Assembly (NCBI GenBank): GCA_030654835.1
Contig: JAURWS010000042.1
Location: 1 to 64,000, forward strand
From: Gammaproteobacteria bacterium
GTDB taxonomy: Bacteria; Pseudomonadota; Gammaproteobacteria; Pseudomonadales; Pseudohongiellaceae
Length of the DNA stretch: 64,000 bases
Direction of reading: 5' to 3'
Made by a program: the position numbers and the translations under genes. Numbering within the stretch: position 1 is the first letter of the stretch; the number at the start of each line of letters is the position of its first letter. Under the pieces are notes generated by a model. The model saw nothing but the letters and a program-made list of their open reading frames with translations, searched no databases and had not been told where the DNA came from. This document shows positions 1-64,000 of this stretch, piece by piece.

Positions 1-334
1 TTTCCGGCGTCGCGGAACGGGTCATAGCGCGCACTTTGGAGTAGCTGATCGTGCCGCAGCGGAACGCCTCGTCGATGGCGGGCAGTGTCGACAAACTCTT
101 CGCGACGCGCACTTTTTCACGCGCAGCGCCAAGATCAATGCCGCAGTGGTAATTCAGCCAGTGCGCTGGCGATTTGATGCCGTGGCCCTCCCATGCGTCG
201 CGTTCGATGAGCGCAGCGAGCAGTGTCAGGAAGCGATGTTGGGCGGCGTTGATGTGCCCGGCGAGACGGGTAATTTCGTCGCTGAGCGCGGCATTGTCCG
301 CAGGGATGAGAGCGAGAGAAGAGAGCTGTGACAT
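1..334 (-). CDS. DUF222 protein, probable HNH-endonuclease family (N-terminal part, cut by window edge)
   Basis: This reading frame opens at an ATG at 334 and stays open to the left edge, so about 111 residues are visible. A strong ribosome site, AAGGAGGA, ends about nine bases before the ATG. The residues HWLNYHCGIDLGAAREKVR and the following ISYSKVRAMTR are typical of the helical DUF222 region that in this family precedes a C-terminal HNH nuclease domain; that domain would lie outside the window, so nuclease function is inferred. Such genes occur in many copies in some gammaproteobacteria and actinobacteria and their role is not settled. No operon partner is visible upstream at 335-867. Confidence 0.75.
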   Translation of the reverse strand, partial: MSQLSSLALIPADNAALSDEITRLAGHINAAQHRFLTLLAALIERDAWEGHGIKSPAHWLNYHCGIDLGAAREKVRVAKSLSTLPAIDEAFRCGTISYSKVRAMTRSATPE

Positions 335-867
335 GAGACGATTCCTCCTTGGAAAGGCCGCAAACGGATGGCTTTAAACCACTGTTTATATGTACATATT
401 ATAGCCCTATCTCCATGATTTCGCTGCCAAATATCCACCTATATTTTCACGGATAAATATTAATCCAGCGTAACCACCATCCACAATTCTGGCCAGAGCA
501 CTCTCAATCTGCAGATCATAAAAAGTGCTGCGTTCAAAAATGTCAGTGATGAGAGATTGGTGCTCATCGCCCGCTGCCACGGCGCGCAATGCGTTGACGA
601 GTGCGTTCAATTTAACCGGACACTACTGAAGTGACACAACCACCAACGAATCCCTGGACACCACGCCGGGGCTTTAATGTGATGAGAAACTACGCGATGG
701 GAATGGTCTCTCGATAAAACTTAAATTTTACTCTGACCCCAATTATTCCGTAAATCTCGACAGCGAGCGGTACAGCCAAATGCCACCACTGAAATAGCTT
801 GATCGTCCGTTTAAAACGACTCATCCTCCACGAGGCACAAAACAACAACCAAAAAAAGAGGCACTGA
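335..867. other. Intergenic stretch with possible gene debris
   Basis: No convincing gene is present. A minus-strand frame at 407-610 (67 codons) reads like protein (ITDIFERSTFYDLQIESALARI) but begins only at TTG without a good ribosome site, so it may be the C-terminal remnant of a lost gene. Around 722-745 there is the phrase TACTCTGACCCCAATTATT, which resembles sequence often found beside REP-associated transposase genes, but no transposase is here. A purine-rich ribosome site (AGAGG) for the next gene closes the stretch. Confidence 0.35.
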
Positions 868-1233
868 ATGACTCGACCAATTCTTGAAGAACGCAGGATT
901 CATCCAGCGATAAGACAAACAATCGCAGACAATAACATCGACATTATTCACCAGGTGGAAGCTGCCATTGCCAGCAATGACATTGTGATTGTTGGCATGG
1001 CCCAGAATCCCGTCCCCAAGAAAGCCAGGAAACTACTCGACGGACTCGGCATTGAGTACTGCTATTTGGAATATGGGAGCTATTTCAGTCTCTGGCGTCG
1101 CCGCAATGCCTTAAAAATTTGGAGTGGCTGGCCCTCGTTTCCGATGATTTTCGTCAAAGGTACGCTAATTGGGGGCGCGGACGACTTGCAAGCTTTAGTG
1201 GATAAAGCAGAACTCATGGAGATGCTCAAGTAG
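868..1233 (+). CDS. Glutaredoxin-like protein without the catalytic cysteine
   Basis: The 121-residue protein has a leader helix (about 1-40) followed by a thioredoxin fold. The beta strand IVIVGM is followed by AQNPVPKKARKLL where active glutaredoxins carry CPYC or CGFS, so the catalytic cysteine is missing. The other landmarks remain: WPSFPMIFVKGTLIGGADDL holds the cis-proline and the glutathione-binding GG-D motif of monothiol glutaredoxins. The only cysteine (in EYCYLEYG) lies elsewhere in the fold. The whole sequence is regular and intact, so this is probably a stable cysteine-less subfamily with a binding or scaffolding role rather than a decayed gene; that role is unknown. Its 3' end overlaps the exporter gene on the other strand by 8 bases. 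Confidence 0.8.
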   Translation: MTRPILEERRIHPAIRQTIADNNIDIIHQVEAAIASNDIVIVGMAQNPVPKKARKLLDGLGIEYCYLEYGSYFSLWRRRNALKIWSGWPSFPMIFVKGTLIGGADDLQALVDKAELMEMLK

Positions 1234-3523
1234 AGACGGAAGGTTTCCGATCAAAGCGCAAAAGCAAGGCCGGGAAGAAGGTGAGATCGAGCACGAGAGC
1301 GATCACTACGATCGGCACCAGCAGCGTGGCCGCCTGCTGAAAATATAGAGTGCTGGCGCCGATCAGCACGCAGGTGCCCAAGGCCAGCACAGCGGTTGTG
1401 ATGATCATGGCCGGCCCCGCTTTATCCAGGGCTCGGTCGATCGCTGCCGCCGGCATCAGCCCGGCCGCGCGGTTAGTCTGATAGGTGCTGAGCACGTGCA
1501 CAGTGTCATCCACCACCAAACCGATACTGATGCTGAACAGCATCATCACGAAGGGGTCTATACGCCCTACCAGCAGCCCCCACGCACCAAACACCAACAC
1601 GGCGGGCAGAAGATTCGGCAGCATGCTCAGAAGCCCATAATAGACGCTGCGCATCCCGATAATCACGGTGAGCGTAATCATCAGCAAGCTGAAGGCATAG
1701 CCCTGCAATAATTCCACTGTCACGGCATTATCCATGCGCGCAAACAACAGAGTGCTGCTGCCATGCAGGAGTTTTGCCCCAGGCATTTGCCTTGTGAACT
1801 CCTGATCGATCTGCTCGCTTAGCTCGAGTAGCGCCTGATTGCTCTGTGTGTTCGTCGACACGAATACACGTACCAGGCTGAAATCCTCATTCGCCAGCGT
1901 ATCGAGCTGGAAATCTCTTGCTTGTGCCACGCTGTAATTGAACAGGGCATCTTCCACCTCGGCCAAGGTCTCTGGTATGAGGTAGAAGGCTGCATCGTTC
2001 TCGTTCATGACTTGATTGACGGTCTTCACAACTTCAACTAGGCTGGCCACTCCAAGCACCTGCTCCTGCTCACGCAGCCACTGCGCGAAGCCATCCAATT
2101 GCTGCAAAAAATCCGGCTCGATGCTGCCAAAAGGGGTGGCTAACTCGATGCCGTAACTGAGCTGTGCTCCTCTGTCCATGCGCTCACTCACCACCGCGTA
2201 ATAGTCGTGCAGAGGAGAGTCCTCGCTGATGAAGGACGCACGGTCGAAGTCAGTGCTATTGAGAAAACTGAGGCCCAGAGACAACGCACCGAGCGTAGCG
2301 AACAGCAACAGGAGCACCGAGCCATGTTTCGCCACCAGTGACTTCGCGATGCGGATACTGGCATTGATGATAGCCACGCCGCCATTCGGGCCGAGCTTGC
2401 CCAAGAGAGTTGCGGGCAGCAGCAACACGAGGGCTGGCAGTACGCACAAGGTGAGGAAATAGGCGAAAGCAACCCCAATAGCAACGACGGTGCCGAAGGA
2501 ACTGATGGCGGGTGAGGACGCGAGGTTGAGGCTGGCGAAACCAATCAGTGTGGTGATTGTCGCGAGGCTGATCGGTCGAAGATTGAACTGCAGGCTCTGC
2601 AACATTGCCGCTGAGGGGGCTAAGCCCTGCTGCAATGATTGCCGGAAAATCGAGATAATGTGCACGCTATCGGCCACGGCAATCGTGACAACCACCAGCG
2701 GCGCCATTACCGAGATTGTATTGAAGTCTTGCCCTGCCCAGGTGAGCGCGCCGATGGTCATCAGCACGGTGAGTAACGCAACGCCGAGTATGCAGCAGCC
2801 GAGCGCTAGAGATCGAAAGCTGAAGCAGATAATGGCAGTGCACAGCAGCAAGACCAGTGGCAGCAGGAAGCTCAAGTCGCTGATCATGGCATCACGATTC
2901 GACTGCTCATAGTGCGCCTCGCTACTGACGTAAAACTGCACGCCAGGGTGGCGCTCGTGCAGACTCTGGATGAGCACATTGCTGGCCTCCACAATCTCCC
3001 GGCTCTGCTGGGAGTTAATACTCGTCACCCGCAGGCGCACATTCGCAAGCGTGAGATCGAAAGCTGGGGCGACATAGCCGGCACTCAGGAATGGGTCCGC
3101 CAGCACACGCTGCCTGGCATCAAGAAGATCCTGCTCGGTAAACTGAGTCCGCTCCGTCACAGTGCGTTGAAACAGGCTTTGATCTCCGAAAGGTGACTGC
3201 CATTCCAGCAGGGAGTTCAGCGAAATTGCCAACGGAATGCTGCGGAACTCTCGATTTAGATCGGCCAGTGCCAACAAGGTTTCGCGCTCGAATACGTTCT
3301 TGGAATCCGGCAGCAAGGCAAAACTGATCTCGACTGGCGCCGGAAAGGATTCTGCCATGTGGTTGCGTTGTTGCAGATAGGGGTCGCTCTTGGTGAGCAG
3401 CACGCCTAGCGAGGTGTCGAAGCCGGCGCGAGGGATGGCCAGGCCCAGCAAGACGGTAAGCACGAGGCTCAATGCCAATAAACCACCGCGCCTGTGAATC
3501 AAGAATGTCACTGCTGCCAGCAT
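1226..3523 (-). CDS. RND-superfamily exporter, MMPL type
   Basis: A 765-residue inner-membrane protein built as two similar halves, each with one helix, a large periplasmic loop and a bundle of five or more helices. The loop after the first helix (about 35-210) and the second loop (about 405-575) are polar. Conserved helix-4-like motifs VADSVHIISIF (first half) and VVDDTVHVLSTY (second half) mark the COG1033/MMPL branch of proton-driven RND exporters, and the length is normal. Substrates in this branch are usually lipids or hydrophobic compounds, but nothing here identifies one. No adaptor or outer-membrane partner gene is adjacent. The ATG at 3523 gives a normal start with an N-terminal membrane helix. 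Confidence 0.85.
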   Translation of the reverse strand: MLAAVTFLIHRRGGLLALSLVLTVLLGLAIPRAGFDTSLGVLLTKSDPYLQQRNHMAESFPAPVEISFALLPDSKNVFERETLLALADLNREFRSIPLAISLNSLLEWQSPFGDQSLFQRTVTERTQFTEQDLLDARQRVLADPFLSAGYVAPAFDLTLANVRLRVTSINSQQSREIVEASNVLIQSLHERHPGVQFYVSSEAHYEQSNRDAMISDLSFLLPLVLLLCTAIICFSFRSLALGCCILGVALLTVLMTIGALTWAGQDFNTISVMAPLVVVTIAVADSVHIISIFRQSLQQGLAPSAAMLQSLQFNLRPISLATITTLIGFASLNLASSPAISSFGTVVAIGVAFAYFLTLCVLPALVLLLPATLLGKLGPNGGVAIINASIRIAKSLVAKHGSVLLLLFATLGALSLGLSFLNSTDFDRASFISEDSPLHDYYAVVSERMDRGAQLSYGIELATPFGSIEPDFLQQLDGFAQWLREQEQVLGVASLVEVVKTVNQVMNENDAAFYLIPETLAEVEDALFNYSVAQARDFQLDTLANEDFSLVRVFVSTNTQSNQALLELSEQIDQEFTRQMPGAKLLHGSSTLLFARMDNAVTVELLQGYAFSLLMITLTVIIGMRSVYYGLLSMLPNLLPAVLVFGAWGLLVGRIDPFVMMLFSISIGLVVDDTVHVLSTYQTNRAAGLMPAAAIDRALDKAGPAMIITTAVLALGTCVLIGASTLYFQQAATLLVPIVVIALVLDLTFFPALLLRFDRKPSVST

Positions 3524-3751
3524 TGCTATGCGTACTCACTCACTTGGGGATAAAGCGAGTTGAAGCATAGAATTTACTCGCCTGGATTGAAAGAAAAAAT
3601 CAAGACGTGGATTCAACTCCGAAGTGCCTAACGATTCAGGCCGATAAGGCCGCCATTAATATCCATGTAATACACTCCAGGTACCCGCAGCTAGAACGCC
3701 GGAGGATGACAAAGGAAATACTGCTATCAATTCTTACCTTTTGAGTAAAGG

Positions 3752-3779
3752 TTGACTTTCAGCTAGACTCATATATGAA
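3752..3779 (+). promoter_or_regulatory. Candidate sigma-70 promoter for the 3813 gene
   Basis: TTGACT (3752-3757) and TATGAA (3774-3779) are separated by 16 bases and lie about 35 bases before the ATG at 3813. The match is good at -35 and moderate at -10. Start site not proven. Confidence 0.4.
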
Positions 3780-3812
3780 ATGTTATTCATTAAAATATAA
3801 AGGAATGAAGAT

Positions 3813-4892
3813 ATGGCAATAATAAATAAGTTATTTCTGGCGCTATTTAGCGCCGCTGCAATCTTTGCGTCTGGTTTATCAACTGCTCAAACTGTTTTGA
3901 CCTACACAAGCGACAATAGCGTTGATACATGGGATCCGATTTTCCCAGCTTCTGCTTACACTAGCTGGGAAGCCACTGCCTGCACGACAGTGCCATTAGT
4001 TGGGCTGAATGCCAACTGGGTTAACCCGCATAAGGCTAGCCAATTCAGCACAAGTGCTCACCCATGGCAAGGTTCCCAGACTTTCTCGGCACCTTGGATA
4101 AACGCATGGACCAATATCAACTCTCAGGGGCCAAGTGGGCATAGCTGGACGAAATACTCTACTGAAGTTACCGGTACAGGGAGTTTCGTACTCAACCTTC
4201 TTGCTGACAATTGTTCGTGGATTTATTTGGATGGCACTCTCGTAGGCTATCAGGGTCCTTCCCAAATTAACCCAGCACCAAGCTACCCCGTCGCTATGAA
4301 CGGAACGCACAAGCTTGAGTTTGTCATTTTCGATGGCGGCGGCCTCGCAGGTGGTATGTACCGTCTCGAAACTAATACCGGCACGGTATTCGCAGACACA
4401 GATGGAGATGGCCTAACTGACCCAGTGGAAGTCCTTTACAGCACCGACCCTCTTAACCCAGACACAGACGGCGATGGCGTAAGTGACGGAGACGAAGTCG
4501 CGCAAGGTAGTGACCCTGCGGTTTTCACTGTCTTTGATTCTGATGACGATGGCATCACCGACAACAATGACGCCTGCGTAAACTCTATACTCTCCGCTAC
4601 AGTCTCTATTAACGATGTTGATTCCGGCGTTGCTAATACTACCAACGCAATGGGCTGCAACATTGCGGACCTGCTTGATAGTGCTTGCTCTGGTGAGTTC
4701 AAGAACCACGGCCAATTTGTAAGCTGCGTAGCACACGCTGCTACCGAATTACGTAAAGCTGGAATTATCACCAACAAAGAACGCTCCGCAATAGTGAAAG
4801 CGGCAGAGAAATCCGAGAAATCTGGCAAGTCCGAGAAATCCAGCAAGTCCGAGAAATCTGATAAAGCCGAGAAATCTAGTAAGTCCAAGTAA
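3813..4892 (+). CDS. Secreted protein with thrombospondin type 3-like calcium repeats and a Lys/Ser/Glu-rich tail
   Basis: The 359-residue product has a signal peptide ending near STAQ (residue 26), a 150-residue beta-rich domain with paired cysteines, then aspartate-rich repeats DTDGDGLTDPVE, DTDGDGVSDGDE and DSDDDGITDNND (about 195-255) of the thrombospondin type 3/calcium-binding kind. A short cysteine-containing helical region follows, and the last 35 residues are made almost only of K, S, E, D, A and G. The start is supported by AAGGA six bases before the ATG. It is probably an extracellular or surface protein; the tail could bind acidic surfaces or be unstructured. Composition is more AT-rich than the neighbouring exporter. 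Confidence 0.8.
   Translation: MAIINKLFLALFSAAAIFASGLSTAQTVLTYTSDNSVDTWDPIFPASAYTSWEATACTTVPLVGLNANWVNPHKASQFSTSAHPWQGSQTFSAPWINAWTNINSQGPSGHSWTKYSTEVTGTGSFVLNLLADNCSWIYLDGTLVGYQGPSQINPAPSYPVAMNGTHKLEFVIFDGGGLAGGMYRLETNTGTVFADTDGDGLTDPVEVLYSTDPLNPDTDGDGVSDGDEVAQGSDPAVFTVFDSDDDGITDNNDACVNSILSATVSINDVDSGVANTTNAMGCNIADLLDSACSGEFKNHGQFVSCVAHAATELRKAGIITNKERSAIVKAAEKSEKSGKSEKSSKSEKSDKAEKSSKSK
4812..4889 (+). repeat. 18-bp coding tandem repeat (four units plus a partial)
   Basis: Units at 4812-4829, 4830-4847, 4848-4865 and 4866-4883 share the core CCGAGAAATC and encode (S/A)EKS(G/S/D)K. The repeat makes the basic tail of the 3813 gene and is a likely place for copy-number change. Confidence 0.85.
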
Positions 4893-5088
4893 GGCGCTAC
4901 ACCTGCAGTATAGGTTGAATTTCTGGTGTGCAAATCGATTCCTGACTCAGGTTTCAAGTGTACATCAGAGATTTGAAGCGCTGGATGCAGGGGATAGTTT
5001 AGTCAACTGGTTTAGGTGCTGACTAAGCTGTCCCCGTTTCAATTGTTGGGATCAGACTAAAATACAAATCTCACACCTTGCCAGCCCC

Positions 5089-5424
5089 TCAATTCTTCGT
5101 ATCACTCACAATATAACCATCCACCAGATGGATGCTGCGATCACACATCGGCGCCAGGCCAAGGTTCCAACGCTCACTGCGCTCGAACATCCAGCGATAG
5201 GTCAGCCGGCAGGTATTGAATTCATAGCGGCCACGGGTGGGCGTCGCGAGCGTCAACCGCAGTGCGTGGCGCTCATTGAAATCATAGCGTGCAGCCAGCC
5301 TTGCATACGGAAGCGGGCCGTCTCCGGTGATATCCAGCAGGTCAAAGCGGGTACCGGACCGGTCTCCAGCTCCAATCGAGAGCAATACAGAACGGGTGGG
5401 GAGCAGCAAGAACAATGCTTTCAT
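5089..5424 (-). pseudogene. Shortened outer-membrane beta-barrel gene, probably a remnant
   Basis: A 111-residue frame from ATG 5424 (AAGG ribosome site) has a leader-like start (MKALFLLLPTRSVLLSIGAG) and then DLLDITGDGPLPYARLAARYDFNERHALRLTLA and YEFNTCRLTYRWMF, which look like barrel strands of a family of small outer-membrane proteins whose members are usually twice as long. The segment between the strand LRLTLATP and RGRYEFNT seems to lack the usual hairpins, and the end (after ERWNLGLAP) is not barrel-like. I infer internal deletion and loss of function; a short functional protein cannot be excluded. Confidence 0.4.
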
Positions 5425-5545
5425 GGCGGCCTTGTGAGACAAGAGTTGAGGTAGCCACTATACCGTAGCGCCCCAAATTCTTTCACCACCTTGTGAGAAT
5501 GGCAGATGAGTGGTGTCCGCGCCGACTGTAAAGTCAGCTCTGATA

Positions 5546-5559
5546 TTGATCGATATCAA
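5546..5559. promoter_or_regulatory. FNR/ANR-type binding site, box 1
   Basis: TTGATCGATATCAA is a perfect TTGAT-N4-ATCAA palindrome, the consensus of oxygen- or NO-sensing FNR/ANR/DNR regulators. It lies 178 bases before the ATG of the haem/copper gene at 5737. The other flanking gene (5089-5424) is transcribed away on the minus strand and is probably broken. Confidence 0.75.
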
Positions 5560-5607
5560 CAAAATAACGTTCGCCTTTGCCAGGCCACCATACCGCCCCT
5601 ACTTCTC

Positions 5608-5621
5608 TTGATTTGAATCAA
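5608..5621. promoter_or_regulatory. FNR/ANR-type binding site, box 2
   Basis: TTGATTTGAATCAA is a second perfect TTGAT-N4-ATCAA site, its centre 62 bases from that of box 1 and about 116 bases before the ATG at 5737. No unambiguous -10 element can be placed, so activation versus repression is open. Confidence 0.75.
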
Positions 5622-5736
5622 TATAGGCCGTGCGCGGCCAACTAGACTCCTCACTGTAGAAATACAAACCGACCACAAAAGGCCGCTTATAGGGTGGCGC
5701 CGTAATTGGGTCATCTATTTCGAACTGGAGAAAATC

Positions 5737-7071
5737 ATGAAAAAAAATAGAGTAATCGGGCTGTTGTCGGCAATGGCTATGGTACCCACGCTCGCTGGCG
5801 CCGCCGAGCAGACGGACGGGCACCCCACTTATGCAAAGGAAGTTTCAAGAATTATTCAGGACAACTGCCAGATCTGCCATCAACCAGGGCAGATTGGTCC
5901 CATGTCCTTTACCTCTTATGAAGAAGTCCGTCCCTGGGCGCCACTCATTCAGCTGAGAGTGAGCCAGCGCGAGATGCCGCCGTATCAATACGACAACCAT
6001 GTAGGCGTTCAAGAGTTAAAAAATGACTGGCGACTGTCTGATGCAGACATCAAGACCATCGTTGACTGGGTAGACGCGGGCTCGCCACTGGGCAACCCTG
6101 AAGACCTGCCACCAGCCCGTGAGTATCCTGTCGTTGGAGAGTGGCGTCTGGCCGCCGAGTTAGGCCCACCAGATCACGTGATCAAGTCCACACCTTGGGA
6201 CGTACCGGCAAATGGTCAGGATTTGTGGTGGGAGCCTGAGGTCGATACAGGCATCACCGAGACTCGCTGCATCAAAGCCGTCGAGACGCTGCCTTCGGCC
6301 GCCGCCCATGGTTCAACGCACCATGCGAATTCACAATTCCTGGTTCAGGATGAGAAAGGTGAGTGGGTCACTTACGGCCGCCTGTCCGAGTTTGCCTACG
6401 GAAAACTAGGTGAAAAAACCCCTGAAGGTGCCTGTCGTACCGCGCCTGCCAACTCCAAAGTGGAATGGAGCATTCACTATTATCCTGATGGCAACTTTGT
6501 AAAGGATGATCAGGTGTCTGTTGGTATCTGGTACTACGACGAAGAAGATAATTTCGATGAGAAGACAGCCTATCGTCAGGATCTGCGCCTGTACAACCTG
6601 GAGAGCGGCGGTGATTACCTCATCCCACCTCACGGCACGTTGATGACTCAGGGATTCCATTCCTTCGATCATCCAGTGCGTATCGATAGCTGGCAGCCTC
6701 ACCTGCACCTGCGCGGTGTCGCGATGTCCATGGAGGTTTTCGACCCGGCAACTGGCAAACGCGAAACGCTCAGTCAAGCATCGAACTGGAATGCAGGCTG
6801 GAATCACAGCCACACTTATGAAGATGGTTTCCAGCCGCTGATTCCCGCCGGCTCCATGATAATTTTGACCTCTTGGTATGACAATACCGCAAACAACCCA
6901 CGCAATCCTGACCCGGATCAGTGGGTCGGTGCAGGCCAAAGAACAACTGACGAAATGTCTCATGCCTGGATTGCAGTGACTCACCTGGACGACGAAGGCT
7001 ACCAGAAACTGGTTACTGAGCGTGAAGCGCGCGATCGAAATACTGTTGTTTCAACTGGAGGTGCACAATGA
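5737..7071 (+). CDS. Exported cytochrome c/copper type II monooxygenase-like fusion protein
   Basis: The 444-residue protein has a signal peptide (cleavage near AGA, residue 22), one haem c motif CQICH (44-48) in a cytochrome-like domain, and a long domain resembling the two-copper ascorbate-dependent monooxygenases (PHM/DBM type). Possible copper ligands are H191 and H195/H196 in AHGSTHHANSQF, H247 in SIHYYPDG, the pair H322/H324 in WQPHLHLRG and M407 in TTDEMSHAW; YDNTANNPRNPDP is typical of the bacterial family. The haem could deliver electrons in place of ascorbate. The ribosome site ACTGGAG precedes the ATG. The gene overlaps the next by 4 bases (ATGA), and two FNR-type boxes lie upstream. 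Substrate unknown; hydroxylation is inferred from the fold only. Confidence 0.8.
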   Translation: MKKNRVIGLLSAMAMVPTLAGAAEQTDGHPTYAKEVSRIIQDNCQICHQPGQIGPMSFTSYEEVRPWAPLIQLRVSQREMPPYQYDNHVGVQELKNDWRLSDADIKTIVDWVDAGSPLGNPEDLPPAREYPVVGEWRLAAELGPPDHVIKSTPWDVPANGQDLWWEPEVDTGITETRCIKAVETLPSAAAHGSTHHANSQFLVQDEKGEWVTYGRLSEFAYGKLGEKTPEGACRTAPANSKVEWSIHYYPDGNFVKDDQVSVGIWYYDEEDNFDEKTAYRQDLRLYNLESGGDYLIPPHGTLMTQGFHSFDHPVRIDSWQPHLHLRGVAMSMEVFDPATGKRETLSQASNWNAGWNHSHTYEDGFQPLIPAGSMIILTSWYDNTANNPRNPDPDQWVGAGQRTTDEMSHAWIAVTHLDDEGYQKLVTEREARDRNTVVSTGGAQ

Positions 7072-8000
7072 GCAATTTCAAACATCTGAAAAGCGGGATG
7101 ATTGCGGCTGCACTGGTAGGGTTGGGTGTAGCGTCTCCCCTCCATGCGCAACTTCCTGATCACTTGCGTTCATACCAATTATCCGCACCCAGGGCATCAG
7201 GCGATGTTGTTGGCCCCATGTTCAATGGCTGGATCAAGAACAAGGATGGCTCAGTCACGATGATCTTTGGTTTTGTAAACCGAAATCAGGAAGAGATTGT
7301 TGATGTCCCACTCGGTCCGGACAATCACATCGAGCCAGCACAGTTTGATGGCGTGCAGCCCACCCATTTCCCTGTGTATAGCCGTGGTGGCTTCGTCGGT
7401 CTGCAGGAGCGCGGAATATTCGCCGTAACGGTACCTGCGGAAATGGCCGAAACCGAAGTCGTGTGGACTCTGAGCCATGCAGGACACAGCTACTCAGTCC
7501 CTGGGCGCGCTACCTCGGCAGCGTACGAAATGAGTAGCGATCCAGCCGCGATGGGGTCGTTGAATCCGGCGATCCGCTTCGACAGGAACGGTGAAGAATC
7601 CACGGACAGAGAAGGCATTTACGCGCCACTGGTCAACGCCAAGGCAGGCACCCCAGTCACCTTGACCGCCTCCGCTCAGGATCGTGGTGATCGTCGAGGC
7701 TATGATGTGGAAACTCCATTCTTCCCGTTAGGCACAGAATGGATTATGCATCAGGGACCTGTTGGCGCGACTGCCGTATTCGATAACCCAAAAGTCACGG
7801 GCGAGGATCGCGGTGAAGCTGATCAACAAAGCGCGACTGGCAGCGGGGACTGGACCGAGACCACGACGAACGTCACGTTCTCAGAACCGGGCGACTATGT
7901 CATTCGGCTGCGCGTCGACAACTTCACAGCACCAGACAGTCAGTTCGACAATCAGTGCTGCTGGTCCAACGCGTACGTGCCTGTGAAAGTCAGTAACTAG
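7068..8000 (+). CDS. Exported protein of unknown function, partner of the haem/copper protein
   Basis: 310 residues with a signal peptide (cleavage near LHAQ, about residue 28). The N-terminal half contains an Ig-like segment (GWIKNKDGSVTMIFGFVNRN), the C-terminal half a PKD-like beta sandwich (WTETTTNVTFSEPGDYVIRLRVDN) and ends with a CC pair in NQCCWSN. The start codon overlaps the stop of the 5737 gene, so the two are translationally coupled and probably act together in the periplasm. I do not recognise a named family. A strong terminator follows directly. Confidence 0.75.
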   Translation: MSNFKHLKSGMIAAALVGLGVASPLHAQLPDHLRSYQLSAPRASGDVVGPMFNGWIKNKDGSVTMIFGFVNRNQEEIVDVPLGPDNHIEPAQFDGVQPTHFPVYSRGGFVGLQERGIFAVTVPAEMAETEVVWTLSHAGHSYSVPGRATSAAYEMSSDPAAMGSLNPAIRFDRNGEESTDREGIYAPLVNAKAGTPVTLTASAQDRGDRRGYDVETPFFPLGTEWIMHQGPVGATAVFDNPKVTGEDRGEADQQSATGSGDWTETTTNVTFSEPGDYVIRLRVDNFTAPDSQFDNQCCWSNAYVPVKVSN

Positions 8001-8017
8001 AACCTTCACGATGCACA

Positions 8018-8065
8018 GACAAAAGCCCTGGGTCAGCAGCATGACTCGGGGCTTTTGTCATTTTT
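8018..8065 (+). terminator. Rho-independent terminator of the 5737-8000 pair
   Basis: GACAAAAGCCC pairs with GGGCTTTTGTC across a loop around GCAGCA, followed by TTTTT. It separates the pair from the next gene on the same strand, so read-through is probably partial or the next gene has its own promoter. Confidence 0.8.
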
Positions 8066-8099
8066 GTGCTTGATAGTGTGCACCAGGGGGAGAAGGCAA

Positions 8100-9263
8100 A
8101 TGACAAACTACCAACAAGGCAGGATCAAGCCAGGGAAAAAACTACTCACCACAGTTGCATGCACTGCAATTGTCAGCCTCGTCTCACAAGCAGCCTTTGC
8201 ACAGGCGGGTGACAAGATTCGAATGGAATATCCCCAACTCGCCGATCTGTTCAATGCCTTTGATATAACTCAGGCAAATACCTTTGAAGCCATCACCACA
8301 ATCAATGCCCAGCCAGCGTCTGCAGCTGCGCGTGAGGGGCTGCGCGAACACCTGGAAATGATAAAGACAATGACCTGGAGTGAAATGATGGCCAGTGGGA
8401 CCATGAATCACGGCGGCATGGCCATGAATCCAGATTTGGAAGTGGAAGCACGTATCAATTTGTTGGCGGTGATGCGCGCCACGCATACGGATGAAGAAGC
8501 GAGCAAAGCGTATGCCGACAACACTGCTATCAATCGTCATACTTCCGAGATATTGAGTCGTGGTCGAGATTTTGAAAACACGTTGTTTGAAATTTTCCTG
8601 GACGACAGTATCAGTGACAAGCCTGCGGCCGTGAACGCCGCAATCACTGATTACCTCAGCGAGGATCGCCATTCAGTTTCAACCTTCCCAAAGGAAAGTA
8701 AATTTCTGGTTGAGCATGACCAGGCAACGGGATTCAAGACTGCCTTCCCGCGCCTGAGTGGTTTGATGTGGACCCAGCAATGGTTACAGTTAGCTTCTCT
8801 CGAAGCCATAATTCTGGAAACTCTGGACAAACAATTTACCCACAGTGTGGATACCGCGCTGGAACGCTTCTGGGGCAAGATTGGCACTGACGGTGGTATG
8901 AGCGTGTTCCCTCCTCCCAGCGAATTACCAATGGCACCAGCGATCGCCCCTGACCTGTATACCCAATCGCCAGAAGCGGCCATCATTCTGGACAACCTGA
9001 ACATTCTGGAAACCGTGGTGGCCGATATCCTGTCCTACCCGAACGAGGAGGATCGTGAAGCCAAGATGGATGCCGCCGTTGCCCTGTTTACCAACAAGGA
9101 AGCAGATAACTCACAGCCAGCGGAATATTTACTCTTTGCCCTGCGAGGCGGTATTTATGATCAGGGCGGCCCTGCCATCGGCGAACTGACGCGATCCGAG
9201 CGTAATCGCTCACGCGACGCCATGGGCATGCAACAGGCCGCGATCAAGGGCCCTGGTCAATAA
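8100..9263 (+). CDS. Exported protein of unknown function, mostly helical
   Basis: The frame extends up to 8055, but that start lies inside the terminator; the ATG at 8100 has GGGGGAGAAGG just before it and gives a normal signal peptide (KKLLTTVACTAIVSLVSQAAFAQ in part), so the mature protein has about 350 residues. It is mainly alpha-helical, with a Met/His-rich patch (GTMNHGGMAMNP, about 100-112) that could bind copper and few cysteines. I recognise no family. Its place after a haem/copper gene pair suggests a linked role. It ends at a bidirectional terminator facing the TonB receptor gene. Confidence 0.7.
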   Translation: MTNYQQGRIKPGKKLLTTVACTAIVSLVSQAAFAQAGDKIRMEYPQLADLFNAFDITQANTFEAITTINAQPASAAAREGLREHLEMIKTMTWSEMMASGTMNHGGMAMNPDLEVEARINLLAVMRATHTDEEASKAYADNTAINRHTSEILSRGRDFENTLFEIFLDDSISDKPAAVNAAITDYLSEDRHSVSTFPKESKFLVEHDQATGFKTAFPRLSGLMWTQQWLQLASLEAIILETLDKQFTHSVDTALERFWGKIGTDGGMSVFPPPSELPMAPAIAPDLYTQSPEAAIILDNLNILETVVADILSYPNEEDREAKMDAAVALFTNKEADNSQPAEYLLFALRGGIYDQGGPAIGELTRSERNRSRDAMGMQQAAIKGPGQ

Positions 9264-9289
9264 TCGTCTACTGAGATTCGGGGCGCAGT

Positions 9290-9327
9290 AACAAAAAAGG
9301 GGCCCCCACCGGGAGCCCCTTTTTTGT
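9290..9327. terminator. Bidirectional terminator between convergent genes
   Basis: AACAAAAAAGGGGC and GCCCCTTTTTTGTT form a perfect stem around a short CCCCACCGGGA region, with a T run on both strands. It ends the 8100 gene (+) and the TonB-receptor gene (-). Confidence 0.9.
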
Positions 9328-9388
9328 TGTTACTACCACCCTCAGCGTCAAAATTCTCGCTGATCAGGCGGCATGACTATCCGCTGAC

Positions 9389-12367
9389 TTAGAAGTCGTA
9401 AGTCAAACGCGCATAGAGCGAACGGCCCATCGGGTCCTGCAACTCGCCAATGACGCCAGCGAAGTCAGGAGTACGCTGAGCTTGTCGGTCGAAGATGTTG
9501 CGCGAACCAACGCTGACGCCCATCTCGCCACCGTACAGGCTGATGCCACGGTAGGTGTAGGCCAGGTCGAAGTCTGTCCAAGCCTTGATCTGACCACCGA
9601 CAATCGACGGGTTCGGGTTGGTGCCCGCAAACTGCAGGATGGACGGAATGTAGTTCGTACCATCCCAATCCAGTGCGCTCACGTAGTGTACCGTGCCAGT
9701 GACTGCGTGGTTTGCCAGGGTCCAGCCCAGACGCAGGTTGGCCTTGATCTCTGGCACTGCTGGCGCTGTGGCCGTCAGCAGGTTGGTTTGTCCCAAACCT
9801 TCCTTTACCGCCGCGGTCGCGTTGTCCTGGTACTCGAACGAGTCCATCACCGTCGCCTGCAGGTTGATGCGGAAGGCACCCATATCGCCCATATCGAAGC
9901 GGTAGTTGCTCTGAATGTCATAGGCCGTGACCTTGACGCTCGTGGCGTTCACGCTGCCCGGAGTCGTAATCTGCAGAAGGCTGCCGAGGTCATCCGGGTC
10001 ACGCAGGATGTCCGGGTTGCCCTTGCCGCTGGCCAGCCAGGCCGCCAGCTGCGCCCTCGTGGGCTGGTTGGCTGCACCGACACCGCTGCCAGCGAAGCCG
10101 GACCACGCCTTGAAGGCTGCGAATTCATTGTTCATGACCGTTTGGCCGGAGATACCGACGATACGGTTCTGGAAGTCGGTCTCGTTCCAGGTCAATGAGA
10201 AGTCGAAATCCCCGAACGCCAGATCCATGCCCAACTGCTTCGATGTGGAGTACTCGTTTTCCAGAGCCGGGTTACCGCCAGCACAAGCAGTGGTGAACGC
10301 AGAGAACGGGGTGAAGCGGTCAGACACCGTGGACAGACCACAGCTGACAGGGTTCAGCAGCTGAGTCAGTGACGGTGCAATGAACGCGTCGCCAGTAGTG
10401 GCCCGCAGAGTCAGCCACTCGGTTGTCGCCCAGGTGATGCCGAATTTCGGGTCCGTGGACTTTTGATCAGTGCTGAAGCTTTCATGACGCACGGCAGCTT
10501 CGATTTCCACCGTTTCCAGGACGGGAATCGCCAGCTCGACGAAGTAGGCATCTACGTCACGGGTGCCCGTCGTTATTTCTTCCGGGAACGGGCTGCCAAT
10601 CCAGGTATCGCCACGCAATTCACTGGCGGAAGGCGTATTGGTGTACTTGTCGTTGCGCCATTGGTAACCCACGGCTGCGCCAATCACACCGCCCGGCAGT
10701 TCGAAGCCGCCCAGCGGAATCTCACCGTTCAGCACGATGTCCACGGTGTCCAGCCAGTCTTGTGACATTTCACGGTCACGGGCTGCAACGGCGTTCATCA
10801 TGTCCTTGGTGTTGTTGGTGGACTGGTCCATCACGAAGAACGGGTTGTAGCAGGCGTCGCGGTCGCGACGAACGTCGCACTTGAGGCCCTGCTTCATGGC
10901 TTCGATGTCGTAGTTCTGGTTCGACATCGAACGCGATGTCTGCTCACTCTTGGCATAGGCTGCCATGCCTTCCCAGCCTTCCAGGAAGGGCACTTTGAAG
11001 TCGGCCTGGAGCAGCGCGCGGCTGTTGTGATTCGTGCTGCCGGACATGTTGTCGCCGTCAGAGGTATGGCCATCCGACATCGTGTGCGTCTTGTTGATCG
11101 GACGCAGCGAACGGGCGCGGACGTCTTCACGCAGCAGCACGCCATTGGCTGTGGTGCCGGAGACGAGGTAGTCCATCAGGCCGTCTTTGTTGATGTCCTG
11201 AGTGCCACGGTCGGGCAGGCCGTCGCGGTTGGCGTCGATGCCGTACAACTGCAGGCCGGCGGAGTTTTTCGCCAGGAACGGGTTGCCTGGCTGTTCACCA
11301 CGAATCGAGGGCAGCTCGCCGATGCGCGAGTTGCCTGGGTTGGATGTGGAGGTGTAGGACATCTGGTACAGACGTGACGTGAAGTACTGCGCACGCAGGG
11401 TCAGGTCATCGCTCAGCTCCCAGGTGGCGTTGGCAAAGACCGAGCCGATATCCATGGGTTCACGGTAGCTGCGGGTATCGCCGTAGTCGACCCAGCAGTT
11501 ATTGCCAACCTTCATGCCGAAGGGGTTGTTGCTTTCGCCCGCCTTCCAGAACTGGCGCTGTGATGCCGGGGCACAGTTCGGGTCGGCCTGTGGGCCGGTT
11601 TTTCCGGTGTACTGCCCAGCCGCGTCGCGTAATGGGACAGTGTAGTTGCCCGGAGCAAGGGAAGAGTAGTTCATGCCGGCCTGGGCCAGGTAGGGACGTT
11701 CGTCCCAGGCAAGACGGCTGTTGGTTTTGTACTGACCCGCCAGCACCACGTCGAGGCCGCCGATATCGCCGCCCCACATCATCTGCGCAGACTCTTCGTC
11801 GTAGTCGCCCTCGCCATCGCGCTCGCCATAGACTTCCATCTTCACGCCGTCATAAGAGGTGTAGGGAACGAAGTTGACCACGCCGGCCACCGCCTCGTTT
11901 CCGTACAGTGCTGCTGCGCCGTCCGCAACGATGTCGATGCGCTGGATGGCGATGGTGGGTACCATCGACTGGACGTTTTCGCTAGCTATGCGCTTGCCGT
12001 CCAGCAGGGTCAGCGTCGACCGTGGTCCGAGTCCACGCAGGTCAATGCTCTGGCTGCCCGAGCTGGTGCCCTGGATTGTGTTTGTGACAGAAGAAGAAGG
12101 ACCACCCACGAACGACATGTTCTGGATAACCTCGCCAAGGTTCATAGTGCCTTGGTCGGCCAGGTCGTCAGCGTTCAGCTGGGTAATCTGGGAGGCTTGG
12201 GTGAAGCCTTCCGAGCGGCGGATATAGGAACCGGTAACAACGACTTCTTCCACCTCCGGTTCGGCCTGGGCCGGGGCCTGGGCAAAGCTTGCGTTGGACA
12301 GGGGAAGCAGTGAGAGGGAAACAGCTGTGCACAACAGCCGACGCTTGTGGGGAATATTGAATCGCAT
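9389..12367 (-). CDS. TonB-dependent outer-membrane receptor
   Basis: A complete 992-residue receptor: signal peptide ending near SFAQ (residue 30), a TonB-box-like EVEEVVVTGSYIRR, the plug domain (about 55-180, with IDLRGLGPRSTLTLLDGKRI), then a 22-strand barrel ending in the outer-membrane signature LYARLTYDF with terminal Phe. The ATG at 12367 has AGGAG six bases upstream. It resembles the large receptors common in oligotrophic marine bacteria, which import sugars, peptides, siderophores or cobalamin; nothing local identifies the ligand. No Fur or cobalamin element was found upstream. It seems to be a single-gene unit. Confidence 0.95.
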   Translation of the reverse strand: MRFNIPHKRRLLCTAVSLSLLPLSNASFAQAPAQAEPEVEEVVVTGSYIRRSEGFTQASQITQLNADDLADQGTMNLGEVIQNMSFVGGPSSSVTNTIQGTSSGSQSIDLRGLGPRSTLTLLDGKRIASENVQSMVPTIAIQRIDIVADGAAALYGNEAVAGVVNFVPYTSYDGVKMEVYGERDGEGDYDEESAQMMWGGDIGGLDVVLAGQYKTNSRLAWDERPYLAQAGMNYSSLAPGNYTVPLRDAAGQYTGKTGPQADPNCAPASQRQFWKAGESNNPFGMKVGNNCWVDYGDTRSYREPMDIGSVFANATWELSDDLTLRAQYFTSRLYQMSYTSTSNPGNSRIGELPSIRGEQPGNPFLAKNSAGLQLYGIDANRDGLPDRGTQDINKDGLMDYLVSGTTANGVLLREDVRARSLRPINKTHTMSDGHTSDGDNMSGSTNHNSRALLQADFKVPFLEGWEGMAAYAKSEQTSRSMSNQNYDIEAMKQGLKCDVRRDRDACYNPFFVMDQSTNNTKDMMNAVAARDREMSQDWLDTVDIVLNGEIPLGGFELPGGVIGAAVGYQWRNDKYTNTPSASELRGDTWIGSPFPEEITTGTRDVDAYFVELAIPVLETVEIEAAVRHESFSTDQKSTDPKFGITWATTEWLTLRATTGDAFIAPSLTQLLNPVSCGLSTVSDRFTPFSAFTTACAGGNPALENEYSTSKQLGMDLAFGDFDFSLTWNETDFQNRIVGISGQTVMNNEFAAFKAWSGFAGSGVGAANQPTRAQLAAWLASGKGNPDILRDPDDLGSLLQITTPGSVNATSVKVTAYDIQSNYRFDMGDMGAFRINLQATVMDSFEYQDNATAAVKEGLGQTNLLTATAPAVPEIKANLRLGWTLANHAVTGTVHYVSALDWDGTNYIPSILQFAGTNPNPSIVGGQIKAWTDFDLAYTYRGISLYGGEMGVSVGSRNIFDRQAQRTPDFAGVIGELQDPMGRSLYARLTYDF

Positions 12368-12674
12368 ATATCACTCCTAGGTTATTTTTGTTTTCTAAGG
12401 CTTGCCGAGATAGTACGTATGGGCGAAGAGATTGGGTAAGAAAAACAGATGTCTCATTACCAAACGCCAAAGCCGGATCCAACTACATATATGGAACGGT
12501 TGGATACTGTCTCACCATGAAAGAAATTGCAATAGTTTGTAACTACTGCGCAGGGCTGCAGACCAATTCGACCTATCGATAACGGGAGTTATAAAAATCA
12601 CTATATTGATTTTAAAAGAAAATTTCCCATCACCAGCCATTGTGACGGGGCAATCAGGACTGACAGACGTGGCA
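12368..12674. other. Gap between TonB receptor and the exported 159-residue protein
   Basis: AT-rich, no supported gene. It should contain the promoter of the minus-strand receptor gene, but no confident -35/-10 pair, Fur box or riboswitch could be recognised. Confidence 0.4.
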
Positions 12675-13154
12675 TTATTGACTAAGTTCGTTGAGACGCC
12701 CTCTCAACATTTTCAATATCTCACCGAGCTCCTGAAAGTACTGATTCTTGCTCGAAATTTCGTTCATTATTGCGGTGAGTTGCTCGAATTCGGGCTGAAG
12801 CTCCTTGACTAATCCATCATTATTGATCAGTTCGTCGGTTCCCAATCTGTAATCATTGGCATTGGCACCGCGTCGTTTGGATACAAAATTTGGTTCGCAG
12901 CCAATCTGGGGAATATTCGATCCTGTCGGGGTGAATTTCTGACAAACGACATCAAACTCATCATTTTCATTGAGTGTATTGAACACACGGTAGAACTCGG
13001 TTTGGATTTTTTCAATTTCCGCGCGGAGTTGAGGCACGGTCAAATCCTCTATCACTACTTGCTCTTGCTCAGCGCCATTCACTATCGGAGGAGCTGAAAG
13101 CGCCGTTAATCCCAGCGCAACACACGCGCCAACAACCAGTCTTTGTATGTTCAT
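12675..13154 (-). CDS. Small exported protein of unknown function
   Basis: 159 residues with a signal peptide (cleavage near VNGA, about residue 28), two heptad-like helices (about 38-66 and 118-155) and a central loop FDVVCQKFTPTGSNIPQIGCEPNF with two cysteines that could form a disulphide. The arrangement (helical hairpin plus cysteine loop with SKRRGANAND) recurs in small periplasmic proteins of gammaproteobacteria that have no assigned role. AGAGGA lies before the ATG. Monocistronic, divergent from the following gene. Confidence 0.7.
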   Translation of the reverse strand: MNIQRLVVGACVALGLTALSAPPIVNGAEQEQVVIEDLTVPQLRAEIEKIQTEFYRVFNTLNENDEFDVVCQKFTPTGSNIPQIGCEPNFVSKRRGANANDYRLGTDELINNDGLVKELQPEFEQLTAIMNEISSKNQYFQELGEILKMLRGRLNELSQ

Positions 13155-13330
13155 GTGTTCTGTCCTCTTGGTGGGCCTGGGTCATTTCGAGTTTACCAAG
13201 AGCATCGCCGAAGCAGCCATTGGGATGTCTCGTTGCCATTATGAAGCTGGACTAAGTGTCAATTCAAATATATCTTCTGGCCATTCAGAAATGGCTCGAT
13301 CCAAGTTCAACCGACACAAGGTACATCCTT

Positions 13331-13930
13331 TTGAAAATCACTCCCCAACCGCTTTTCCCCAGCCTTGTCTGGTCAACCTTGTTTGACGACCGCGCGATTT
13401 TGAACTCCAGGTTGCTGGACCTTGCCAATCGCATGCGCAGCAACGACCCCAGCGGCGTGGCAAATACCAATATAAAGGGCTGGCAAAGCCCCAACAATCT
13501 GCAGTATCTGCCGGAGTTCGCGGACATCAACCTTCGTATTCTGCAGGTGTGTCAACGTATCGGCGAATCCCTGCATTTCAAGTCAAATCTTACTTACGAC
13601 CACCAGGCCTGGGTCAATATCAGCCCGCCAGGGGCTTCCAACAAGATCCACTTTCACGCCAACTGTCATTTCAGCGGCGTCTACTACATATGCTTGAAGG
13701 CGCCGGAATGCGGCAGCATTTTCTTTCGGGACCCGCGCATTGCGTCAAGGATGATGACTTACCCTGTCGACAAACCCACCGCCTTCACCGCCGAAGAGGT
13801 TCAGATGCATCCGGAAGAGGGGCGGATGTATGTGTTCCCTGGCTGGCTGGAACACGGGGTGGAGGAAAACATGAGTGATCAGGACAGGGTGAGCATCAGC
13901 TTCAATGTTCTGGCAATCCCAAACCGCTGA
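13331..13930 (+). CDS. TIGR02466-like 2OG-Fe(II) oxygenase family protein
   Basis: The frame is open from 13256, but the family's usual beginning (KITPQPLFPSLVWSTLF) is reached at a TTG at 13331 preceded by ACAAGG with a nine-base spacer, so I prefer that start (199 residues). The core WVNISPPGASNKIHFHANCHFSGVYYICL carries the double-stranded beta-helix metal region and GWLEHGVEEN the second histidine, as in the phage- and marine-associated TIGR02466 group of putative iron/2-oxoglutarate oxygenases. The final conserved Arg is probably in RVSISFNV. Substrate unknown. It stands alone, before the restriction-modification module on the opposite strand. Confidence 0.75.
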   Translation: MKITPQPLFPSLVWSTLFDDRAILNSRLLDLANRMRSNDPSGVANTNIKGWQSPNNLQYLPEFADINLRILQVCQRIGESLHFKSNLTYDHQAWVNISPPGASNKIHFHANCHFSGVYYICLKAPECGSIFFRDPRIASRMMTYPVDKPTAFTAEEVQMHPEEGRMYVFPGWLEHGVEENMSDQDRVSISFNVLAIPNR

Positions 13931-13972
13931 AGCACAAGCTGTTCAGCTGTTGCATCGCTCATGAGCAAATCA

Positions 13973-15181
13973 TCAGCTGACTAGGAGTAGGCATTCTTGC
14001 ACTTCTCGATGCCTATCCTTCAATCTGCCCAGCGTCATGTGTTGATGATCGGTGAAAAGAACCTCAATTTTCTTGCCGCTAAAAATTGCTGTAGCTAATT
14101 TTTCAATTTCCTCAATCGTGATCATTCCGGTATTGCTATAACTCATGGCCAGATTTGACTTGCTCTTTGCGACCCCCTTAAAAAGTTGGCAAAAAGCTTC
14201 CGTCACCTGTGACTTTATACAGAACGGTGACTGATGACGATCTTCTCTATACCGCCCCTTCACCACCACCCCATTCTTAGCCTGAAGCTTGGGGTAATCA
14301 TAAAGAACGAGAGTTTCTAGAGCATGGTAGAACCGGCTGTAATGAACAAAGCAATAAGGAGGGTCCGCATAAACAGTACCGCCACGAAGACTGCTGAGAC
14401 ACTGCCTATAATCCAACGTCGTTGTCAGGTGCCCGTACACAGGCCTCGTCTTCGGCATCCACAATAATACTTCGTTGTATTTTCTTTCAAAGTATTTAGC
14501 TACCGCCCTCTTCCTGTATATCAATATATCCGAAAGTGATCCTTCGGTTTTTGCATCTCTATACTGCGCATAGTGGCCAGTTCCCTGGCTGGTATACGCC
14601 ATCGCAAACATGAGAGATGACATTACTGCTGGATAACAAGGCTCGACTCTGTATGTCTCAGCGACTTCTCGCAATGCATCTATCCACAGACATTGTTCTG
14701 CACTCCACCAGGTGCCTGAATAATTTTTAAGGAATAAGTGCCATTCTCGCCGAAATGTTCTTGATACCAGCTGCTTCTGAAGGTCCTCCGCCGAATTGAA
14801 CTCTTCAAGACTTCCGATTGCTGAATACTCAGTGAGGCTTCCAATAGCTTTACTATTTTTTCTGACAATTGATGCAGCCTTCGTTAGTATCTGCTCAGCG
14901 CCAGGAATGCCAGAGTAACTATAAGAATTTGAGTAAGCCTGGGAGAGAATCGCTGAATACTTTTGAATATCATTCGAGTGCACGGCACACTGTTGCCCTA
15001 TGGCTCCAGCGAGCGAAGCGCTACCGGCGAAAAGGTCACATACAACTCCACCTCTGTATATCTCGTTAACCCCTTCAAGCACGAATCCCATGATTTTCGA
15101 CTTGGAACCCATGTATTTAACAAAGCTAGGATACTCAAGCTCTTCAAACAGCGCGATGGTCTCTTTTTGTACGGCTAGCAA
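13973..15181 (-). CDS. Type II DNA adenine methylase, D12 class
   Basis: 402 residues. KYMGSKSKIM (22-31) and DLFAGSASLAGAIG (49-62) form the S-adenosylmethionine pocket and DPPYCFVHYSRFY (from 273) is the N6-adenine catalytic motif of D12 (Dam-like) enzymes. A long insert (about 95-270) between these motifs would carry target recognition. The start is TTG at 15181, supported by GGAG eight bases before it; a later ATG at the GSK motif would remove the N-terminus. With the controller and nuclease on the other strand it protects host DNA. The gene is visibly AT-richer than its surroundings. The partner's BglII/BstYI relation suggests a GATC-containing site, as an inference. Confidence 0.85.
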   Translation of the reverse strand: MLAVQKETIALFEELEYPSFVKYMGSKSKIMGFVLEGVNEIYRGGVVCDLFAGSASLAGAIGQQCAVHSNDIQKYSAILSQAYSNSYSYSGIPGAEQILTKAASIVRKNSKAIGSLTEYSAIGSLEEFNSAEDLQKQLVSRTFRREWHLFLKNYSGTWWSAEQCLWIDALREVAETYRVEPCYPAVMSSLMFAMAYTSQGTGHYAQYRDAKTEGSLSDILIYRKRAVAKYFERKYNEVLLWMPKTRPVYGHLTTTLDYRQCLSSLRGGTVYADPPYCFVHYSRFYHALETLVLYDYPKLQAKNGVVVKGRYREDRHQSPFCIKSQVTEAFCQLFKGVAKSKSNLAMSYSNTGMITIEEIEKLATAIFSGKKIEVLFTDHQHMTLGRLKDRHREVQECLLLVS

Positions 15182-15194
15182 CGTTGAATCTCCA

Positions 15195-15219
15195 GAAATA
15201 TCCCAATACGGGATATTTC
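15195..15219. promoter_or_regulatory. Palindromic operator between methylase and controller genes
   Basis: GAAATATCCC (15195-15204) and GGGATATTTC (15210-15219) are perfect 10-base inverted arms around AATAC. The site overlaps the predicted transcription start of the methylase and is the natural target of the XRE controller encoded next door. Confidence 0.75.
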
Positions 15220-15223
15220 GTGT

Positions 15224-15252
15224 TTTATGCCACCATCTCTTTTCAATGTCAA
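15224..15252 (-). promoter_or_regulatory. Promoter of the methylase gene
   Basis: Read on the minus strand, TTGACA (15252-15247) is followed after 17 bases by CATAAA (15229-15224). The start would fall near 15217, inside the palindrome, so a bound controller should block methylase transcription. Confidence 0.6.
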
Positions 15253-15264
15253 ATGGAAGGCTTG

Positions 15265-15522
15265 ATGAGTCACAATATTTGGAGCTCTCACCAGACAGCT
15301 CTTCAACAACTTATGCGCAGTTTGCGCTGCGGGGCAGCGCTTACGCAACAGGAACTTGCCGCGCTTTTAGGCAAACCTCAAAGCTATGTTTCCAAATACG
15401 AAAGTGGAGAGCGCAAGCTGGATATAGTCGAGCTACGTGAGGTTTGCCTGAAGTGTGGCATTAGTTTAGAGAGTTTTGCCCACAGATTCGAAATTGTACT
15501 TGCACAGGGAGAGAAGCAATGA
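15265..15522 (+). CDS. XRE-family controller protein of the restriction-modification system
   Basis: An 85-residue helix-turn-helix protein: LTQQELAALLGKPQSYVSKYESGERKLD (about 28-55) is a standard XRE domain. The frame is open from 15184, but the ATG at 15265 follows GGAAGG and leaves the operator outside the gene. The stop overlaps the nuclease start by 4 bases (ATGA), so controller and nuclease are coupled, as in C-protein-regulated systems. It probably binds the palindrome at 15195-15219 to repress the methylase and time nuclease production. It is AT-rich like the rest of the module. Confidence 0.75.
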   Translation: MSHNIWSSHQTALQQLMRSLRCGAALTQQELAALLGKPQSYVSKYESGERKLDIVELREVCLKCGISLESFAHRFEIVLAQGEKQ

Positions 15523-16169
15523 CTTGGCAGAATTATGTCCCCGAGGACATACAAAATTTATATGAGATTCACGACTTTAAGCATGCCGCTGCAATCTTGG
15601 CTAACGAATTCGAGGAGGAATTTGCAGAAATTTGCACCGCTTTGAGAGGTTTCAAACTGGACCCTGAAGACATAACTACGGCAGGTGGCAACGAGAGTAG
15701 AATCCCAAAAAAATTCTCTGAACTACTTCGACCTACAGGCTGGGTAGAAACGAAATTGCGATCACGGCATATCGTTGATGACATAGAAATCACTCATGAT
15801 ACCCACAAAGTCGACTATCTTAAGGGACGGGTGGCATTTGATCTTGAATGGAACAGTAAAGACCAAACTTTCGATCGTGATTTATACGCCTTCAGGTCAT
15901 TCTTTGACTACGACAAAATTAGCCTTGGCATATTAGTCACACGCAGCAATCAGCTAGACCAAGTCATTGCTGGTCTTGGAAAATATATCGATTCATATGG
16001 AACTGAGAGGTCCTACAAGCAGAAATATGGCGCTAGCACTACTCATATGGGCAAGCTACTTCCTCGATTGAAGTCCGGAAGAAACGGTGGGTGTCCAATA
16101 TTAGTGTTTGGAATCACCCCACGTCTCATTAATCCGGTTGTCGCACCAGCATTGAGAACCGCGCTTTAG
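15519..16169 (+). CDS. Type II restriction endonuclease, BglII/BstYI family
   Basis: 216 residues. The central block VDYLKGRVAFDLEWNSKDQ (98-116) contains D99 and E110-x-N112-x-K114, fitting the PD-(D/E)XK variant of the BglII/BstYI group, and TFDRDLYAFRSFFDY and GILVTRSNQL follow as in that family. BglII cuts AGATCT and BstYI RGATCY, so a related GATC-centred site is likely but not shown. Translation is coupled to the controller. The reading frame is complete, with no frameshift or stop, so the system should be active if expressed. Confidence 0.8.
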   Translation: MTWQNYVPEDIQNLYEIHDFKHAAAILANEFEEEFAEICTALRGFKLDPEDITTAGGNESRIPKKFSELLRPTGWVETKLRSRHIVDDIEITHDTHKVDYLKGRVAFDLEWNSKDQTFDRDLYAFRSFFDYDKISLGILVTRSNQLDQVIAGLGKYIDSYGTERSYKQKYGASTTHMGKLLPRLKSGRNGGCPILVFGITPRLINPVVAPALRTAL

Positions 16170-16183
16170 CGCTGTGAAAAGCC

Positions 16184-17404
16184 TCAAAAGGCGCTGTAGA
16201 ACATCAGCGTAGTCATGCGCGTGCCGTTGGCAGGGCTGCCACGGTAGGCGCTGCCTGAGTACTCAGTGTGGTTGATTTGCAACTGCACGTTCTGCATCAG
16301 AGAGTAAGTGCCGCCGATCATCCATGCGTTGTCGCGGTTGTTGACTGCGCGACCGTTCTCTCCACGTCGGTAACTCGCCAACAAGGTAATCTTGCCGGGC
16401 ACTATGCCCAGCTGCCCCAGAACGGCCGCCGCTTTGCGGTCTTGCGGATTGGCATTGAACAAATTCCGCGTCACAGAACCGGCCGGTGTTCCTGCAGATT
16501 CGGCGTAGGTCACGTACACGCCCAATGGCATTTCGCCATAAGCGCCTTGTGCCTGCGCATCAACGGCCCACGCATCGGTATCGACGCGCTGCATCAATGC
16601 GGGCTCCGTAGCACTGCCACTCCAGGACTGGACGCCCAATCCGAAGTCCCAGCTGCCAATTTGTGGTGTTGCTGCCAGACGTAGATAATTCGCGGAAGAG
16701 GAGTCTGAATCATCACCCAAGGTGCGCGGAGACCACTTGCTGAAATTGGCGAAATATTGTGCATTGCTTGCCACTGCCGCGATACCCTTTGCCTTGGTCG
16801 AGGTACCAACATATTGCTGTGCCGACACCGCGCTGCGATCTTCCGCTACGCGAGCGAATCGCACGGCACCCGTGTTCAGCAATTCAAACCCATAGGCCAC
16901 GCCTTGTGACGAGGTACTGAAAGGAATCCCGCCCACCGCAACGCCACCAAGGTTGTAGATGAATGGTAGCTTGAGGCCGCTTACCAGCGGGTCCGCATTG
17001 TTCAAGTCCAACTCAACCACGGCACCAATGTTGTTGCTGATGCGCGCACCAATGTTCAACAACAATTCATCTGGAAACTGGAATTCGCCGTCGTTCGTTT
17101 TTTGGGGACCAGCCCCATTGGATTGTTGATAGCGAATCTTCGTGATAATGCCGGCGTTCAGTGAATCCTTTAAAGACAACACAGGCCCCTCGCTGCCACG
17201 TGCGGCCACACTGAAGGCATAACCGTTCGCCTTGAAACTGCGCCCGAACTGATTCAGCGCCGGATAGTTCTGAAAGTGACACGCGGCGCAGGGCATGCCG
17301 GTTTGTCGCGCATATGTGGTCACAGCCCCGGCCTGCATGGAGGCAGTCACACTCAACAACAATATGGTCAGCGCAACAAAGGGTCTTAGAAAATTCATAA
17401 TCAT
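16184..17404 (-). CDS. Cyc2-like fused cytochrome c-outer-membrane porin
   Basis: The frame is open to 17572, but the ATG at 17404 has AAGG nine bases upstream and gives a clean signal peptide (FLRPFVALTILLLSVTAS). The mature protein begins with TTYARQTGMPCAACH and continues PALNQFGRSFKANGY, matching the N-terminal signature of Cyc2, a single haem c fused to a beta barrel that in iron-oxidising bacteria takes electrons from Fe(II) outside the cell. The remaining 330 residues alternate in barrel fashion and end in an aromatic pattern (MTTLMFYSAF). Length (406) is normal for Cyc2. Iron oxidation is not shown; related proteins in heterotrophs are uncharacterised. Divergent from the dihaem peroxidase gene. 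Confidence 0.75.
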   Translation of the reverse strand: MIMNFLRPFVALTILLLSVTASMQAGAVTTYARQTGMPCAACHFQNYPALNQFGRSFKANGYAFSVAARGSEGPVLSLKDSLNAGIITKIRYQQSNGAGPQKTNDGEFQFPDELLLNIGARISNNIGAVVELDLNNADPLVSGLKLPFIYNLGGVAVGGIPFSTSSQGVAYGFELLNTGAVRFARVAEDRSAVSAQQYVGTSTKAKGIAAVASNAQYFANFSKWSPRTLGDDSDSSSANYLRLAATPQIGSWDFGLGVQSWSGSATEPALMQRVDTDAWAVDAQAQGAYGEMPLGVYVTYAESAGTPAGSVTRNLFNANPQDRKAAAVLGQLGIVPGKITLLASYRRGENGRAVNNRDNAWMIGGTYSLMQNVQLQINHTEYSGSAYRGSPANGTRMTTLMFYSAF

Positions 17405-17595
17405 ACAGTTTGGCCTTAAACAGAAAATGTGGTGACGAAAGTTTACCATCACAACCGCAGCAGTTCTGCGTGGAATCATACTGTAGCCCCCATTTCTATC
17501 GATGTGGCCAGCCTTCACCTCGGACGGTATGATCCCGGCATCGGCCCCTGTTGATGACTGCCATGTACTCACTACAACTCACTCTTTGCCAGATC

Positions 17596-19191
17596 ATGCG
17601 AAGCACCACCCGACATCGACTTCCCGTACTGGCGCTGTCCAGCTTTCTGGTTGCAGCGACCCTGTTGCCGACCCTGCAGGCACAAGAGGCCAACGACCCA
17701 TCGTGGCGGCAGTTTCAACATGCCCTGGGTATGCCCGCCCCGATTGGCGTCAACGCCAGCCACCCCCTTGCCAATTCCGTCGTGCGCCCATTCCCTGCCA
17801 TCGATCTGCAGGATATCAACCCCCGCAAATACCTGTTGGGCAATGACCTTTACCAGGAGCGCGCCCTGTCCGCCGACAACAGCATCGGCTGCTTCATCTG
17901 CCATGCCGGACCGCTCAGCGGCACCGACGGCCGACCTGTTTCAAGGGGAGTGGCTCATGCCGCAGGCAACGTCAACGCCCTGACCACCTTCAATGCCGCC
18001 TTCAATTTTCGCCAATTCTGGAATGGCCGCGCCGTCACTCTGGCCGACCAGGCCCTGCTGCCAATCGTCACCGCGCACGAGATGGCCAACACACTGGAGA
18101 AGGTGCTGGCCACATTGCAGACCGATGTCGGCTATGTGGAGGAATTCACCGCGCTCTATCCGGACGGCATCAGCAGCAACAACCTGGCCGACGCCATCGC
18201 CCACTTCGAGCGCACCAGCTTCGCCGTCACCGACACGCCCTTCCAGCGCCATCTGCAAGGCGAGGACGCAGCGCTCAGCGAACAGGAATTGCGCGGCTGG
18301 CAGCGCTTTCAGGAGATCGGCTGCAGCAGCTGCCACAACGGCATCAACCTGGGCGGCAATTCCTATCAGAAGCTGGGAGCGTTGCGGCCGTATTTCACCG
18401 TACGCCGCGAGGCCGGCCCCAATGACGCCGGGCTGGCCGAACGCAGTGGCCGCGCGCAGGACTTATACGTCGTCAAGGTACCCAGCCTGCACAACGTGGC
18501 CATGACCGAGCCCTACCTGCACGATGGCAGTCTCGATTCGCTGCAGAGCGTCACGGCAGAAATGGCTCGCTTCGAGCTGGGCAGGGAATTGAGTGAAGAG
18601 GACATTGGCGACATCGTCGTGTTTATGGTGGCCCTGAACGGCCCGCCGGCAGGCCTGGAGCTGGAAAGGGAGATCACCCAGCTGGCGCGCATCCAAGACG
18701 CGGCGACCGCAGCTGCGACTCAGTCCCCAATAGTTGCTCCACACCGCGCGGCCTACCGTGCCGCGCAGAACGCCGTGATGCCCGGGCTCACGCAGTTGCA
18801 GGCCGAGCTTGGCAGAGTCGAGTCAGGCGAGGTGGCCCATTTCGACTTCGTGCAGTTTCAACATCTGGAATTGATCCGCCACGCACGGGCGCTGCAGCAT
18901 CCACCCTCGGATCTCGCGGACAGCAACAAGCAATGTCTGCAGGACGGCGCCGTGCAGTTGCTGGAAGACGTCATGGCGCTGGAGTTGCCTATTGCCGACT
19001 ACCTGCAAGCCCGGGCCATGCTCGGCGTGCTGGACGCTCACCGACGCGTGCCAGCGCCGGACTCGCCCGGAGCCGATGAACTCGCCGCACAAAGCGCCAC
19101 TCACATCGATGCTGCGCGGGAGAGCCTGCGGGCGATCGCGGATGCGTCAATCGACGAGGCCGCGAGCTTGTTGGCGGAATGTCACTGGTAA
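17596..19191 (+). CDS. Dihaem cytochrome c peroxidase/MauG family protein with C-terminal extension
   Basis: The most likely start is ATG 17596, which gives the signal peptide RLPVLALSSFLVAATLLPTLQAQ in part; ATGs at 17554 and 17563 are also open and none has a strong ribosome site. Two haem motifs, CFICH (about 99-103) and CSSCH (about 243-247), plus IVTAHEM and VAMTEPYLHDGSL, place it with bacterial CcpA/MauG proteins. After the peroxidase core (ending near FMVALNGPPAGL) it continues for about 160 mainly helical residues not found in ordinary CcpA, with two spaced cysteines. It could reduce peroxide or oxidise another periplasmic substrate. It shares the 17405-17595 intergenic region with the Cyc2-like gene. 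Confidence 0.85.
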   Translation: MRSTTRHRLPVLALSSFLVAATLLPTLQAQEANDPSWRQFQHALGMPAPIGVNASHPLANSVVRPFPAIDLQDINPRKYLLGNDLYQERALSADNSIGCFICHAGPLSGTDGRPVSRGVAHAAGNVNALTTFNAAFNFRQFWNGRAVTLADQALLPIVTAHEMANTLEKVLATLQTDVGYVEEFTALYPDGISSNNLADAIAHFERTSFAVTDTPFQRHLQGEDAALSEQELRGWQRFQEIGCSSCHNGINLGGNSYQKLGALRPYFTVRREAGPNDAGLAERSGRAQDLYVVKVPSLHNVAMTEPYLHDGSLDSLQSVTAEMARFELGRELSEEDIGDIVVFMVALNGPPAGLELEREITQLARIQDAATAAATQSPIVAPHRAAYRAAQNAVMPGLTQLQAELGRVESGEVAHFDFVQFQHLELIRHARALQHPPSDLADSNKQCLQDGAVQLLEDVMALELPIADYLQARAMLGVLDAHRRVPAPDSPGADELAAQSATHIDAARESLRAIADASIDEAASLLAECHW

Positions 19192-19240
19192 CTCCGACTC
19201 CTTGGAGAGAGTGGTCTGAAGCAACAAGAACTCTTCTGCT

Positions 19241-19269
19241 TTGACATGACAATGCAATCGCATTACCAT
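19241..19269 (+). promoter_or_regulatory. Promoter with internal operator of the PrlF-YhaV operon
   Basis: TTGACA (19241-19246) and TACCAT (19264-19269) have an ideal 17-base spacer. Inside the spacer AATGC-AATC-GCATT (19251-19264) is a perfect short palindrome, a good site for autorepression by the AbrB-fold antitoxin. Confidence 0.65.
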
Positions 19270-19302
19270 TCAGGCATCAGCCTAATTCGGCAGGAAGAAG
19301 TT

Positions 19303-19632
19303 ATGTCTACAAGCCTCGACGTTGAATCCACACTAACCGATCGCTATCAAACCACGGTTCCGGAAACTGTGCGCCGCGCCCTCAGGCTGGGCAAGCGCGA
19401 CAAGCTCCACTACAGCATCCGCCCCACCGGCGAGGTAGTGCTGACGCGGGCGAAAACATTGGAAGGTGATGACCCCGTGCTTGATCAGTTCCTCAACTTC
19501 CTGGCTCGTGATATCGCCAGTCATCCGGAGCGCCTCCAAATCGTGGACGCAAGCCTCGTGCAGCGACTTGAGTCGCTGGTAGGAGGCATCAATGTCGATC
19601 TCGACACCGCCCTGTCGGCAGATGATGAATGA
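19303..19632 (+). CDS. prlF: PrlF-family antitoxin (AbrB fold)
   Basis: 109 residues from ATG 19303 (AGGAAGA ribosome site); the open frame reaches 19246 but that part overlaps the promoter. ESTLTDRYQTTVPETVRRALRLGKRDKLHY is the swapped-hairpin AbrB/SpoVT DNA-binding domain, and the acidic C-terminus (VDLDTALSADDE) is suited to neutralise the toxin. It should bind YhaV and repress its own operon at 19251-19264. The 4-base overlap with the toxin gene is typical. The symbol is by family resemblance. Confidence 0.85.
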   Translation: MSTSLDVESTLTDRYQTTVPETVRRALRLGKRDKLHYSIRPTGEVVLTRAKTLEGDDPVLDQFLNFLARDIASHPERLQIVDASLVQRLESLVGGINVDLDTALSADDE

Positions 19633-20147
19633 CGATGAGCAACGCTGCGCCGCTGGTCATTAATGGCTGGACCGTTTTTGCGCACCCGCTGTTCCTGACT
19701 CAGCTTGATGCTTTGATTCAGCAGGTGGAATCGTTGCAGCAGAAGGATCAGACCGGCTACCTCAAGAAGAACGCCAGCAAGCGACTGGCCGCGATTACCA
19801 AGCTGGCGTTCCATGCCATTCCCCAAGACCCTGCCAGGCTGGAGTACCGACAGGGCGGCACCTTGGGAGATGACCACAAACACTGGTTCCGGGCCAAGTT
19901 CTTTCAGCAGTTCAGACTATTCTTTCGCTACCACGCTGCAAGCAAGGTGATCGTCTACGCTTGGGTAAACGACGAAGACACAAAGCGCGCCTTTGAAAGC
20001 AGTGGAGACGCATATCGGGTCTTTCGCAAGATGCTGGAAAAAGGGCACCCACCTGATGATTGGGACCAGCTCGTATCTGAGGCGCAGGATGTATCACAGC
20101 AGATGCAGCAGTCGTTAGCGAAAGCTGGAAAAAGCCTTACCCAGTAA
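19629..20147 (+). CDS. yhaV: YhaV-family ribonuclease toxin
   Basis: 172 residues. LVINGWTVFAHPLFLTQLDALI at the N-terminus (in parts), then HKHWFRAKFFQQFRLFFRYH and IVYAWVNDEDTKRAFESSGDAYRVF, match the YhaV toxins, RelE-like mRNA interferases. The pair PrlF-YhaV is complete and the toxin frame intact. In Escherichia coli this toxin cuts mRNA in the stress response; here the same role is inferred. A second possible ATG three codons in does not change the domain. Confidence 0.85.
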   Translation: MTMSNAAPLVINGWTVFAHPLFLTQLDALIQQVESLQQKDQTGYLKKNASKRLAAITKLAFHAIPQDPARLEYRQGGTLGDDHKHWFRAKFFQQFRLFFRYHAASKVIVYAWVNDEDTKRAFESSGDAYRVFRKMLEKGHPPDDWDQLVSEAQDVSQQMQQSLAKAGKSLTQ

Positions 20148-20194
20148 CTCTCTTACCGTCGTCCTGACCATCACACGCTACCCACCTATCAGGA

Positions 20195-20253
20195 TTGAAC
20201 ATAACCAGAACGAAGGCTATCATCTGATACATAGAATGCTAATCAGGTGATAG
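20195..20253 (+). promoter_or_regulatory. Promoter and operator of the Xre-RES operon
   Basis: TTGAAC (20195-20200), 17 bases, TATCAT (20218-20223). An imperfect inverted repeat CTATCATCTGAT (20217-20228) and ATCAGGTGATAG (20242-20253), 11 of 12 matching, covers the -10 element and the ribosome site, fitting autorepression by the Xre antitoxin. Confidence 0.7.
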
Positions 20254-20255
20254 CT

Positions 20256-20762
20256 ATGTCCCGGCCAAAAAAAGTGACTTCTTCGAAAACCAAATCCGTC
20301 GCAATGATCACCGGCGCGCCGAAAAAAAGTGTCGCAGAGCCAGAGGCGCTGTATTCAGTCAGCCTGTACAAGGCGCTGGACATCCCCTCCGGAGGAGAGC
20401 TTCTGTTCCAGGCTTTGCACAAGGGCTTCCGTTTCTCGGTCTACAACAAACTGGCGGCCGCCAGCGGTCTGGAGAAAAAGCAGGTTGCGCAATACGCGCT
20501 GCTGCCAACAGCGACGTTGAGCCGACGCGCGAAATCGGGCCACTTCAACACCGATGAAAGTGATCGCCTCTTCAGATTGACGCAGGTGATGGACGCCGCC
20601 ATTGGGCTTTTTGAAGGCGACCGGCACGCCGCCATGCAGTGGCTGGAGAAGCCAGCGCCGGGGCTGGGTAATCGAACTCCTGCTCAGATGATGGGAACGT
20701 CAGTCGAATCCAGGGCCGTGCTGGATCTGATAAGCCAGCTGGAGCACGGCGTCATCGCATGA
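20256..20762 (+). CDS. Xre/MbcA/ParS-type antitoxin
   Basis: 168 residues from ATG 20256; a GTG three codons earlier is open but overlaps the operator. A basic Lys-rich N-terminus is followed by a helix-turn-helix domain (SVYNKLAAASGLEKKQVAQYALLPTATLSRR, about 65-95) and a C-terminal DUF2384-like segment (AMQWLEKPAPGLGNRTPAQMM) that binds RES toxins in known complexes. The start of the toxin gene overlaps by 4 bases. It probably represses transcription through 20217-20253. Confidence 0.85.
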   Translation: MSRPKKVTSSKTKSVAMITGAPKKSVAEPEALYSVSLYKALDIPSGGELLFQALHKGFRFSVYNKLAAASGLEKKQVAQYALLPTATLSRRAKSGHFNTDESDRLFRLTQVMDAAIGLFEGDRHAAMQWLEKPAPGLGNRTPAQMMGTSVESRAVLDLISQLEHGVIA

Positions 20763-21232
20763 AGACTGTCAGCGTCTATCGCATGGTCAAGACCAAGTGG
20801 GCTGCCACGGCTTTTGACGGTGATGGCGCCAGGGTTACTGGTGGGCGCTGGAACAGCAAGGGCGTCCCCTGCGTCTACACCTCCGCATCAGAATCTTTGG
20901 CGTTGCTGGAAATACTGGTGCATCTGCAGGACGCCTCTTTGCTGCGGTCTTACACCGTTTTCGAACTGCGGATACCCGAAAACCTGATAGCTGTGATACC
21001 GGAAGGCAAGCTCCCATCCGATTGGCAGCAGCCGCTCTCCCCACCGTCAACGGCAGTCCTTGGAGACGAATGGCTGAAGTCTGCATCACTCGAAATGGCG
21101 CTCGCAATCCCGAGCACTATCGTTCCTCGCGAGATGAACTACCTGCTCAATATCGCTCACCCTGAGTATCAGAGCATCGCATCTCAGGCAAAGCAGATGC
21201 CGTTCAATCCCGACCCGAGACTTGCTCGATAG
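20759..21232 (+). CDS. RES-domain toxin (NAD+-degrading family)
   Basis: 157 residues. R30 in GGRWNSKG, Y40, E51 in ASESLALLEILVHL and the Ser of MALAIPS are the positions that define the RES domain, whose characterised members are NAD+ phosphorylases that deplete NAD+ and halt growth. The gene is intact and coupled to the antitoxin. Together with PrlF-YhaV it forms a block of two TA systems with no other cargo. Confidence 0.85.
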   Translation: MKTVSVYRMVKTKWAATAFDGDGARVTGGRWNSKGVPCVYTSASESLALLEILVHLQDASLLRSYTVFELRIPENLIAVIPEGKLPSDWQQPLSPPSTAVLGDEWLKSASLEMALAIPSTIVPREMNYLLNIAHPEYQSIASQAKQMPFNPDPRLAR

Positions 21233-21251
21233 CCTGCGGGAATCCGTCCAA

Positions 21252-21410
21252 GTGAAATCTGAATTGAAAAAATTGCTACTGCTGTTCCTCTCAACGCTCC
21301 TTTTCGCAGCCCTCGGCAGGTGGCGTGACAACCAGCCAACGCTCCTCTATTCTCGACCAACCCATTCGAACGACAATCAGAACAGCAATCAGAACAACAA
21401 TCAGGAGTGA
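21252..21410 (+). CDS. Possible small membrane peptide (doubtful)
   Basis: A GTG-started frame of 52 codons: KKLLLLFLSTLLFAALG would span the membrane and the tail is made of Asn/Gln from three 12-base repeats. The stop overlaps the spacing to the next ATG (21414). No good ribosome site, so this may only be leader DNA of the methyltransferase gene. Confidence 0.25.
   Translation: MKSELKKLLLLFLSTLLFAALGRWRDNQPTLLYSRPTHSNDNQNSNQNNNQE
21369..21404 (+). repeat. 12-bp tandem repeat, three units
   Basis: AACGACAATCAG, AACAGCAATCAG and AACAACAATCAG follow each other directly, ten bases before the ATG at 21414. Confidence 0.85.
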
Positions 21411-21413
21411 ATA

Positions 21414-22244
21414 ATGCTCACCAAACGCATGACACTGGCCGCCCTCATGGTCACCACCATGGTTACCTCAACCCTTGCCAGCACAGCTGTCATGGCAGAC
21501 GACCTGCAGCGCCTGCGCGAGGTCAGTGAGGGGGCGCACCGCTCTGCCGCCAATATCGCCCGCAACGATGCAAGGCACCCCGTGGAGACCCTCGACTTCT
21601 TCGGGCTGAAATCCGGGATGACCGTGATCGAGATCCTGCCGGGCGGCGGCTGGTATGCCGAAATTCTCGCGCCCTTCCTGAAGGGTAACGGCACCTACTA
21701 CGCCGCGCATTTCTCGCCGAATTCGCAGCTCTCGTACCAGCCACCGATGCTGCAGCAGTTCCGCGACAGAGTGACAGGCAACCCGGAAGTCTACGGCGAA
21801 ACCATCATCACCCACCTGTATCCGCCCAACGAGACCGCCATTGCGCCGCCTGGCTCGGCAGACCTGGCACTGACATTCCGCAATGTCCATAACTGGGTCA
21901 TGGCCAATACGCAGAAGGAGCATTTCGCGGCCTTCTACACGGCACTCAAACCGGGCGGCATACTCGGCGTGTCCGAGCACCGGGCGCCCGCTGGCAGCAC
22001 CATGGAGTTCATGCAAACCACGGGCTATGTCTCCGAGGAATACGTCACCCAGCTGGCCACCGAGGCAGGCTTCGAGTTCGTTGCGTCATCCGAGATCAAC
22101 GCCAACCCGCTGGACACCAAAGACTATGCGGAAGGTGTGTGGACCCTGCCCCCGACGTTGCGCATGGGTGATCAGGACAAGGAGAAATACATGGCCATCG
22201 GCGAGAGCGACCGCATGACGCTGAAGTTCAGAAAACCGGAGTAG
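21414..22244 (+). CDS. Exported methyltransferase-like protein (COG4798 type)
   Basis: 276 residues with a signal peptide (cleavage near VMAD, about residue 28). The Rossmann-type domain has an altered motif I, VIEILPGGGWYAEILAPFL, an acidic strand SADLALTFRNVHNWV and LKPGGILGVSEHR, all in the order of class I SAM methyltransferases. Because S-adenosylmethionine is not expected outside the cytoplasm, the exported form is puzzling and the protein may use another ligand. CAGGAG lies before the ATG. It stands alone between the RES toxin and the TetR operon. Confidence 0.75.
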   Translation: MLTKRMTLAALMVTTMVTSTLASTAVMADDLQRLREVSEGAHRSAANIARNDARHPVETLDFFGLKSGMTVIEILPGGGWYAEILAPFLKGNGTYYAAHFSPNSQLSYQPPMLQQFRDRVTGNPEVYGETIITHLYPPNETAIAPPGSADLALTFRNVHNWVMANTQKEHFAAFYTALKPGGILGVSEHRAPAGSTMEFMQTTGYVSEEYVTQLATEAGFEFVASSEINANPLDTKDYAEGVWTLPPTLRMGDQDKEKYMAIGESDRMTLKFRKPE

Positions 22245-22388
22245 ATCCTCGAATATCCATACCGACCTTGGCCCGACAGGAAGCTCCATTCCCCACTAAC
22301 ACCCGAATCGAGGAATTGTTCCGGTGTTCAATCACGCCGTTAAAGCCTAGGATATTCATCACCGGATGAATTACTTCAGGAACCCCCT

Positions 22389-23072
22389 TTGACAGCGCCA
22401 ATGACAGCACCCACGACTGCAGGTAGAGGCAGGCCGCGAGGAGAGTCGGATGCCAGGCAATTGCTGATCGCCGCAGCCCGCCATCAATTCGCCCAGCGCC
22501 CCTTCGACGCTGTGTCTACCCGCGCGCTGGCAACCGAAGCGGGCGTGGACGCTGCATTGATTCGTTACTATTTTAGATCGAAGGCCGGTCTGTTTGAGCA
22601 GATGTTGAGGGAGACACTCGAACCCGTTCTGACGCGGTTGGCCGACAAGGCACCAGCCCGGGCTCAAGACGGCCTCGAAACATTGATGCGTACCTACTAT
22701 CGCATCATGGTCCCCAACCCAGGAGTGCCTCGATTGATTCAGCGCGTCCTGCACGATGATCCACAGACGGAGTCGTACCGGATTCTGCAGGGAATCTTTG
22801 AGGAGATACTCACCGTGTCGATGGGCTGGCTACAGACCATCCTGGTCGACTCTGGCCACATGCGCAAAGAACTGGATCCGAAGCTGGCCAGACTGAGTTT
22901 TGTCAGCCTGATGGTATTCCCGCTGGTGGCACCACCGCTGCTGATTACGAGCAGCGGATTGAGCATGTCGGAAGCGGACATTGACCGATTGGTCACCCAC
23001 AACGTCGATATCCTGCAACGCGCCCTGTTGCGGCATACTGAATCGGAAACTGAAACGGAACACACTTCATGA
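22389..23072 (+). CDS. TetR-family regulator of the exporter operon
   Basis: 227 residues. The N-terminal helix-turn-helix (AARHQFAQRPFDAVSTRALATEAGVDAALIRYYFRSKAGLFEQM, in parts, about 28-70) is a TetR DNA-binding domain; the rest is the helical ligand domain with a DUF-type C-terminal pocket. The start is TTG 22389 with CAGG eight bases before, or ATG 22401. Its last bases overlap the adaptor gene (ATGA), so it is the first gene of a four-gene exporter operon and probably senses the compound exported. Confidence 0.85.
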   Translation: MTAPMTAPTTAGRGRPRGESDARQLLIAAARHQFAQRPFDAVSTRALATEAGVDAALIRYYFRSKAGLFEQMLRETLEPVLTRLADKAPARAQDGLETLMRTYYRIMVPNPGVPRLIQRVLHDDPQTESYRILQGIFEEILTVSMGWLQTILVDSGHMRKELDPKLARLSFVSLMVFPLVAPPLLITSSGLSMSEADIDRLVTHNVDILQRALLRHTESETETEHTS

Positions 23073-24022
23073 AAGCAAAATATCTGCTGGTGACGACTCT
23101 GCTGGCAACCCTGCTGATGCTGACCGCCTGTCAGGAGGACACCACCGGTTGGTACGGCACCGTGGAGCGAGAGCGCCACACTCTCACCGCCCCGGCCAGT
23201 GAGCTGATCACTGCAGTGCTGGTACGCGAGGGCGACGCGGTGAAAGCGGGACAACTGCTGCTGACGCTGGACACCACCAGTGTGCAGGCGCGCATCGCCC
23301 AACGCCACGCCGAACTGGCTGAGGTGCAGGCCCTGCAACAGGAGCTGATTCAGGGGCCGCGCAGGGAATCACTCGCGCTGGCCGAGGCGACCATACGAGG
23401 AGCGAATGCAGCGTTGCTGGAAGCGCAGCAACGACTGGATCGCATAGAACAACTGCTGCAGGCCGGAGCGGCAACACAGTCCGACCGCGATCAGGCGCTG
23501 GCGGCACGGGACCTCGCACGCTCAGCGCTGGAGCAGGCAACACAGACGCTGACCGAACTCACCAACGGCACGCGCTCCGAACAACTGCAGCAGGTAGAGG
23601 CGCGCGTCGCCGCTGCGCAGGCACGACTGGCCATCGACGAAAAAGCCCTCGCGGACTTGAGCCTCTACTCCGCGCACGACGCCGTGGTCGACAGCCTGCC
23701 GTGGCAGCAGGGCGACCGTGTGGCGCAAGGGACACAGCTGATCAGCCTGCTGATCGATGCCGAGGCGTTTGTGCGGGTCTATGTGCCAGCGGACGCGCGT
23801 GATCAGCTCTCTCCGGGCCAGCAACTCAGCATTCAGCCGGATGCGGACATGCCTGCGTTTCTCGGCACAATCCGGCATATCCGACCACAGCCTGCCTTCA
23901 CGCCCTATTACGCGCTGAATGAGCGCGACCGGGCACGTCTGATGTACCTGACGGAAATCAGCCTGCCACCCAGCCACGCCGACTTGCCCAGCGGCATGAC
24001 CGTTGAGGTCCTGTTGCCATGA
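23069..24022 (+). CDS. HlyD-family periplasmic adaptor, lipoprotein
   Basis: 317 residues. The lipobox LTAC ends the signal peptide at residue 21, so the mature protein is membrane-anchored by lipid. The lipoyl half-motifs (ASELITAVLVREGDAVKAGQLLLTL and SAHDAVVDSLPWQQGDRVAQG, in parts) flank a long coiled hairpin (about 70-195, rich in Ala, Glu, Gln, Leu). This is the architecture of YbhG/HlyD membrane-fusion proteins that link an ABC exporter to an outer-membrane channel. The downstream gene overlaps by 4 bases. Confidence 0.85.
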   Translation: MKAKYLLVTTLLATLLMLTACQEDTTGWYGTVERERHTLTAPASELITAVLVREGDAVKAGQLLLTLDTTSVQARIAQRHAELAEVQALQQELIQGPRRESLALAEATIRGANAALLEAQQRLDRIEQLLQAGAATQSDRDQALAARDLARSALEQATQTLTELTNGTRSEQLQQVEARVAAAQARLAIDEKALADLSLYSAHDAVVDSLPWQQGDRVAQGTQLISLLIDAEAFVRVYVPADARDQLSPGQQLSIQPDADMPAFLGTIRHIRPQPAFTPYYALNERDRARLMYLTEISLPPSHADLPSGMTVEVLLP

Positions 24023-24972
24023 CTCGCAGCCGAACAGGAATGGCCGTCGAAGCGCAGGGGTTGACGTTGCGCTTCGGCCACACGCTGGCGGTGAATGCGT
24101 TGGATCTGGCGATTCCGCGCGGCAGCATCTACGGTTTTCTCGGCCCCAACGGCAGCGGCAAATCCTCTTCCATCCGCATGTTGACCGGCCTGCTCAAACC
24201 CACCAGCGGGCAAGCCCAGGTGCTCGGCGAAACACTGCCCGGTGGCGAAGAAAAACTGCGCCTGCGCATCGGTTACATGACACAGAAATTTTCGCTCTAC
24301 GACAATCTCAGCGTGCAGGAGAATCTCGATTTCGTAGCGCGGATTTATGGTGTACCACGCGCACAGGCAAAGCAGCGCCGCGACGAACTGATCAGCGTGT
24401 ATGAGCTGAGCGACCAACGCAAACAAATGGCCGGTTCCATGAGTGGCGGGCAGAAGCAGAGGCTGGCTCTGGCAGCGGCGACGCTGCACCGACCCGAGCT
24501 GCTGTTTCTGGACGAACCCACCTCGGCGGTGGACCCGGAAAATCGTCGCGAATTCTGGGAGCGCCTGTTTGATCTGTGTGACGGCGGCACCACCATCCTG
24601 GTCTCCACGCATTACATGGACGAGGCTGAACGCTGTCATCACCTGGCGATCCTGGATCTTGGCGTCAAGCGCGCCGACGGTTCACCACAGGCGTTGATGA
24701 ACGCCATGAACGCGTGGGTTATTGAAGTCACGGGCGACAATCTTCGCGAGTTGAAGGCAGCGCTGGAGAAAGAGCCGCTGGTGCTGTCTGCCGCCCAGAT
24801 CGGCGCGAGATTGCGCGTGCTGATCCACAAGAAACAGGAAATCACAGATCCTCTGCCATGGCTGCAAGCCAGGGTCGGCGGTCGCTCGCTGGAGTTCGTG
24901 CGTGCGAGTCTTGAGGATGTCTTCGTGAGCTGCACCGGTGCGTACCATGTGGAATCTGCCCATGTGGAATAG
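24019..24972 (+). CDS. ABC transporter ATP-binding protein (YbhF-like)
   Basis: 317 residues. Walker A GPNGSGKSS (about 43-51), Q-loop TQKFSLYDNLS, signature MSGGQKQRLALA, Walker B LLFLDEPTSAVDPENR and the H-loop STHYMDEAERC are all intact, so it is an active ATPase. The C-terminal 90 residues form an accessory domain typical of drug-type ABC-2 exporters. YbhF is normally two fused ATPase halves; this gene has one. It overlaps the permease gene by about 26 bases. Confidence 0.9.
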   Translation: MTRSRTGMAVEAQGLTLRFGHTLAVNALDLAIPRGSIYGFLGPNGSGKSSSIRMLTGLLKPTSGQAQVLGETLPGGEEKLRLRIGYMTQKFSLYDNLSVQENLDFVARIYGVPRAQAKQRRDELISVYELSDQRKQMAGSMSGGQKQRLALAAATLHRPELLFLDEPTSAVDPENRREFWERLFDLCDGGTTILVSTHYMDEAERCHHLAILDLGVKRADGSPQALMNAMNAWVIEVTGDNLRELKAALEKEPLVLSAAQIGARLRVLIHKKQEITDPLPWLQARVGGRSLEFVRASLEDVFVSCTGAYHVESAHVE

Positions 24973-26083
24973 AGTCTGGGCGATTGTCATCAAGGAATTA
25001 CGACAGTTGTCACGCGACCGCATGAGCTTTGGTTTGATCGTGATGATCCCGCTGATTCAACTCATGCTCTTTGGCTATGCGATCAATACCGACGCGCGGC
25101 AGTTGCCGGCCGGCATTGTTGATATGGAACAGTCTTCCTACAGCCGCGCATTGATTCTCGTGGCGGAGGCCAGCCAGGTGGTGCAGTTCACGGCGCAATA
25201 TTCCAGTATGGTCGAAGCAGAAGCAGCTATTACCCGTGGCGAAGTCAAAGCCGTGTTATATCTGCCTTCGGACCTGGATGGACGGTTGTTGCGACGCCGC
25301 GCTGCCGGGGAAAACCCGGAGCTGTCCGAACCGCTCGGCCAGTGGCTGGTGGATGGATCGGATACGGTGGTGGCCAGCAGCATTCGCAGCCTGCGCAACC
25401 TGCCCTTGCAGGAAGTCGTGGATCAGGCCTTCGTCCCGAGCAGCCCGACACTGGAGGTGGTGCAGTATTTCAATCCCGAACAGCGCACTGTCGTCAACAT
25501 CGTGCCAGGTCTGCTGGGCATTATTCTGACCATGACCATGGTGCTGTTTACCTCGGCCGCGATAGTGCGGGAGCGCGAACAGGGCAACATCGAATTTCTG
25601 ATTACCACGCCCGTGCAGCCGTTTGAATTGATGCTGGGAAAGATTGTGCCTTATGTGCTGGTGGGCTTCGTGCAGATTGCCATCATCCTGGGTGCCGGGA
25701 ATCTTGTTTTTGATGTGCCCGTGCGCGGACGTCTGGATTATCTGGCCATGGCGGCGATGCTGTTTATCCTCGCCAGCCTGACGCTGGGGCTGGTGATCTC
25801 CACCATCGCCAAATCCCAGCTGCAGGCGATGCAGATGACCGTGTTTGTGCTGCTGCCATCCATCCTGCTATCCGGATTTCTGTTTCCGTTCGAGGCCATG
25901 CCACGACCCGCGCAAGTCTTCGCCGAGGCGTTGCCCGCCACCCATTTCATGCGCATGTCGCGCGCCATCATTCTGCGCGATGCCGATATTTTCAGTTTGC
26001 AATATGACGCACTGGCGCTGCTGGCGATTACGGCGGTGGGGTTGTTGATTGCGTCCAGCCGGTTTTCAAAACGGCTCAACTGA
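24947..26083 (+). CDS. ABC-2 type exporter permease (YbhS-like)
   Basis: About 378 residues. One N-terminal helix (FGLIVMIPLIQLMLFGYAI) is followed by a large periplasmic domain (about 50-170), then five helices with the conserved VREREQGNIEFLITTPVQPFELMLGKI (in parts) between the second and third. The start could be 24938 (GTG), 24947 or 24962 (ATG); none has a clear ribosome site because translation is coupled to the ATPase. Only one permease gene is present where YbhFSR-type systems have two, so the exporter probably works as a homodimer. Substrate unknown. Confidence 0.85.
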   Translation: MWNLPMWNRVWAIVIKELRQLSRDRMSFGLIVMIPLIQLMLFGYAINTDARQLPAGIVDMEQSSYSRALILVAEASQVVQFTAQYSSMVEAEAAITRGEVKAVLYLPSDLDGRLLRRRAAGENPELSEPLGQWLVDGSDTVVASSIRSLRNLPLQEVVDQAFVPSSPTLEVVQYFNPEQRTVVNIVPGLLGIILTMTMVLFTSAAIVREREQGNIEFLITTPVQPFELMLGKIVPYVLVGFVQIAIILGAGNLVFDVPVRGRLDYLAMAAMLFILASLTLGLVISTIAKSQLQAMQMTVFVLLPSILLSGFLFPFEAMPRPAQVFAEALPATHFMRMSRAIILRDADIFSLQYDALALLAITAVGLLIASSRFSKRLN

Positions 26084-26105
26084 CCCGTTGCGGCAGCGCT
26101 GCTGC

Positions 26106-26816
26106 TCAGTCCGCGGCAGCCAGCTGCTCGTGCGCATCGACCGCCGGGCAGTTCAGAAATTCGGACGTGGCAAGCCAGTGCTCGTCGGGGTAGTAAGAGA
26201 ACATGAACTGGCCCCCTTTGAGCTGATCGACCACCATGCGGGCCACTTCAGGACGCACAGCGGGGCAACCCTCGCTGCGCCCGATCCGGCCGTAGTTCTC
26301 CACCCAGCTCTCATCCACATAATCTGCCGCGTGAATGACGATGGCGCGGTTGCGGGCCTGATCGTTGACGCCTTCTTCAAGACCGTCCAGACGCAGTGAG
26401 TAGCCATTCTGGCCGACATAGCTTTCCTGCGTGCGGAACAGGCCTATGCTGGACTGATTGCTGCCTTCGACATTGGAAAAGGCCTTGGCGAAGTTGTCGC
26501 CAGAGCCTTTGCCGTGAGCGACCAGATCCTTGAGAAGAAGCGCGTGGGTCTGCAGATCAAAAATCCACAGGCGCGGCTCGGAGGACGGCAATGAGAAGTC
26601 GATGACAGCCAGACGCGCAGCCGGTGAGGAGCCATGTTTCACAGCACAGTCCATTGCCGCCACCGCTCTGCCGAGCACCGCCGCATCAAGATCAGGCGCG
26701 GCCTTGCCCAGCTGCGCGAGCAAGGGCTGCTCATCGGCAAATGAGTGCCAATTGCTGCCAATGAGGCTCAAGCACAGGGCAGCCGAGAGGCTGGTGCGGA
26801 AAAATCGGGAAAGCAT
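26106..26816 (-). CDS. Murein L,D-transpeptidase, YkuD_2 type
   Basis: 236 residues with a signal peptide (cleavage near SFAD, about 28). The C-terminal half has IVIHAADYVDESWVENYGRIGRSEGCPAVRPEV (in parts), giving the conserved His and the SxGC nucleophile of the L,D-transpeptidase catalytic domain. Family members remodel or crosslink peptidoglycan in the periplasm. It is divergent from another L,D-transpeptidase gene, with 107 bases between the starts. Confidence 0.85.
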   Translation of the reverse strand: MLSRFFRTSLSAALCLSLIGSNWHSFADEQPLLAQLGKAAPDLDAAVLGRAVAAMDCAVKHGSSPAARLAVIDFSLPSSEPRLWIFDLQTHALLLKDLVAHGKGSGDNFAKAFSNVEGSNQSSIGLFRTQESYVGQNGYSLRLDGLEEGVNDQARNRAIVIHAADYVDESWVENYGRIGRSEGCPAVRPEVARMVVDQLKGGQFMFSYYPDEHWLATSEFLNCPAVDAHEQLAAAD

Positions 26817-26923
26817 GCCGAAGAGCTCCTGAACTGCTGCAATCGAAGAAACTGTGGGGGTTGTGATACCCTGCCGCGAAGCCAGCCTCGATTATGTCGG
26901 GGTACGGTCGAGGAGGTTAACCG

Positions 26924-28651
26924 TTGATCAGCAGGCGCACAATATTTTTTTTGACGACCGTGTGGTTCGCAGCGCCCCTGCAGGGTCAGGTCGCCTCCGA
27001 AATCGCCCTCCCCGCCAGCGTGCTGCAGAAGATTTTGATGCAGACTGCCCTGACGCACTGCGCTGATATGGCGAGCCTGCATTCGACGTCCATGGAAGCG
27101 GCGCTGACCGAGCTTTACATCCGTCGAGACTATGCGCCACTGTGGCAAGAAGATACCGCTCGGCTCCCGAGCCTGCAGAATGAATTGCGACAATTGAGCG
27201 ACGACGGACTGTGGCTGGTGGATTACGAGTACGCCCTGCAGGCGACGCAGATGCCCGACATGTGTCAAGAGCTGCGGCTCAGCAGCTACTACCTGATGGC
27301 GCTTGAACACCTGAACCGCGGCCGTCTGCCACAACAACTGCGTGAACCGCAATGGCAGGCCGACGCGCATGCAAGGGAAGCGCTCGTCGAAGATGCCTCC
27401 GCCGAACTGGTCGAGCTGGCACTTGCTGGCGACACCAGCATCACGAACGCATTCTCACAGGCACGCCCCTCTCTGAATCTCTACAGAGATCTGCGCCAGA
27501 GCTATGCGCGCCTGGACAAACATGCCCAGCCTCCCATGAGCATCGCGACCGGCCTGACGATTCGCGCCGGTGCGCAAGACGCCCGCCTGGCGCAGATTTT
27601 TCAGCGCCTGCTCAGTGATGGCTACCTGCCAGCAGGTTCGCGGTTGCCCACGAATTACGATGCCGCGCTGCAGCAGGCCGTGCGCCGCTTCCAGAACGAC
27701 CATAGCCTGGAACCGGATGGCATCGTCGGCACACGCACACTGGCTGCGCTGAACATGACCCCGGCCCAGCGCCTGCTGCAGGTCCGCATCAATCTTGAAC
27801 GCCTGCGCTGGATCAATGCACAGCGCAGTACCTATCTAGTGCTGGTCAACATTGCCGGAGCCAGCGTGCGCCTCTACCGTGGGGAAGAGATAATCTGGGA
27901 GTCCCGCGTGCAAACGGGGCGGCCTTCACGCCCCACGCCGACATTGATCTCCTCGATCGATCGCATCACGCTGAACCCGAGCTGGACGATGCCCCCGACG
28001 ATCGTCAGAGAGGATGCACTGCCACAGATACGCATTAATCCCAATTACCTGCGGGAGAAAAATCTGCAGGTGCTCGACCTGCAAGGCAGACCGGTAGACC
28101 CAATCCAACTGGACTGGAGCAACCCCACGGGGGTGATGCTGCGCCAGCCACCGGGCCTGACCAATCCGCTCGGGCAGGTGGTATTCCGACTGGATAACCC
28201 CTTCGCGATTTTCCTGCACGACACTCCCAGCCAGGATCAGTTCGCCAAGAGCTCACGCAGTGTCAGCTCGGGCTGCGTCCGGGTGGAGAATGCCGCTCAA
28301 TTGGCAGACCTGCTGCTGACCTCGGCCAGCCCGGAACAGCGCGCCTTGTTGCTGTCATTGCAAGAGAGTGATGAGACCCGGGAAGTGAAGGTGCCAGGCG
28401 GCCCGCAATTGATCATTGCCTACTGGACAGCGGAGGCGGGAGCGGATGGCAGATCGGTGCTGATGCAGGACCCGTACGATCTCGACCAGGCACTGATGAA
28501 TACCTTTGCCCGCTTCGAACGTCCTTCCGCCTCGACGCAACGGGTAGAGCTCTCGAACGCTCAGCTAATTGGTGACGAGAATGCCACCCAGGCCTACCTT
28601 CATTCCGATCTCAATTCAAACAGCGACGCCCAAACCTGCTCTTCGTTGTGA
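26924..28651 (+). CDS. L,D-transpeptidase, YcbB/LdtD type
   Basis: 575 residues from TTG 26924, which follows a strong GAGGAGG seven bases away; no ATG fits as well. After the signal peptide there is a scaffold domain, a peptidoglycan-binding domain (DAALQQAVRRFQNDHSLEPDGIVGTRTLAAL, about 245-275, in parts), then the YkuD catalytic domain with IFLHDTP and SVSSGCVRVEN, whose Cys is the nucleophile. This is the domain order of LdtD, which forms 3-3 crosslinks in murein. A 60-residue acidic tail ends the protein. The pair of divergent transpeptidases suggests a peptidoglycan locus. Confidence 0.9.
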   Translation: MISRRTIFFLTTVWFAAPLQGQVASEIALPASVLQKILMQTALTHCADMASLHSTSMEAALTELYIRRDYAPLWQEDTARLPSLQNELRQLSDDGLWLVDYEYALQATQMPDMCQELRLSSYYLMALEHLNRGRLPQQLREPQWQADAHAREALVEDASAELVELALAGDTSITNAFSQARPSLNLYRDLRQSYARLDKHAQPPMSIATGLTIRAGAQDARLAQIFQRLLSDGYLPAGSRLPTNYDAALQQAVRRFQNDHSLEPDGIVGTRTLAALNMTPAQRLLQVRINLERLRWINAQRSTYLVLVNIAGASVRLYRGEEIIWESRVQTGRPSRPTPTLISSIDRITLNPSWTMPPTIVREDALPQIRINPNYLREKNLQVLDLQGRPVDPIQLDWSNPTGVMLRQPPGLTNPLGQVVFRLDNPFAIFLHDTPSQDQFAKSSRSVSSGCVRVENAAQLADLLLTSASPEQRALLLSLQESDETREVKVPGGPQLIIAYWTAEAGADGRSVLMQDPYDLDQALMNTFARFERPSASTQRVELSNAQLIGDENATQAYLHSDLNSNSDAQTCSSL

Positions 28652-28731
28652 AATGTCAGTTCGAACCTCTCCGCTGTCCGGTACACTGATTCTTGAGCCA
28701 GCCATCAAGGCCAGGCATTGAGGAGAGTCCG

Positions 28732-28779
28732 ATGAAGAATTCAATGAAGAGTTCGATGAAGAGTTCGATGAAGACCAAT
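28732..28779 (+). repeat. 12-bp repeat that multiplies start codons
   Basis: ATGAAGAATTCA, then ATGAAGAGTTCG twice, then the related ATGAAGACCAAT. Each unit begins with an in-frame ATG. Confidence 0.85.
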
Positions 28780-29214
28780 TTCCGGCTGTTCGCATCATTG
28801 GCGACCTTTCTTGTCAGCGCTATCTGGCTGCAGTTCGCAGCAGCAGACGAAATCGGGCAAGTATGCTGGCTTGCTGATGGAAAGAACCTGGTCCGATTCT
28901 CAGTGACGCAAACAGCGCCAATACGTTTCACCTACACCGGAATTTTCAATGATGGTGAAGACGATGCTCACTATGCCATCACAGGCGCTGTCGAGGTCAC
29001 ACCTGCCGGGCCGTTGGTGGGCAGTTTCAGTGGTTCCAAGTCCACCGCTGAATCTTTCAAAACGGCAATTGCCGCCGTCAGCTTCGATCCGGCAACCTTC
29101 GCTGGAAGCGTTGAGCTCATCCGCAATAAATACACTCACGGCGCCAGCCCGGATACTGCCATGAAAACCGACTACAGAAAGTTTACTCTGGCCAGGACCA
29201 ACTGCCCGTCTTGA
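28732..29214 (+). CDS. Small secreted protein with a repeated start region
   Basis: 160 residues from ATG 28732 (GAGGAG ribosome site), although ATGs at 28744, 28756 and 28768 are also in frame because the start is built of 12-base repeats (MKNS, MKSS, MKSS, MKTN). The signal peptide follows (LFASLATFLVSAIWLQFAAA) and the mature part is beta-rich with two cysteines. No family recognised. The repeats lengthen the positively charged end of the signal peptide. Confidence 0.7.
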   Translation: MKNSMKSSMKSSMKTNFRLFASLATFLVSAIWLQFAAADEIGQVCWLADGKNLVRFSVTQTAPIRFTYTGIFNDGEDDAHYAITGAVEVTPAGPLVGSFSGSKSTAESFKTAIAAVSFDPATFAGSVELIRNKYTHGASPDTAMKTDYRKFTLARTNCPS

Positions 29215-29380
29215 CCCTGGAGCCAGCGCCAGCCCAGCTACAACCGATAAATCCTGCGGTTACGATGGGCAGATAAGCCAACGGGGTGGATGCCGGACGA
29301 GCCACTGCTGACTTCGTTGACGGAGTCAGAGAGAGTTACTATGCTGCCCCGAGCTTTTAAAATAAAAACTGGAGAATAAT

Positions 29381-29806
29381 ATGAGCACCAAACGCTTGAT
29401 CTCTGCGGCACTTGCCGCTGCCACTGCCGGGGTCGCATTGCTGATGACCCCCGTCCTCGCCCACCACGCCAGTGGCCCGTTCTATGATCCCGACAAGCGC
29501 GTCGAGATCGAAGGCACGGTCAAGCGCTTCGTCTTCAAGAACCCCCATGCCTTCCTGTTTGTGGATGTCGCCGATGCGGCCGGTGCGACCGTCGAGTGGC
29601 AGATCGAACTCGGCGCCCCTGTCAGCCTGCAGCGCACCGGCTGGACGCCGGAAACGCTGCCCATGGGTATGGTCGTGAAAGTCACCGGTCAGCCGTCGCG
29701 CGCCGAAGGTTCAACGGGCATTTGCTGCGTGCGCATGACACGTCAGGACGGCAGCCCGGTGCTCTCCGGCGGCCGCGTTGAAGAGGCTGTACAACCACCG
29801 CGCTGA
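29381..29806 (+). CDS. DUF6152 family exported protein
   Basis: 141 residues with a signal peptide (cleavage near LAHH, about 27). The mature part starts HHASGPFYDPDKRVEIEGTVKRF and contains FKNPHAFLFVDVAD and WTPETLPMGMVVKVTG, the DUF6152 pattern: an OB-like small beta barrel with an N-terminal His pair that might hold a metal. AACTGGAG precedes the ATG. It heads a cluster with a second exported protein, cytochrome b and two DUF6644 membrane proteins. Confidence 0.8.
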   Translation: MSTKRLISAALAAATAGVALLMTPVLAHHASGPFYDPDKRVEIEGTVKRFVFKNPHAFLFVDVADAAGATVEWQIELGAPVSLQRTGWTPETLPMGMVVKVTGQPSRAEGSTGICCVRMTRQDGSPVLSGGRVEEAVQPPR

Positions 29807-29873
29807 GCCCGGCATTGCTGATGACATAACAAAAACAATATTTCTATCGGAACTGATCGAATTAGGAGCGGGC

Positions 29874-30611
29874 ATGAAATCACAAGGGCTTGGTAAAGGA
29901 AAAGTGTTGTGCGCGGCGGTCCTGTCGCTGCTGGTTTGGCACGACAGTTCGCAGGTGAATGCACAGACGGACGGGGCGGCGATTCCCGACCTCTCCGGCC
30001 TGTGGGACGGCGGCGGACGAGCACGGCCTGTCAATGGCGTCGACGTACCATGGACCGCCGAAAACTTTCCGGTCTTGAATGAGCGCGCGATTGCCTATCA
30101 GCAGGTGTTCGAAGAGATCATTGCCCCGAAGTACGACTGTCAGCCGGCGTCATCTCCTGCGGTGCAATACGACCCCTACAACATGCAGGTGACCCAATGG
30201 CCGGATCGCGTGCTGTTTCGCTACGAGAAGGACGATCAGTTGCGCACAGTGTGGCTGGATGGGCGTGAACCGAAGTCAATCGACTTCAGCAATCAGGGCT
30301 TCTCTGTCGGACATTACGAGGATGGCGCACTGCTCGTCACCACGACGCATTTCCTGTTTGATATTACCGGCTTCGATGACTACAACGGCATTCCCTCATC
30401 TTCGCAAAAGGTAGTGACCGAGCGTTACTGGATGGAAGGTGAAGACCTGCACGTGACTCTCAGCGTAGAAGACCCGATGTTCCTGCGCGAACCAGCGTCG
30501 TACACCACCCGCTGGATTCCTGCGCGCGAAGGCTATGTCTTGTCGGCCTTCGATTGCGACGCAGAATCGGCGCGCGCTTCTGTGCGCTTCTTCCCGTCCA
30601 AGTACAAGTAG
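29874..30611 (+). CDS. Exported protein of unknown function in the DUF6152 cluster
   Basis: 245 residues from ATG 29874 (AGGAG ribosome site); the open frame back to 29778 overlaps the previous gene and is discounted. Signal peptide ends near VNAQ. The mature part is beta-rich, with IPDLSGLWDGGGRARP at the start and one Cys in each of KYDCQPASS and SAFDCDAE, likely a disulphide. No catalytic motif is seen. Similar proteins accompany DUF6152 genes, so it is probably a partner in the same process. Confidence 0.65.
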   Translation: MKSQGLGKGKVLCAAVLSLLVWHDSSQVNAQTDGAAIPDLSGLWDGGGRARPVNGVDVPWTAENFPVLNERAIAYQQVFEEIIAPKYDCQPASSPAVQYDPYNMQVTQWPDRVLFRYEKDDQLRTVWLDGREPKSIDFSNQGFSVGHYEDGALLVTTTHFLFDITGFDDYNGIPSSSQKVVTERYWMEGEDLHVTLSVEDPMFLREPASYTTRWIPAREGYVLSAFDCDAESARASVRFFPSKYK

Positions 30612-30629
30612 GAAAGTGGGCGCAAGGCC

Positions 30630-31136
30630 GTGACGAAAGGCAGTAACCTCTACGACAGCTCGAACTCCTTCGGCTGGATCTCCATCACTCTGCACTGGGC
30701 AACGGCACTCGCTGTCGTTGTCCTGTGGTTCATTGGCAAGAGCATCCTGTGGGTGCCAACGGAAGAGCTGGATGCACGCCGCTCTCTGCATATCGTGACG
30801 GGGCTCAGTCTATGGTTGCTGCTGGCCGGGCGCATACTCTGGCGCTTGCGAGTCAGACACCCGCGGGCCGTCGGTCAAAGCGATCGCACCCATGTCGTGG
30901 CGCGCATCGCTCACTTCCTGATGCTGACCGCTCTCGCGGTGATGCTGGTGTCCGGCCCCCTCATGGCGTGGCTGCTGCCAGAACGCACCGCGCTGGCGAA
31001 TGCGGCGCTGGCCGTGCATGCAACGACTGCGACCGTGTTAATGGTGATGGTGGTGCTGCACATCGGTGGCGCGCTCAAGCACCTGATGTTTCACGACGAC
31101 GAGACGATTGCGCGGATATTCGTGCCACGCCGCTGA
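30630..31136 (+). CDS. Cytochrome b561-type membrane protein
   Basis: 168 residues beginning at GTG 30630. Four membrane helices carry paired histidines: ITLHWATAL, RSLHIVTGL, HFLMLTAL and LAVHATTAT with VVLHIGGAL; the spacing fits di-haem b561 proteins that accept electrons from the quinone pool or soluble donors. It follows the unknown exported protein by 18 bases and is probably cotranscribed. The next gene is convergent. Confidence 0.85.
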   Translation: MTKGSNLYDSSNSFGWISITLHWATALAVVVLWFIGKSILWVPTEELDARRSLHIVTGLSLWLLLAGRILWRLRVRHPRAVGQSDRTHVVARIAHFLMLTALAVMLVSGPLMAWLLPERTALANAALAVHATTATVLMVMVVLHIGGALKHLMFHDDETIARIFVPRR

Positions 31137-31144
31137 TCATTGAC

Positions 31145-31660
31145 TCAGTTGCCCGAGCCGCTGTACTGACCGATGAACGGAATCAGCCGTCCGCACAACA
31201 ACACAACCGTCCATATCCCGAGTGAAGTGTAAGCCACTGCTTTTGCAATCGGTGGCGAGTCGGCATCCATGTCCCAAGTGTCCATGAGCGGATGCAACTT
31301 CCAGTAGTAGAACAACGCATTGAGCCCCGCCAGGACGATCAACACCATCTTCAACTGGAACACCGTGTTATTCGCATACGTCACCGGGTCACCATAGAAG
31401 AACAGTACCCCTGTGATGAGATTCAGCGCGAAGCCGATCAGCACCATGGGCAGCAGCTTGTGGGTGGCCGCAGGATTGAGAATTCTGAAATGACCGGCAA
31501 GGCGCAGGTCGATCAGCAGCAGTCCACCGAGCAGCAAGGACAACCCGAAGAAATGAAATATTTCCAATATCGGCCAGATCCAGTAGGCAGATACGATCCA
31601 CTGATTCAGGGCACTGTCGGCGACGACTGCGACGATTGATTGCATGAGTGATTGCAGCAT
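31145..31660 (-). CDS. DUF6644 family membrane protein (first copy)
   Basis: 171 residues, four or five membrane helices. FHFFGLSLLLGGLLLIDLRLAG (in parts) with conserved His and Asp-x-Arg is shared with the neighbouring paralog, as is the FALNLITGVLFF helix. The ATG at 31660 has GGGAG five bases upstream. Twelve bases separate it from the 31673 gene. Its His residues could bind haem b; not shown. Confidence 0.75.
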   Translation of the reverse strand: MLQSLMQSIVAVVADSALNQWIVSAYWIWPILEIFHFFGLSLLLGGLLLIDLRLAGHFRILNPAATHKLLPMVLIGFALNLITGVLFFYGDPVTYANNTVFQLKMVLIVLAGLNALFYYWKLHPLMDTWDMDADSPPIAKAVAYTSLGIWTVVLLCGRLIPFIGQYSGSGN

Positions 31661-31672
31661 GAGGGCTCCCTG

Positions 31673-32137
31673 TCAGATGTAGGCGACTAAACGGCCGGCG
31701 ATAATGGCACCTGCCCAGGTCAACAAGGAGATCAGCGCGACAATCTTCGTTGATCTACTGATGACAGCCCCTTCTCCCGAGGCAATCTCGGCGCGCATGC
31801 GCGACTGAATGACTCCAGCCAGCACCATGCCCAGGATGATCATCGAGATCTTCAGCAGAAACGCGATGTTCTCCGCGAACACGGTCGCCTGCGAGGTAAA
31901 CAGCAGCACGCCGGAGATCGCATTGATGATGAAGCCAACCCAGGCGAATTTGCTGAGCGGCAGAAACGCCGCAGGATGCAGTCCCTGATACATGCCGAGC
32001 AGACGCAGATCGCGAATCAGAAATATCCCGACCACGATGCCCAGCCCGATAATGTGAATGCTGAGCAGCACGGGATAGGCCCACAGCGACAGACTCACCC
32101 ACAGTGCCACTGGCGTGGCTTCAATCCATGCAAACAT
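31673..32137 (-). CDS. DUF6644 family membrane protein (second copy)
   Basis: 154 residues from ATG 32137 with GGAG seven bases before it. Like the gene at 31145 it has IHIIGLGIVVGIFLIRDLRLLG and FIINAISGVLLF, so the two are tandem paralogs and may form a heterodimer. The upstream gene in the minus-strand operon, it should be transcribed first. Convergent with the cytochrome b gene at 30630, it most likely belongs to the same electron-transfer unit. Confidence 0.75.
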   Translation of the reverse strand: MFAWIEATPVALWVSLSLWAYPVLLSIHIIGLGIVVGIFLIRDLRLLGMYQGLHPAAFLPLSKFAWVGFIINAISGVLLFTSQATVFAENIAFLLKISMIILGMVLAGVIQSRMRAEIASGEGAVISRSTKIVALISLLTWAGAIIAGRLVAYI

Positions 32138-32482
32138 CAATCTGCTCCATTAACAACGCTCCTGTCATTCATACTTTTCGTTCAGCACCTGATTCGGGTC
32201 GGCGCGAAAGATCACATTATCGATACTGCCCGTGACAATTTCATGCCAGCCGAGAGCGTACCCCAGGGTAGCAAGAATGAAACGACAAGAATAATTCCAC
32301 ACGCCTTGCTGGAACGGAATCATGGGCGAAATAGCATGGACAAAATAAACAGTACAGGAGTCGCTCTTGATGAGTCAATCAGCGTCACGGTTGCACGAGT
32401 GATACCCTGCGACAAAATGCCACTGCCGCTCCGTACCACACAGGCGTACACTGGAGCTGTAAAAATCCCTAAGGAGTCCTGT
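32138..32482. other. 345-base gap between DUF6644 and redoxin genes
   Basis: The redoxin frame is open through this stretch but without a signal-type start or conserved sequence, so it is treated as non-coding. It must hold promoters for two divergent genes; I see no convincing hexamer pair, hairpin or palindrome. Confidence 0.4.
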
Positions 32483-33079
32483 ATGAAGATGTTCACACGA
32501 ATGCTGACGATCACTTTGCTGTCTCTGGCGCCAATGCTGGCCAGTGCCGATGACTTTCTGAAGACCATGAAGGACTTCGAGCTGGTCGATCATCTCGGCG
32601 CGACGCACAAGCTGAGTGACTACGAGAGCAAGGAATACATCGTGATGTACGTGCATGGCTCCGGTTGCCCAATCGCACGCCTGTCGGTCCCGAGTTACCT
32701 GGCGGTGCGGGATGACTATGCCAGCAAGGGCATCGAATTCCTGATGATCAACGCGTCAATTCAAGACGACATTCCACGCATCCAGAAGGAAGCGACCGAA
32801 TTCAACATCAACTTCCCCATCCTCAAGGATGAAGACCAGTCCGTCGCACGTTCGCTGGGCGTAGAGCGTACTGCCGAAGTGTTTATCGTCGATCCGCGCA
32901 CACGCGAAGTGCTGTTCCGCGGCCCGATTGACGACTCGCTCGGGTATGAGGCTCAGCGTGCAAGCGTCGACCATACCTATCTGCGCGATGCGCTGGACAC
33001 AGTGCTCAAAGGAGAACACGTCAACATGGACGAAATTCCGGATTCCAAAGGGTGCCTGGTGGGATTCTTCTTCAGCTAA
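32483..33079 (+). CDS. Exported redoxin (AhpC/TSA-like fold)
   Basis: 198 residues from ATG 32483 (AAGGAGT ribosome site) with a signal peptide ending near ASAD (residue 22). VMYVHGSGCPIARLSVP (about 72-88) is the redoxin active-site region with one Cys in a GCPIA setting, and FLMINASIQDD and VERTAEVFIVDP follow as in the thioredoxin-like family found with bacterial copper/haem gene clusters. A second Cys near the C-terminus (DSKGCLVGF) could act as resolving residue. It lies 15 bases before the GGDEF gene and probably shares its transcript. Confidence 0.8.
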   Translation: MKMFTRMLTITLLSLAPMLASADDFLKTMKDFELVDHLGATHKLSDYESKEYIVMYVHGSGCPIARLSVPSYLAVRDDYASKGIEFLMINASIQDDIPRIQKEATEFNINFPILKDEDQSVARSLGVERTAEVFIVDPRTREVLFRGPIDDSLGYEAQRASVDHTYLRDALDTVLKGEHVNMDEIPDSKGCLVGFFFS

Positions 33080-33094
33080 GGATTTTTCCTCGCC

Positions 33095-34270
33095 ATGTTC
33101 TTCACGAATGAGAACCCGCGTTACGAGTCTGACGAACTGGCCGAGCAGCTTGCGACGCTGCGGCGCGAGCTCGTGGAAAAGCTCTGGAAGAACATGGTGC
33201 TGATCGCGATGATCGGCGTGCCGATCTCTGTATCGCGAGCCCTTTACACGGGCTGGTTGCAGCCCTACACGGTTCATGTGAGTGCGGGATTACTCGTACT
33301 TGTCGTGGCGTATTTCCGCAAACGCCTCTCCTATCTGTTCCTCTCCACCTTGTTTGTCGTTCTCCTGTGGGTCATTGGCGTGCCTGGCGTTGTCACGTTC
33401 GGGCTGGCCGCGCCCAGCATCTGGTGGCTGGTGCTCAGCTGTTTCGTCGCCAGCATGCTCTATTCAGTGAGAGTCGGCGCGAGCATCGCGCTGGCCACGC
33501 TGGCAGTGCTCTGCGGCATTGGCTTCGGGTTCATCACCGGCAGGTTGACCACGAGCATTGATACGGTGGCGTATCAGACACAGGTGTCGTCCTGGGCGAC
33601 ACTGTTATTAGTGACCGGCGCCTTCGCCTACTTTGCCCTCAGCGCCTTCGGTACGTTCAACCGCTCGGTGGTCGGCCTCACGGCGCGCATCAAGAACCAG
33701 CGCGACGAGATTGAAGTGCTCGCCATGTATGACGAGCTGACCGGCCTGCCCGCCCTGCGTCTGACCGAGGACAGGGTGCTGCGCGCGATCCAGAGCGCCA
33801 AGCCTTACTCACACAAGATGGCGCTGATGTTCATCGACCTCGATGGCTTCAAGTCGGTGAACGACAATCTGGGCCACGAGGCAGGTGACTTTGTGCTCAG
33901 AGAAGTAGCCGCAAGACTGACGCGGGAGATTCGCGCCGAGGACACTGCAGGGCGGATTGGCGGCGACGAATTCATGGTGGTGCTGACCAACCTCAGCGGG
34001 CTGGAGAAAATCGCCGAGAAGCGCGCGACCGAGGTGGCCAGCCGGATCATTGCCTCCATCTCCATCCCGATCATCTACCATGAGGTGCCTATCCGCATAG
34101 GCGCCAGCATCGGCATCAGCATTTTTCCGGATCACGCGCAGACGCCGAAGGAGCTGCGCAATCTGGCAGACCACGCGATGTATACGGCAAAAAAATCGGG
34201 CAAATACAACTATGCCTTCGCGCCGATGACGGGCGATGGCAGGCAGAAGTTGGAGCAGAGAAAAGGTTGA
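33095..34270 (+). CDS. Membrane diguanylate cyclase (GGDEF)
   Basis: 391 residues: six membrane helices (about 35-195), a short coiled linker and a C-terminal GGDEF domain. The signature RIGGDEF is intact, as are the metal Asp in MFIDLDGFKSVND and the product-inhibition site RAED five residues before GGDEF. It should make cyclic di-GMP under feedback control. The integral sensor region resembles MASE-type domains but I cannot name it. Placed directly after the redoxin. Confidence 0.9.
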   Translation: MFFTNENPRYESDELAEQLATLRRELVEKLWKNMVLIAMIGVPISVSRALYTGWLQPYTVHVSAGLLVLVVAYFRKRLSYLFLSTLFVVLLWVIGVPGVVTFGLAAPSIWWLVLSCFVASMLYSVRVGASIALATLAVLCGIGFGFITGRLTTSIDTVAYQTQVSSWATLLLVTGAFAYFALSAFGTFNRSVVGLTARIKNQRDEIEVLAMYDELTGLPALRLTEDRVLRAIQSAKPYSHKMALMFIDLDGFKSVNDNLGHEAGDFVLREVAARLTREIRAEDTAGRIGGDEFMVVLTNLSGLEKIAEKRATEVASRIIASISIPIIYHEVPIRIGASIGISIFPDHAQTPKELRNLADHAMYTAKKSGKYNYAFAPMTGDGRQKLEQRKG

Positions 34271-34343
34271 GATGGCTCCATATGCGCTGCCGCAGCAGTG
34301 GCGACAGCGAATATGGAGCAGAACTGCAGACTCAAATCAGCGC

Positions 34344-34778
34344 TTACAGCGATTCAACAAATGCCGCAAGATTTGCGATATCGGCATCGGACAGCGCCGC
34401 TGCCACGGCGAACATCATGGCACTCTGCGGGCCACGTGCCACGTTGCTCTTGTAGGTGCTCAACGCGTCAGTCACAAACGCTGCATCGCGAGCATTCAGT
34501 TGTGGGCCGATACTGCCTTCACCGCCAGCGCCGTGGCAGGCCGCGCAGGTAACGAACAGAGCCTTGCCCAGATCGGCAGGGCTGGCGGCGCTGGCGGCTT
34601 CGAGCGCGGCGCGGGCTTGCTCGACTATGGTGCCATTCTCTGCCAGATAAGCGGTGTAGCATTCGCCGACGCAGTTATTGACCTGCGGACGATCCTGAAT
34701 CTCCAGAGTTGATCTAGCGGTAACGAAGATGACGACAGAGACAATGGCGACTAATGCGATATTGATTAAAACTTTCAT
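34344..34778 (-). CDS. Monohaem cytochrome c
   Basis: 144 residues from ATG 34778 (AGGA upstream); the open frame extends to 34991 but overlaps the exonuclease gene. An N-terminal helix (INIALVAIVSVVIFVTA) is probably an anchor or signal, then after an unusual NNCVGECYTAY pair of cysteines comes LFVTCAACHGAGGEGSIGPQL, a class I cytochrome c with CAACH. The sixth ligand is likely one of the Mets in SAMMFAVAAALSD. A single electron carrier for the periplasm; partners unknown. Confidence 0.85.
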   Translation of the reverse strand: MKVLINIALVAIVSVVIFVTARSTLEIQDRPQVNNCVGECYTAYLAENGTIVEQARAALEAASAASPADLGKALFVTCAACHGAGGEGSIGPQLNARDAAFVTDALSTYKSNVARGPQSAMMFAVAAALSDADIANLAAFVESL

Positions 34779-34963
34779 GGTAGTCCTGATGGTAGATCCT
34801 GATGGTAAATCGTGGTGGTTGGGAGGCTCGTCGCAGAGCGGGTAGGAGCCGGTCACTAATTTTGGGCGCGCGATTATAGCCCAGGCAGGAGAGAATTCAG
34901 CAATTTGCAGAAAAAAAACCCGAATGCCGCCAGAATCGGGATATCGCGTCGAATCTATTGTGT

Positions 34964-35725
34964 TTAGCGCATCTGCAGCACGACGGGGCAATGATCTGCG
35001 CCGTGCACATCGTTGAGGATCTCGACGCCTTCAATACGATCCTGCAACGCCCGTGAGGTCAGAAAATAATCGATGCGCCAGCCGACATTGCGCGCACGTG
35101 CACCGCCCCGCATGCTCCACCAGCTGTACTTGATGGTGTCCGGATACAGGTGTCGAAATGTATCGATATAACCGGCGGCCAATAGCCTGTCCAACCCGTC
35201 AATCTCCGCCTGGGTATACCCGGCACTTTTATTGTAATTCGCTTCCGGCCGCGCGATGTCGATCGGACGATGCGCGACATTGAGATCGCCGCAGATAATC
35301 ACGGGCTTGCGCTTTTCCAGCGTCAGAATGAAGTTCGTGAACTGAATATCCCAGCGCTGCCGGTACTCCAAACGCTTGAGCCCATCGCCGGAATTGGGCG
35401 TATACACCGTGACAATGAACCAGTCGTCAAACTCCGCAGCGATAACGCGGCCCTCCTGATCGTGCTCCTCGTCGCCAATGCCATACTGCACCGACAGCGG
35501 CTCTGTTCTGCTGAATATTGCGGTGCCGGAGTAGCCCTTCTTCACTGCCGAACTGCTATACAGGTGATAGCCCGCGAGCTCGGCGACGGCCTCGCGCACC
35601 TGATCATCCTGCGCCTTGGTTTCCTGCAGACACAACACCTCCGGGCGCATCTGTTCGACGGAGTTCAGAAAATCTTTCTTCATGACGGCGCGAATGCCGT
35701 TTACATTCCAGGAAATCAGTCGCAT
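34964..35725 (-). CDS. xth: Exodeoxyribonuclease III
   Basis: 253 residues, full length. ISWNVNGIRAV, LCLQETKAQDD, ICGDLNVAH and NVGWRIDYFL with ADHCPVV supply the Mg-binding Glu, Asn/Asp and catalytic His of the AP-endonuclease/exonuclease III family. It repairs abasic sites and trims 3' ends. GGAAGGA precedes the ATG. Divergent from the cytochrome b561 gene. Confidence 0.95.
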   Translation of the reverse strand: MRLISWNVNGIRAVMKKDFLNSVEQMRPEVLCLQETKAQDDQVREAVAELAGYHLYSSSAVKKGYSGTAIFSRTEPLSVQYGIGDEEHDQEGRVIAAEFDDWFIVTVYTPNSGDGLKRLEYRQRWDIQFTNFILTLEKRKPVIICGDLNVAHRPIDIARPEANYNKSAGYTQAEIDGLDRLLAAGYIDTFRHLYPDTIKYSWWSMRGGARARNVGWRIDYFLTSRALQDRIEGVEILNDVHGADHCPVVLQMR

Positions 35726-35828
35726 AGGTCCTTCCGTTGTCGTGTGGCGCGATTGTATTCTTTTTCTTGTGGCGGTGATAAGCGGCTGCTACCGTTCGCG
35801 CAGAGCAATCCGACCATAGGAGCACACC

Positions 35829-36383
35829 ATGTCGATGAGTATTCGCTACGCCACTGGCTCGCGTATTCTGCACTGGCTCGTCGCCGTGCTGGTGTTCGTG
35901 CTGGTGCCGGTCGGGATCTGGATGGCGGGACGCGCGGAGATGGATCTCTTCGACGATCTCACCAACACCCTGTACGCATGGCACAAGGCCATCGGCGCCA
36001 CAGTGCTGGTGTTGATGGTGGTTCGCATCATCGTCAAACAGCGTTATGGCAGCCCGCCCTACCCCGCAACACTGTCGCGTCGACAGACCGTGGCGGCCAC
36101 GTCCCTCCATCACCTGCTCTACCTGCTGCTGGTGCTGACCCCTCTGCTGGGTTGGGCAGGTGTGACGGCGTTCCCGGCTTTGATCACGCTGGGCGGCTAT
36201 AATCTCCCCGCAATGCCATTGGTGCCAGAGAATCAGGCGCTGGCCACCCGCCTGTTTGAGATTCACGGCGCTTTTGCTTTGCTGCTGGCGACACTGATCA
36301 TTGGCCACATCGGCGCCGCGCTGATTCATCTCGTCATCCGCAAGGACGGCGTTTTTCAGCGCATGTGGTTCGGCCGCGAGTGA
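35829..36383 (+). CDS. Cytochrome b561-family protein
   Basis: 184 residues, four helices. Histidines in RILHWLVAVL, YAWHKAIGA, SLHHLLYLL and FEIHGAFAL plus IGHIGAALIHLV lie as in CybB-type b561 proteins, which pass electrons from ubiquinol to periplasmic acceptors. The ATG follows GGAG closely. This is the second b561 protein in the window, not similar enough to the 30630 copy to be a recent duplicate. Confidence 0.85.
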   Translation: MSMSIRYATGSRILHWLVAVLVFVLVPVGIWMAGRAEMDLFDDLTNTLYAWHKAIGATVLVLMVVRIIVKQRYGSPPYPATLSRRQTVAATSLHHLLYLLLVLTPLLGWAGVTAFPALITLGGYNLPAMPLVPENQALATRLFEIHGAFALLLATLIIGHIGAALIHLVIRKDGVFQRMWFGRE

Positions 36384-36519
36384 TTCATCGAGACGGCACG
36401 GTAAAGATCGCCGGGGCACTACAATAGGGCTAGTATCACCGCATCGGTATCGCACTCATCACGCATGAATCACGCACAAATCATCACTTGCCGATTTCGG
36501 CTATCAAAAGGGAAATGCC

Positions 36520-37044
36520 ATGACACTGAATTCATCGCTGCACACACTGTCCGCAGGGTTTGTCTTGCTGCTCGCGCTGGCCGCCTGCACACCGGAGCAG
36601 GCAACCACCACCGCCGCTACTCCCGCACAGCCAGAGAGCGCACCAGCCACTCAAGCCACTCCGGCACCCGTAGCTGCACCAGTCATACTAGCCCCGGTAC
36701 AAGCTCCTGTATGCACCACTTGCGGCGTTGTCCGCTCAATCACCACAGTCGTGCAGGCTGGCACCAGCACCGGACTCGGCGCAGCCATCGGTGCTGTTGC
36801 CGGCGGCCTGGCCGGTAATCAGGTAGGAGGGGGTTCAGGAAACACGATTGCCACGGCGGCAGGCGTAATTGGCGGCGCGGTGCTCGGCAACACGATTGAA
36901 AGGAATCGCAATTCCGGGGCGATGTACGAAGTGATCGTCGATATGGAAGCAGGTGGTCAGCAGACCATCATGGTACCGGATGCCACAGGTATCAGTCAGG
37001 GTTCCGCCGTCAACGTGCAGGGTGGCAACATCAGCCTGCGTTAA
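36520..37044 (+). CDS. Outer-membrane lipoprotein with glycine-zipper domain
   Basis: 174 residues. The lipobox LAAC (Cys near residue 23) is followed by a Pro/Ala/Thr-rich linker, a CTTC pair, and a glycine-zipper 2TM domain (GLGAAIGAVAGGLAGNQVGGG... AAGVIGGAVLGNTI, about 88-125), as in SlyB/PcpD-like lipoproteins that stabilise the envelope. The last 45 residues form a small beta domain (IMVPDATGISQGSAVNV). AGGGA precedes the ATG. Confidence 0.85.
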   Translation: MTLNSSLHTLSAGFVLLLALAACTPEQATTTAATPAQPESAPATQATPAPVAAPVILAPVQAPVCTTCGVVRSITTVVQAGTSTGLGAAIGAVAGGLAGNQVGGGSGNTIATAAGVIGGAVLGNTIERNRNSGAMYEVIVDMEAGGQQTIMVPDATGISQGSAVNVQGGNISLR

Positions 37045-37082
37045 GAAATCTAATGAGACTGATCGATGATTGGCTCCGCCAT

Positions 37083-37709
37083 TCATCGATCAGATGTGGT
37101 CGGGGCGGTCTCGGTCTGGTCCGACTCGGGCAGATCTGAAAAGTCGGATCTGATTGTTTTGAAGTTCGCTCGAAACTGATCGCTGTCACCAAACTCGGTG
37201 AAGCGATCATAGCGGCTGTGCTGACTCTTCACCCTCGACGCATGCTTGATGGGACACCAGTACTGCTCGGTGCGCCCCCCCACCTCGCCCACATAGCCGA
37301 CAAGACCGTTGAAATAGGCGCAAAACAGACAGTTGGCCTTTTCGATAATATTCAGATACGCCAGATAGCGGCGATCCATCATGATGTAATCACGACGCCT
37401 GACCATCGGGATGCCATAGACCGGAAAGCAGATCAGCTGATAAAGCGTCACCACCAGATCCATGAACAAGGCAGGGAAAATGCACAGCCAGATCATCGGT
37501 GCTGTGGCGATATTGCGCAGCTTGGCATGGCGCAGATAGGCAAACACACGAACCAGTTGGGACTTGTGGTGCGCTCTGACCTCATCTTTGAACTTGATGC
37601 TGCGGTCACGAATCTCATAGGTCTCAATCTTGATCCGTTTGATCTCCTCCTTCAGTTCTTTCTCCAGAGTTCTGATGTTCTCCAGCAAATCTTCTACGCG
37701 TTTGCTCAT
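37083..37709 (-). CDS. Conserved membrane protein with N-terminal coiled coil, function unknown
   Basis: 208 residues. Residues 3-40 form a charged coiled coil (LLENIRTLEKELKEEIKRI), then a hydrophobic pair APMIWLCIFPALFMDLVVTLY, then a cytosolic stretch with cysteines in NCLFCAYFNG and YWCPIKHA that could bind a metal. The set occurs in proteobacterial hypothetical proteins, role unknown. Convergent with the lipoprotein gene. Confidence 0.7.
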   Translation of the reverse strand: MSKRVEDLLENIRTLEKELKEEIKRIKIETYEIRDRSIKFKDEVRAHHKSQLVRVFAYLRHAKLRNIATAPMIWLCIFPALFMDLVVTLYQLICFPVYGIPMVRRRDYIMMDRRYLAYLNIIEKANCLFCAYFNGLVGYVGEVGGRTEQYWCPIKHASRVKSQHSRYDRFTEFGDSDQFRANFKTIRSDFSDLPESDQTETAPTTSDR

Positions 37710-37933
37710 TGCTCTGTATTACCCATGCGAATTCGATCCCTGCGGTGAATGAAATAGACGTGTGTCAAACATCGACGCGCCTGCATCTAAACATCAAAGC
37801 ATGCACATTGATAGCGAACGCGGCGAGACTGAGGTCGGCAAGACAACCTGCGTGACAACTTGTCTGCCAGCGCAAGGCCGCTTATGCTTCCCGGTCTCGT
37901 TCATTACCCCACGTCAGGCTGATTACCGTTTTC

Positions 37934-39844
37934 ATGCAAAATTATCGCGCCGATATCGAGGGGCTTCGAGCACTCGCCGTCCTGTTGGTGATGTTTTACC
38001 ACTTCCAGTTTCCCGGCATCAGCGGCGGTTTCGTTGGCGTCGATGTGTTCTTCGTCATCTCCGGATTCGTGATCACGTCATTGCTGAACCGTGCGTTGAC
38101 GGCCGGCACCTTCAGCCTCAGTGAATTCTACGCGCGCCGCATTCGACGGCTCGCGCCGGTTTTTCTGCTGGTGTCGACCGCCACCTTCCTGATGATCTCA
38201 CCGTTCTATCTCGACGAGGACTATTACATCTTCGCCAAGAGCTGGCTCGCATCATTGGTGGGGCTGAGCAATTTCTATTATCTCGACGAACTCAGCCAGT
38301 ACTTCGCGCCAGAGGCGCAGTCGTTGTCACTGCTGCACACCTGGTCGCTGGCGGTGGAGGAACAATTCTATCTGCTGTGGCCGGCCCTGCTGGCAGTGTG
38401 TTTTCCGTTCCTGAAGGATAGACGTGCCGCGTGGATCTTCGCGGCGCTGTGGACGGCGACTCTGGCGTTATCGATCAATCTTGCGAATACCAATGTCAGC
38501 GCGGCCTACTACCTGCTGCCCGCGCGCGCCTTCGAACTGCTGCTGGGCGCTGGCGTCGCACTGTTCGGTGCCAGGTTACCGATACTGCCGCGCCGCGCGG
38601 CCGAAGGACTCGCTCTCACGGGTTTGCTGCTGATCATCGCCACCGCCTTGCTGCTGCACAGCGACGATCACTTCCCCGGCTACAATGCGCTGTGGCCGAC
38701 ACTTGGCGCTGCGCTGATCCTGCTCACGGGAATCCGGCATTCGGACACTTGGGTAGCACGGGCGTTGAGCGTGCGGGTAATGGTGTTTCTGGGTGGCATT
38801 TCTTACTCGCTGTATCTGTGGCACTGGCCCCCTGTCGCACTGCTTCACTACCAGCTGATTGAGTTGACCTGGCCCCTGCGCCTGTTGCTGGTGGCAAGTG
38901 TGGTACTGCTGGCATGGCTCAGCTTCCATTACGTGGAGAATCGCTATCGCTACCGGCCATGGAGCCTGACGAAATCCTTCTCGCTGTTGATCCTGTTGCC
39001 CCTACTGCTGATCTGGATGATCCAGTCCACCATTCGCATCGCCGATGACCTCAGCTTCCGCATCTCCGAAGAGCGTCGTGAGCTCTACCGCATCATCGCG
39101 CAGAACAACGCCGGCGATCTCTATGGCGAGTGCTTCAAGGCGGACGGCGCCGACTTCGATCAATCGGACGCGTGTCGCTTCGGTGTCGAGAAAGACGGCA
39201 TGCCCAACGCCATCCTCATCGGGGATTCCCACGCCACGTCATTGGCCGGCTTTCTGGATGTCTTGTTGCAGGAAACCAATCTGTCTGTGTTGCTGGTCAC
39301 GGGCGCCTCGACACCCTTCCTGACTCCGGAGGATGCTCCAGCGGCGTTCGAAGACGACGAGGACAAGATTGCGCGTGACGTCGCGCTGGGTGAGTACCTG
39401 AGCAAGTGGCCGATGACGGTGTTCCTGGGCGCCTGGTGGAACTCCTATTTGAAAGAGCCGGAATTTCAGCAGTATTTCCTCAATGCCATCGAGTGGCTGC
39501 TGCAACGCCAGCACAAGGTGGTGCTGCTGGAGGATGCACCGGAGCTGCCATCAAGCTCCTACGCTTACTGTCTGCTCAAGAACATGACGGACTGTTCCGT
39601 GAAAATCGCCGAGGTCAATGAACGGCTGCAGAATTTCAATCAATTCAAGCAGGCAGTGCAACGCCGCTATCCGCAGGTGCAGTGGATCAATCCACGCGCG
39701 GCCATCTGTGATCTGGAGCGCTGCCAGACCGTGCTTGATGGCGCCCCCCTGTACCGCGATGAGAATCACCTCAACGATATCGGATCACGCGCCATCGGCA
39801 GGTTGTTCCTCGAACGCTTCGGCAACCCGCTGCTGCTGCGTTGA
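37934..39844 (+). CDS. OafA/YrhL acyltransferase fused to SGNH domain
   Basis: 636 residues. RADIEGLRALAVLLVMFYHFQFPG opens the acyltransferase-3 domain with the catalytic His (in VMFYHF) and RXXR-like conserved Args; ten or more membrane helices follow (to about 370). The periplasmic C-terminal third carries ILIGDSHATSL (GDSH) and YRDENHLNDIGS (DxxH), the SGNH esterase/transferase triad. Such fusions O-acetylate peptidoglycan, O-antigen or exopolysaccharide. No glycan cluster is nearby, so the acceptor is unknown. Confidence 0.9.
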   Translation: MQNYRADIEGLRALAVLLVMFYHFQFPGISGGFVGVDVFFVISGFVITSLLNRALTAGTFSLSEFYARRIRRLAPVFLLVSTATFLMISPFYLDEDYYIFAKSWLASLVGLSNFYYLDELSQYFAPEAQSLSLLHTWSLAVEEQFYLLWPALLAVCFPFLKDRRAAWIFAALWTATLALSINLANTNVSAAYYLLPARAFELLLGAGVALFGARLPILPRRAAEGLALTGLLLIIATALLLHSDDHFPGYNALWPTLGAALILLTGIRHSDTWVARALSVRVMVFLGGISYSLYLWHWPPVALLHYQLIELTWPLRLLLVASVVLLAWLSFHYVENRYRYRPWSLTKSFSLLILLPLLLIWMIQSTIRIADDLSFRISEERRELYRIIAQNNAGDLYGECFKADGADFDQSDACRFGVEKDGMPNAILIGDSHATSLAGFLDVLLQETNLSVLLVTGASTPFLTPEDAPAAFEDDEDKIARDVALGEYLSKWPMTVFLGAWWNSYLKEPEFQQYFLNAIEWLLQRQHKVVLLEDAPELPSSSYAYCLLKNMTDCSVKIAEVNERLQNFNQFKQAVQRRYPQVQWINPRAAICDLERCQTVLDGAPLYRDENHLNDIGSRAIGRLFLERFGNPLLLR

Positions 39845-39876
39845 TCAGACGCTCGAAGAAACACTTAAGTGGAGAA

Positions 39877-40371
39877 TCAATGACCGTTGCGCGTAATCCG
39901 GTCGAGCGCGCCCATCGCGAAGGCAGAGACTACAAAGGTCAGATGCACGATGACATACCACTTCATCAGGTCTGGATTGACGTTGTCGATGTTCATGAAC
40001 ATGCGCAGCAAGTGAATTGAGGAGATCGCCACGATGCTGGCCGCGACCTTCATCTTCAGCGACGAGGCATCCATCTTGCCGAGCCAGCTCAGCTTCTCGC
40101 TGTCGCCCGTGGAATCCAGTTCGGAAACGAAATTCTCATACCCGCTCATCATCACCATGACGAGCAGGCCGCCCACCAGGGAGATGTCAATCAGCGACAG
40201 CACTACCAGCACCACGTCCGCCTCCGAGGAGGAGAATATATGCAGAAAGAGATGCAGCACTTCCTGGAAGAATTTCACCACCAGGGCAATCATCGCCAGA
40301 CTCAATCCCAGATAGACGGGTGCCAGCAACCAGCGGGCCTTGAGCATCAGGCTTTCAATCAGACGTTCCAT
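39877..40371 (-). CDS. yqhA: YqhA/UPF0114 family membrane protein
   Basis: 164 residues, four helices. [23 protein letters not shown] at the start, [28 protein letters not shown] in the middle and the [11 protein letters not shown] loop are highly conserved in UPF0114 (YqhA). Function unknown; often annotated as an inner-membrane protein. Symbol by similarity. Confidence 0.9.
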
Positions 40372-40434
40372 GCAATTATCCTCAAATTAAAAACGGCGCA
40401 AGTATAGCGCAGGCGGCGGGCAGGCAGGCAGGCA

Positions 40435-41784
40435 TCACTCCCCTGCCCGGCGATGCTCCAGTGTCAGGCCGACGGCTGTCCCCAGCGCGAATCCCTTCCA
40501 GTAATTGTGTTCCGAGGTAGGCTGGCCATCACGCATCGAATAGATGCCCGCCGCCGCGTCGGGAATGAGGTCCAGATACGCCTCCTTGCCCTGATCTTCC
40601 TTCAGATGCGCATCCAGAAACGCCGTCACGAAGTGCTGCAGAATGTTGTTGCTGCGAACGCTGTCCCACACCGCATCGGTGTAATGTCCAGCACCCGCTT
40701 GATCTTTGCTGTTGAGGATTTCCACCGGCAGCGGAATCGGCGCCGCGACGCTGTGGCCGCCATTGGCGAAGGTCAGCAGCAGGCGATCGCTGTTTACCGT
40801 GCTCTCAAAGATCGCGCGCGTGCCGTCTTCATAGCCCGCCGTACCGTCCACACTGCCGGCGACGTAGAGTGTCGGCAATGTGATGCCCTGCAAGACTTCA
40901 GCATCGAAGAAGCCGGTGTTCATGCCCCACGGCGCAATTGCCACACCCGCCCTGATCCGCGGATCGAGATTCTTGCGATAGTCCGGATTCGCGGCCGTCA
41001 GCTCGCTCAGCAGACGATTGGGTGGCGCGATCTGCGCCTCGATCATGCTCTCGTTGTAAGGCGCTCCGAGGTTGTTCAACATGCCATAGCCGCCCATCGA
41101 AAAGCCGACGATGGCCGTGTTGTTGACATTCACCAGCCCGGACAGAAAGCTGCCGAATTCCCCCGCGTCATCGGCGATGGCCTGCAGGACGAAGCGTTGA
41201 TCCTTGGCGCGGTTGTAGAGTGTGCTCGCGATGGGCTGCTGGTTCTGATACGTGCTGTCGGTGTGATCTATGGCCGCAACGACGTAGCCCTTGCTGGCGA
41301 GATTCTCACCGAGATGACTCATCAGGTAGCGGTTGCCGGGGTAACCGTGGGAGAGGATCACCAGCGGGAAGTTGCCCTGCAGCGCCAGCGGTGCAGCATC
41401 TCTGACTGCCTGGCCGCGCAGCGTCGCGGTGATCTGCAGGTTGCGGGTCTCGGTGGTGTACTCACCGCCGCGCGTGCCGCGATCACCAAGTTCGGCCGGA
41501 TACCATATCTCGACATTGAGGCGCCGGTCATACAGAGGCGCCTGCTCGCCCGGTTTGGTGTTGACGACGTCGACCCGACCTGCATCGGTGAAGCGCATGG
41601 TGCGCACCCCGATATCGAAGCGGCCGAAGGCACTCAGCTCCGGTGCGTCAGGACGAACCACGTCGATGCGATTTTCCTGTGCGCTGGCGCCTGCGAAGAT
41701 TGTCATCGTGATGATGGCGACACCGATTCTTTTCATAGTCCTGCTCACTTTAGGCATACCCGGATCTGTTCGTTGGAAGTTCAT
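40435..41784 (-). CDS. Exported alpha/beta hydrolase (dienelactone hydrolase/PAF-acetylhydrolase type)
   Basis: 449 residues if started at ATG 41784; the ATG at 41736 (MKRIGVAII) gives a better signal peptide and may be the true start. The nucleophile elbow GFSMGGYG, the oxyanion loop VILSHGYPGNRY and the base His in FANGGHSVA complete a serine-hydrolase triad. The length suits the platelet-activating-factor acetylhydrolase-like group, which cleaves ester bonds outside the cytoplasm. Alone on the minus strand, divergent from the MATE gene. Confidence 0.8.
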   Translation of the reverse strand: MNFQRTDPGMPKVSRTMKRIGVAIITMTIFAGASAQENRIDVVRPDAPELSAFGRFDIGVRTMRFTDAGRVDVVNTKPGEQAPLYDRRLNVEIWYPAELGDRGTRGGEYTTETRNLQITATLRGQAVRDAAPLALQGNFPLVILSHGYPGNRYLMSHLGENLASKGYVVAAIDHTDSTYQNQQPIASTLYNRAKDQRFVLQAIADDAGEFGSFLSGLVNVNNTAIVGFSMGGYGMLNNLGAPYNESMIEAQIAPPNRLLSELTAANPDYRKNLDPRIRAGVAIAPWGMNTGFFDAEVLQGITLPTLYVAGSVDGTAGYEDGTRAIFESTVNSDRLLLTFANGGHSVAAPIPLPVEILNSKDQAGAGHYTDAVWDSVRSNNILQHFVTAFLDAHLKEDQGKEAYLDLIPDAAAGIYSMRDGQPTSEHNYWKGFALGTAVGLTLEHRRAGE

Positions 41785-41959
41785 GACTCAGGCATCCTCC
41801 CATAAAGTCCCGGACGCCCAAAGCAGAATTTTCTCATCCCGTCGATTGCCCACCTTCCACACTTCTTTAAAGCGGAGGCTTCTGCTAGATTGCGCCACCC
41901 TTTCCCGTCTAGCCCACTAACGGCCGTCCCAACCCCAGGCCGTGCCAGGACCAAATGCT

Positions 41960-43306
41960 ATGAAAGACCTCACCCAAGGTTCGATGACTCCTCTTATCAT
42001 CGGCATGGCCACACCCATGGCGGCCGGCATGATATTCCAGACCCTCTATCTGCTGGTGGACCTCTACTTCGTCGCCGCACTGGGCGATGACGCCGTGGCC
42101 GGGGTGGGCGCCGGTGGCACGCTGATGTTCATGATTATGGCGCTGACGCAGGTGCTGGGCGTGAGTGCGGTCGCGCTCATTGCTCAGGCCGTTGGCCGCA
42201 AGGATCAACCGGAGGCCAATCTGGTGTTCAATCAGTCGCTGGTGGTAGCGGCCGTCTTCGCCGTGATCACGCTGATCGGTGGGCTGCTACTGGCCGATGT
42301 CTATCTGACGGGAATTGCCTCCGACGAGGGCGCACGTCGCGAGGGCGTGACCTTCCTGTACTGGTTCCTGCCCGGGATGGCATTACAGTTTCCGATGATC
42401 GCCATGGCCTCGTCGCTGCGTGCCACCGGGCTGGTCAAGCCCGGCATGGTGGTCCAGATCATCACCGTGGTTCTCAACACGATACTGGCACCGATCCTTA
42501 TCGCTGGTTGGGGCCCCGGCCCCGCCCTCGGAGTGCTGGGCGCAGGGTTGGCCAGCTCGATTTCGGTGCTGGCCGGTGTCGTCATGCTGACGTTTTACTT
42601 CATCAAGCTGGAAAAATACGTGTCATTCGACACCGCGCTGTGGCGACCCCGCTTTGCAATCTGGAAGCGGATGGTCGACATCGGCCTGCCAGCGGGTGGC
42701 GAGATGCTGCTGCTGTTCGTGTACTTCTCTGCCGTGTACTGGCTGATTCAGGACTTCGGTGCCGCCGCCCAGGCGGGTTTCAGCATCGGCGGTCGCATCA
42801 TGCAGTCGATCTTCATGCCCACCATGGCGATAGCCTTCGCCCTGGGCCCAATCGCCGGGCAGAACTATGGCGCAGGCCAACATGGCCGGGTACGCGAGAC
42901 TTGTTACAAGGGCATCATGCTGAACAGCGTGGTGATGGTGGTGGTGACCGTGTTGATGCAGTGGAAGTCAGACCTGCTGGTGGGTTTCTTCACGAGCGAG
43001 GAGGAAGTGATCGCCGTCGGCTCGGTGTTCCTGCAGCTGATCTCGTTGAACTTCATCGCCCAAGGCGTCGTATTTGCTTGCTCCGGGATATTCCAGGGGT
43101 TGGGCAACACCCGCCCGGCGATGCTGAGCTCCGGCGCACGGGTACTGGTGTTCCTGCCTCTGGCGGTGTTCCTCAAGTACCAGCCCGGCTTCACCATCAA
43201 TCAGGTGTGGTATGTCTCCATTCTGTCGGTGACTGTGCAGGCAGTGGTAAGCTTCATCCTGGTACGCCGGGAGTTCCGGCTGCGTCTTGCTCCGCAGGCC
43301 GCCTGA
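41960..43306 (+). CDS. MATE-family multidrug or metabolite efflux pump
   Basis: 448 residues from ATG 41960 (AGGA nine bases upstream); GTG 41942 is less likely. Twelve membrane helices in two six-helix halves; the first half holds MATE-like LYLLVDLYFVAALGDDAVAGVG and the second GQNYGAGQHGRV, with VFACSGIFQGLGNTRPAM near the end. It exports cations or drugs by Na+ or H+ antiport. No regulator is adjacent. Confidence 0.9.
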   Translation: MKDLTQGSMTPLIIGMATPMAAGMIFQTLYLLVDLYFVAALGDDAVAGVGAGGTLMFMIMALTQVLGVSAVALIAQAVGRKDQPEANLVFNQSLVVAAVFAVITLIGGLLLADVYLTGIASDEGARREGVTFLYWFLPGMALQFPMIAMASSLRATGLVKPGMVVQIITVVLNTILAPILIAGWGPGPALGVLGAGLASSISVLAGVVMLTFYFIKLEKYVSFDTALWRPRFAIWKRMVDIGLPAGGEMLLLFVYFSAVYWLIQDFGAAAQAGFSIGGRIMQSIFMPTMAIAFALGPIAGQNYGAGQHGRVRETCYKGIMLNSVVMVVVTVLMQWKSDLLVGFFTSEEEVIAVGSVFLQLISLNFIAQGVVFACSGIFQGLGNTRPAMLSSGARVLVFLPLAVFLKYQPGFTINQVWYVSILSVTVQAVVSFILVRREFRLRLAPQAA

Positions 43307-43320
43307 GCAACACCAACTGC

Positions 43321-43791
43321 TCAGCGACGAAAGCCACTGAGCGGCACTTCACCACTGCGCTCGACATGCACGCGGCGCAAGCGGCTGCCGATGTCGATAT
43401 TGGCATCGAGCGTGTACTGCAGGCTGTCGCGACGCTGGCTGAACAGATCGCTGAACAGGGCAATGGTACTGAGCAGATCGGGGCTGGCCTGCAACAGCAC
43501 GTCGCCGGTGCCATAGGCCGGGATGACGGGCAGTTGATTGGACACGCCGCTGAGAATGCGATGCCCTTCCAGATCGATGTTGTAGACAATGCCCTGCAGG
43601 CGCAGCTCAGTGCGGTTGGGGTTACTGACCTGCAGACCGATCTCGAATCTGGGCACCGCGTTGTTCGACGGCAGCATGCGGAAACTGCTGACTGTCACCG
43701 TGGGCTGGACAAAGCCTCCCTGCATCCCGGTGCATCCCGCCAGCAACATCAACACGGGCAGGCCCAGCAGTAACAAACATCGTTTCAACAT
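43321..43791 (-). CDS. LEA type 2 family lipoprotein
   Basis: 156 residues from ATG 43791 (GAGGAG seven bases before). The lipobox LAGC is followed by a beta-sandwich with FEIGLQVSNPNRTELRLQGIVYNIDLEGHRI (in parts), the WHy/LEA14 domain found in stress-protein lipoproteins. Function not known beyond desiccation-stress resemblance. Divergent from the FadL gene. Confidence 0.8.
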   Translation of the reverse strand: MLKRCLLLLGLPVLMLLAGCTGMQGGFVQPTVTVSSFRMLPSNNAVPRFEIGLQVSNPNRTELRLQGIVYNIDLEGHRILSGVSNQLPVIPAYGTGDVLLQASPDLLSTIALFSDLFSQRRDSLQYTLDANIDIGSRLRRVHVERSGEVPLSGFRR

Positions 43792-43952
43792 CGGTGATCT
43801 CCTCAATGGACTTATTCCCGCAGCTTATACCTTTAGCAGTTTTGATGCATTTACCGCGAGGCCGGAAAAGAGTATCGTCGCGCCCAGTTTTTTGGGCTGC
43901 GAAGTTTGCACCCCGCAGCTACAACTATTCCATATTGATCAAGGAGAATATC

Positions 43953-45212
43953 TTGTCCAAACGTGTATCACTGCTCTCGGCCGCCATCGCGGCGCTGATG
44001 CTGCCAGCGGCGGCATCAGCTACTAATGGTTACTTTGCTCATGGCTTCGGTGTGCGCTCACAAGCGGTTGCAGGCGTCGGCATTGCGCTGGCCCAGGACA
44101 GCCTGGCAGCCGCCAACAATCCGGCCAGCATCGCACTGGTCGGCAATCGCCTGGACATCGGTGCCAGCTACTTCCGGCCTTCGCGCGGCGCCAAGATCGT
44201 CGGCAACCTCGCCGGTGCCAACGGCAGCTATGATGCCGACGACTCCCGATTCTTCGTGATTCCGGAAGCCGGTTATGTACGCGAACTGAACGAACAGCTC
44301 ACTGCAGGCCTGGCCGTATATGGCAATGGCGGCATGAATACCGACTATGGCACCAACCCGCTGGCAGCCTTCGGCTCCAAGGGTCACGCAGGCGTGAACC
44401 TCGAACAGGTCTTCATTACCCCGACTCTTGCCTACCAGCCAATCGAGAGCCAGTCACTGGCGATCGGCGTGACCTATGCGTATCAGCGCTTCGAAATGAA
44501 GGGTGTGGGCGCCTTTGACAACCCGTTCTTCTCTGCTGCACCGGGACGCGTGACCAACGAAGGCGTTGACTCCTCCAACGGCTGGGGACTGAAACTGGGC
44601 TGGATCGGCCAGATCACCCCCACTCTGAGCCTCGGCGCCACCTGGTCTTCCGAATTCGACATGGAGCGTTTCAGCAAGTACAGCGGCCTGTTCGCAGAGC
44701 GCGGCGGCTTCGACATTCCCAAGACCTACGGGCTGGGCGCCTCCTGGAAGGCCAGCGCTGTGCTGACGGTAGCTGCCGATTGGCAGAAGATCGAATACAG
44801 CACCATCAAGTCCGTGGGCAACCCTTTGCAGAACCTGCTGGCGGGCAACCCGCTGGGCAGTGCGAACGGTGGCGGTTTCGGTTGGGATGACATCTCCGTG
44901 ATCAAACTGGGTGCAGTCTATGCGTACAGCGACAAGCTGACTCTGCGTGCCGGCATCAGCCGTGCCGATCAGCCAATTCCGGCCTCCGAGACTTTCTTCA
45001 GCCTGCTCGCACCGGGCACCGTGCGTGACCATCTGAGCCTGGGCGCAAGCTGGAAGACAGCAGCGGGTGGCGAGTGGAGCGTTGCCTACACGCACGCCTT
45101 GAAAGAGACTGTGAATGGCAAAGGGTCGATCCCAGCACCGTTCGGGGGTGGCGAGGCCAACATTCACCTTAGTGAAGACATCCTGACAGTGGGCTACTCA
45201 TTCGACCTCTAA
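43953..45212 (+). CDS. FadL/TodX-type outer-membrane transporter
   Basis: 419 residues. The open frame reaches 43794, but the TTG at 43953 has AAGGAG a few bases upstream and starts an ideal signal peptide (KRVSLLSAAIAALMLPAAASA). The mature N-terminus ATNGYFAHGFGVRSQAVAGVGIA with AANNPA is the FadL hatch signature, and the barrel ends in LTVGYSFDL with a terminal Leu. Family members import long-chain fatty acids, aromatics or alkanes. Its stop overlaps the DUF2959 gene on the opposite strand by 4 bases. Confidence 0.9.
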   Translation: MSKRVSLLSAAIAALMLPAAASATNGYFAHGFGVRSQAVAGVGIALAQDSLAAANNPASIALVGNRLDIGASYFRPSRGAKIVGNLAGANGSYDADDSRFFVIPEAGYVRELNEQLTAGLAVYGNGGMNTDYGTNPLAAFGSKGHAGVNLEQVFITPTLAYQPIESQSLAIGVTYAYQRFEMKGVGAFDNPFFSAAPGRVTNEGVDSSNGWGLKLGWIGQITPTLSLGATWSSEFDMERFSKYSGLFAERGGFDIPKTYGLGASWKASAVLTVAADWQKIEYSTIKSVGNPLQNLLAGNPLGSANGGGFGWDDISVIKLGAVYAYSDKLTLRAGISRADQPIPASETFFSLLAPGTVRDHLSLGASWKTAAGGEWSVAYTHALKETVNGKGSIPAPFGGGEANIHLSEDILTVGYSFDL

Positions 45213-45844
45213 GAGCGCATCTCGGCGAGGAAGCGGTCAGATTCGCTGATCGCCTGCTCCATCACCTGAATCAATTTCTCCACGTCATCGTTGATCGTAT
45301 TCAGCTCGCCACGCAGCGACGAAATCGCCATGGCGTTGAGGTTGTGCTTCAGGTACAGGACGTTGTCACGCAGGCTGTTCAGCACAGGCTCCGTGGCCTC
45401 CTCGGCGCGGTGCATGGTGGCAATCAATGCGGTGTAACGCTGACGAGTGTCACGCAACTGGCGCTCGCTGTCGCGACGCAGCGTTTGATTGGTATATTGC
45501 TCCAGCTCCGCAGACCATTCGTCAAACAGATCTTCAGAGACTGACTCGACTGCATCAATGCGATTGCGAATCTCGGCGGCGGCCGCCTCGCTGTCCTCGA
45601 ACTCGGTGTTGAGCCGATCATAGACCTGCTGCAACTCACCTCCATCGAAATTGACCACGGCGCTGAACTGCTCCAAGGCATTGCGGAACTGTTCCTGTCC
45701 GTCCTCCTGCGCGGTTTGTGCATCCTCAATGCGGTCCAGCAGAATATCGCGCTTCTCCACTCCGAACTGTTCCATGGCGCTGTAATACGCGGTCTGGCAA
45801 CCGACGAGTGCGGTGAGGGCTGATATCAGCAAGAGTTTTTTCAT
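45209..45844 (-). CDS. DUF2959 lipoprotein
   Basis: 211 residues from ATG 45844; the longer frame to 45925 has no signal-type start. Lipobox LVGC at residue 16, then nearly continuous charged helices (coiled coil) with repeated heptads, ending LMEQ-like and SDRFLAEMRS. FGVEKRDILLDRIEDAQTAQEDGQEQF (in parts) is the DUF2959 core. Probably a periplasmic lipoprotein with a structural role. Confidence 0.8.
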   Translation of the reverse strand: MKKLLLISALTALVGCQTAYYSAMEQFGVEKRDILLDRIEDAQTAQEDGQEQFRNALEQFSAVVNFDGGELQQVYDRLNTEFEDSEAAAAEIRNRIDAVESVSEDLFDEWSAELEQYTNQTLRRDSERQLRDTRQRYTALIATMHRAEEATEPVLNSLRDNVLYLKHNLNAMAISSLRGELNTINDDVEKLIQVMEQAISESDRFLAEMRS

Positions 45845-45945
45845 GGGGGCTGTTCCCTGTTCCTTGATGGCTTTGACGATCACTACACGTGCCCTAATTC
45901 TCAGTACTGTGATGCAGGCATGCAAGCGCTATTTCTCTATGCCTG

Positions 45946-45974
45946 CAGTGGGAGCGGGCCTCGCCCGCGATGGC
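45946..45974. repeat. REP-like hairpin of the Pseudomonas type
   Basis: GGGAGCGGGC, CTC and GCCCGCGAT form the stem-loop of Pseudomonas REP elements. It sits between the divergent DUF2959 and NhaC genes; a separate hairpin GCTGCCGC/GCGGCAGC follows at 45987-46012. Only this copy was noticed. Confidence 0.6.
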
Positions 45975-46049
45975 CAAAACCGGTAAGCTGCCGCCTGTGA
46001 ACAAGCGGCAGCAGAAGCAGTACCGACACATCACGGCATTGGAAAAATC

Positions 46050-47450
46050 ATGACATCAGCCACCGCACCGCAGGCAAGAACACCGACCGCTCTCCACGCG
46101 CTGCTGTGTTTTGGTGGCAACTTCCTGATGATCTCCACAGGCCTGTTCGTGTTTGCGATCAGCCTGCACATCGTGCTGTTCTTCTGCCTGTTGTGGACCG
46201 GCCTGCACGCCTGGCTGCTGGGCTACAACTTCCTGGCCGTGCGCAACATGATGAATACCGGCATCAGCAATGCGCTGTCGGCCATCTACATCTTCATTCT
46301 CATCGGCATGGTGATTGCCGCGTTCATGCAGAGCGGCACGGTGGCAGCACTGATCTATCACGGTTTGAATCTGCTCAGCCCCGGCTTCTTTCTCGCCGCC
46401 GGGCTGGTCCTGTGCAGTCTGATGTCTGTGGCAACCGGCACCTCTTGGGGAACGGCCGGTACACTGGGGGTCGTGCTGATCGGCATCGGTTCGGCAATGC
46501 AGATTCCATTGCCGATCGTCGCGGGGATGATCGTCGCCGGGGCCACGTTTGGCGACAAACTCTCACCCGTGTCGGACACCACCAATCTGGCCGCGATGAG
46601 CGCACACACCAACCTCTACCGCCACATCGGCTCGATGCTCTACACGACCGTGCCCAGCTTCGCAGTGACACTGCTGATCTTGCTCGTGCTGGGATCGATG
46701 TTCAGCGCGAATCAACTGCCGACTGACACGATTGCACAGATGCAGCGGGCCCTTGAGGCTCACTTCGCGCTGGGCCTGCTGGCGACACTACTGCCCCTGC
46801 TGGTGATGTTGACATTGAGCCTGAAACGCTTGTCGGCGGAGATCAGCATGAGTGCCAGCATCCTCACCGCAGTGGCCGTTGCCGTCTTCTATCAGGACCG
46901 CGCGCTGGTGGACGTGCTCAACAGCCTGTGGAGCAACGTGCCTGGCGATACTGGAATTGCCAATCTGGATGATCTGCTGGGGCGCGGCGGCATCCTCAGC
47001 ATGAGCTGGACGCTCCTGCTCTCTCTGATGGCGCTCGCGCTGGGTGGCATTCTCTTCAACGCGGGCTTCCTGCAGGTGCTGCTCGCCGACATCATCGCGC
47101 GAGTGCAGCGGACGACAACACTCGTCGCGACGACCATCGGCTCCGGCATTATCGGCAACATCGGCATGGGTGAGGCTTACATCAGCATCATTCTGAGCTG
47201 TCAGCTCTTCGGGAAGGCGTATGACGAGAAGGGGATCGACAGGGCCGTGCTGTCGCGCTCCGTTGAAGAGGGCGCCACCCTGAGCACAGGTCTGATTCCG
47301 TGGACCACGGCAGGCGCCTTCTACGCGGCGACGCTGGGCGTGCCGGTGCTGGAATACGCGCCGTATGCGTTTCTGAACTATCTCAATCCACTGATCTCGA
47401 TAGGCATGACGGCGCTGGGAATTGGGCTGCTGCGGCAGAAGCTTCAATGA
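46050..47450 (+). CDS. NhaC-family Na+/H+ antiporter
   Basis: 466 residues with about eleven membrane helices. SVATGTSWGTAGTLG and FGDKLSPVSDTTNLAA (about 130-180) are the conserved NhaC motifs, repeated in a second half with GNIGMGEAYISI. It exchanges Na+ (or an organic acid in some relatives) for protons across the inner membrane. GGAAA before ATG is weak. Ends 38 bases before the AT-rich DUF3037 gene. Confidence 0.9.
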   Translation: MTSATAPQARTPTALHALLCFGGNFLMISTGLFVFAISLHIVLFFCLLWTGLHAWLLGYNFLAVRNMMNTGISNALSAIYIFILIGMVIAAFMQSGTVAALIYHGLNLLSPGFFLAAGLVLCSLMSVATGTSWGTAGTLGVVLIGIGSAMQIPLPIVAGMIVAGATFGDKLSPVSDTTNLAAMSAHTNLYRHIGSMLYTTVPSFAVTLLILLVLGSMFSANQLPTDTIAQMQRALEAHFALGLLATLLPLLVMLTLSLKRLSAEISMSASILTAVAVAVFYQDRALVDVLNSLWSNVPGDTGIANLDDLLGRGGILSMSWTLLLSLMALALGGILFNAGFLQVLLADIIARVQRTTTLVATTIGSGIIGNIGMGEAYISIILSCQLFGKAYDEKGIDRAVLSRSVEEGATLSTGLIPWTTAGAFYAATLGVPVLEYAPYAFLNYLNPLISIGMTALGIGLLRQKLQ

Positions 47451-47487
47451 CACATCCGACAAGCCTTACCATGCGCTAACCCCAGCA

Positions 47488-48321
47488 TCAATCTCTTCTA
47501 GCAAACTCAATGATCTCATCTTTATTCTGATACAGAGTCACTACAACTCCCAGACGATTCAGCATATCCACAACATCATGATAGGCTTTTTTCCGAGGCC
47601 CTTCTGCACCAGGTCCTTCTACAGCAAAGAGCACTTTTTCTGGAATGGTGTTGCGGCGCTTCAACTCTCTAATCCTGAAATCCCATCTTCCGCCATGTTC
47701 TATTATTTTGCTCGGATCACTCTGGCCTAAGTTTAGTGGTTTAATGACTTTGTACGCCTTATTCAGATGAGTTTGCACAAAAGGAAATGCCACTTCATAA
47801 TCTCCTCCACCCACTTTTCGTGCACTAAATTTATCAACAATCTGAGCCCTAAACAGGAGTTCTTTGACGTCCCTCTCAAGAACTGTTTCACGATACTCTT
47901 TGGTATCAAAATTGCGCTCAACGTAGAACTGGAAAAGCTCGTCGAGTTTCGCTTCAGGGTTTTCTGTTAGAACAACTCTTGTTTCACCAACTCTAGCTAT
48001 ACTTTCCCGGGTCCGCACAACTTCTGCAAATATGGAATTTGCAAAATTATTTCCGTGCATCCTGCCGTCCTTCTCATGCTGCTTAATGATATCTGCCACT
48101 CTAGTTAGCTCATGCTTTAGATTAGCTGTAACAGCCTTGAACATTTTGGCGTCAATATCATCAAAAAATTTCGTTATCCTCGCATAGCGCCGGTCTAATA
48201 GCTTAAACCCAAAATAATTGGCCTGTGGAGCCAATAGCACTATGCCAATATTAGCGAATTCTTCAGTCTCGATGAACGGCATGTATCGCACTATGGCATA
48301 TTGGCAAGTAAATCTATTCAT
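47488..48321 (-). CDS. DUF3037 family protein, partner of a HipA-like kinase
   Basis: 277 residues from ATG 48321; the open frame to 48390 overlaps the kinase gene and is discounted. FTCQYAIVRYMPFIETEEFANIGIVLL is the DUF3037 start. The rest is mixed helix-strand with Lys-rich parts. The gene begins 8 bases inside the end of the kinase gene and is AT-richer than its surroundings, as is the kinase. Function unknown; it most likely acts with the kinase as antitoxin, substrate or effector. Confidence 0.8.
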   Translation of the reverse strand: MNRFTCQYAIVRYMPFIETEEFANIGIVLLAPQANYFGFKLLDRRYARITKFFDDIDAKMFKAVTANLKHELTRVADIIKQHEKDGRMHGNNFANSIFAEVVRTRESIARVGETRVVLTENPEAKLDELFQFYVERNFDTKEYRETVLERDVKELLFRAQIVDKFSARKVGGGDYEVAFPFVQTHLNKAYKVIKPLNLGQSDPSKIIEHGGRWDFRIRELKRRNTIPEKVLFAVEGPGAEGPRKKAYHDVVDMLNRLGVVVTLYQNKDEIIEFARRD

Positions 48322-49045
48322 GACGTTTCCAGAAATTTTCAGTTTTGTAACATTCCAGCAGTGACTCCACTTCAAAGATATCAAAGTCAATTCGAACAGT
48401 GCACTCGTGATCTAGATACCACCAACTTAGCGGAATCGACGTAACTATGTTCTCTAAGTGCGACAAAGTATCGGCGAGGCGCGCATTGTATTCAGCACGT
48501 CTCATGAAGTCACCACTTAAGGAGTCTGTAGACCTAGCGAACACGTGACTATCATAAAAAACAGATTTCGCCAGCTGAAAATCAAATGCTTGATTATGGT
48601 CAATTACAATGAGCTCTTTCGTAGAAGGCTCCCATAATAGATTAGGATTTCCTCCAAGAGGACTCAAGGTTCTATCTCCGTTACGAATCCACCAATCAAA
48701 CACGATCAAGTCTTGCTGGAGCTGTAATGGAACTTCCTCAACATTGGAGTACGAAAGTTCTGCAGAGTTTCTCTCCATCGAAGCAAACGCAAAACCAGCA
48801 CCGAGGTCGCCGTAACTAACTGGATCAGCTTCAATGAGTTCTTCAGGAACTGACACTATTTCGAAGCTAGCTATAGGCAATCCAAATCTAAGGGCTAAAT
48901 TACTGGCGATCCACTCACAAATTAAGCTCCGTCTGCCCGCTCCTTTCCCTTTAACAAAATAGATATTATCGTCCCCTGCCTTACAAATATAAGGCAATGT
49001 CACCCCTTGGCGGGATCTTCGAATAATTTCTACTATTTCTTTCAT
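48314..49045 (-). CDS. HipA-like kinase (HipA_2 type)
   Basis: 243 residues, much shorter than HipA (about 440). The catalytic block reads DWWIRNGDRTLSPLGGNPNLLW and ELIVIDHNQAF, giving the Asp, Asn and metal Asp (NGD, GNPN, IDH) of HipA-family kinases; the N-terminal IYFVKGKGAGRRSLICEWIAS replaces the P-loop-like segment. HipA phosphorylates glutamyl-tRNA synthetase and causes persistence; the target here is unknown. It overlaps the DUF3037 gene by 8 bases and stands alone otherwise. Confidence 0.8.
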   Translation of the reverse strand: MKEIVEIIRRSRQGVTLPYICKAGDDNIYFVKGKGAGRRSLICEWIASNLALRFGLPIASFEIVSVPEELIEADPVSYGDLGAGFAFASMERNSAELSYSNVEEVPLQLQQDLIVFDWWIRNGDRTLSPLGGNPNLLWEPSTKELIVIDHNQAFDFQLAKSVFYDSHVFARSTDSLSGDFMRRAEYNARLADTLSHLENIVTSIPLSWWYLDHECTVRIDFDIFEVESLLECYKTENFWKRHE

Positions 49046-49097
49046 TTAGCTGTGCAGCTGCTCCGTCAATTCACCACTTACAATTTTCCGCCACATC

Positions 49098-50804
49098 TCA
49101 GTAGCCGGCCGCTCCGCTGTCGCCGACTCGCGAATCGGCACCGCCCAGAAATAATCCATTCTCGCGGTCGTGATACACCCCCATGGCCGAGCCCTGCCTG
49201 CCGCGTTCACGCATTTCGTGCCCCATGCCCTGATAGATATTCACCGTGTCCGGCGAGAAGAAACCTTCCTCAAACGTGGTGATGTCCGGCAGCCACTGGT
49301 GGTGAATGCGCCCGGCTTCGACGGCCTCACCGATGTTCATGCCGTGATCGATCACGTTGAGAATCAGCTGCAGCGTGGTGTTGATGATGGTACGGCCGCC
49401 GGGACTGCCCACCGCCATCAGCGGCTTGCCATCCTGCGCAACAATCGTCGGCGACATGCTGGATAGCGGACGCTTCTGCGGTGCCACCAGATTCGCTGGA
49501 GTGCCGATCTGGCCGGAGCGATCGGTGACGCCAGGAACGGCATTGAAATCACCCAACTCGTTATTGAGCAGGTAACCGCCGCCCTCCGCGACGATGCGCG
49601 AACCGTAGCCGAATTCCAGCGTGTAGGTCAGCGAGACCATGTTGCCATCCTTGTCGGCGACGGAAAAATGCGTTGTCTCATCGCTCTCGTAGGCATTGCC
49701 GAACTGAGTCTCGTCACTGACAGAGGCCCGGTCCGGATCGATGGTGGCACGCACACGGGCGGCGTATTCCTTGTCGAGCAGCTCGTCCAGCGGCATGCTC
49801 TCGTTGAAATCGGGATCGCCGAGGTGTTCGGCACGATCGGCATAAGCACGGCGCATCGCTTCGGTCAGCAAATGCAGATACTGCGCGGAATTGTGGCCGA
49901 CGGCTGCCAGGTCGTAACCTTCGAGGATGTTGAGCATCTCGATCATGGTGACGCCACCAGAGCTTGGAGGTGCCATGCTGATGATCTCGTAGCCACGGTA
50001 AGTCCCGCGCACCGGCTCGCGCTCGACCGCTTCATATTGTTCCAGATCTTCCTCGGTGATGACGCCGCCGTTGGCGCGCATGAAGTCGGCCAGCAGTTTC
50101 GCATTCTCACCTTTGTAGAAACCGTCACGCCCCTGCTCCTGAATGAGCTGCAGAGTCTTGGCCAGATCCGGTTGCACCCAGAGATCTCCGAGTTCATACG
50201 CGGAGCCATCGGCCTTCAGGAAGACCTCGGCCGAGGAGGGATGCTGCTCCCATGCCGACTGATTTTGCTGAAAGCCACTGTAAAGCGCATAAGAGATGGG
50301 AATGCCGTCACGAGCGAGCGCAACGGCCGGGGCCACCAGATCAGCCCACGGCAGACTGCCCAGCTCCTCGTGCGCCTTGTAGAGACCTGCCACGGTACCG
50401 GGAACGCCGATGGCGAGCATACCGATGTGGTTGGAGTTGTTGACGACCTTGCCGTCCAGGCCCAGATACATGGTTTCGGTAGCGGCCAGCGGGGCTTTCT
50501 CGCGGAAATCGAAGGAGGTCGCGTGGCCATCTTCGCCGTGATAGACCATGAAGCCACCACCGCCGATGTTGCCCGCCGACGGCCAGGTGACGGCCAACGC
50601 GAAGGCCGTCGCAATGGCTGCGTCCACCGCGTTTCCGCCCTGCTTGAGAATCTCGACGCCGACCTCGGAGGCGGTGAGAGAGGCGCTGGCCACCACACCG
50701 TTCTCGACCCGCAAGGGAGTTCTGCCGCTGGTCGCATACAGCGACGTTGAGGTTGAGAGTGCGATGCACAGGACCAGCGCAATACTTCTGTAAAAAAGTC
50801 TCAT
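49098..50804 (-). CDS. ggt: Gamma-glutamyltransferase
   Basis: 568 residues from ATG 50804 with GGAG upstream; an earlier ATG at 50870 is possible. The signal peptide ends near SLYA. The self-cleaving site is DETTHFSVAD, catalytic Thr at about 377, followed by SMSPTIVAQDGKP and GSPGGRTIINTT of the small subunit. It cleaves and transfers gamma-glutamyl groups of glutathione in the periplasm. The D-amino-acid aminotransferase gene lies 94 bases upstream on the same strand. Confidence 0.9.
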   Translation of the reverse strand: MRLFYRSIALVLCIALSTSTSLYATSGRTPLRVENGVVASASLTASEVGVEILKQGGNAVDAAIATAFALAVTWPSAGNIGGGGFMVYHGEDGHATSFDFREKAPLAATETMYLGLDGKVVNNSNHIGMLAIGVPGTVAGLYKAHEELGSLPWADLVAPAVALARDGIPISYALYSGFQQNQSAWEQHPSSAEVFLKADGSAYELGDLWVQPDLAKTLQLIQEQGRDGFYKGENAKLLADFMRANGGVITEEDLEQYEAVEREPVRGTYRGYEIISMAPPSSGGVTMIEMLNILEGYDLAAVGHNSAQYLHLLTEAMRRAYADRAEHLGDPDFNESMPLDELLDKEYAARVRATIDPDRASVSDETQFGNAYESDETTHFSVADKDGNMVSLTYTLEFGYGSRIVAEGGGYLLNNELGDFNAVPGVTDRSGQIGTPANLVAPQKRPLSSMSPTIVAQDGKPLMAVGSPGGRTIINTTLQLILNVIDHGMNIGEAVEAGRIHHQWLPDITTFEEGFFSPDTVNIYQGMGHEMRERGRQGSAMGVYHDRENGLFLGGADSRVGDSGAAGY

Positions 50805-50898
50805 CTTTGCTCCACGATTTGTTCCAACGCCAAAAACCAATACACCAATAGTTAAGACACCTGTGTTCACGCACCAGTTTCACAAATTGCTCTTTCGC

Positions 50899-51783
50899 TC
50901 AGACGCCCGCCTCTTTAAGCAGCGTCTGCACATAAAGGGTGCGCAGCTTCTGCGTGACAGGCCCCGGCCGACCGTCGCCAATCGTCCGGCCATCGATACT
51001 GACGACGGGCAGCACCAGAGTCGTGGCGCTGCTCATGAAGGCTTCATCAGCGATACATGCCTCCTCCAGCGTAAACTCCCTCTCTTGCAGTCCAATGTCA
51101 TTCTCGCGCGCCATCCGCAGGATAACCTTGCGACGAATCCCGGGCAGGATGCTGCCATTGGACGCGCGTGTGATAAGCGTATTGGCGCGCACAATGAACG
51201 CGGAGGACGTAACACCCTCGGTGACCACGCCGTCATCGATCATCCAGCCCTCATAACCACCCCGCTCCACCGCCATTTGCTTGGACATGCACTGCGCCAG
51301 CAGGTTAACGGACTTGATATCACGCCTCTTCCAACGCAGATCCGGCACCGAGACGACCGCTACACCATTGATTGCCAGCGGATGATCGATGATGCTGCGG
51401 GGAACGCCCCAGGCCACCAGACTTTCCTGCGAATGCTGCGGAAAAGCAAAGTCGCGTTCGGCCACTCCTCGGGTAATTTGCAGATACACATAGCCTTCCT
51501 GCAGGCCGTCACGCACCAGCAACTCTTCGAGCACGGCGATGAGCTCTTCCCTGGCGCAAGGCCAGTCGATACCAGTGCTATGCAAACTACGATCCAACCG
51601 TTCCAGTGCGTGTTTTTTGTCCATCAGACGCTGACGAAGGACGGGGACTACCTCGTACACCCCATCACCGAACACGAAGCCCCTGTCGAAGACCGAGACC
51701 CTGGCGTCTTCTGCCCGCACGAACGCTCCGTTCACGTAGACTGTTCTGTTGGCAATCCTTATTTCCGATCCGGTAACAGACAT
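50899..51783 (-). CDS. dat: D-amino-acid aminotransferase-like protein, class IV
   Basis: 294 residues. K157 in RRDIKSVNLLAQ is the PLP lysine, VFDRGFVFGDGVYEV the substrate/phosphate region and VTEGVTSSAF the PLP-binding Glu. The family includes D-alanine/D-glutamate and branched-chain transaminases; the overall pattern is closer to Dat, giving the D-glutamate or D-alanine used in cell-wall peptides, but specificity is not certain. The gene is on the same strand as ggt. Confidence 0.85.
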   Translation of the reverse strand: MSVTGSEIRIANRTVYVNGAFVRAEDARVSVFDRGFVFGDGVYEVVPVLRQRLMDKKHALERLDRSLHSTGIDWPCAREELIAVLEELLVRDGLQEGYVYLQITRGVAERDFAFPQHSQESLVAWGVPRSIIDHPLAINGVAVVSVPDLRWKRRDIKSVNLLAQCMSKQMAVERGGYEGWMIDDGVVTEGVTSSAFIVRANTLITRASNGSILPGIRRKVILRMARENDIGLQEREFTLEEACIADEAFMSSATTLVLPVVSIDGRTIGDGRPGPVTQKLRTLYVQTLLKEAGV

Positions 51784-51870
51784 GGCAACTGCTCACTGTT
51801 CTGTGAGTGAAGAGGGAGCATACCAATATTGCCGAACAGGGAGTAGAGAATATTCCGCAGCTGCGCAGGC

Positions 51871-51908
51871 AAAAAAAATCCCGCTGATGCACGAGGCCGC
51901 AGCGGGAT
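51871..51908 (-). terminator. Terminator after pnp
   Basis: On the minus strand ATCCCGCTG and CAGCGGGAT form a perfect nine-base stem around CGGCCTCGTGCAT, followed by seven or more T. It closes the long rimP-pnp operon. Confidence 0.9.
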
Positions 51909-51944
51909 TATTCTTTTCAAAAGCCGGAATTTGGAACCCAGGAA

Positions 51945-54065
51945 TTAAACCTTGGACGCCTCGTATTCCGCTCTGTCTTCGTCGGTGATTTCCTTGATGC
52001 TCAGCTTGATACGGCCGCGCGCGTCGAGGTCTGTCACTTTGACCAGCACTTCCTGCCCCTCGCTCAGATACTCGCCGATGTTCTCAACGCGATCAGAGGA
52101 GATCTGGGAAATGTGCACCAGGCCATCTTTGCCCGGCAGAATGGTGATGAAGGCACCGAAGTCCACAATGCGTGCCACTTTGCCCATATACAATCTGCCC
52201 ACTTCCGCTTCGGCAGTGATGCTCAGAACACGAGCAATCGCGGCATCGCGTGAGGTAGCGTCTTCGCCGTAGATGCGGATGTTGCCATCATCATCAATGT
52301 CGATGGAAGCGCCAGTCTCTTCGGTAATGGCACGGATGACTGCGCCACCCTTGCCGATCACGTCACGAATCTTGTCCGGATCGATCTTCATCATGGCCAT
52401 GGACGGCGCATTCTCGGAGACCGTCGCGCGTGGCTTGGACATCACTTTGTTCATCTCACCCAGAATGTGGATGCGGGCTTCTTGCGCCTGATGCAGAGCG
52501 ATTTCCATGATCTCTTCAGTGATGCCCTGAATCTTGATGTCCATCTGCAGTGCAGTCACGCCGTTGGCGGTACCTGCAACCTTGAAGTCCATGTCGCCCA
52601 GGTGATCTTCGTCACCGAGAATGTCGGTGATGACGGCGAAGCGATCGCCTTCCTTGATCAGACCCATCGCAATACCAGCCACCGGCGCGGTGATCGGTAC
52701 ACCGGCATCCATCAGAGCCAGTGAGCTGCCGCACACCGATGCCATGGAGCTGGAGCCGTTGGATTCCGTGATCTCGGAGACCACGCGAATTGCGTAGGGG
52801 AATGAATCTTCGGAGGGCATTACCGCCTGCACACCGCGCTTGGCCAGTTTGCCGTGGCCGATTTCGCGACGCTTGGGGCCGCTCATCATGCCGGTCTCGC
52901 CGACGCAGAAGGGCGGGAAGTTGTAGTGCAGCATGAAGGCTTCTTTTCTGGAGCCTTCCAGACCTTCGATCAACTGTGCATCACGCACTGCACCCAGAGT
53001 CGTCACTACCAGCGCCTGAGTTTCACCACGGGTGAACAGCGCTGAACCGTGAGCCTTCGGCAGGACACCAGTCTCGATGGAGATCGGACGTACTGTGCGG
53101 GTGTCTCGACCATCGATGCGCGGTGCGCCGTCGATGATACGGTTACGTACTACTTTTTTCTCAAGAGAGGCGAACACGCCAGAGACTTCTTCGGCGCTGA
53201 CGCCGGTATCGGCATTGGCGAATTGCGCAACAGCCTGTTCCAACAGAGCACCAAGGGTGTCATAACGTTGCATCTTGTCGGAGATCTGGTAGGCAGAACC
53301 GATACTGTCGGCAAATGCCTGCTTCAGACCTGCCTGCAGAGCCTCATTGACTGGAGCGACTTCCAGCTCCCATGCCGGCTTGCCGGCCTCGGCCTTGAAT
53401 TCCATGATAGCGTCGACAACGACCTGCATGGCTTCGTGACCAAACAGAACCGCACCCAGCATCTGATCTTCGCTCAGCTGCTTGGCCTCGGACTCCACCA
53501 TCAGCACGGCAGAACGCGTACCAGCGACCACCATGTCCAGCGCAGACGTTTCGAGCTGGTTCACATCCGGGTTGAGGATGTAGCCATCTTTCAGATCGTA
53601 ACCCACGCGGGCAGCACCGATGGGTTCGAGGAACGGCATGCCGGAAATCGCCAGTGCTGCAGAAGCACCGATCAGAGCGGCGATATCCGGATCCTGATCC
53701 TTGGCTGCGGAGATGACGGTACAGACAACCTGCACTTCATTGCGGAAACTCTTGGGAAACAGCGGTCTGATAGGACGGTCGATCAACCGTGAAGTCAGCG
53801 TCTCTTTCTCGGTGGGGCGGCCTTCGCGCTTGAAGAATCCGCCTGGGATCTTGCCTGCTGCGTAGGTCTTTTCCTGATAGTTCACAGTCAATGGGAAAAA
53901 GTCTGTTCCCGGTTTGATCTGTTTTTTGCCTACGACGGTTGCCAGTACCTGGGTGTCTCCCATGGTCACAACGACGGCGCCTGTGGCTTGTCTGGCAATC
54001 TTGCCAGTTTCCAGTGTCACGGTGTACTGACCGTACTGGAAGGTCTTCCTAACTATATTGAACAT
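51945..54065 (-). CDS. pnp: Polynucleotide phosphorylase
   Basis: 706 residues. Two RNase PH domains (about 5-225 and 310-550), then KH ([23 protein letters not shown]) and S1 ([18 protein letters not shown]) at the C-terminus. It degrades RNA from the 3' end and joins the degradosome. ATG with AGGA upstream. It is the last gene before the terminator and lies 127 bases after rpsO, the usual arrangement. Full length, no anomalies. Confidence 0.97.
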
Positions 54066-54192
54066 ACTCTATTCCTGTGTTTTTTATTTTGACCCCGGCA
54101 CCATTGCAATGACGTCCCTGTCAAACAAGGTCTCTCTATATCATCTCTTCATTTCCGAATTACTACTCAACAACTGCTTTTTGCGGTACAGC

Positions 54193-54462
54193 TTAGCGGC
54201 GCAGGTTCAGCTTCTTGATCAGAACGGAGTAGCGATCAGAATTTTTGCCCTTCAGGTAGTCGAGCAATTTACGACGGCTGTTAACCATGCGGATCAGACC
54301 ACGGCGTGAATGGTGGTCATGCACATGCTCTTTGAAGTGAGACTGCAGGTGGTTGATGTTTTCAGTCAACAGGGCTACCTGTACTTCCGGTGAGCCTGTG
54401 TCGCCTTCACCCTGAGCGTACTCTTTTACAATTGCTGCTTTCTGTTCTGGTGTTAAAGCCAT
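54193..54462 (-). CDS. rpsO: Ribosomal protein S15
   Basis: 89 residues, standard length. [41 protein letters not shown] (in parts) is the S15 core that binds 16S rRNA helices 20-22. GGAGA precedes the ATG. Between truB and pnp as in other gammaproteobacteria. Confidence 0.98.
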
Positions 54463-54614
54463 TTTCTCTTCTCCAAATATGCGTTGCGATTAAATAACCG
54501 ATCACGCCAATCGTGAACCGGCCTTTGTTGCTGACATCCTTGCCAAACCAGCGTCACCATGCATATTTATAGTGATCTGGTACTTTCCTTTTAAACTTCT
54601 ACTTCTTTAAACCT

Positions 54615-55565
54615 TTAGTGCCCTGTCGCGAACAGGCGCCGAGGCGCTACTCTGCCGTCGTCGAGCATGATACCGATGCCAATGAATTCGTCCTCGTCGT
54701 ACAGACGCACGAGACCCGAATCCGGCAAATGCCTGACCAATACCGCCTGGCCCTGCTTTACATAATCTGCTGTCTCCGAAGGCAGCACGACTCGTGGCAA
54801 CTCCGCCACTGCTTCGTCGGCCGGTACCAAGAACTGGTCAATCGCTTCCAGACCGCCAGCGTCCTTTACCTCCCGCAGGCGTTCAATGCTAACACATTGA
54901 CTCACACCGAAGGCACCCGCCTGCAGCCGACGCAACTCGGTAACATGAGCGCCGCAACCCAGAGCTTCGCCCAGATCGTCCGCAATCGAGCGCACATAAG
55001 TGCCTTTGCTGCAGAATATTTCCAGCTCCAACGTCGTGCCTTCGTCGTCACTCTCTGTGTCGTTCTGCGTGTAACTGAGCAACTCCAGCGCATAAATCGT
55101 GACAGGACGCGCCTGCCTTTCAACTTCCTGGCCAGCGCGAGCCAGCTTGTACAGGGGCGTTCCCTTATGTTTCAGCGCCGAATACATAGGCGGCGTCTGC
55201 TTGATGTCGCCTCGAAACTGCTCCAACTCTTCCAGCACGCGCTCGCGCGTCACCTCGGCGACAGAGCGCTCGCTGATCACCGCGCCTTCGGAATCGGCCG
55301 TATCGGTTCTAACCCCAAGCTTCACTCTGGTTCGGTAGCGCTTGTCTGAATCCAGCAGGAACTGGGAAATTTTGGTGGCTTCACCAAAGCACAGCGGCAA
55401 AACACCAGTCGCCAACGGATCAAGAGCACCCGTATGACCAGCCTTTTCTGCCTGAAACAAGCGCTTCACTTCCTGAAGACAAGCGTTGGAGCTCGCTCCC
55501 TTCGCCTTGTCGAGCACGATAATGCCGGTGATATCACGGCCGCGCTGTCTACGTCGCTGCGTCAA
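54615..55565 (-). CDS. truB: tRNA pseudouridine synthase B
   Basis: 316 residues from TTG 55565 (AGGAG eight bases upstream). GHTGALDPLATGVLPLCFGEATK carries the catalytic Asp that makes pseudouridine 55 in tRNA; the C-terminal PUA-like domain is present. Starts 27 bases after rbfA. Rare TTG start, also seen in rimP. Confidence 0.96.
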   Translation of the reverse strand: MTQRRRQRGRDITGIIVLDKAKGASSNACLQEVKRLFQAEKAGHTGALDPLATGVLPLCFGEATKISQFLLDSDKRYRTRVKLGVRTDTADSEGAVISERSVAEVTRERVLEELEQFRGDIKQTPPMYSALKHKGTPLYKLARAGQEVERQARPVTIYALELLSYTQNDTESDDEGTTLELEIFCSKGTYVRSIADDLGEALGCGAHVTELRRLQAGAFGVSQCVSIERLREVKDAGGLEAIDQFLVPADEAVAELPRVVLPSETADYVKQGQAVLVRHLPDSGLVRLYDEDEFIGIGIMLDDGRVAPRRLFATGH

Positions 55566-55592
55566 GCACTGATCTCCTGCCAGATCCTGTCA

Positions 55593-56021
55593 TCAGGACT
55601 GGTGTTGGTTGTCCGCAGCAAGTGCGCGATCAATCAGCGAAGACAGGTACTGACCACGGGCCACACTCTCATCGTAGTGAAAGGTCAGCCTGGGCGTGAT
55701 GCGCAGGCTGAGCCGACTGGCCAGCAGCGTGCGCAGGTAGCCCGCCGCATTGTTCAGTGCCTTGATGCTCTCTTCGATCTCAAGCTTGTCCAGCGGGCTC
55801 GCTTGCTGGAGCGTGACGCCGGGAGCCAGCCCCGAGACACCATCCACAGAGCCCATGACCGTGACATACACATCGGCATAGGCCAGATCGCGACTGACTT
55901 TCACACCCGTCACGGAGACCATGCCGACACGCGGGTCGCTGACCTCTGCCTGAATCAGCACGGCCAGCTCACGCTGAAGCTGGTCGGCGACCTTCTGCAC
56001 TCTTGGTGATACTTTTGCCAT
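55593..56021 (-). CDS. rbfA: Ribosome-binding factor A
   Basis: 142 residues, single KH-type domain with VSPRVQKVADQLQRELAVLIQAEVSDPRVG, the hallmark start. Helps mature the 30S subunit at 16S rRNA. Spacing to infB 33 bases. A 15-residue tail with His/Gln is poorly conserved. Confidence 0.96.
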   Translation of the reverse strand: MAKVSPRVQKVADQLQRELAVLIQAEVSDPRVGMVSVTGVKVSRDLAYADVYVTVMGSVDGVSGLAPGVTLQQASPLDKLEIEESIKALNNAAGYLRTLLASRLSLRITPRLTFHYDESVARGQYLSSLIDRALAADNQHQS

Positions 56022-56054
56022 GCGCTTCTTCCCAACCTTCGACAGGGCGACTTG

Positions 56055-58610
56055 TTATAACGTTCTTGCTACTGCCGTGGTCTGGTAGACCTCGATCTTG
56101 TCACCGATCTGCACGTCGTTGTAGTTCTTCACGCCGATACCGCACTCCATGCCCATACGCACAGAAGAGGCCTCGTCTTTGAAACGACGCAGGGATTCCA
56201 GCTCGCCCTCGTAGATCACCACGTTGTTGCGCAACACGCGGATCGGTTTGCTGCGGTGTACTGTGCCTTCGATCACCATGCTGCCGGCGATCTGGCCGAA
56301 CTTCGGTGAATTGAAGACATCGCGCACTTCGGCAACGCCCAGAATTTCTTCGCGCATTTCCGGTGACAGCATGCCACCGAGCACTGCTTTCACGTCATCA
56401 ATCACGTTATAGATGATGTTGTAGTAGCGCAGCTCCAACCCTTCGTTCTCAATGATCTCGCGCGCACTCTTGTCTGCTCGAACGTTGAAGCCGATGATGC
56501 GAGCTTTGGAGGTCGCTGCCAACTGCGCATCGGTCTCGGAGATACCACCGACACCTGAGGACACAATGTTGACCTTCACTTCGTCAGTGCCGAGATTATG
56601 CAGCGAGGAAACGATGGCTTCCAGCGATCCACGCACGTCGGTCTTGAGGACGATGTTCATCACGCCCACATCGGCCCGGCCGATGCCTGCGAACATGGAT
56701 TCCACCTTGTTGTTCTGCTGCAGCGCCACCTTGTTGTCCTTGTGACGCTCACGACGGAACATGGCCACTTCCTTGGCCTTTTTCTCGTCCGCGACCACCA
56801 CGAATTCATCACCCGCTTCAGGCACGCCATTCAGCCCGAGAATTTCCACCGGAATCGAAGGACCGGCAGATTTCACCAACTGACTCATTTCATCGATGAG
56901 GGCACGTACGCGACCAAATTCATGGCCGACCAAGACAACGTCTCCCACTTTGAGAGTGCCGTTCTGCACCAGAACGGATGCCACCGGGCCACGCCCTTTG
57001 TCAAGACGCGATTCGATCACAACGCCCTTGCCAGGCGCATCCACAAACGCTTTCAATTCCAGAATTTCCGCTTGCAAGAGAATCGCCTCAAGCAAGTCTT
57101 CTATGCCTTTGCCAGTATGCGCCGACACTTCGACGAACTGAGTGTCGCCACCCCAGGCATCAGAAATCACACCGAGATTGGCCAGCTCGCTGCGCACGCG
57201 ATCCAGATCGATGTTGGGTTTGTCGACCTTGGTGATTGCGACCACCATTGGAACGCCAGCGGAGCGGGCGTGTTGAACGGCTTCTTCCGTCTGCGGCTTC
57301 ACGCCATCATCGGCAGCGACAACCAGCACCACAACGTCAGTCGCCTTGGCGCCGCGTGAGCGCATGGCGCTGAATGCAGCGTGTCCCGGCGTGTCGAGGA
57401 AACAGATCATGCCGCGATCAGTTTCCACGTGATAGGCACCGATATGCTGTGTAATACCACCAGCCTCGTGAGCAACCACACTGGCCTTGCGAATGTAGTC
57501 GAGCAATGAGGTCTTGCCGTGGTCAACGTGACCCATGACAGTCACAACGGGCGCTCTTGACGAAGACACCGCGCCTTCATCGTAGGAGATTGATTCGTAC
57601 AGGCTCTCTTCAATCGCATCCGCAGAGACGAACTTGGCGGTGTTTCCCATTTCTTCAACGAGCAACGTGCTGGTGTCCTGATCCAGGACTTGATTGATGG
57701 TCGCCATGACGCCCATCTTGAACAACATCTTGATCACTTCGGCCGACTTCACTGACATCTTCTGTGCCAGATCGGTGACAGAGTTCGCCTCACCAATGGT
57801 GATCTCTCTGGAGATAAACTCAGTAGGTTTCTCAAAGCCATGCTGCTTGGTCGCACGTGACTTCTTGCGACCTCCGCGACGACCGCGACCACCTTCGCCG
57901 TACTCACTTTCTTCCAGCACAAAGTCATCCGCTGTGCGGGCTTTCCCCTGCTTTCTGGCAGGCGCCTTGTCCTTCTTGCGGAAAGCGTTCTTGTCGTCGT
58001 CCTTATCCTTGTTATCTACAGCGTCTTTCTTGACGCCTTTGGCTGGCTCCACCTTGGCGGCGGGAGCAGGACGGCCACGAGTTTGTGCAGCCTCTGCCGC
58101 TTTGGTTTCGGTTGGTGCAGCAACAGCGACCTTGTCAGACGCAGATGTCCCCACCTCGACCTTCGTAGCCTCAGGCTGCGCTACCATCTCCTGCTGCAGC
58201 GCTGCAGTGTCGATCTGCGCCGTAAATTCCTGATCATCCGGCAGCGCCTCATCTTGCGGTTCGTCCGCTTCGGGACTGCCATCCTTTTCCGGCAACAGTT
58301 CGCTGCGTTTTACATAAGTGCGCTTCTTGCGCACTTCCACGGCGATTGTCTTGCCGCGCCCATGATTGGAAGCGGACTTCAGCGTCTCTACAGTCTTGCG
58401 TTTAAGAGTAATTTTCCTGGGAGCGCCATCGGTCGCCTCCCTGTCGCCATGACTGCGGCGCAGGAACAGCAAGAGCGTATTCTTGTCCTCATTCGATATG
58501 GGATCATCCGCCTTCGTATGGGGCAGACCCGCTTCTTTTACCTGGGAAAGAAGTTTCTCTACGGAAACTCCAACCACTGTGGCAAGTTCACTGACTGTAA
58601 CATCTGCCAT
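56055..58610 (-). CDS. infB: Translation initiation factor IF-2
   Basis: 851 residues: IF2N domain, a long Lys/Ala/Glu linker (about 60-270), a second IF2N segment, then the G domain with [20 protein letters not shown] and TKVDKPN (TKxD, as in pseudomonads), and domains II-IV. It positions fMet-tRNA on the 30S subunit. AGGAG before ATG. Standard operon position between nusA and rbfA. Confidence 0.98.
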
Positions 58611-58680
58611 TTAAGATACTCCTGATTACTCTTGCCGCTAAACCCGATTGCCTGTCTTCTAACGCTTCGTTGTACGAGAG

Positions 58681-60168
58681 TTATTCGAACCAGGGCGCTC
58701 GAGCCGTCATAATGAGCTTACCGGCACGCTCTTCGTCCATGCCATCTATATCCAACAATTCGTCCACTGACTGTTCCGCCAGATCTTCCATGCTCAGCAC
58801 GCCCTTTTTGGACAGTGCAAGTGCGAGCTTCTCATCCATGCCTTCCATGGAGAGCAGATCGTCCGCCACATTGGCACTGGACAGTCCCTCCTCAGAAGCA
58901 ATCGCCTGAGTCAACAGCGCATCCTTCGCACGATTACGCAACTCGCTGGCGATGTCTTCATCGAACCCGTCGATGTTGATGATCTCGTCGAGCGGCACAT
59001 AGGCAATTTCTTCGAGCGACGTGAAGCCTTCGTTGACAAGGATCTCCGCGATGTCTTCGTCCACGTCCAACTTGGCAACAAACATCTCCACAAAGCCACT
59101 GGTCTCCTGCTGTTGTTTCTCAACTGCAGCGGCAACACTCATGACATTGATGGTCCAGCCGGTCAGCTCACTGGAAAGTCTTACGTTCTGACCATTGCGA
59201 CCAATCGCCTGAGCCAGATTATCCTCTTCCACGGCAACGTCCATAGTGTGGCTGTCTTCATCAACGATGATAGACGCTACTTCGGCCGGTGCCATTGAGT
59301 TGATGACCAACTGCGCGGGATTGTCGTCCCACAGAATGATGTCAATGCGCTCGTTGGCCAGCTCGTTGGAGACTACCTGCACGCGTGAACCGCGCATCCC
59401 CACACAAGCGCCTACCGGATCAATACGGCCGTCATTGGTGCGCACCACAATCTTGGCTCTGGAGCCTGGATCGCGCGCAGCAGCCTTGATCTCTATCACT
59501 TCTTCAGCGATTTCCGGCACTTCGATCTTGAACAATTCGATCAGCATGCCTGGTGCAGTTCTGCTCAGGAACAATTGCGGGCCACGCGGCTCCGAACGTA
59601 CATCAAGCAGCAGGGCTCGAATGCGATCGCCCACGCGGAAATTCTCACGAGGGATCATGTGCTCACGCGCCAGCAATCCTTCGGCATTCCCACCCATATC
59701 AACCAGAACACTCTCACGGGTGACCTTCTTGACAGTACCGGAGATCAACGTGCCTATCTTGTCGCGGTATTCGGCGATGATGATGTCGCGTTCTGCTTCG
59801 CGTACTTTCTGCACGATAACCTGCTTGGCTGTCTGTGCCGCAATCCGACCAAATTCGATATTGTCGACATGCTCTTCCCAGACGCCGCCCGCCTCCAGCT
59901 CAAGATTTTTTTCCTTGGCTTCTTCGACAGTCAGCTCGAACCCCTTGCCGGTGTAGTCCTCGTCATTGACGACATTCCATACTTTGAAAGTTTCATACTC
60001 ACCGGTCTTGCGGTCGACACGGACACGACAATTCATGTCATCATTTTCATAAAATTTCTTGGTCGCAGTTGCCAGCGCGGATTCAATGGCTTCGAAAATT
60101 ACTTCGCGTGATACGCCTTTCTCATTGGAGACAGCGTCCGCAACCAACAAAATTTCTTTACTCATCAT
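58681..60168 (-). CDS. nusA: Transcription elongation/termination factor NusA
   Basis: 495 residues with the N-terminal polymerase-binding domain, S1, two KH domains ([33 protein letters not shown]) and two C-terminal acidic repeats ([27 protein letters not shown]). The tandem ATGs at 60168 and 60165 follow AGGTGA; either may be used. Works with RNA polymerase in pausing and antitermination. Precedes infB as expected. Confidence 0.98.
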
Positions 60169-60276
60169 AATCGTGTCACCTTACCAAAGAGGTCATCATT
60201 CCATTTTGGATAAATCTGCAGGACTCATGCAACTCTCCATGCAGTTCTGAACCGCATGGATTCTTCCGAGATCCGC

Positions 60277-60729
60277 TCAGAACACCAAATTTGCCTTGTC
60301 AATGGCTGACGCCGGGAGCACAAACTCCTTGTCATCAACCAGCAGGCGGACAGCGTCCACCTCTACCTTCTGTATTACACCCTTGAACTTTCTGCGCCCC
60401 TCCAATGGAGAGCGCAGGCGCACCATCACCACACTGCCGACATAACGCTCAAACTGGCCAAGCTCAAACAACGGCCTGTCCATACCCGGCGAAGACACTT
60501 CGAGCGTGTACTCTCCAGCAATCGGATCTTCCACATCAAATATGCCACTGATCTGACGACTCACTTTTTCACAATCGTCAATCGTGACACCGTCACCACC
60601 CTTGTCGATGTAAACTCTCAGGACGCTGAAGCGTCCCTGGACAACATGCTCCACGCCCCACAGCTCAAGCCCTAGGGCTGTTACCGTTGGCCTGATCAAA
60701 TCAGAAACCAGAGCAATACTGTTACTCAA
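60277..60729 (-). CDS. rimP: Ribosome maturation factor RimP
   Basis: 150 residues from TTG 60729, preceded by GGGAG at six bases; the longer frame to 60852 would add non-family sequence. PTVTALGLELWGVEHV, FSVLRVYIDKGGDGVTIDDCEKVSRQI and YTLEVSSPGMDRPLF match RimP, needed for 30S assembly. First gene of the operon, 108 bases before nusA. Confidence 0.95.
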   Translation of the reverse strand: MSNSIALVSDLIRPTVTALGLELWGVEHVVQGRFSVLRVYIDKGGDGVTIDDCEKVSRQISGIFDVEDPIAGEYTLEVSSPGMDRPLFELGQFERYVGSVVMVRLRSPLEGRRKFKGVIQKVEVDAVRLLVDDKEFVLPASAIDKANLVF

Positions 60730-61038
60730 CACCTGCTCCCTGCACCGGACGGCGCAAAGCACATCGCACAAATAAAAAATGGGCCAGCGGCCCACTCCTG
60801 AAATACATTTTTTTGCACCGGGATCACCTTCCGTGAGACCGATGTGGAGCATAACAGCCCGGCACTACCGCAGAAACTTCGAACACCAACTTCGGACCCA
60901 AGGCCCAGACGTAAAATTCACGCCTAATAAAAAGCCCCTAATGGGGCTTTCTTTAAAACATCTATCGCAATCTTCTTGCTAACAGACAGAGCGACGGACT
61001 TACCCAAGACATCAACATCTTGCGCCGAACTCTGGAAT
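60730..61038. other. Leader region of the rimP operon
   Basis: No gene. It contains the tRNA terminator at 60930-60953 and a short GC hairpin near 60780-60795. The rimP promoter must lie between that terminator and 60730; no confident -10/-35 pair was seen. Confidence 0.5.
60930..60953 (-). terminator. Terminator after the tRNA-fMet gene
   Basis: On the minus strand AAAGCCCC and GGGGCTTT flank ATTA and are followed by a T-rich run. It separates the tRNA transcript from rimP. Confidence 0.8.
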
Positions 61039-61115
<77 letters not shown>

Positions 61116-61331
61116 ACAAATCATAAAATCTTTGATTTACTACGATTCTCCCTGCAATCTTGTTGACCCACTGGCGTGTACAGTCAACAATCCACTTCGA
61201 TTCACAGGGGCACGAATTGTACAGAGGCGCGAGCTCTGCGGTCAAGCGAGAAGCTTGATTGGCGAGAAATAAAACATCCACCAAGCCAATCAGCCAACCG
61301 CTCAACACTACCCAATCCGTACATTTTCAAT

Positions 61332-61417
61332 TGGTGCCGAAGGCGAGACTCGAACTCGCACGACCATGGGTCACTACCCCCTCAAGATAGCGTGTCTACC
61401 AATTCCACCACTTCGGC
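61332..61417 (-). tRNA. tRNA-Leu (GAG)
   Basis: 86 bases with CCA encoded. Anticodon loop TTGAGGG in stem CTATC/GGTAG gives GAG; the long variable arm is usual for leucine. GCCGAAGTGGTGGAATTGGT at the 5' side is the standard class II start. Placed after secG, the position of leuU in Escherichia coli. Confidence 0.95.
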
Positions 61418-61478
61418 GCACATTGAAACTCTTGCAACGCAGCATCCTGCCGCACTACCACAACTCCACTGACAACAA

Positions 61479-61880
61479 TCAGTTGCCTTGCGGCACCACA
61501 GGCGCCGTGTCATTCACCACTGGCACGTCCGCTGCCCCGGAAGCAGGCTGACCAGCATCCACTTGCGGGATATCTGATAGAGGAGCCACTGGCTGACTCA
61601 GCAAGCCCGGATTCACGATGGGCAGCCCATCAATGATTCCTGCACTGGTGTTCTGTTTGGCATAGATTGCCAGCGTCAGGCTAGTGATAAAAAACACAGT
61701 CGCCGCGATCGCGGTCGAGCGAGTCAGGAAGTTTCCTGAACCTGCACTGCCAAATACTGTTTGCGACGCGCCACTGCCGAAAGCCGCACCTGCATCAGCG
61801 CCTTTGCCCTGTTGCAGCAATACCAGGCCGATAATGGCAATTGCAGCTATTGAGTGCACTACTACAACTATTGTTTCCAT
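61479..61880 (-). CDS. secG: Protein translocase subunit SecG
   Basis: 133 residues from ATG 61880. Two helices: [28 protein letters not shown] and [20 protein letters not shown], with [15 protein letters not shown] between them. The C-terminal tail beyond residue 85 is long, Pro/Val/Asp-rich and probably unstructured. Part of SecYEG. Two bases separate it from tpiA. Confidence 0.95.
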
Positions 61881-61882
61881 CT

Positions 61883-62638
61883 TCAGCTCACACTTTTGCA
61901 AATCGTTATAAATTCATCGGCCTTCAGGGAAGCACCACCCACCAGCCCACCATCGATATCAGACTGGGCGAAAAGCTCGCGGGCATTTCCCGCATTGACG
62001 CTGCCACCGTAAATGATACGAATCTGACCTGCCACCCTGGCACTGCGTCGCGCCATCAACTCCCTGATGAACCGATGCATCTCCTGCGCCTGCCCAGCGC
62101 TCGCCGTGCGACCGGTTCCAATCGCCCAGACCGGCTCGTAAGCAATCACCGCATCAGCCATCGCGGACACCCCGGAACACTCCAAAACGGCATTCAATTG
62201 CGCCGCAACAACTTCTTCGGCGCGCCCCGACTCTCGCTGCTCAAGCGTCTCGCCGAGACACAGTATCGGCCTCATCGAGTGTCGCAACACGGCAGAAAAC
62301 TTCTCGGCCACCATTGCATCCGTCTCGCGAGCAAGCTGTCTTCGCTCCGAGTGCCCTACCAGGACATAGCGGACGGAAAAGTCCGCCAACATCGGAGCGG
62401 CAACTTCCCCGGTATAAGCTCCGCACGGCTGACTGTGCACATTCTGCGCGCCGAGCTGCCAAATGCTGCCACCGAGCAGTTGCTGACACATTTGCAGATA
62501 CGGCAAAGGGGGGCAAACCACCAAATCAACGCCATCCACCCCGAGCCCTGATTCCCTGATTAGCGCCTGCAACAAGTCCGTAATTGATTCTCTGGAGCCA
62601 TGCATTTTCCAGTTACCAGCGACTAAGCTGCGGCGCAT
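61883..62638 (-). CDS. tpiA: Triosephosphate isomerase
   Basis: 251 residues. AGNWKMHG (catalytic Lys), VGHSERR (His), [11 protein letters not shown] (Glu) and YGGSVNAGN (phosphate) complete the active site. Converts DHAP and glyceraldehyde-3-phosphate. The cysteine and loop-6 composition are normal. Between glmM and secG as in many gammaproteobacteria. Confidence 0.97.
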
Positions 62639-62757
62639 TCACATTACCTTGTGCAGAGGATGACATCTGACATCGGGAAAACGGGGCGCCAATATAACCA
62701 AGTTGCCATGCGCTTGCAACCTCGCGAACCCTCTCGCAACCGCTCCGATAGAAATTA

Positions 62758-64000
62758 TCAGGACACCTGGGCGGCAACCTGATCGGCAAGCTCTCTGGCG
62801 AGCTGCGCTACCAGTGCGGCATCCTCACCCTCCACCATGACGCGTACGACGGGCTCGGTCCCTGATGGGCGCAACAAGACTCTGCCCTTTCTTCCAAGCC
62901 TGGCTTCAACGGCGGCAACCGCCGCCATGACCGCGACATTATTGGAAAGGTCTGGCTTACCGGCAACCCGCACGTTGATCATGGTCTGCGGAAATTTGCT
63001 CATTTTGTTGCGCAGTTCATAGAGCGAAGTCTCGCAGCTGACAACTGCATATAGAGCCTGCAGCGCAGAGACTATGCCGTCGCCGGTGCTGGCCACATCC
63101 AGACAAATCACATGCCCTGATGATTCCCCACCCAACTGCCAACCGCGCTCCTTGAGCGCTGACATGACATAACGATCTCCGACACTCACCCTGGTGAAGG
63201 GGATGTCCAAGGCTTCCAGGCCAAGCTGCAGCCCCAGGTTACTCATCACCGTTCCGACTACCCCGCCAAAGCCGACATTGCGGCGACGACGATCTCTGGC
63301 GATGACGTACAGTATTTCATCGCCGTCCACCACATTACCCAGGTGATCGACCATGATCACTCGATCACCATCACCATCGAACGCGATGCCTAAATCTGCT
63401 TTCTCGGCGAGCACTTCCTGCACCAGCCGTTCAGGGGCCGTTGACCCACAGGCATCGTTGATGTTGAGCCCGTCGGGAGAGGCACCAATCGTCTTCACCG
63501 TCGCCCCCAGCTCCTTGAACACATTGCCGGCAATGTTGTAAGTCGAACCATGCGCACAATCGACCACAATCTTCAATCCGGTGAGTTTGATGTCCGATGG
63601 AATAGTGCTCTTGCAATACTCAATGTAACGACCACTCGCATCACTGATACGAGACGCCTTGCCTATGAACTGTGAATCAACAGTGGTGATCTCGCGCTCA
63701 AGATATTCTTCTATGGCAAATTCAACTTCATCTGGAAGTTTGGAGCCGTCACCGGAGAAAAACTTGATGCCGTTGTCGTGGAAGGGGTTGTGGGAGGCGC
63801 TGATAACAATGCCCGCCTGCGCATGAAAAGTGCGAGTGAGATAAGCAACGGCGGGAGTCGGCATGGGCCCCAACAAATTGATATCCACACCAGCAGCCGT
63901 GAGGCCAGCCTCCAATGCCGCCTCGAACATATATCCGGAGATGCGGGTGTCCTTGCCAATCAGGATCTTGCAGCGCCCACGATCGGTCTTGGCAAATACT
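62758..64000 (-). CDS. glmM: Phosphoglucosamine mutase (C-terminal part, cut by window edge)
   Basis: About 413 residues are visible; the N-terminus lies beyond the right edge. [16 protein letters not shown] contains the phospho-Ser, [12 protein letters not shown] the Mg site and [13 protein letters not shown] the phosphate clamp. It makes glucosamine-1-phosphate for UDP-GlcNAc. Upstream of tpiA with 119 bases in between; same strand. Confidence 0.95.

Follow-up and report, generated by a model that had tools for sequence, protein, structure and literature searches.

A Cyc2-Family Cytochrome-Porin Gene in a Variable Chromosomal Stretch of a Gammaproteobacterium That Is Probably Heterotrophic

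Cyc2, a single-heme cytochrome fused to a porin, is a leading marker for neutrophilic iron oxidation. The 64,000-nucleotide stretch of gammaproteobacterial DNA analyzed here (the window) carries a gene of this appearance next to a divergently transcribed gene for a diheme peroxidase, in a host that a first-pass annotation took to be heterotrophic. The family, its cluster, and its presence outside known iron oxidizers are known already, from passages of PMC8406198, PMC6344600, and PMC10654088; the novelty lies in the lineage of the host, in the accessory nature of the locus, and in a correction of what had been claimed for the peroxidase. In the literature listed on Cyc2 together with Pseudomonadales, freshwater Gammaproteobacteria, stratified boreal lakes, or the metagenome-assembled genome ErkenSummer, the Cyc2 of this lineage is unreported. 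The data of Olmsted et al. 2023 may include it.

The Cyc2 Gene and Its Family

The reading frame lies on the minus strand, ends at 16184, and carries TTYARQTGMPCAACHFQNYPALNQFGRSFKANGY. Its listed start, a GTG at 17572, is too far upstream; read from the ATG at 17398, the gene (cyc2, 16184..17398, minus strand) encodes a 404-amino-acid cytochrome-porin that begins MNFLRPF, with a signal-peptide-like N-terminus, a start region like that of its relatives, and a barrel from about residue 80. The whole protein has two cysteines and a single CXXCH, at residues 37-41. Counted from the same ATG, the heme-binding core ARQTGMPCAACH (residues 30-41) occupies 17276..17311 on the minus strand. The reading frame is not a product of chance, because it is identical over its full length to three relatives at 77%, 66%, and 64% and has 257 relatives in the named collection.

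These 257 relatives were confirmed in a scan of named genomes, and the best 80 of them were kept as loci. Together with the window they give 81 sequences, all of which are, like the window protein, at least 365 amino acids long, and all of which have the PXL element that stands four residues past the CXXCH in the window Cyc2 (CHFQNYPAL), if L or I is allowed. The consensus ahead of the CXXCH is AXPXFAR[Q/K][T/Y] in passages of PMC8406198. The window protein reads AVTTYARQT at this point, in which A, A, R, Q, and T fit, T replaces P, and Y replaces F; the strict form (AXPXFAR[QK][TY]) occurs in 56 of the 81 sequences and is absent from 10 of the 12 members of the window's own subclade, Gallionella L072 among them.

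Pfam recognized Porin_4 (E = 7e-7), and the structure model has 16 strands at a pLDDT of 87.8, with OprO/OprP as its best structural match, OprO being ahead of other porins by only about 2 Z units; Foldseek ranked PorB at the top. The barrel foreseen by the first-pass annotation is thereby predicted, but the heme plug foreseen with it is modeled at low confidence (pLDDT 53-59 at residues 21-50 and 61-70, in a model that contains no heme). By sequence, the protein had no match in the PDB, where a Cyc2 profile returned one chance-level match (E = 0.58). With full-length homology, Porin_4, a single CXXCH followed by PXL, and a predicted 16-strand barrel, the identification as a Cyc2-like cytochrome-porin stands, and the gene is, as judged from sequence and model, a genuine member of the Cyc2 family. 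The literature searched yielded no assay of the window Cyc2 or its close subclade.

Relatives are widespread: in an even sample across the class, 64 of 369 genomes (the host's own included) match a four-sequence Cyc2 profile. Among the best 80 of the 257 relatives, best-segment identity to the window Cyc2 is 58% for Nitrosomonadales, 57% for Hydrogenophilales, 55% for Gallionella, 54% for Gallionellales 39-52-133, 53% for Sulfuricaulis, 50-51% for Hydrogenophilus and two Campylobacterota, and 41-45% for Chlorobium ferrooxidans DSM 13031, Chlorobium sp. N1, and Pelodictyon luteolum CIII. A quick tree of 108 rows places the window Cyc2 in an 87-row clade together with every one of these (SH-aLRT 98). 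A second, more careful tree, built from 54 rows, has a 100/100 branch that separates 42 rows (the window protein and iron oxidizers) from 12 distant homologs; the next fork within the 42 rows is weak (81/45), a 12-row subclade with Gallionella, Sulfuricaulis, Hydrogenophilus, and Sulfurimonas is supported at 100/99, and the window Cyc2 groups with three relatives from its family at 100/100. Two outcomes had been named in advance as refuting the identification, a position outside all Cyc2 clades and the lack of a predicted barrel, and neither occurred; the protein groups with the Cyc2 of Gallionella and Chlorobium. According to passages of PMC8406198 and PMC12442345, cluster 1 of the family comprises Gallionellaceae, Zetaproteobacteria, and iron-oxidizing Chlorobium. 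On our two trees, whose named rows were chosen by likeness to the window and include no Mariprofundus, Acidithiobacillus, or Leptospirillum row, the window Cyc2 reads as a clear member of this cluster, the neutrophilic iron-oxidizer group.

Several other sequences in the collection deserve mention. Loci L008 and L011 (genomes G018 and G035) encode cytochrome-porin-like proteins with CSGCHSAFPALN or CSSCHSALPALN after a Cyc2-like start; they sit on a very long branch of the 108-row tree and may form a separate family. L007 (G058) encodes a distant Cyc2-like protein in a genome of genus code g8, the code of two genomes that have the window type. L134, on a contig titled Campylobacterales, has a Cyc2 nested among Chlorobiaceae in the 108-row tree, reflecting either a recent transfer or a binning error.

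Genomic Site and Distribution

The host genome (3.84 Mb in 60 contigs, estimated 100% complete and 1.7% contaminated) has one copy of cyc2. Within a set of 95 genomes of relatives, 12 (the host's own included) have a Cyc2 match. Clear orthologs are found, besides its own, in G009 (77% identity), G025 (66%), G049 (64%), and G010 (92%, a fragment truncated where its contig stops); contigs of G025, G049, and G009 are loci L068, L069, and L070. The matches in seven further relatives are confined to the N-terminal third (E = 3e-15 to 7e-5). Among 13 congeners, whose genomes are 76-100% complete, so that single absences are uncertain, two have cyc2, and one of the two carries it at another place and not at the site seen in the window. 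The gene is an accessory one, located in a variable chromosomal region.

In the window this variable stretch is bordered on the left by a 2OG-Fe(II) oxygenase-like gene (13256..13930, plus strand) and on the right by a gene whose matches to methyltransferases are weak and fall short of the Pfam cut-offs (21414..22244, plus strand). Between the oxygenase gene and cyc2 lies a BglII-type restriction-modification (R-M) system (13973..16169), made up of a D12 methyltransferase (13973-15181, minus strand), an HTH regulator (15184-15522, plus strand), and a BglII-like endonuclease (15519-16169, plus strand), of which PADLOC recognized the methyltransferase but not the endonuclease. Beyond cyc2 and the peroxidase gene, and next to the latter, the stretch holds a PrlF-YhaV toxin-antitoxin pair (19246..20147, plus strand). 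A RES-domain gene with a 171-amino-acid open reading frame upstream is also found here (19246-21232, counted with PrlF-YhaV).

The relatives arrange these genes differently. In G010 there is no R-M system between the oxygenase gene and cyc2, the ends of which nearly touch, and the peroxidase gene is on another contig, where it adjoins a HipA-type gene and a YhaV homolog. In G009 a distance of 1.6 kb separates the border genes, and both cyc2 and the peroxidase gene are missing from this interval (the counterpart of the 21414..22244 gene being 88.8% identical), and cyc2 is on a different contig, C224. G011, G004, G006, and G001 have the oxygenase gene with no cyc2 beside it and no Cyc2 match in the genome, and in G025 a gene that resembles cytochrome b561 by eye is found some 0.5 kb from cyc2. 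Vertical descent of cyc2 in the family was considered and rejected: a tree in which the Cyc2 of G025 and G049, both of genus g8, were held together gave p-AU 0.0004, and one in which the four Cyc2 sequences of the family were held with the distant homologs of the order, L006 and L007, gave p-AU 9e-9, both values being generous since the groups were chosen after the tree. From the differing sites and these rejections we infer that cyc2 has been moved or lost repeatedly within the family. The GC content of cyc2 (0.559) is close to that of the window (0.560) and gives no sign of a very recent arrival; that of the peroxidase gene is 0.629, and the R-M genes, at 0.451, look foreign.

These observations allow a broader scenario, which we put forward tentatively and would rate as somewhat more doubtful than not: that cyc2 is a movable add-on of freshwater heterotrophs, which this gammaproteobacterial family acquired a single time from a donor resembling Gallionella or Sulfuricaulis and which has since passed from species to species and from site to site inside the family. 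It would furnish consumers of organic matter with a light outer-membrane entry point for electrons from iron or reduced humics. If this is true, lake iron oxidation would in part be a mixotrophic trait, belonging to strains and not to lineages.

Host Metabolism and Proposed Function

The first-pass annotation had described the host as apparently heterotrophic, and the absence of RuBisCO and reaction-center matches from the genome agrees with it. RuBisCO had no match in the host genome and was positive in five of 14 controls. Phototrophy with iron as donor was considered and rejected, there being no Photo_RC match in the genome and Synechococcus being the only positive among the 14 controls. 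As far as RuBisCO and the reaction center, the two traits tested, can tell, the host probably lives as a heterotroph, and its habitat is probably lake water. Its respiratory equipment includes four COX1-family genes, of which, by gene context, one belongs to an aa3-like and one to a cbb3-like operon (names assigned by eye); the remaining two encode, also by eye, a 782-amino-acid protein like quinol NO reductases and a 918-amino-acid fusion with three CXXCH motifs. Cytochrome-c domains match 27 times in the genome, 24 of them above cut-off and some within oxidase subunits. For a protein of the window that resembles TonB receptors by eye, the genome shows 20 matching stretches, some of which belong together as parts of a single gene.

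Among the best 80 of the 257 relatives, a single-heme open reading frame stands directly upstream of cyc2 in 10 Chlorobium-type loci and a diheme one directly downstream in eight proteobacterial loci. The window has no cytochrome gene directly beside cyc2 on the side away from the peroxidase, nor is there one beside cyc2 in L015 and L016. A conserved cytochrome next to cyc2 within the window's subclade was also considered and rejected, the heme-motif reading frames of L071, L072, L076, and L078 being of differing kinds. Other neighbors were seen in passing. In L071, L074, and L075 a lipoprotein-like reading frame directly downstream of cyc2 has a common 'HSKRP(I/V)VL' (similarity by eye). L071, from Sulfuricaulis, also has, some 4.5-5.4 kb upstream of cyc2, reading frames with four and ten CXXCH motifs and after them a 757-amino-acid outer-membrane-like one, an arrangement that resembles an Mto/Pio-type cluster adjoining cyc2. 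Elsewhere in the window, a further c-type cytochrome gene occurs at 34344-34991 (Cytochrom_C, E = 9e-10).

We consider it fairly probable that the cluster 1 Cyc2 gives this heterotroph a supplementary uptake of electrons from Fe(II), perhaps also from reduced humics. A dissolved reduced donor, most likely Fe(II), would enter the pore of Cyc2, and the heme at its periplasmic mouth would accept an electron. A soluble periplasmic cytochrome, diheme and c4-like or monoheme and encoded elsewhere, could then carry the electron to the cbb3 or aa3 oxidase, c4-like proteins of the host genome, G000 C24, C25, and C34, being candidates for this role, and the cell would gain extra respiratory energy while using organic carbon (lithoheterotrophy). 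The first part of this route follows the scheme of Keffer et al., in which the dissolved donor enters the pore and gives up one electron to a heme at the periplasmic end, from where a soluble cytochrome conveys it further; Fe(II) oxidation has been shown for a cluster 1 Cyc2 (both in passages of PMC8406198). Several points speak against this reading: the consensus ahead of the CXXCH is matched only in part, no cytochrome gene adjoins cyc2, the next fork within the 42 rows is weak, the heme domain is modeled at low confidence, and Foldseek favored PorB. In addition, passages of PMC12442390 report that in Sideroxydans CL21 the expression of cyc2 failed to follow iron oxidation and could be high without it.

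The same protein and route could serve a different main donor, namely reduced dissolved organic matter (humic hydroquinones) in place of Fe(II), a variant that we regard as unlikely, though it is the main rival. Three of the ortholog genomes bear the titles UppL6, UppL7s, and ErkenSummer, which we take to denote Swedish lake metagenomes, and this would suit such a donor. So would the rise in cyc2 expression on addition of dissolved organic matter in the lake methanotroph Methylobacter S3L5C (passages of PMC12211021) and the Cyc2 homologs found in 29 humic-bog metagenome-assembled genomes, some of them from bacteria in which extracellular electron transfer is not known (passages of PMC6344600); passages on Chlorobium in PMC12285243 also bear on reduced organic matter as donor. 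Direct oxidation of humics by Cyc2 is, however, absent from the passages cited, those of PMC12211021 terming it speculated, whereas a cluster 1 Cyc2 is already established as an Fe(II) oxidase (PMC8406198, same passages). A role for Cyc2 in sensing or protection, without any part in energy gain, would, for instance as the sensor of Fe(II) suggested in passages of PMC12442390, fit a patchy single gene with no co-located electron carrier, but we think it quite improbable, given a genome with oxidases and c-type cytochromes and a protein that groups with the Cyc2 of iron oxidizers.

Supplementary electron uptake, most likely from Fe(II), is accordingly the reading that we keep. A finding of this kind was to be expected, because Cyc2 homologs had already been reported in humic-bog bacteria (in the PMC6344600 passages). 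It suggests that some lake plankton take up electrons as mixotrophs, and a cluster 1 copy in a genome with no RuBisCO match, at sites that differ among close relatives, cautions against taking the gene as proof of lithoautotrophy.

The Neighboring Peroxidase and Comparison with Known Systems

The divergent neighbor of cyc2 is a real gene (17551..19191, plus strand), for which the ATG at 17596, which would give a signal peptide, is the likelier start and the TTG the less likely one. It had been described as an extended MauG-type peroxidase. The protein has two CXXCH motifs, a CCP_MauG domain (E = 3e-42), and a C-terminal extension of about 170 amino acids, so that domain and extension are borne out; 'MauG-type' proved imprecise. 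Fifteen solved diheme cytochrome c peroxidase sequences match it at E = 2e-45 to 3e-63, with 9qdt as the best of them, MauG sequences match at only E = 5e-13 to 3e-11, and its best NCBIfam models, both far under their cut-offs, are MbnH (E = 1e-37; 130 bits, cut-off 363) and MauG (E = 4e-34; 118 bits, cut-off 444). In an alignment with five solved peroxidases, which contains no MauG row, a Met falls in the same column in all sequences; we take it to be the heme ligand of CcpA. MauG has a Tyr as axial ligand of one heme, and the neighbor has Met at that column. From these comparisons the neighbor is nearest to CcpA-type diheme cytochrome c peroxidases, not to MauG. The host genome has a second long diheme peroxidase (G000 C22:52253-53710, locus L161) with a related C-terminal extension, near the 918-amino-acid COX1-family fusion with three CXXCH.

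This protein had also been proposed as the periplasmic partner of Cyc2, a claim that we reject on distribution and gene order. G009 has Cyc2 and no peroxidase match, while G002, G004, G023, and G041 have the peroxidase, adjoined by other genes (in G004 it reaches the contig end), and no Cyc2 match. In L015 and L016 the retrieved sequence on either side of cyc2 contains no such peroxidase, and L017 covers only about 160 bp upstream of the cyc2 start. Around the best 80 of the 257 cyc2 loci, where the fetched flanks average slightly less than 5 kb per side, a homolog occurs in one, Gallionella L072, downstream of cyc2 and remote (22% identity, E = 2.5e-4), and 79 have none. A dedicated two-gene route in which Cyc2 passes electrons to the adjacent peroxidase is therefore hardly credible, even though the two genes are divergent neighbors in the window, contig ends that cut both genes in G010 would allow the same order there, and L072 has its remote homolog. 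The peroxidase is probably an independent H2O2-reducing enzyme, a neighbor but not a partner of Cyc2.

Among known systems, CcpA resembles the neighbor in its two CXXCH motifs, CCP_MauG domain, and common Met; the neighbor differs by its C-terminal extension, which has no Pfam match and is common to many relatives in the host's family. MtoAB, PioAB, and MtrAB are, like Cyc2, outer-membrane electron conduits in function but differ in having a multiheme protein inside a separate 26-strand barrel (passages of PMC8406198); the MtrB/PioB model TIGR03509 had no matches in the window's genome and none in the controls either, so that its silence carries no weight. Clusters 2 and 3 of Cyc2 (Acidithiobacillus Cyc2 and Leptospirillum Cyt572) have the same architecture as the window protein, according to the same source passages. 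Twelve distant homologs, such as L006 and L007, lie beyond the 100/100 branch that bounds the window's group, and our guess, from a tree with no named Acidithiobacillus or Leptospirillum sequence, is that they represent cluster 2 or 3. From cluster 1 (Mariprofundus ferrooxydans PV-1, Gallionellaceae, Chlorobium), the window Cyc2 departs in a host with no RuBisCO match, in T and Y for consensus P and F, and in having no adjacent cytochrome gene. With that cluster it shares full-length homology, a single CXXCH with PXL and an upstream RQ, a fused 16-strand porin that best matches OprO/OprP, and, in both trees, a clade that includes rows from Gallionella and Chlorobium.
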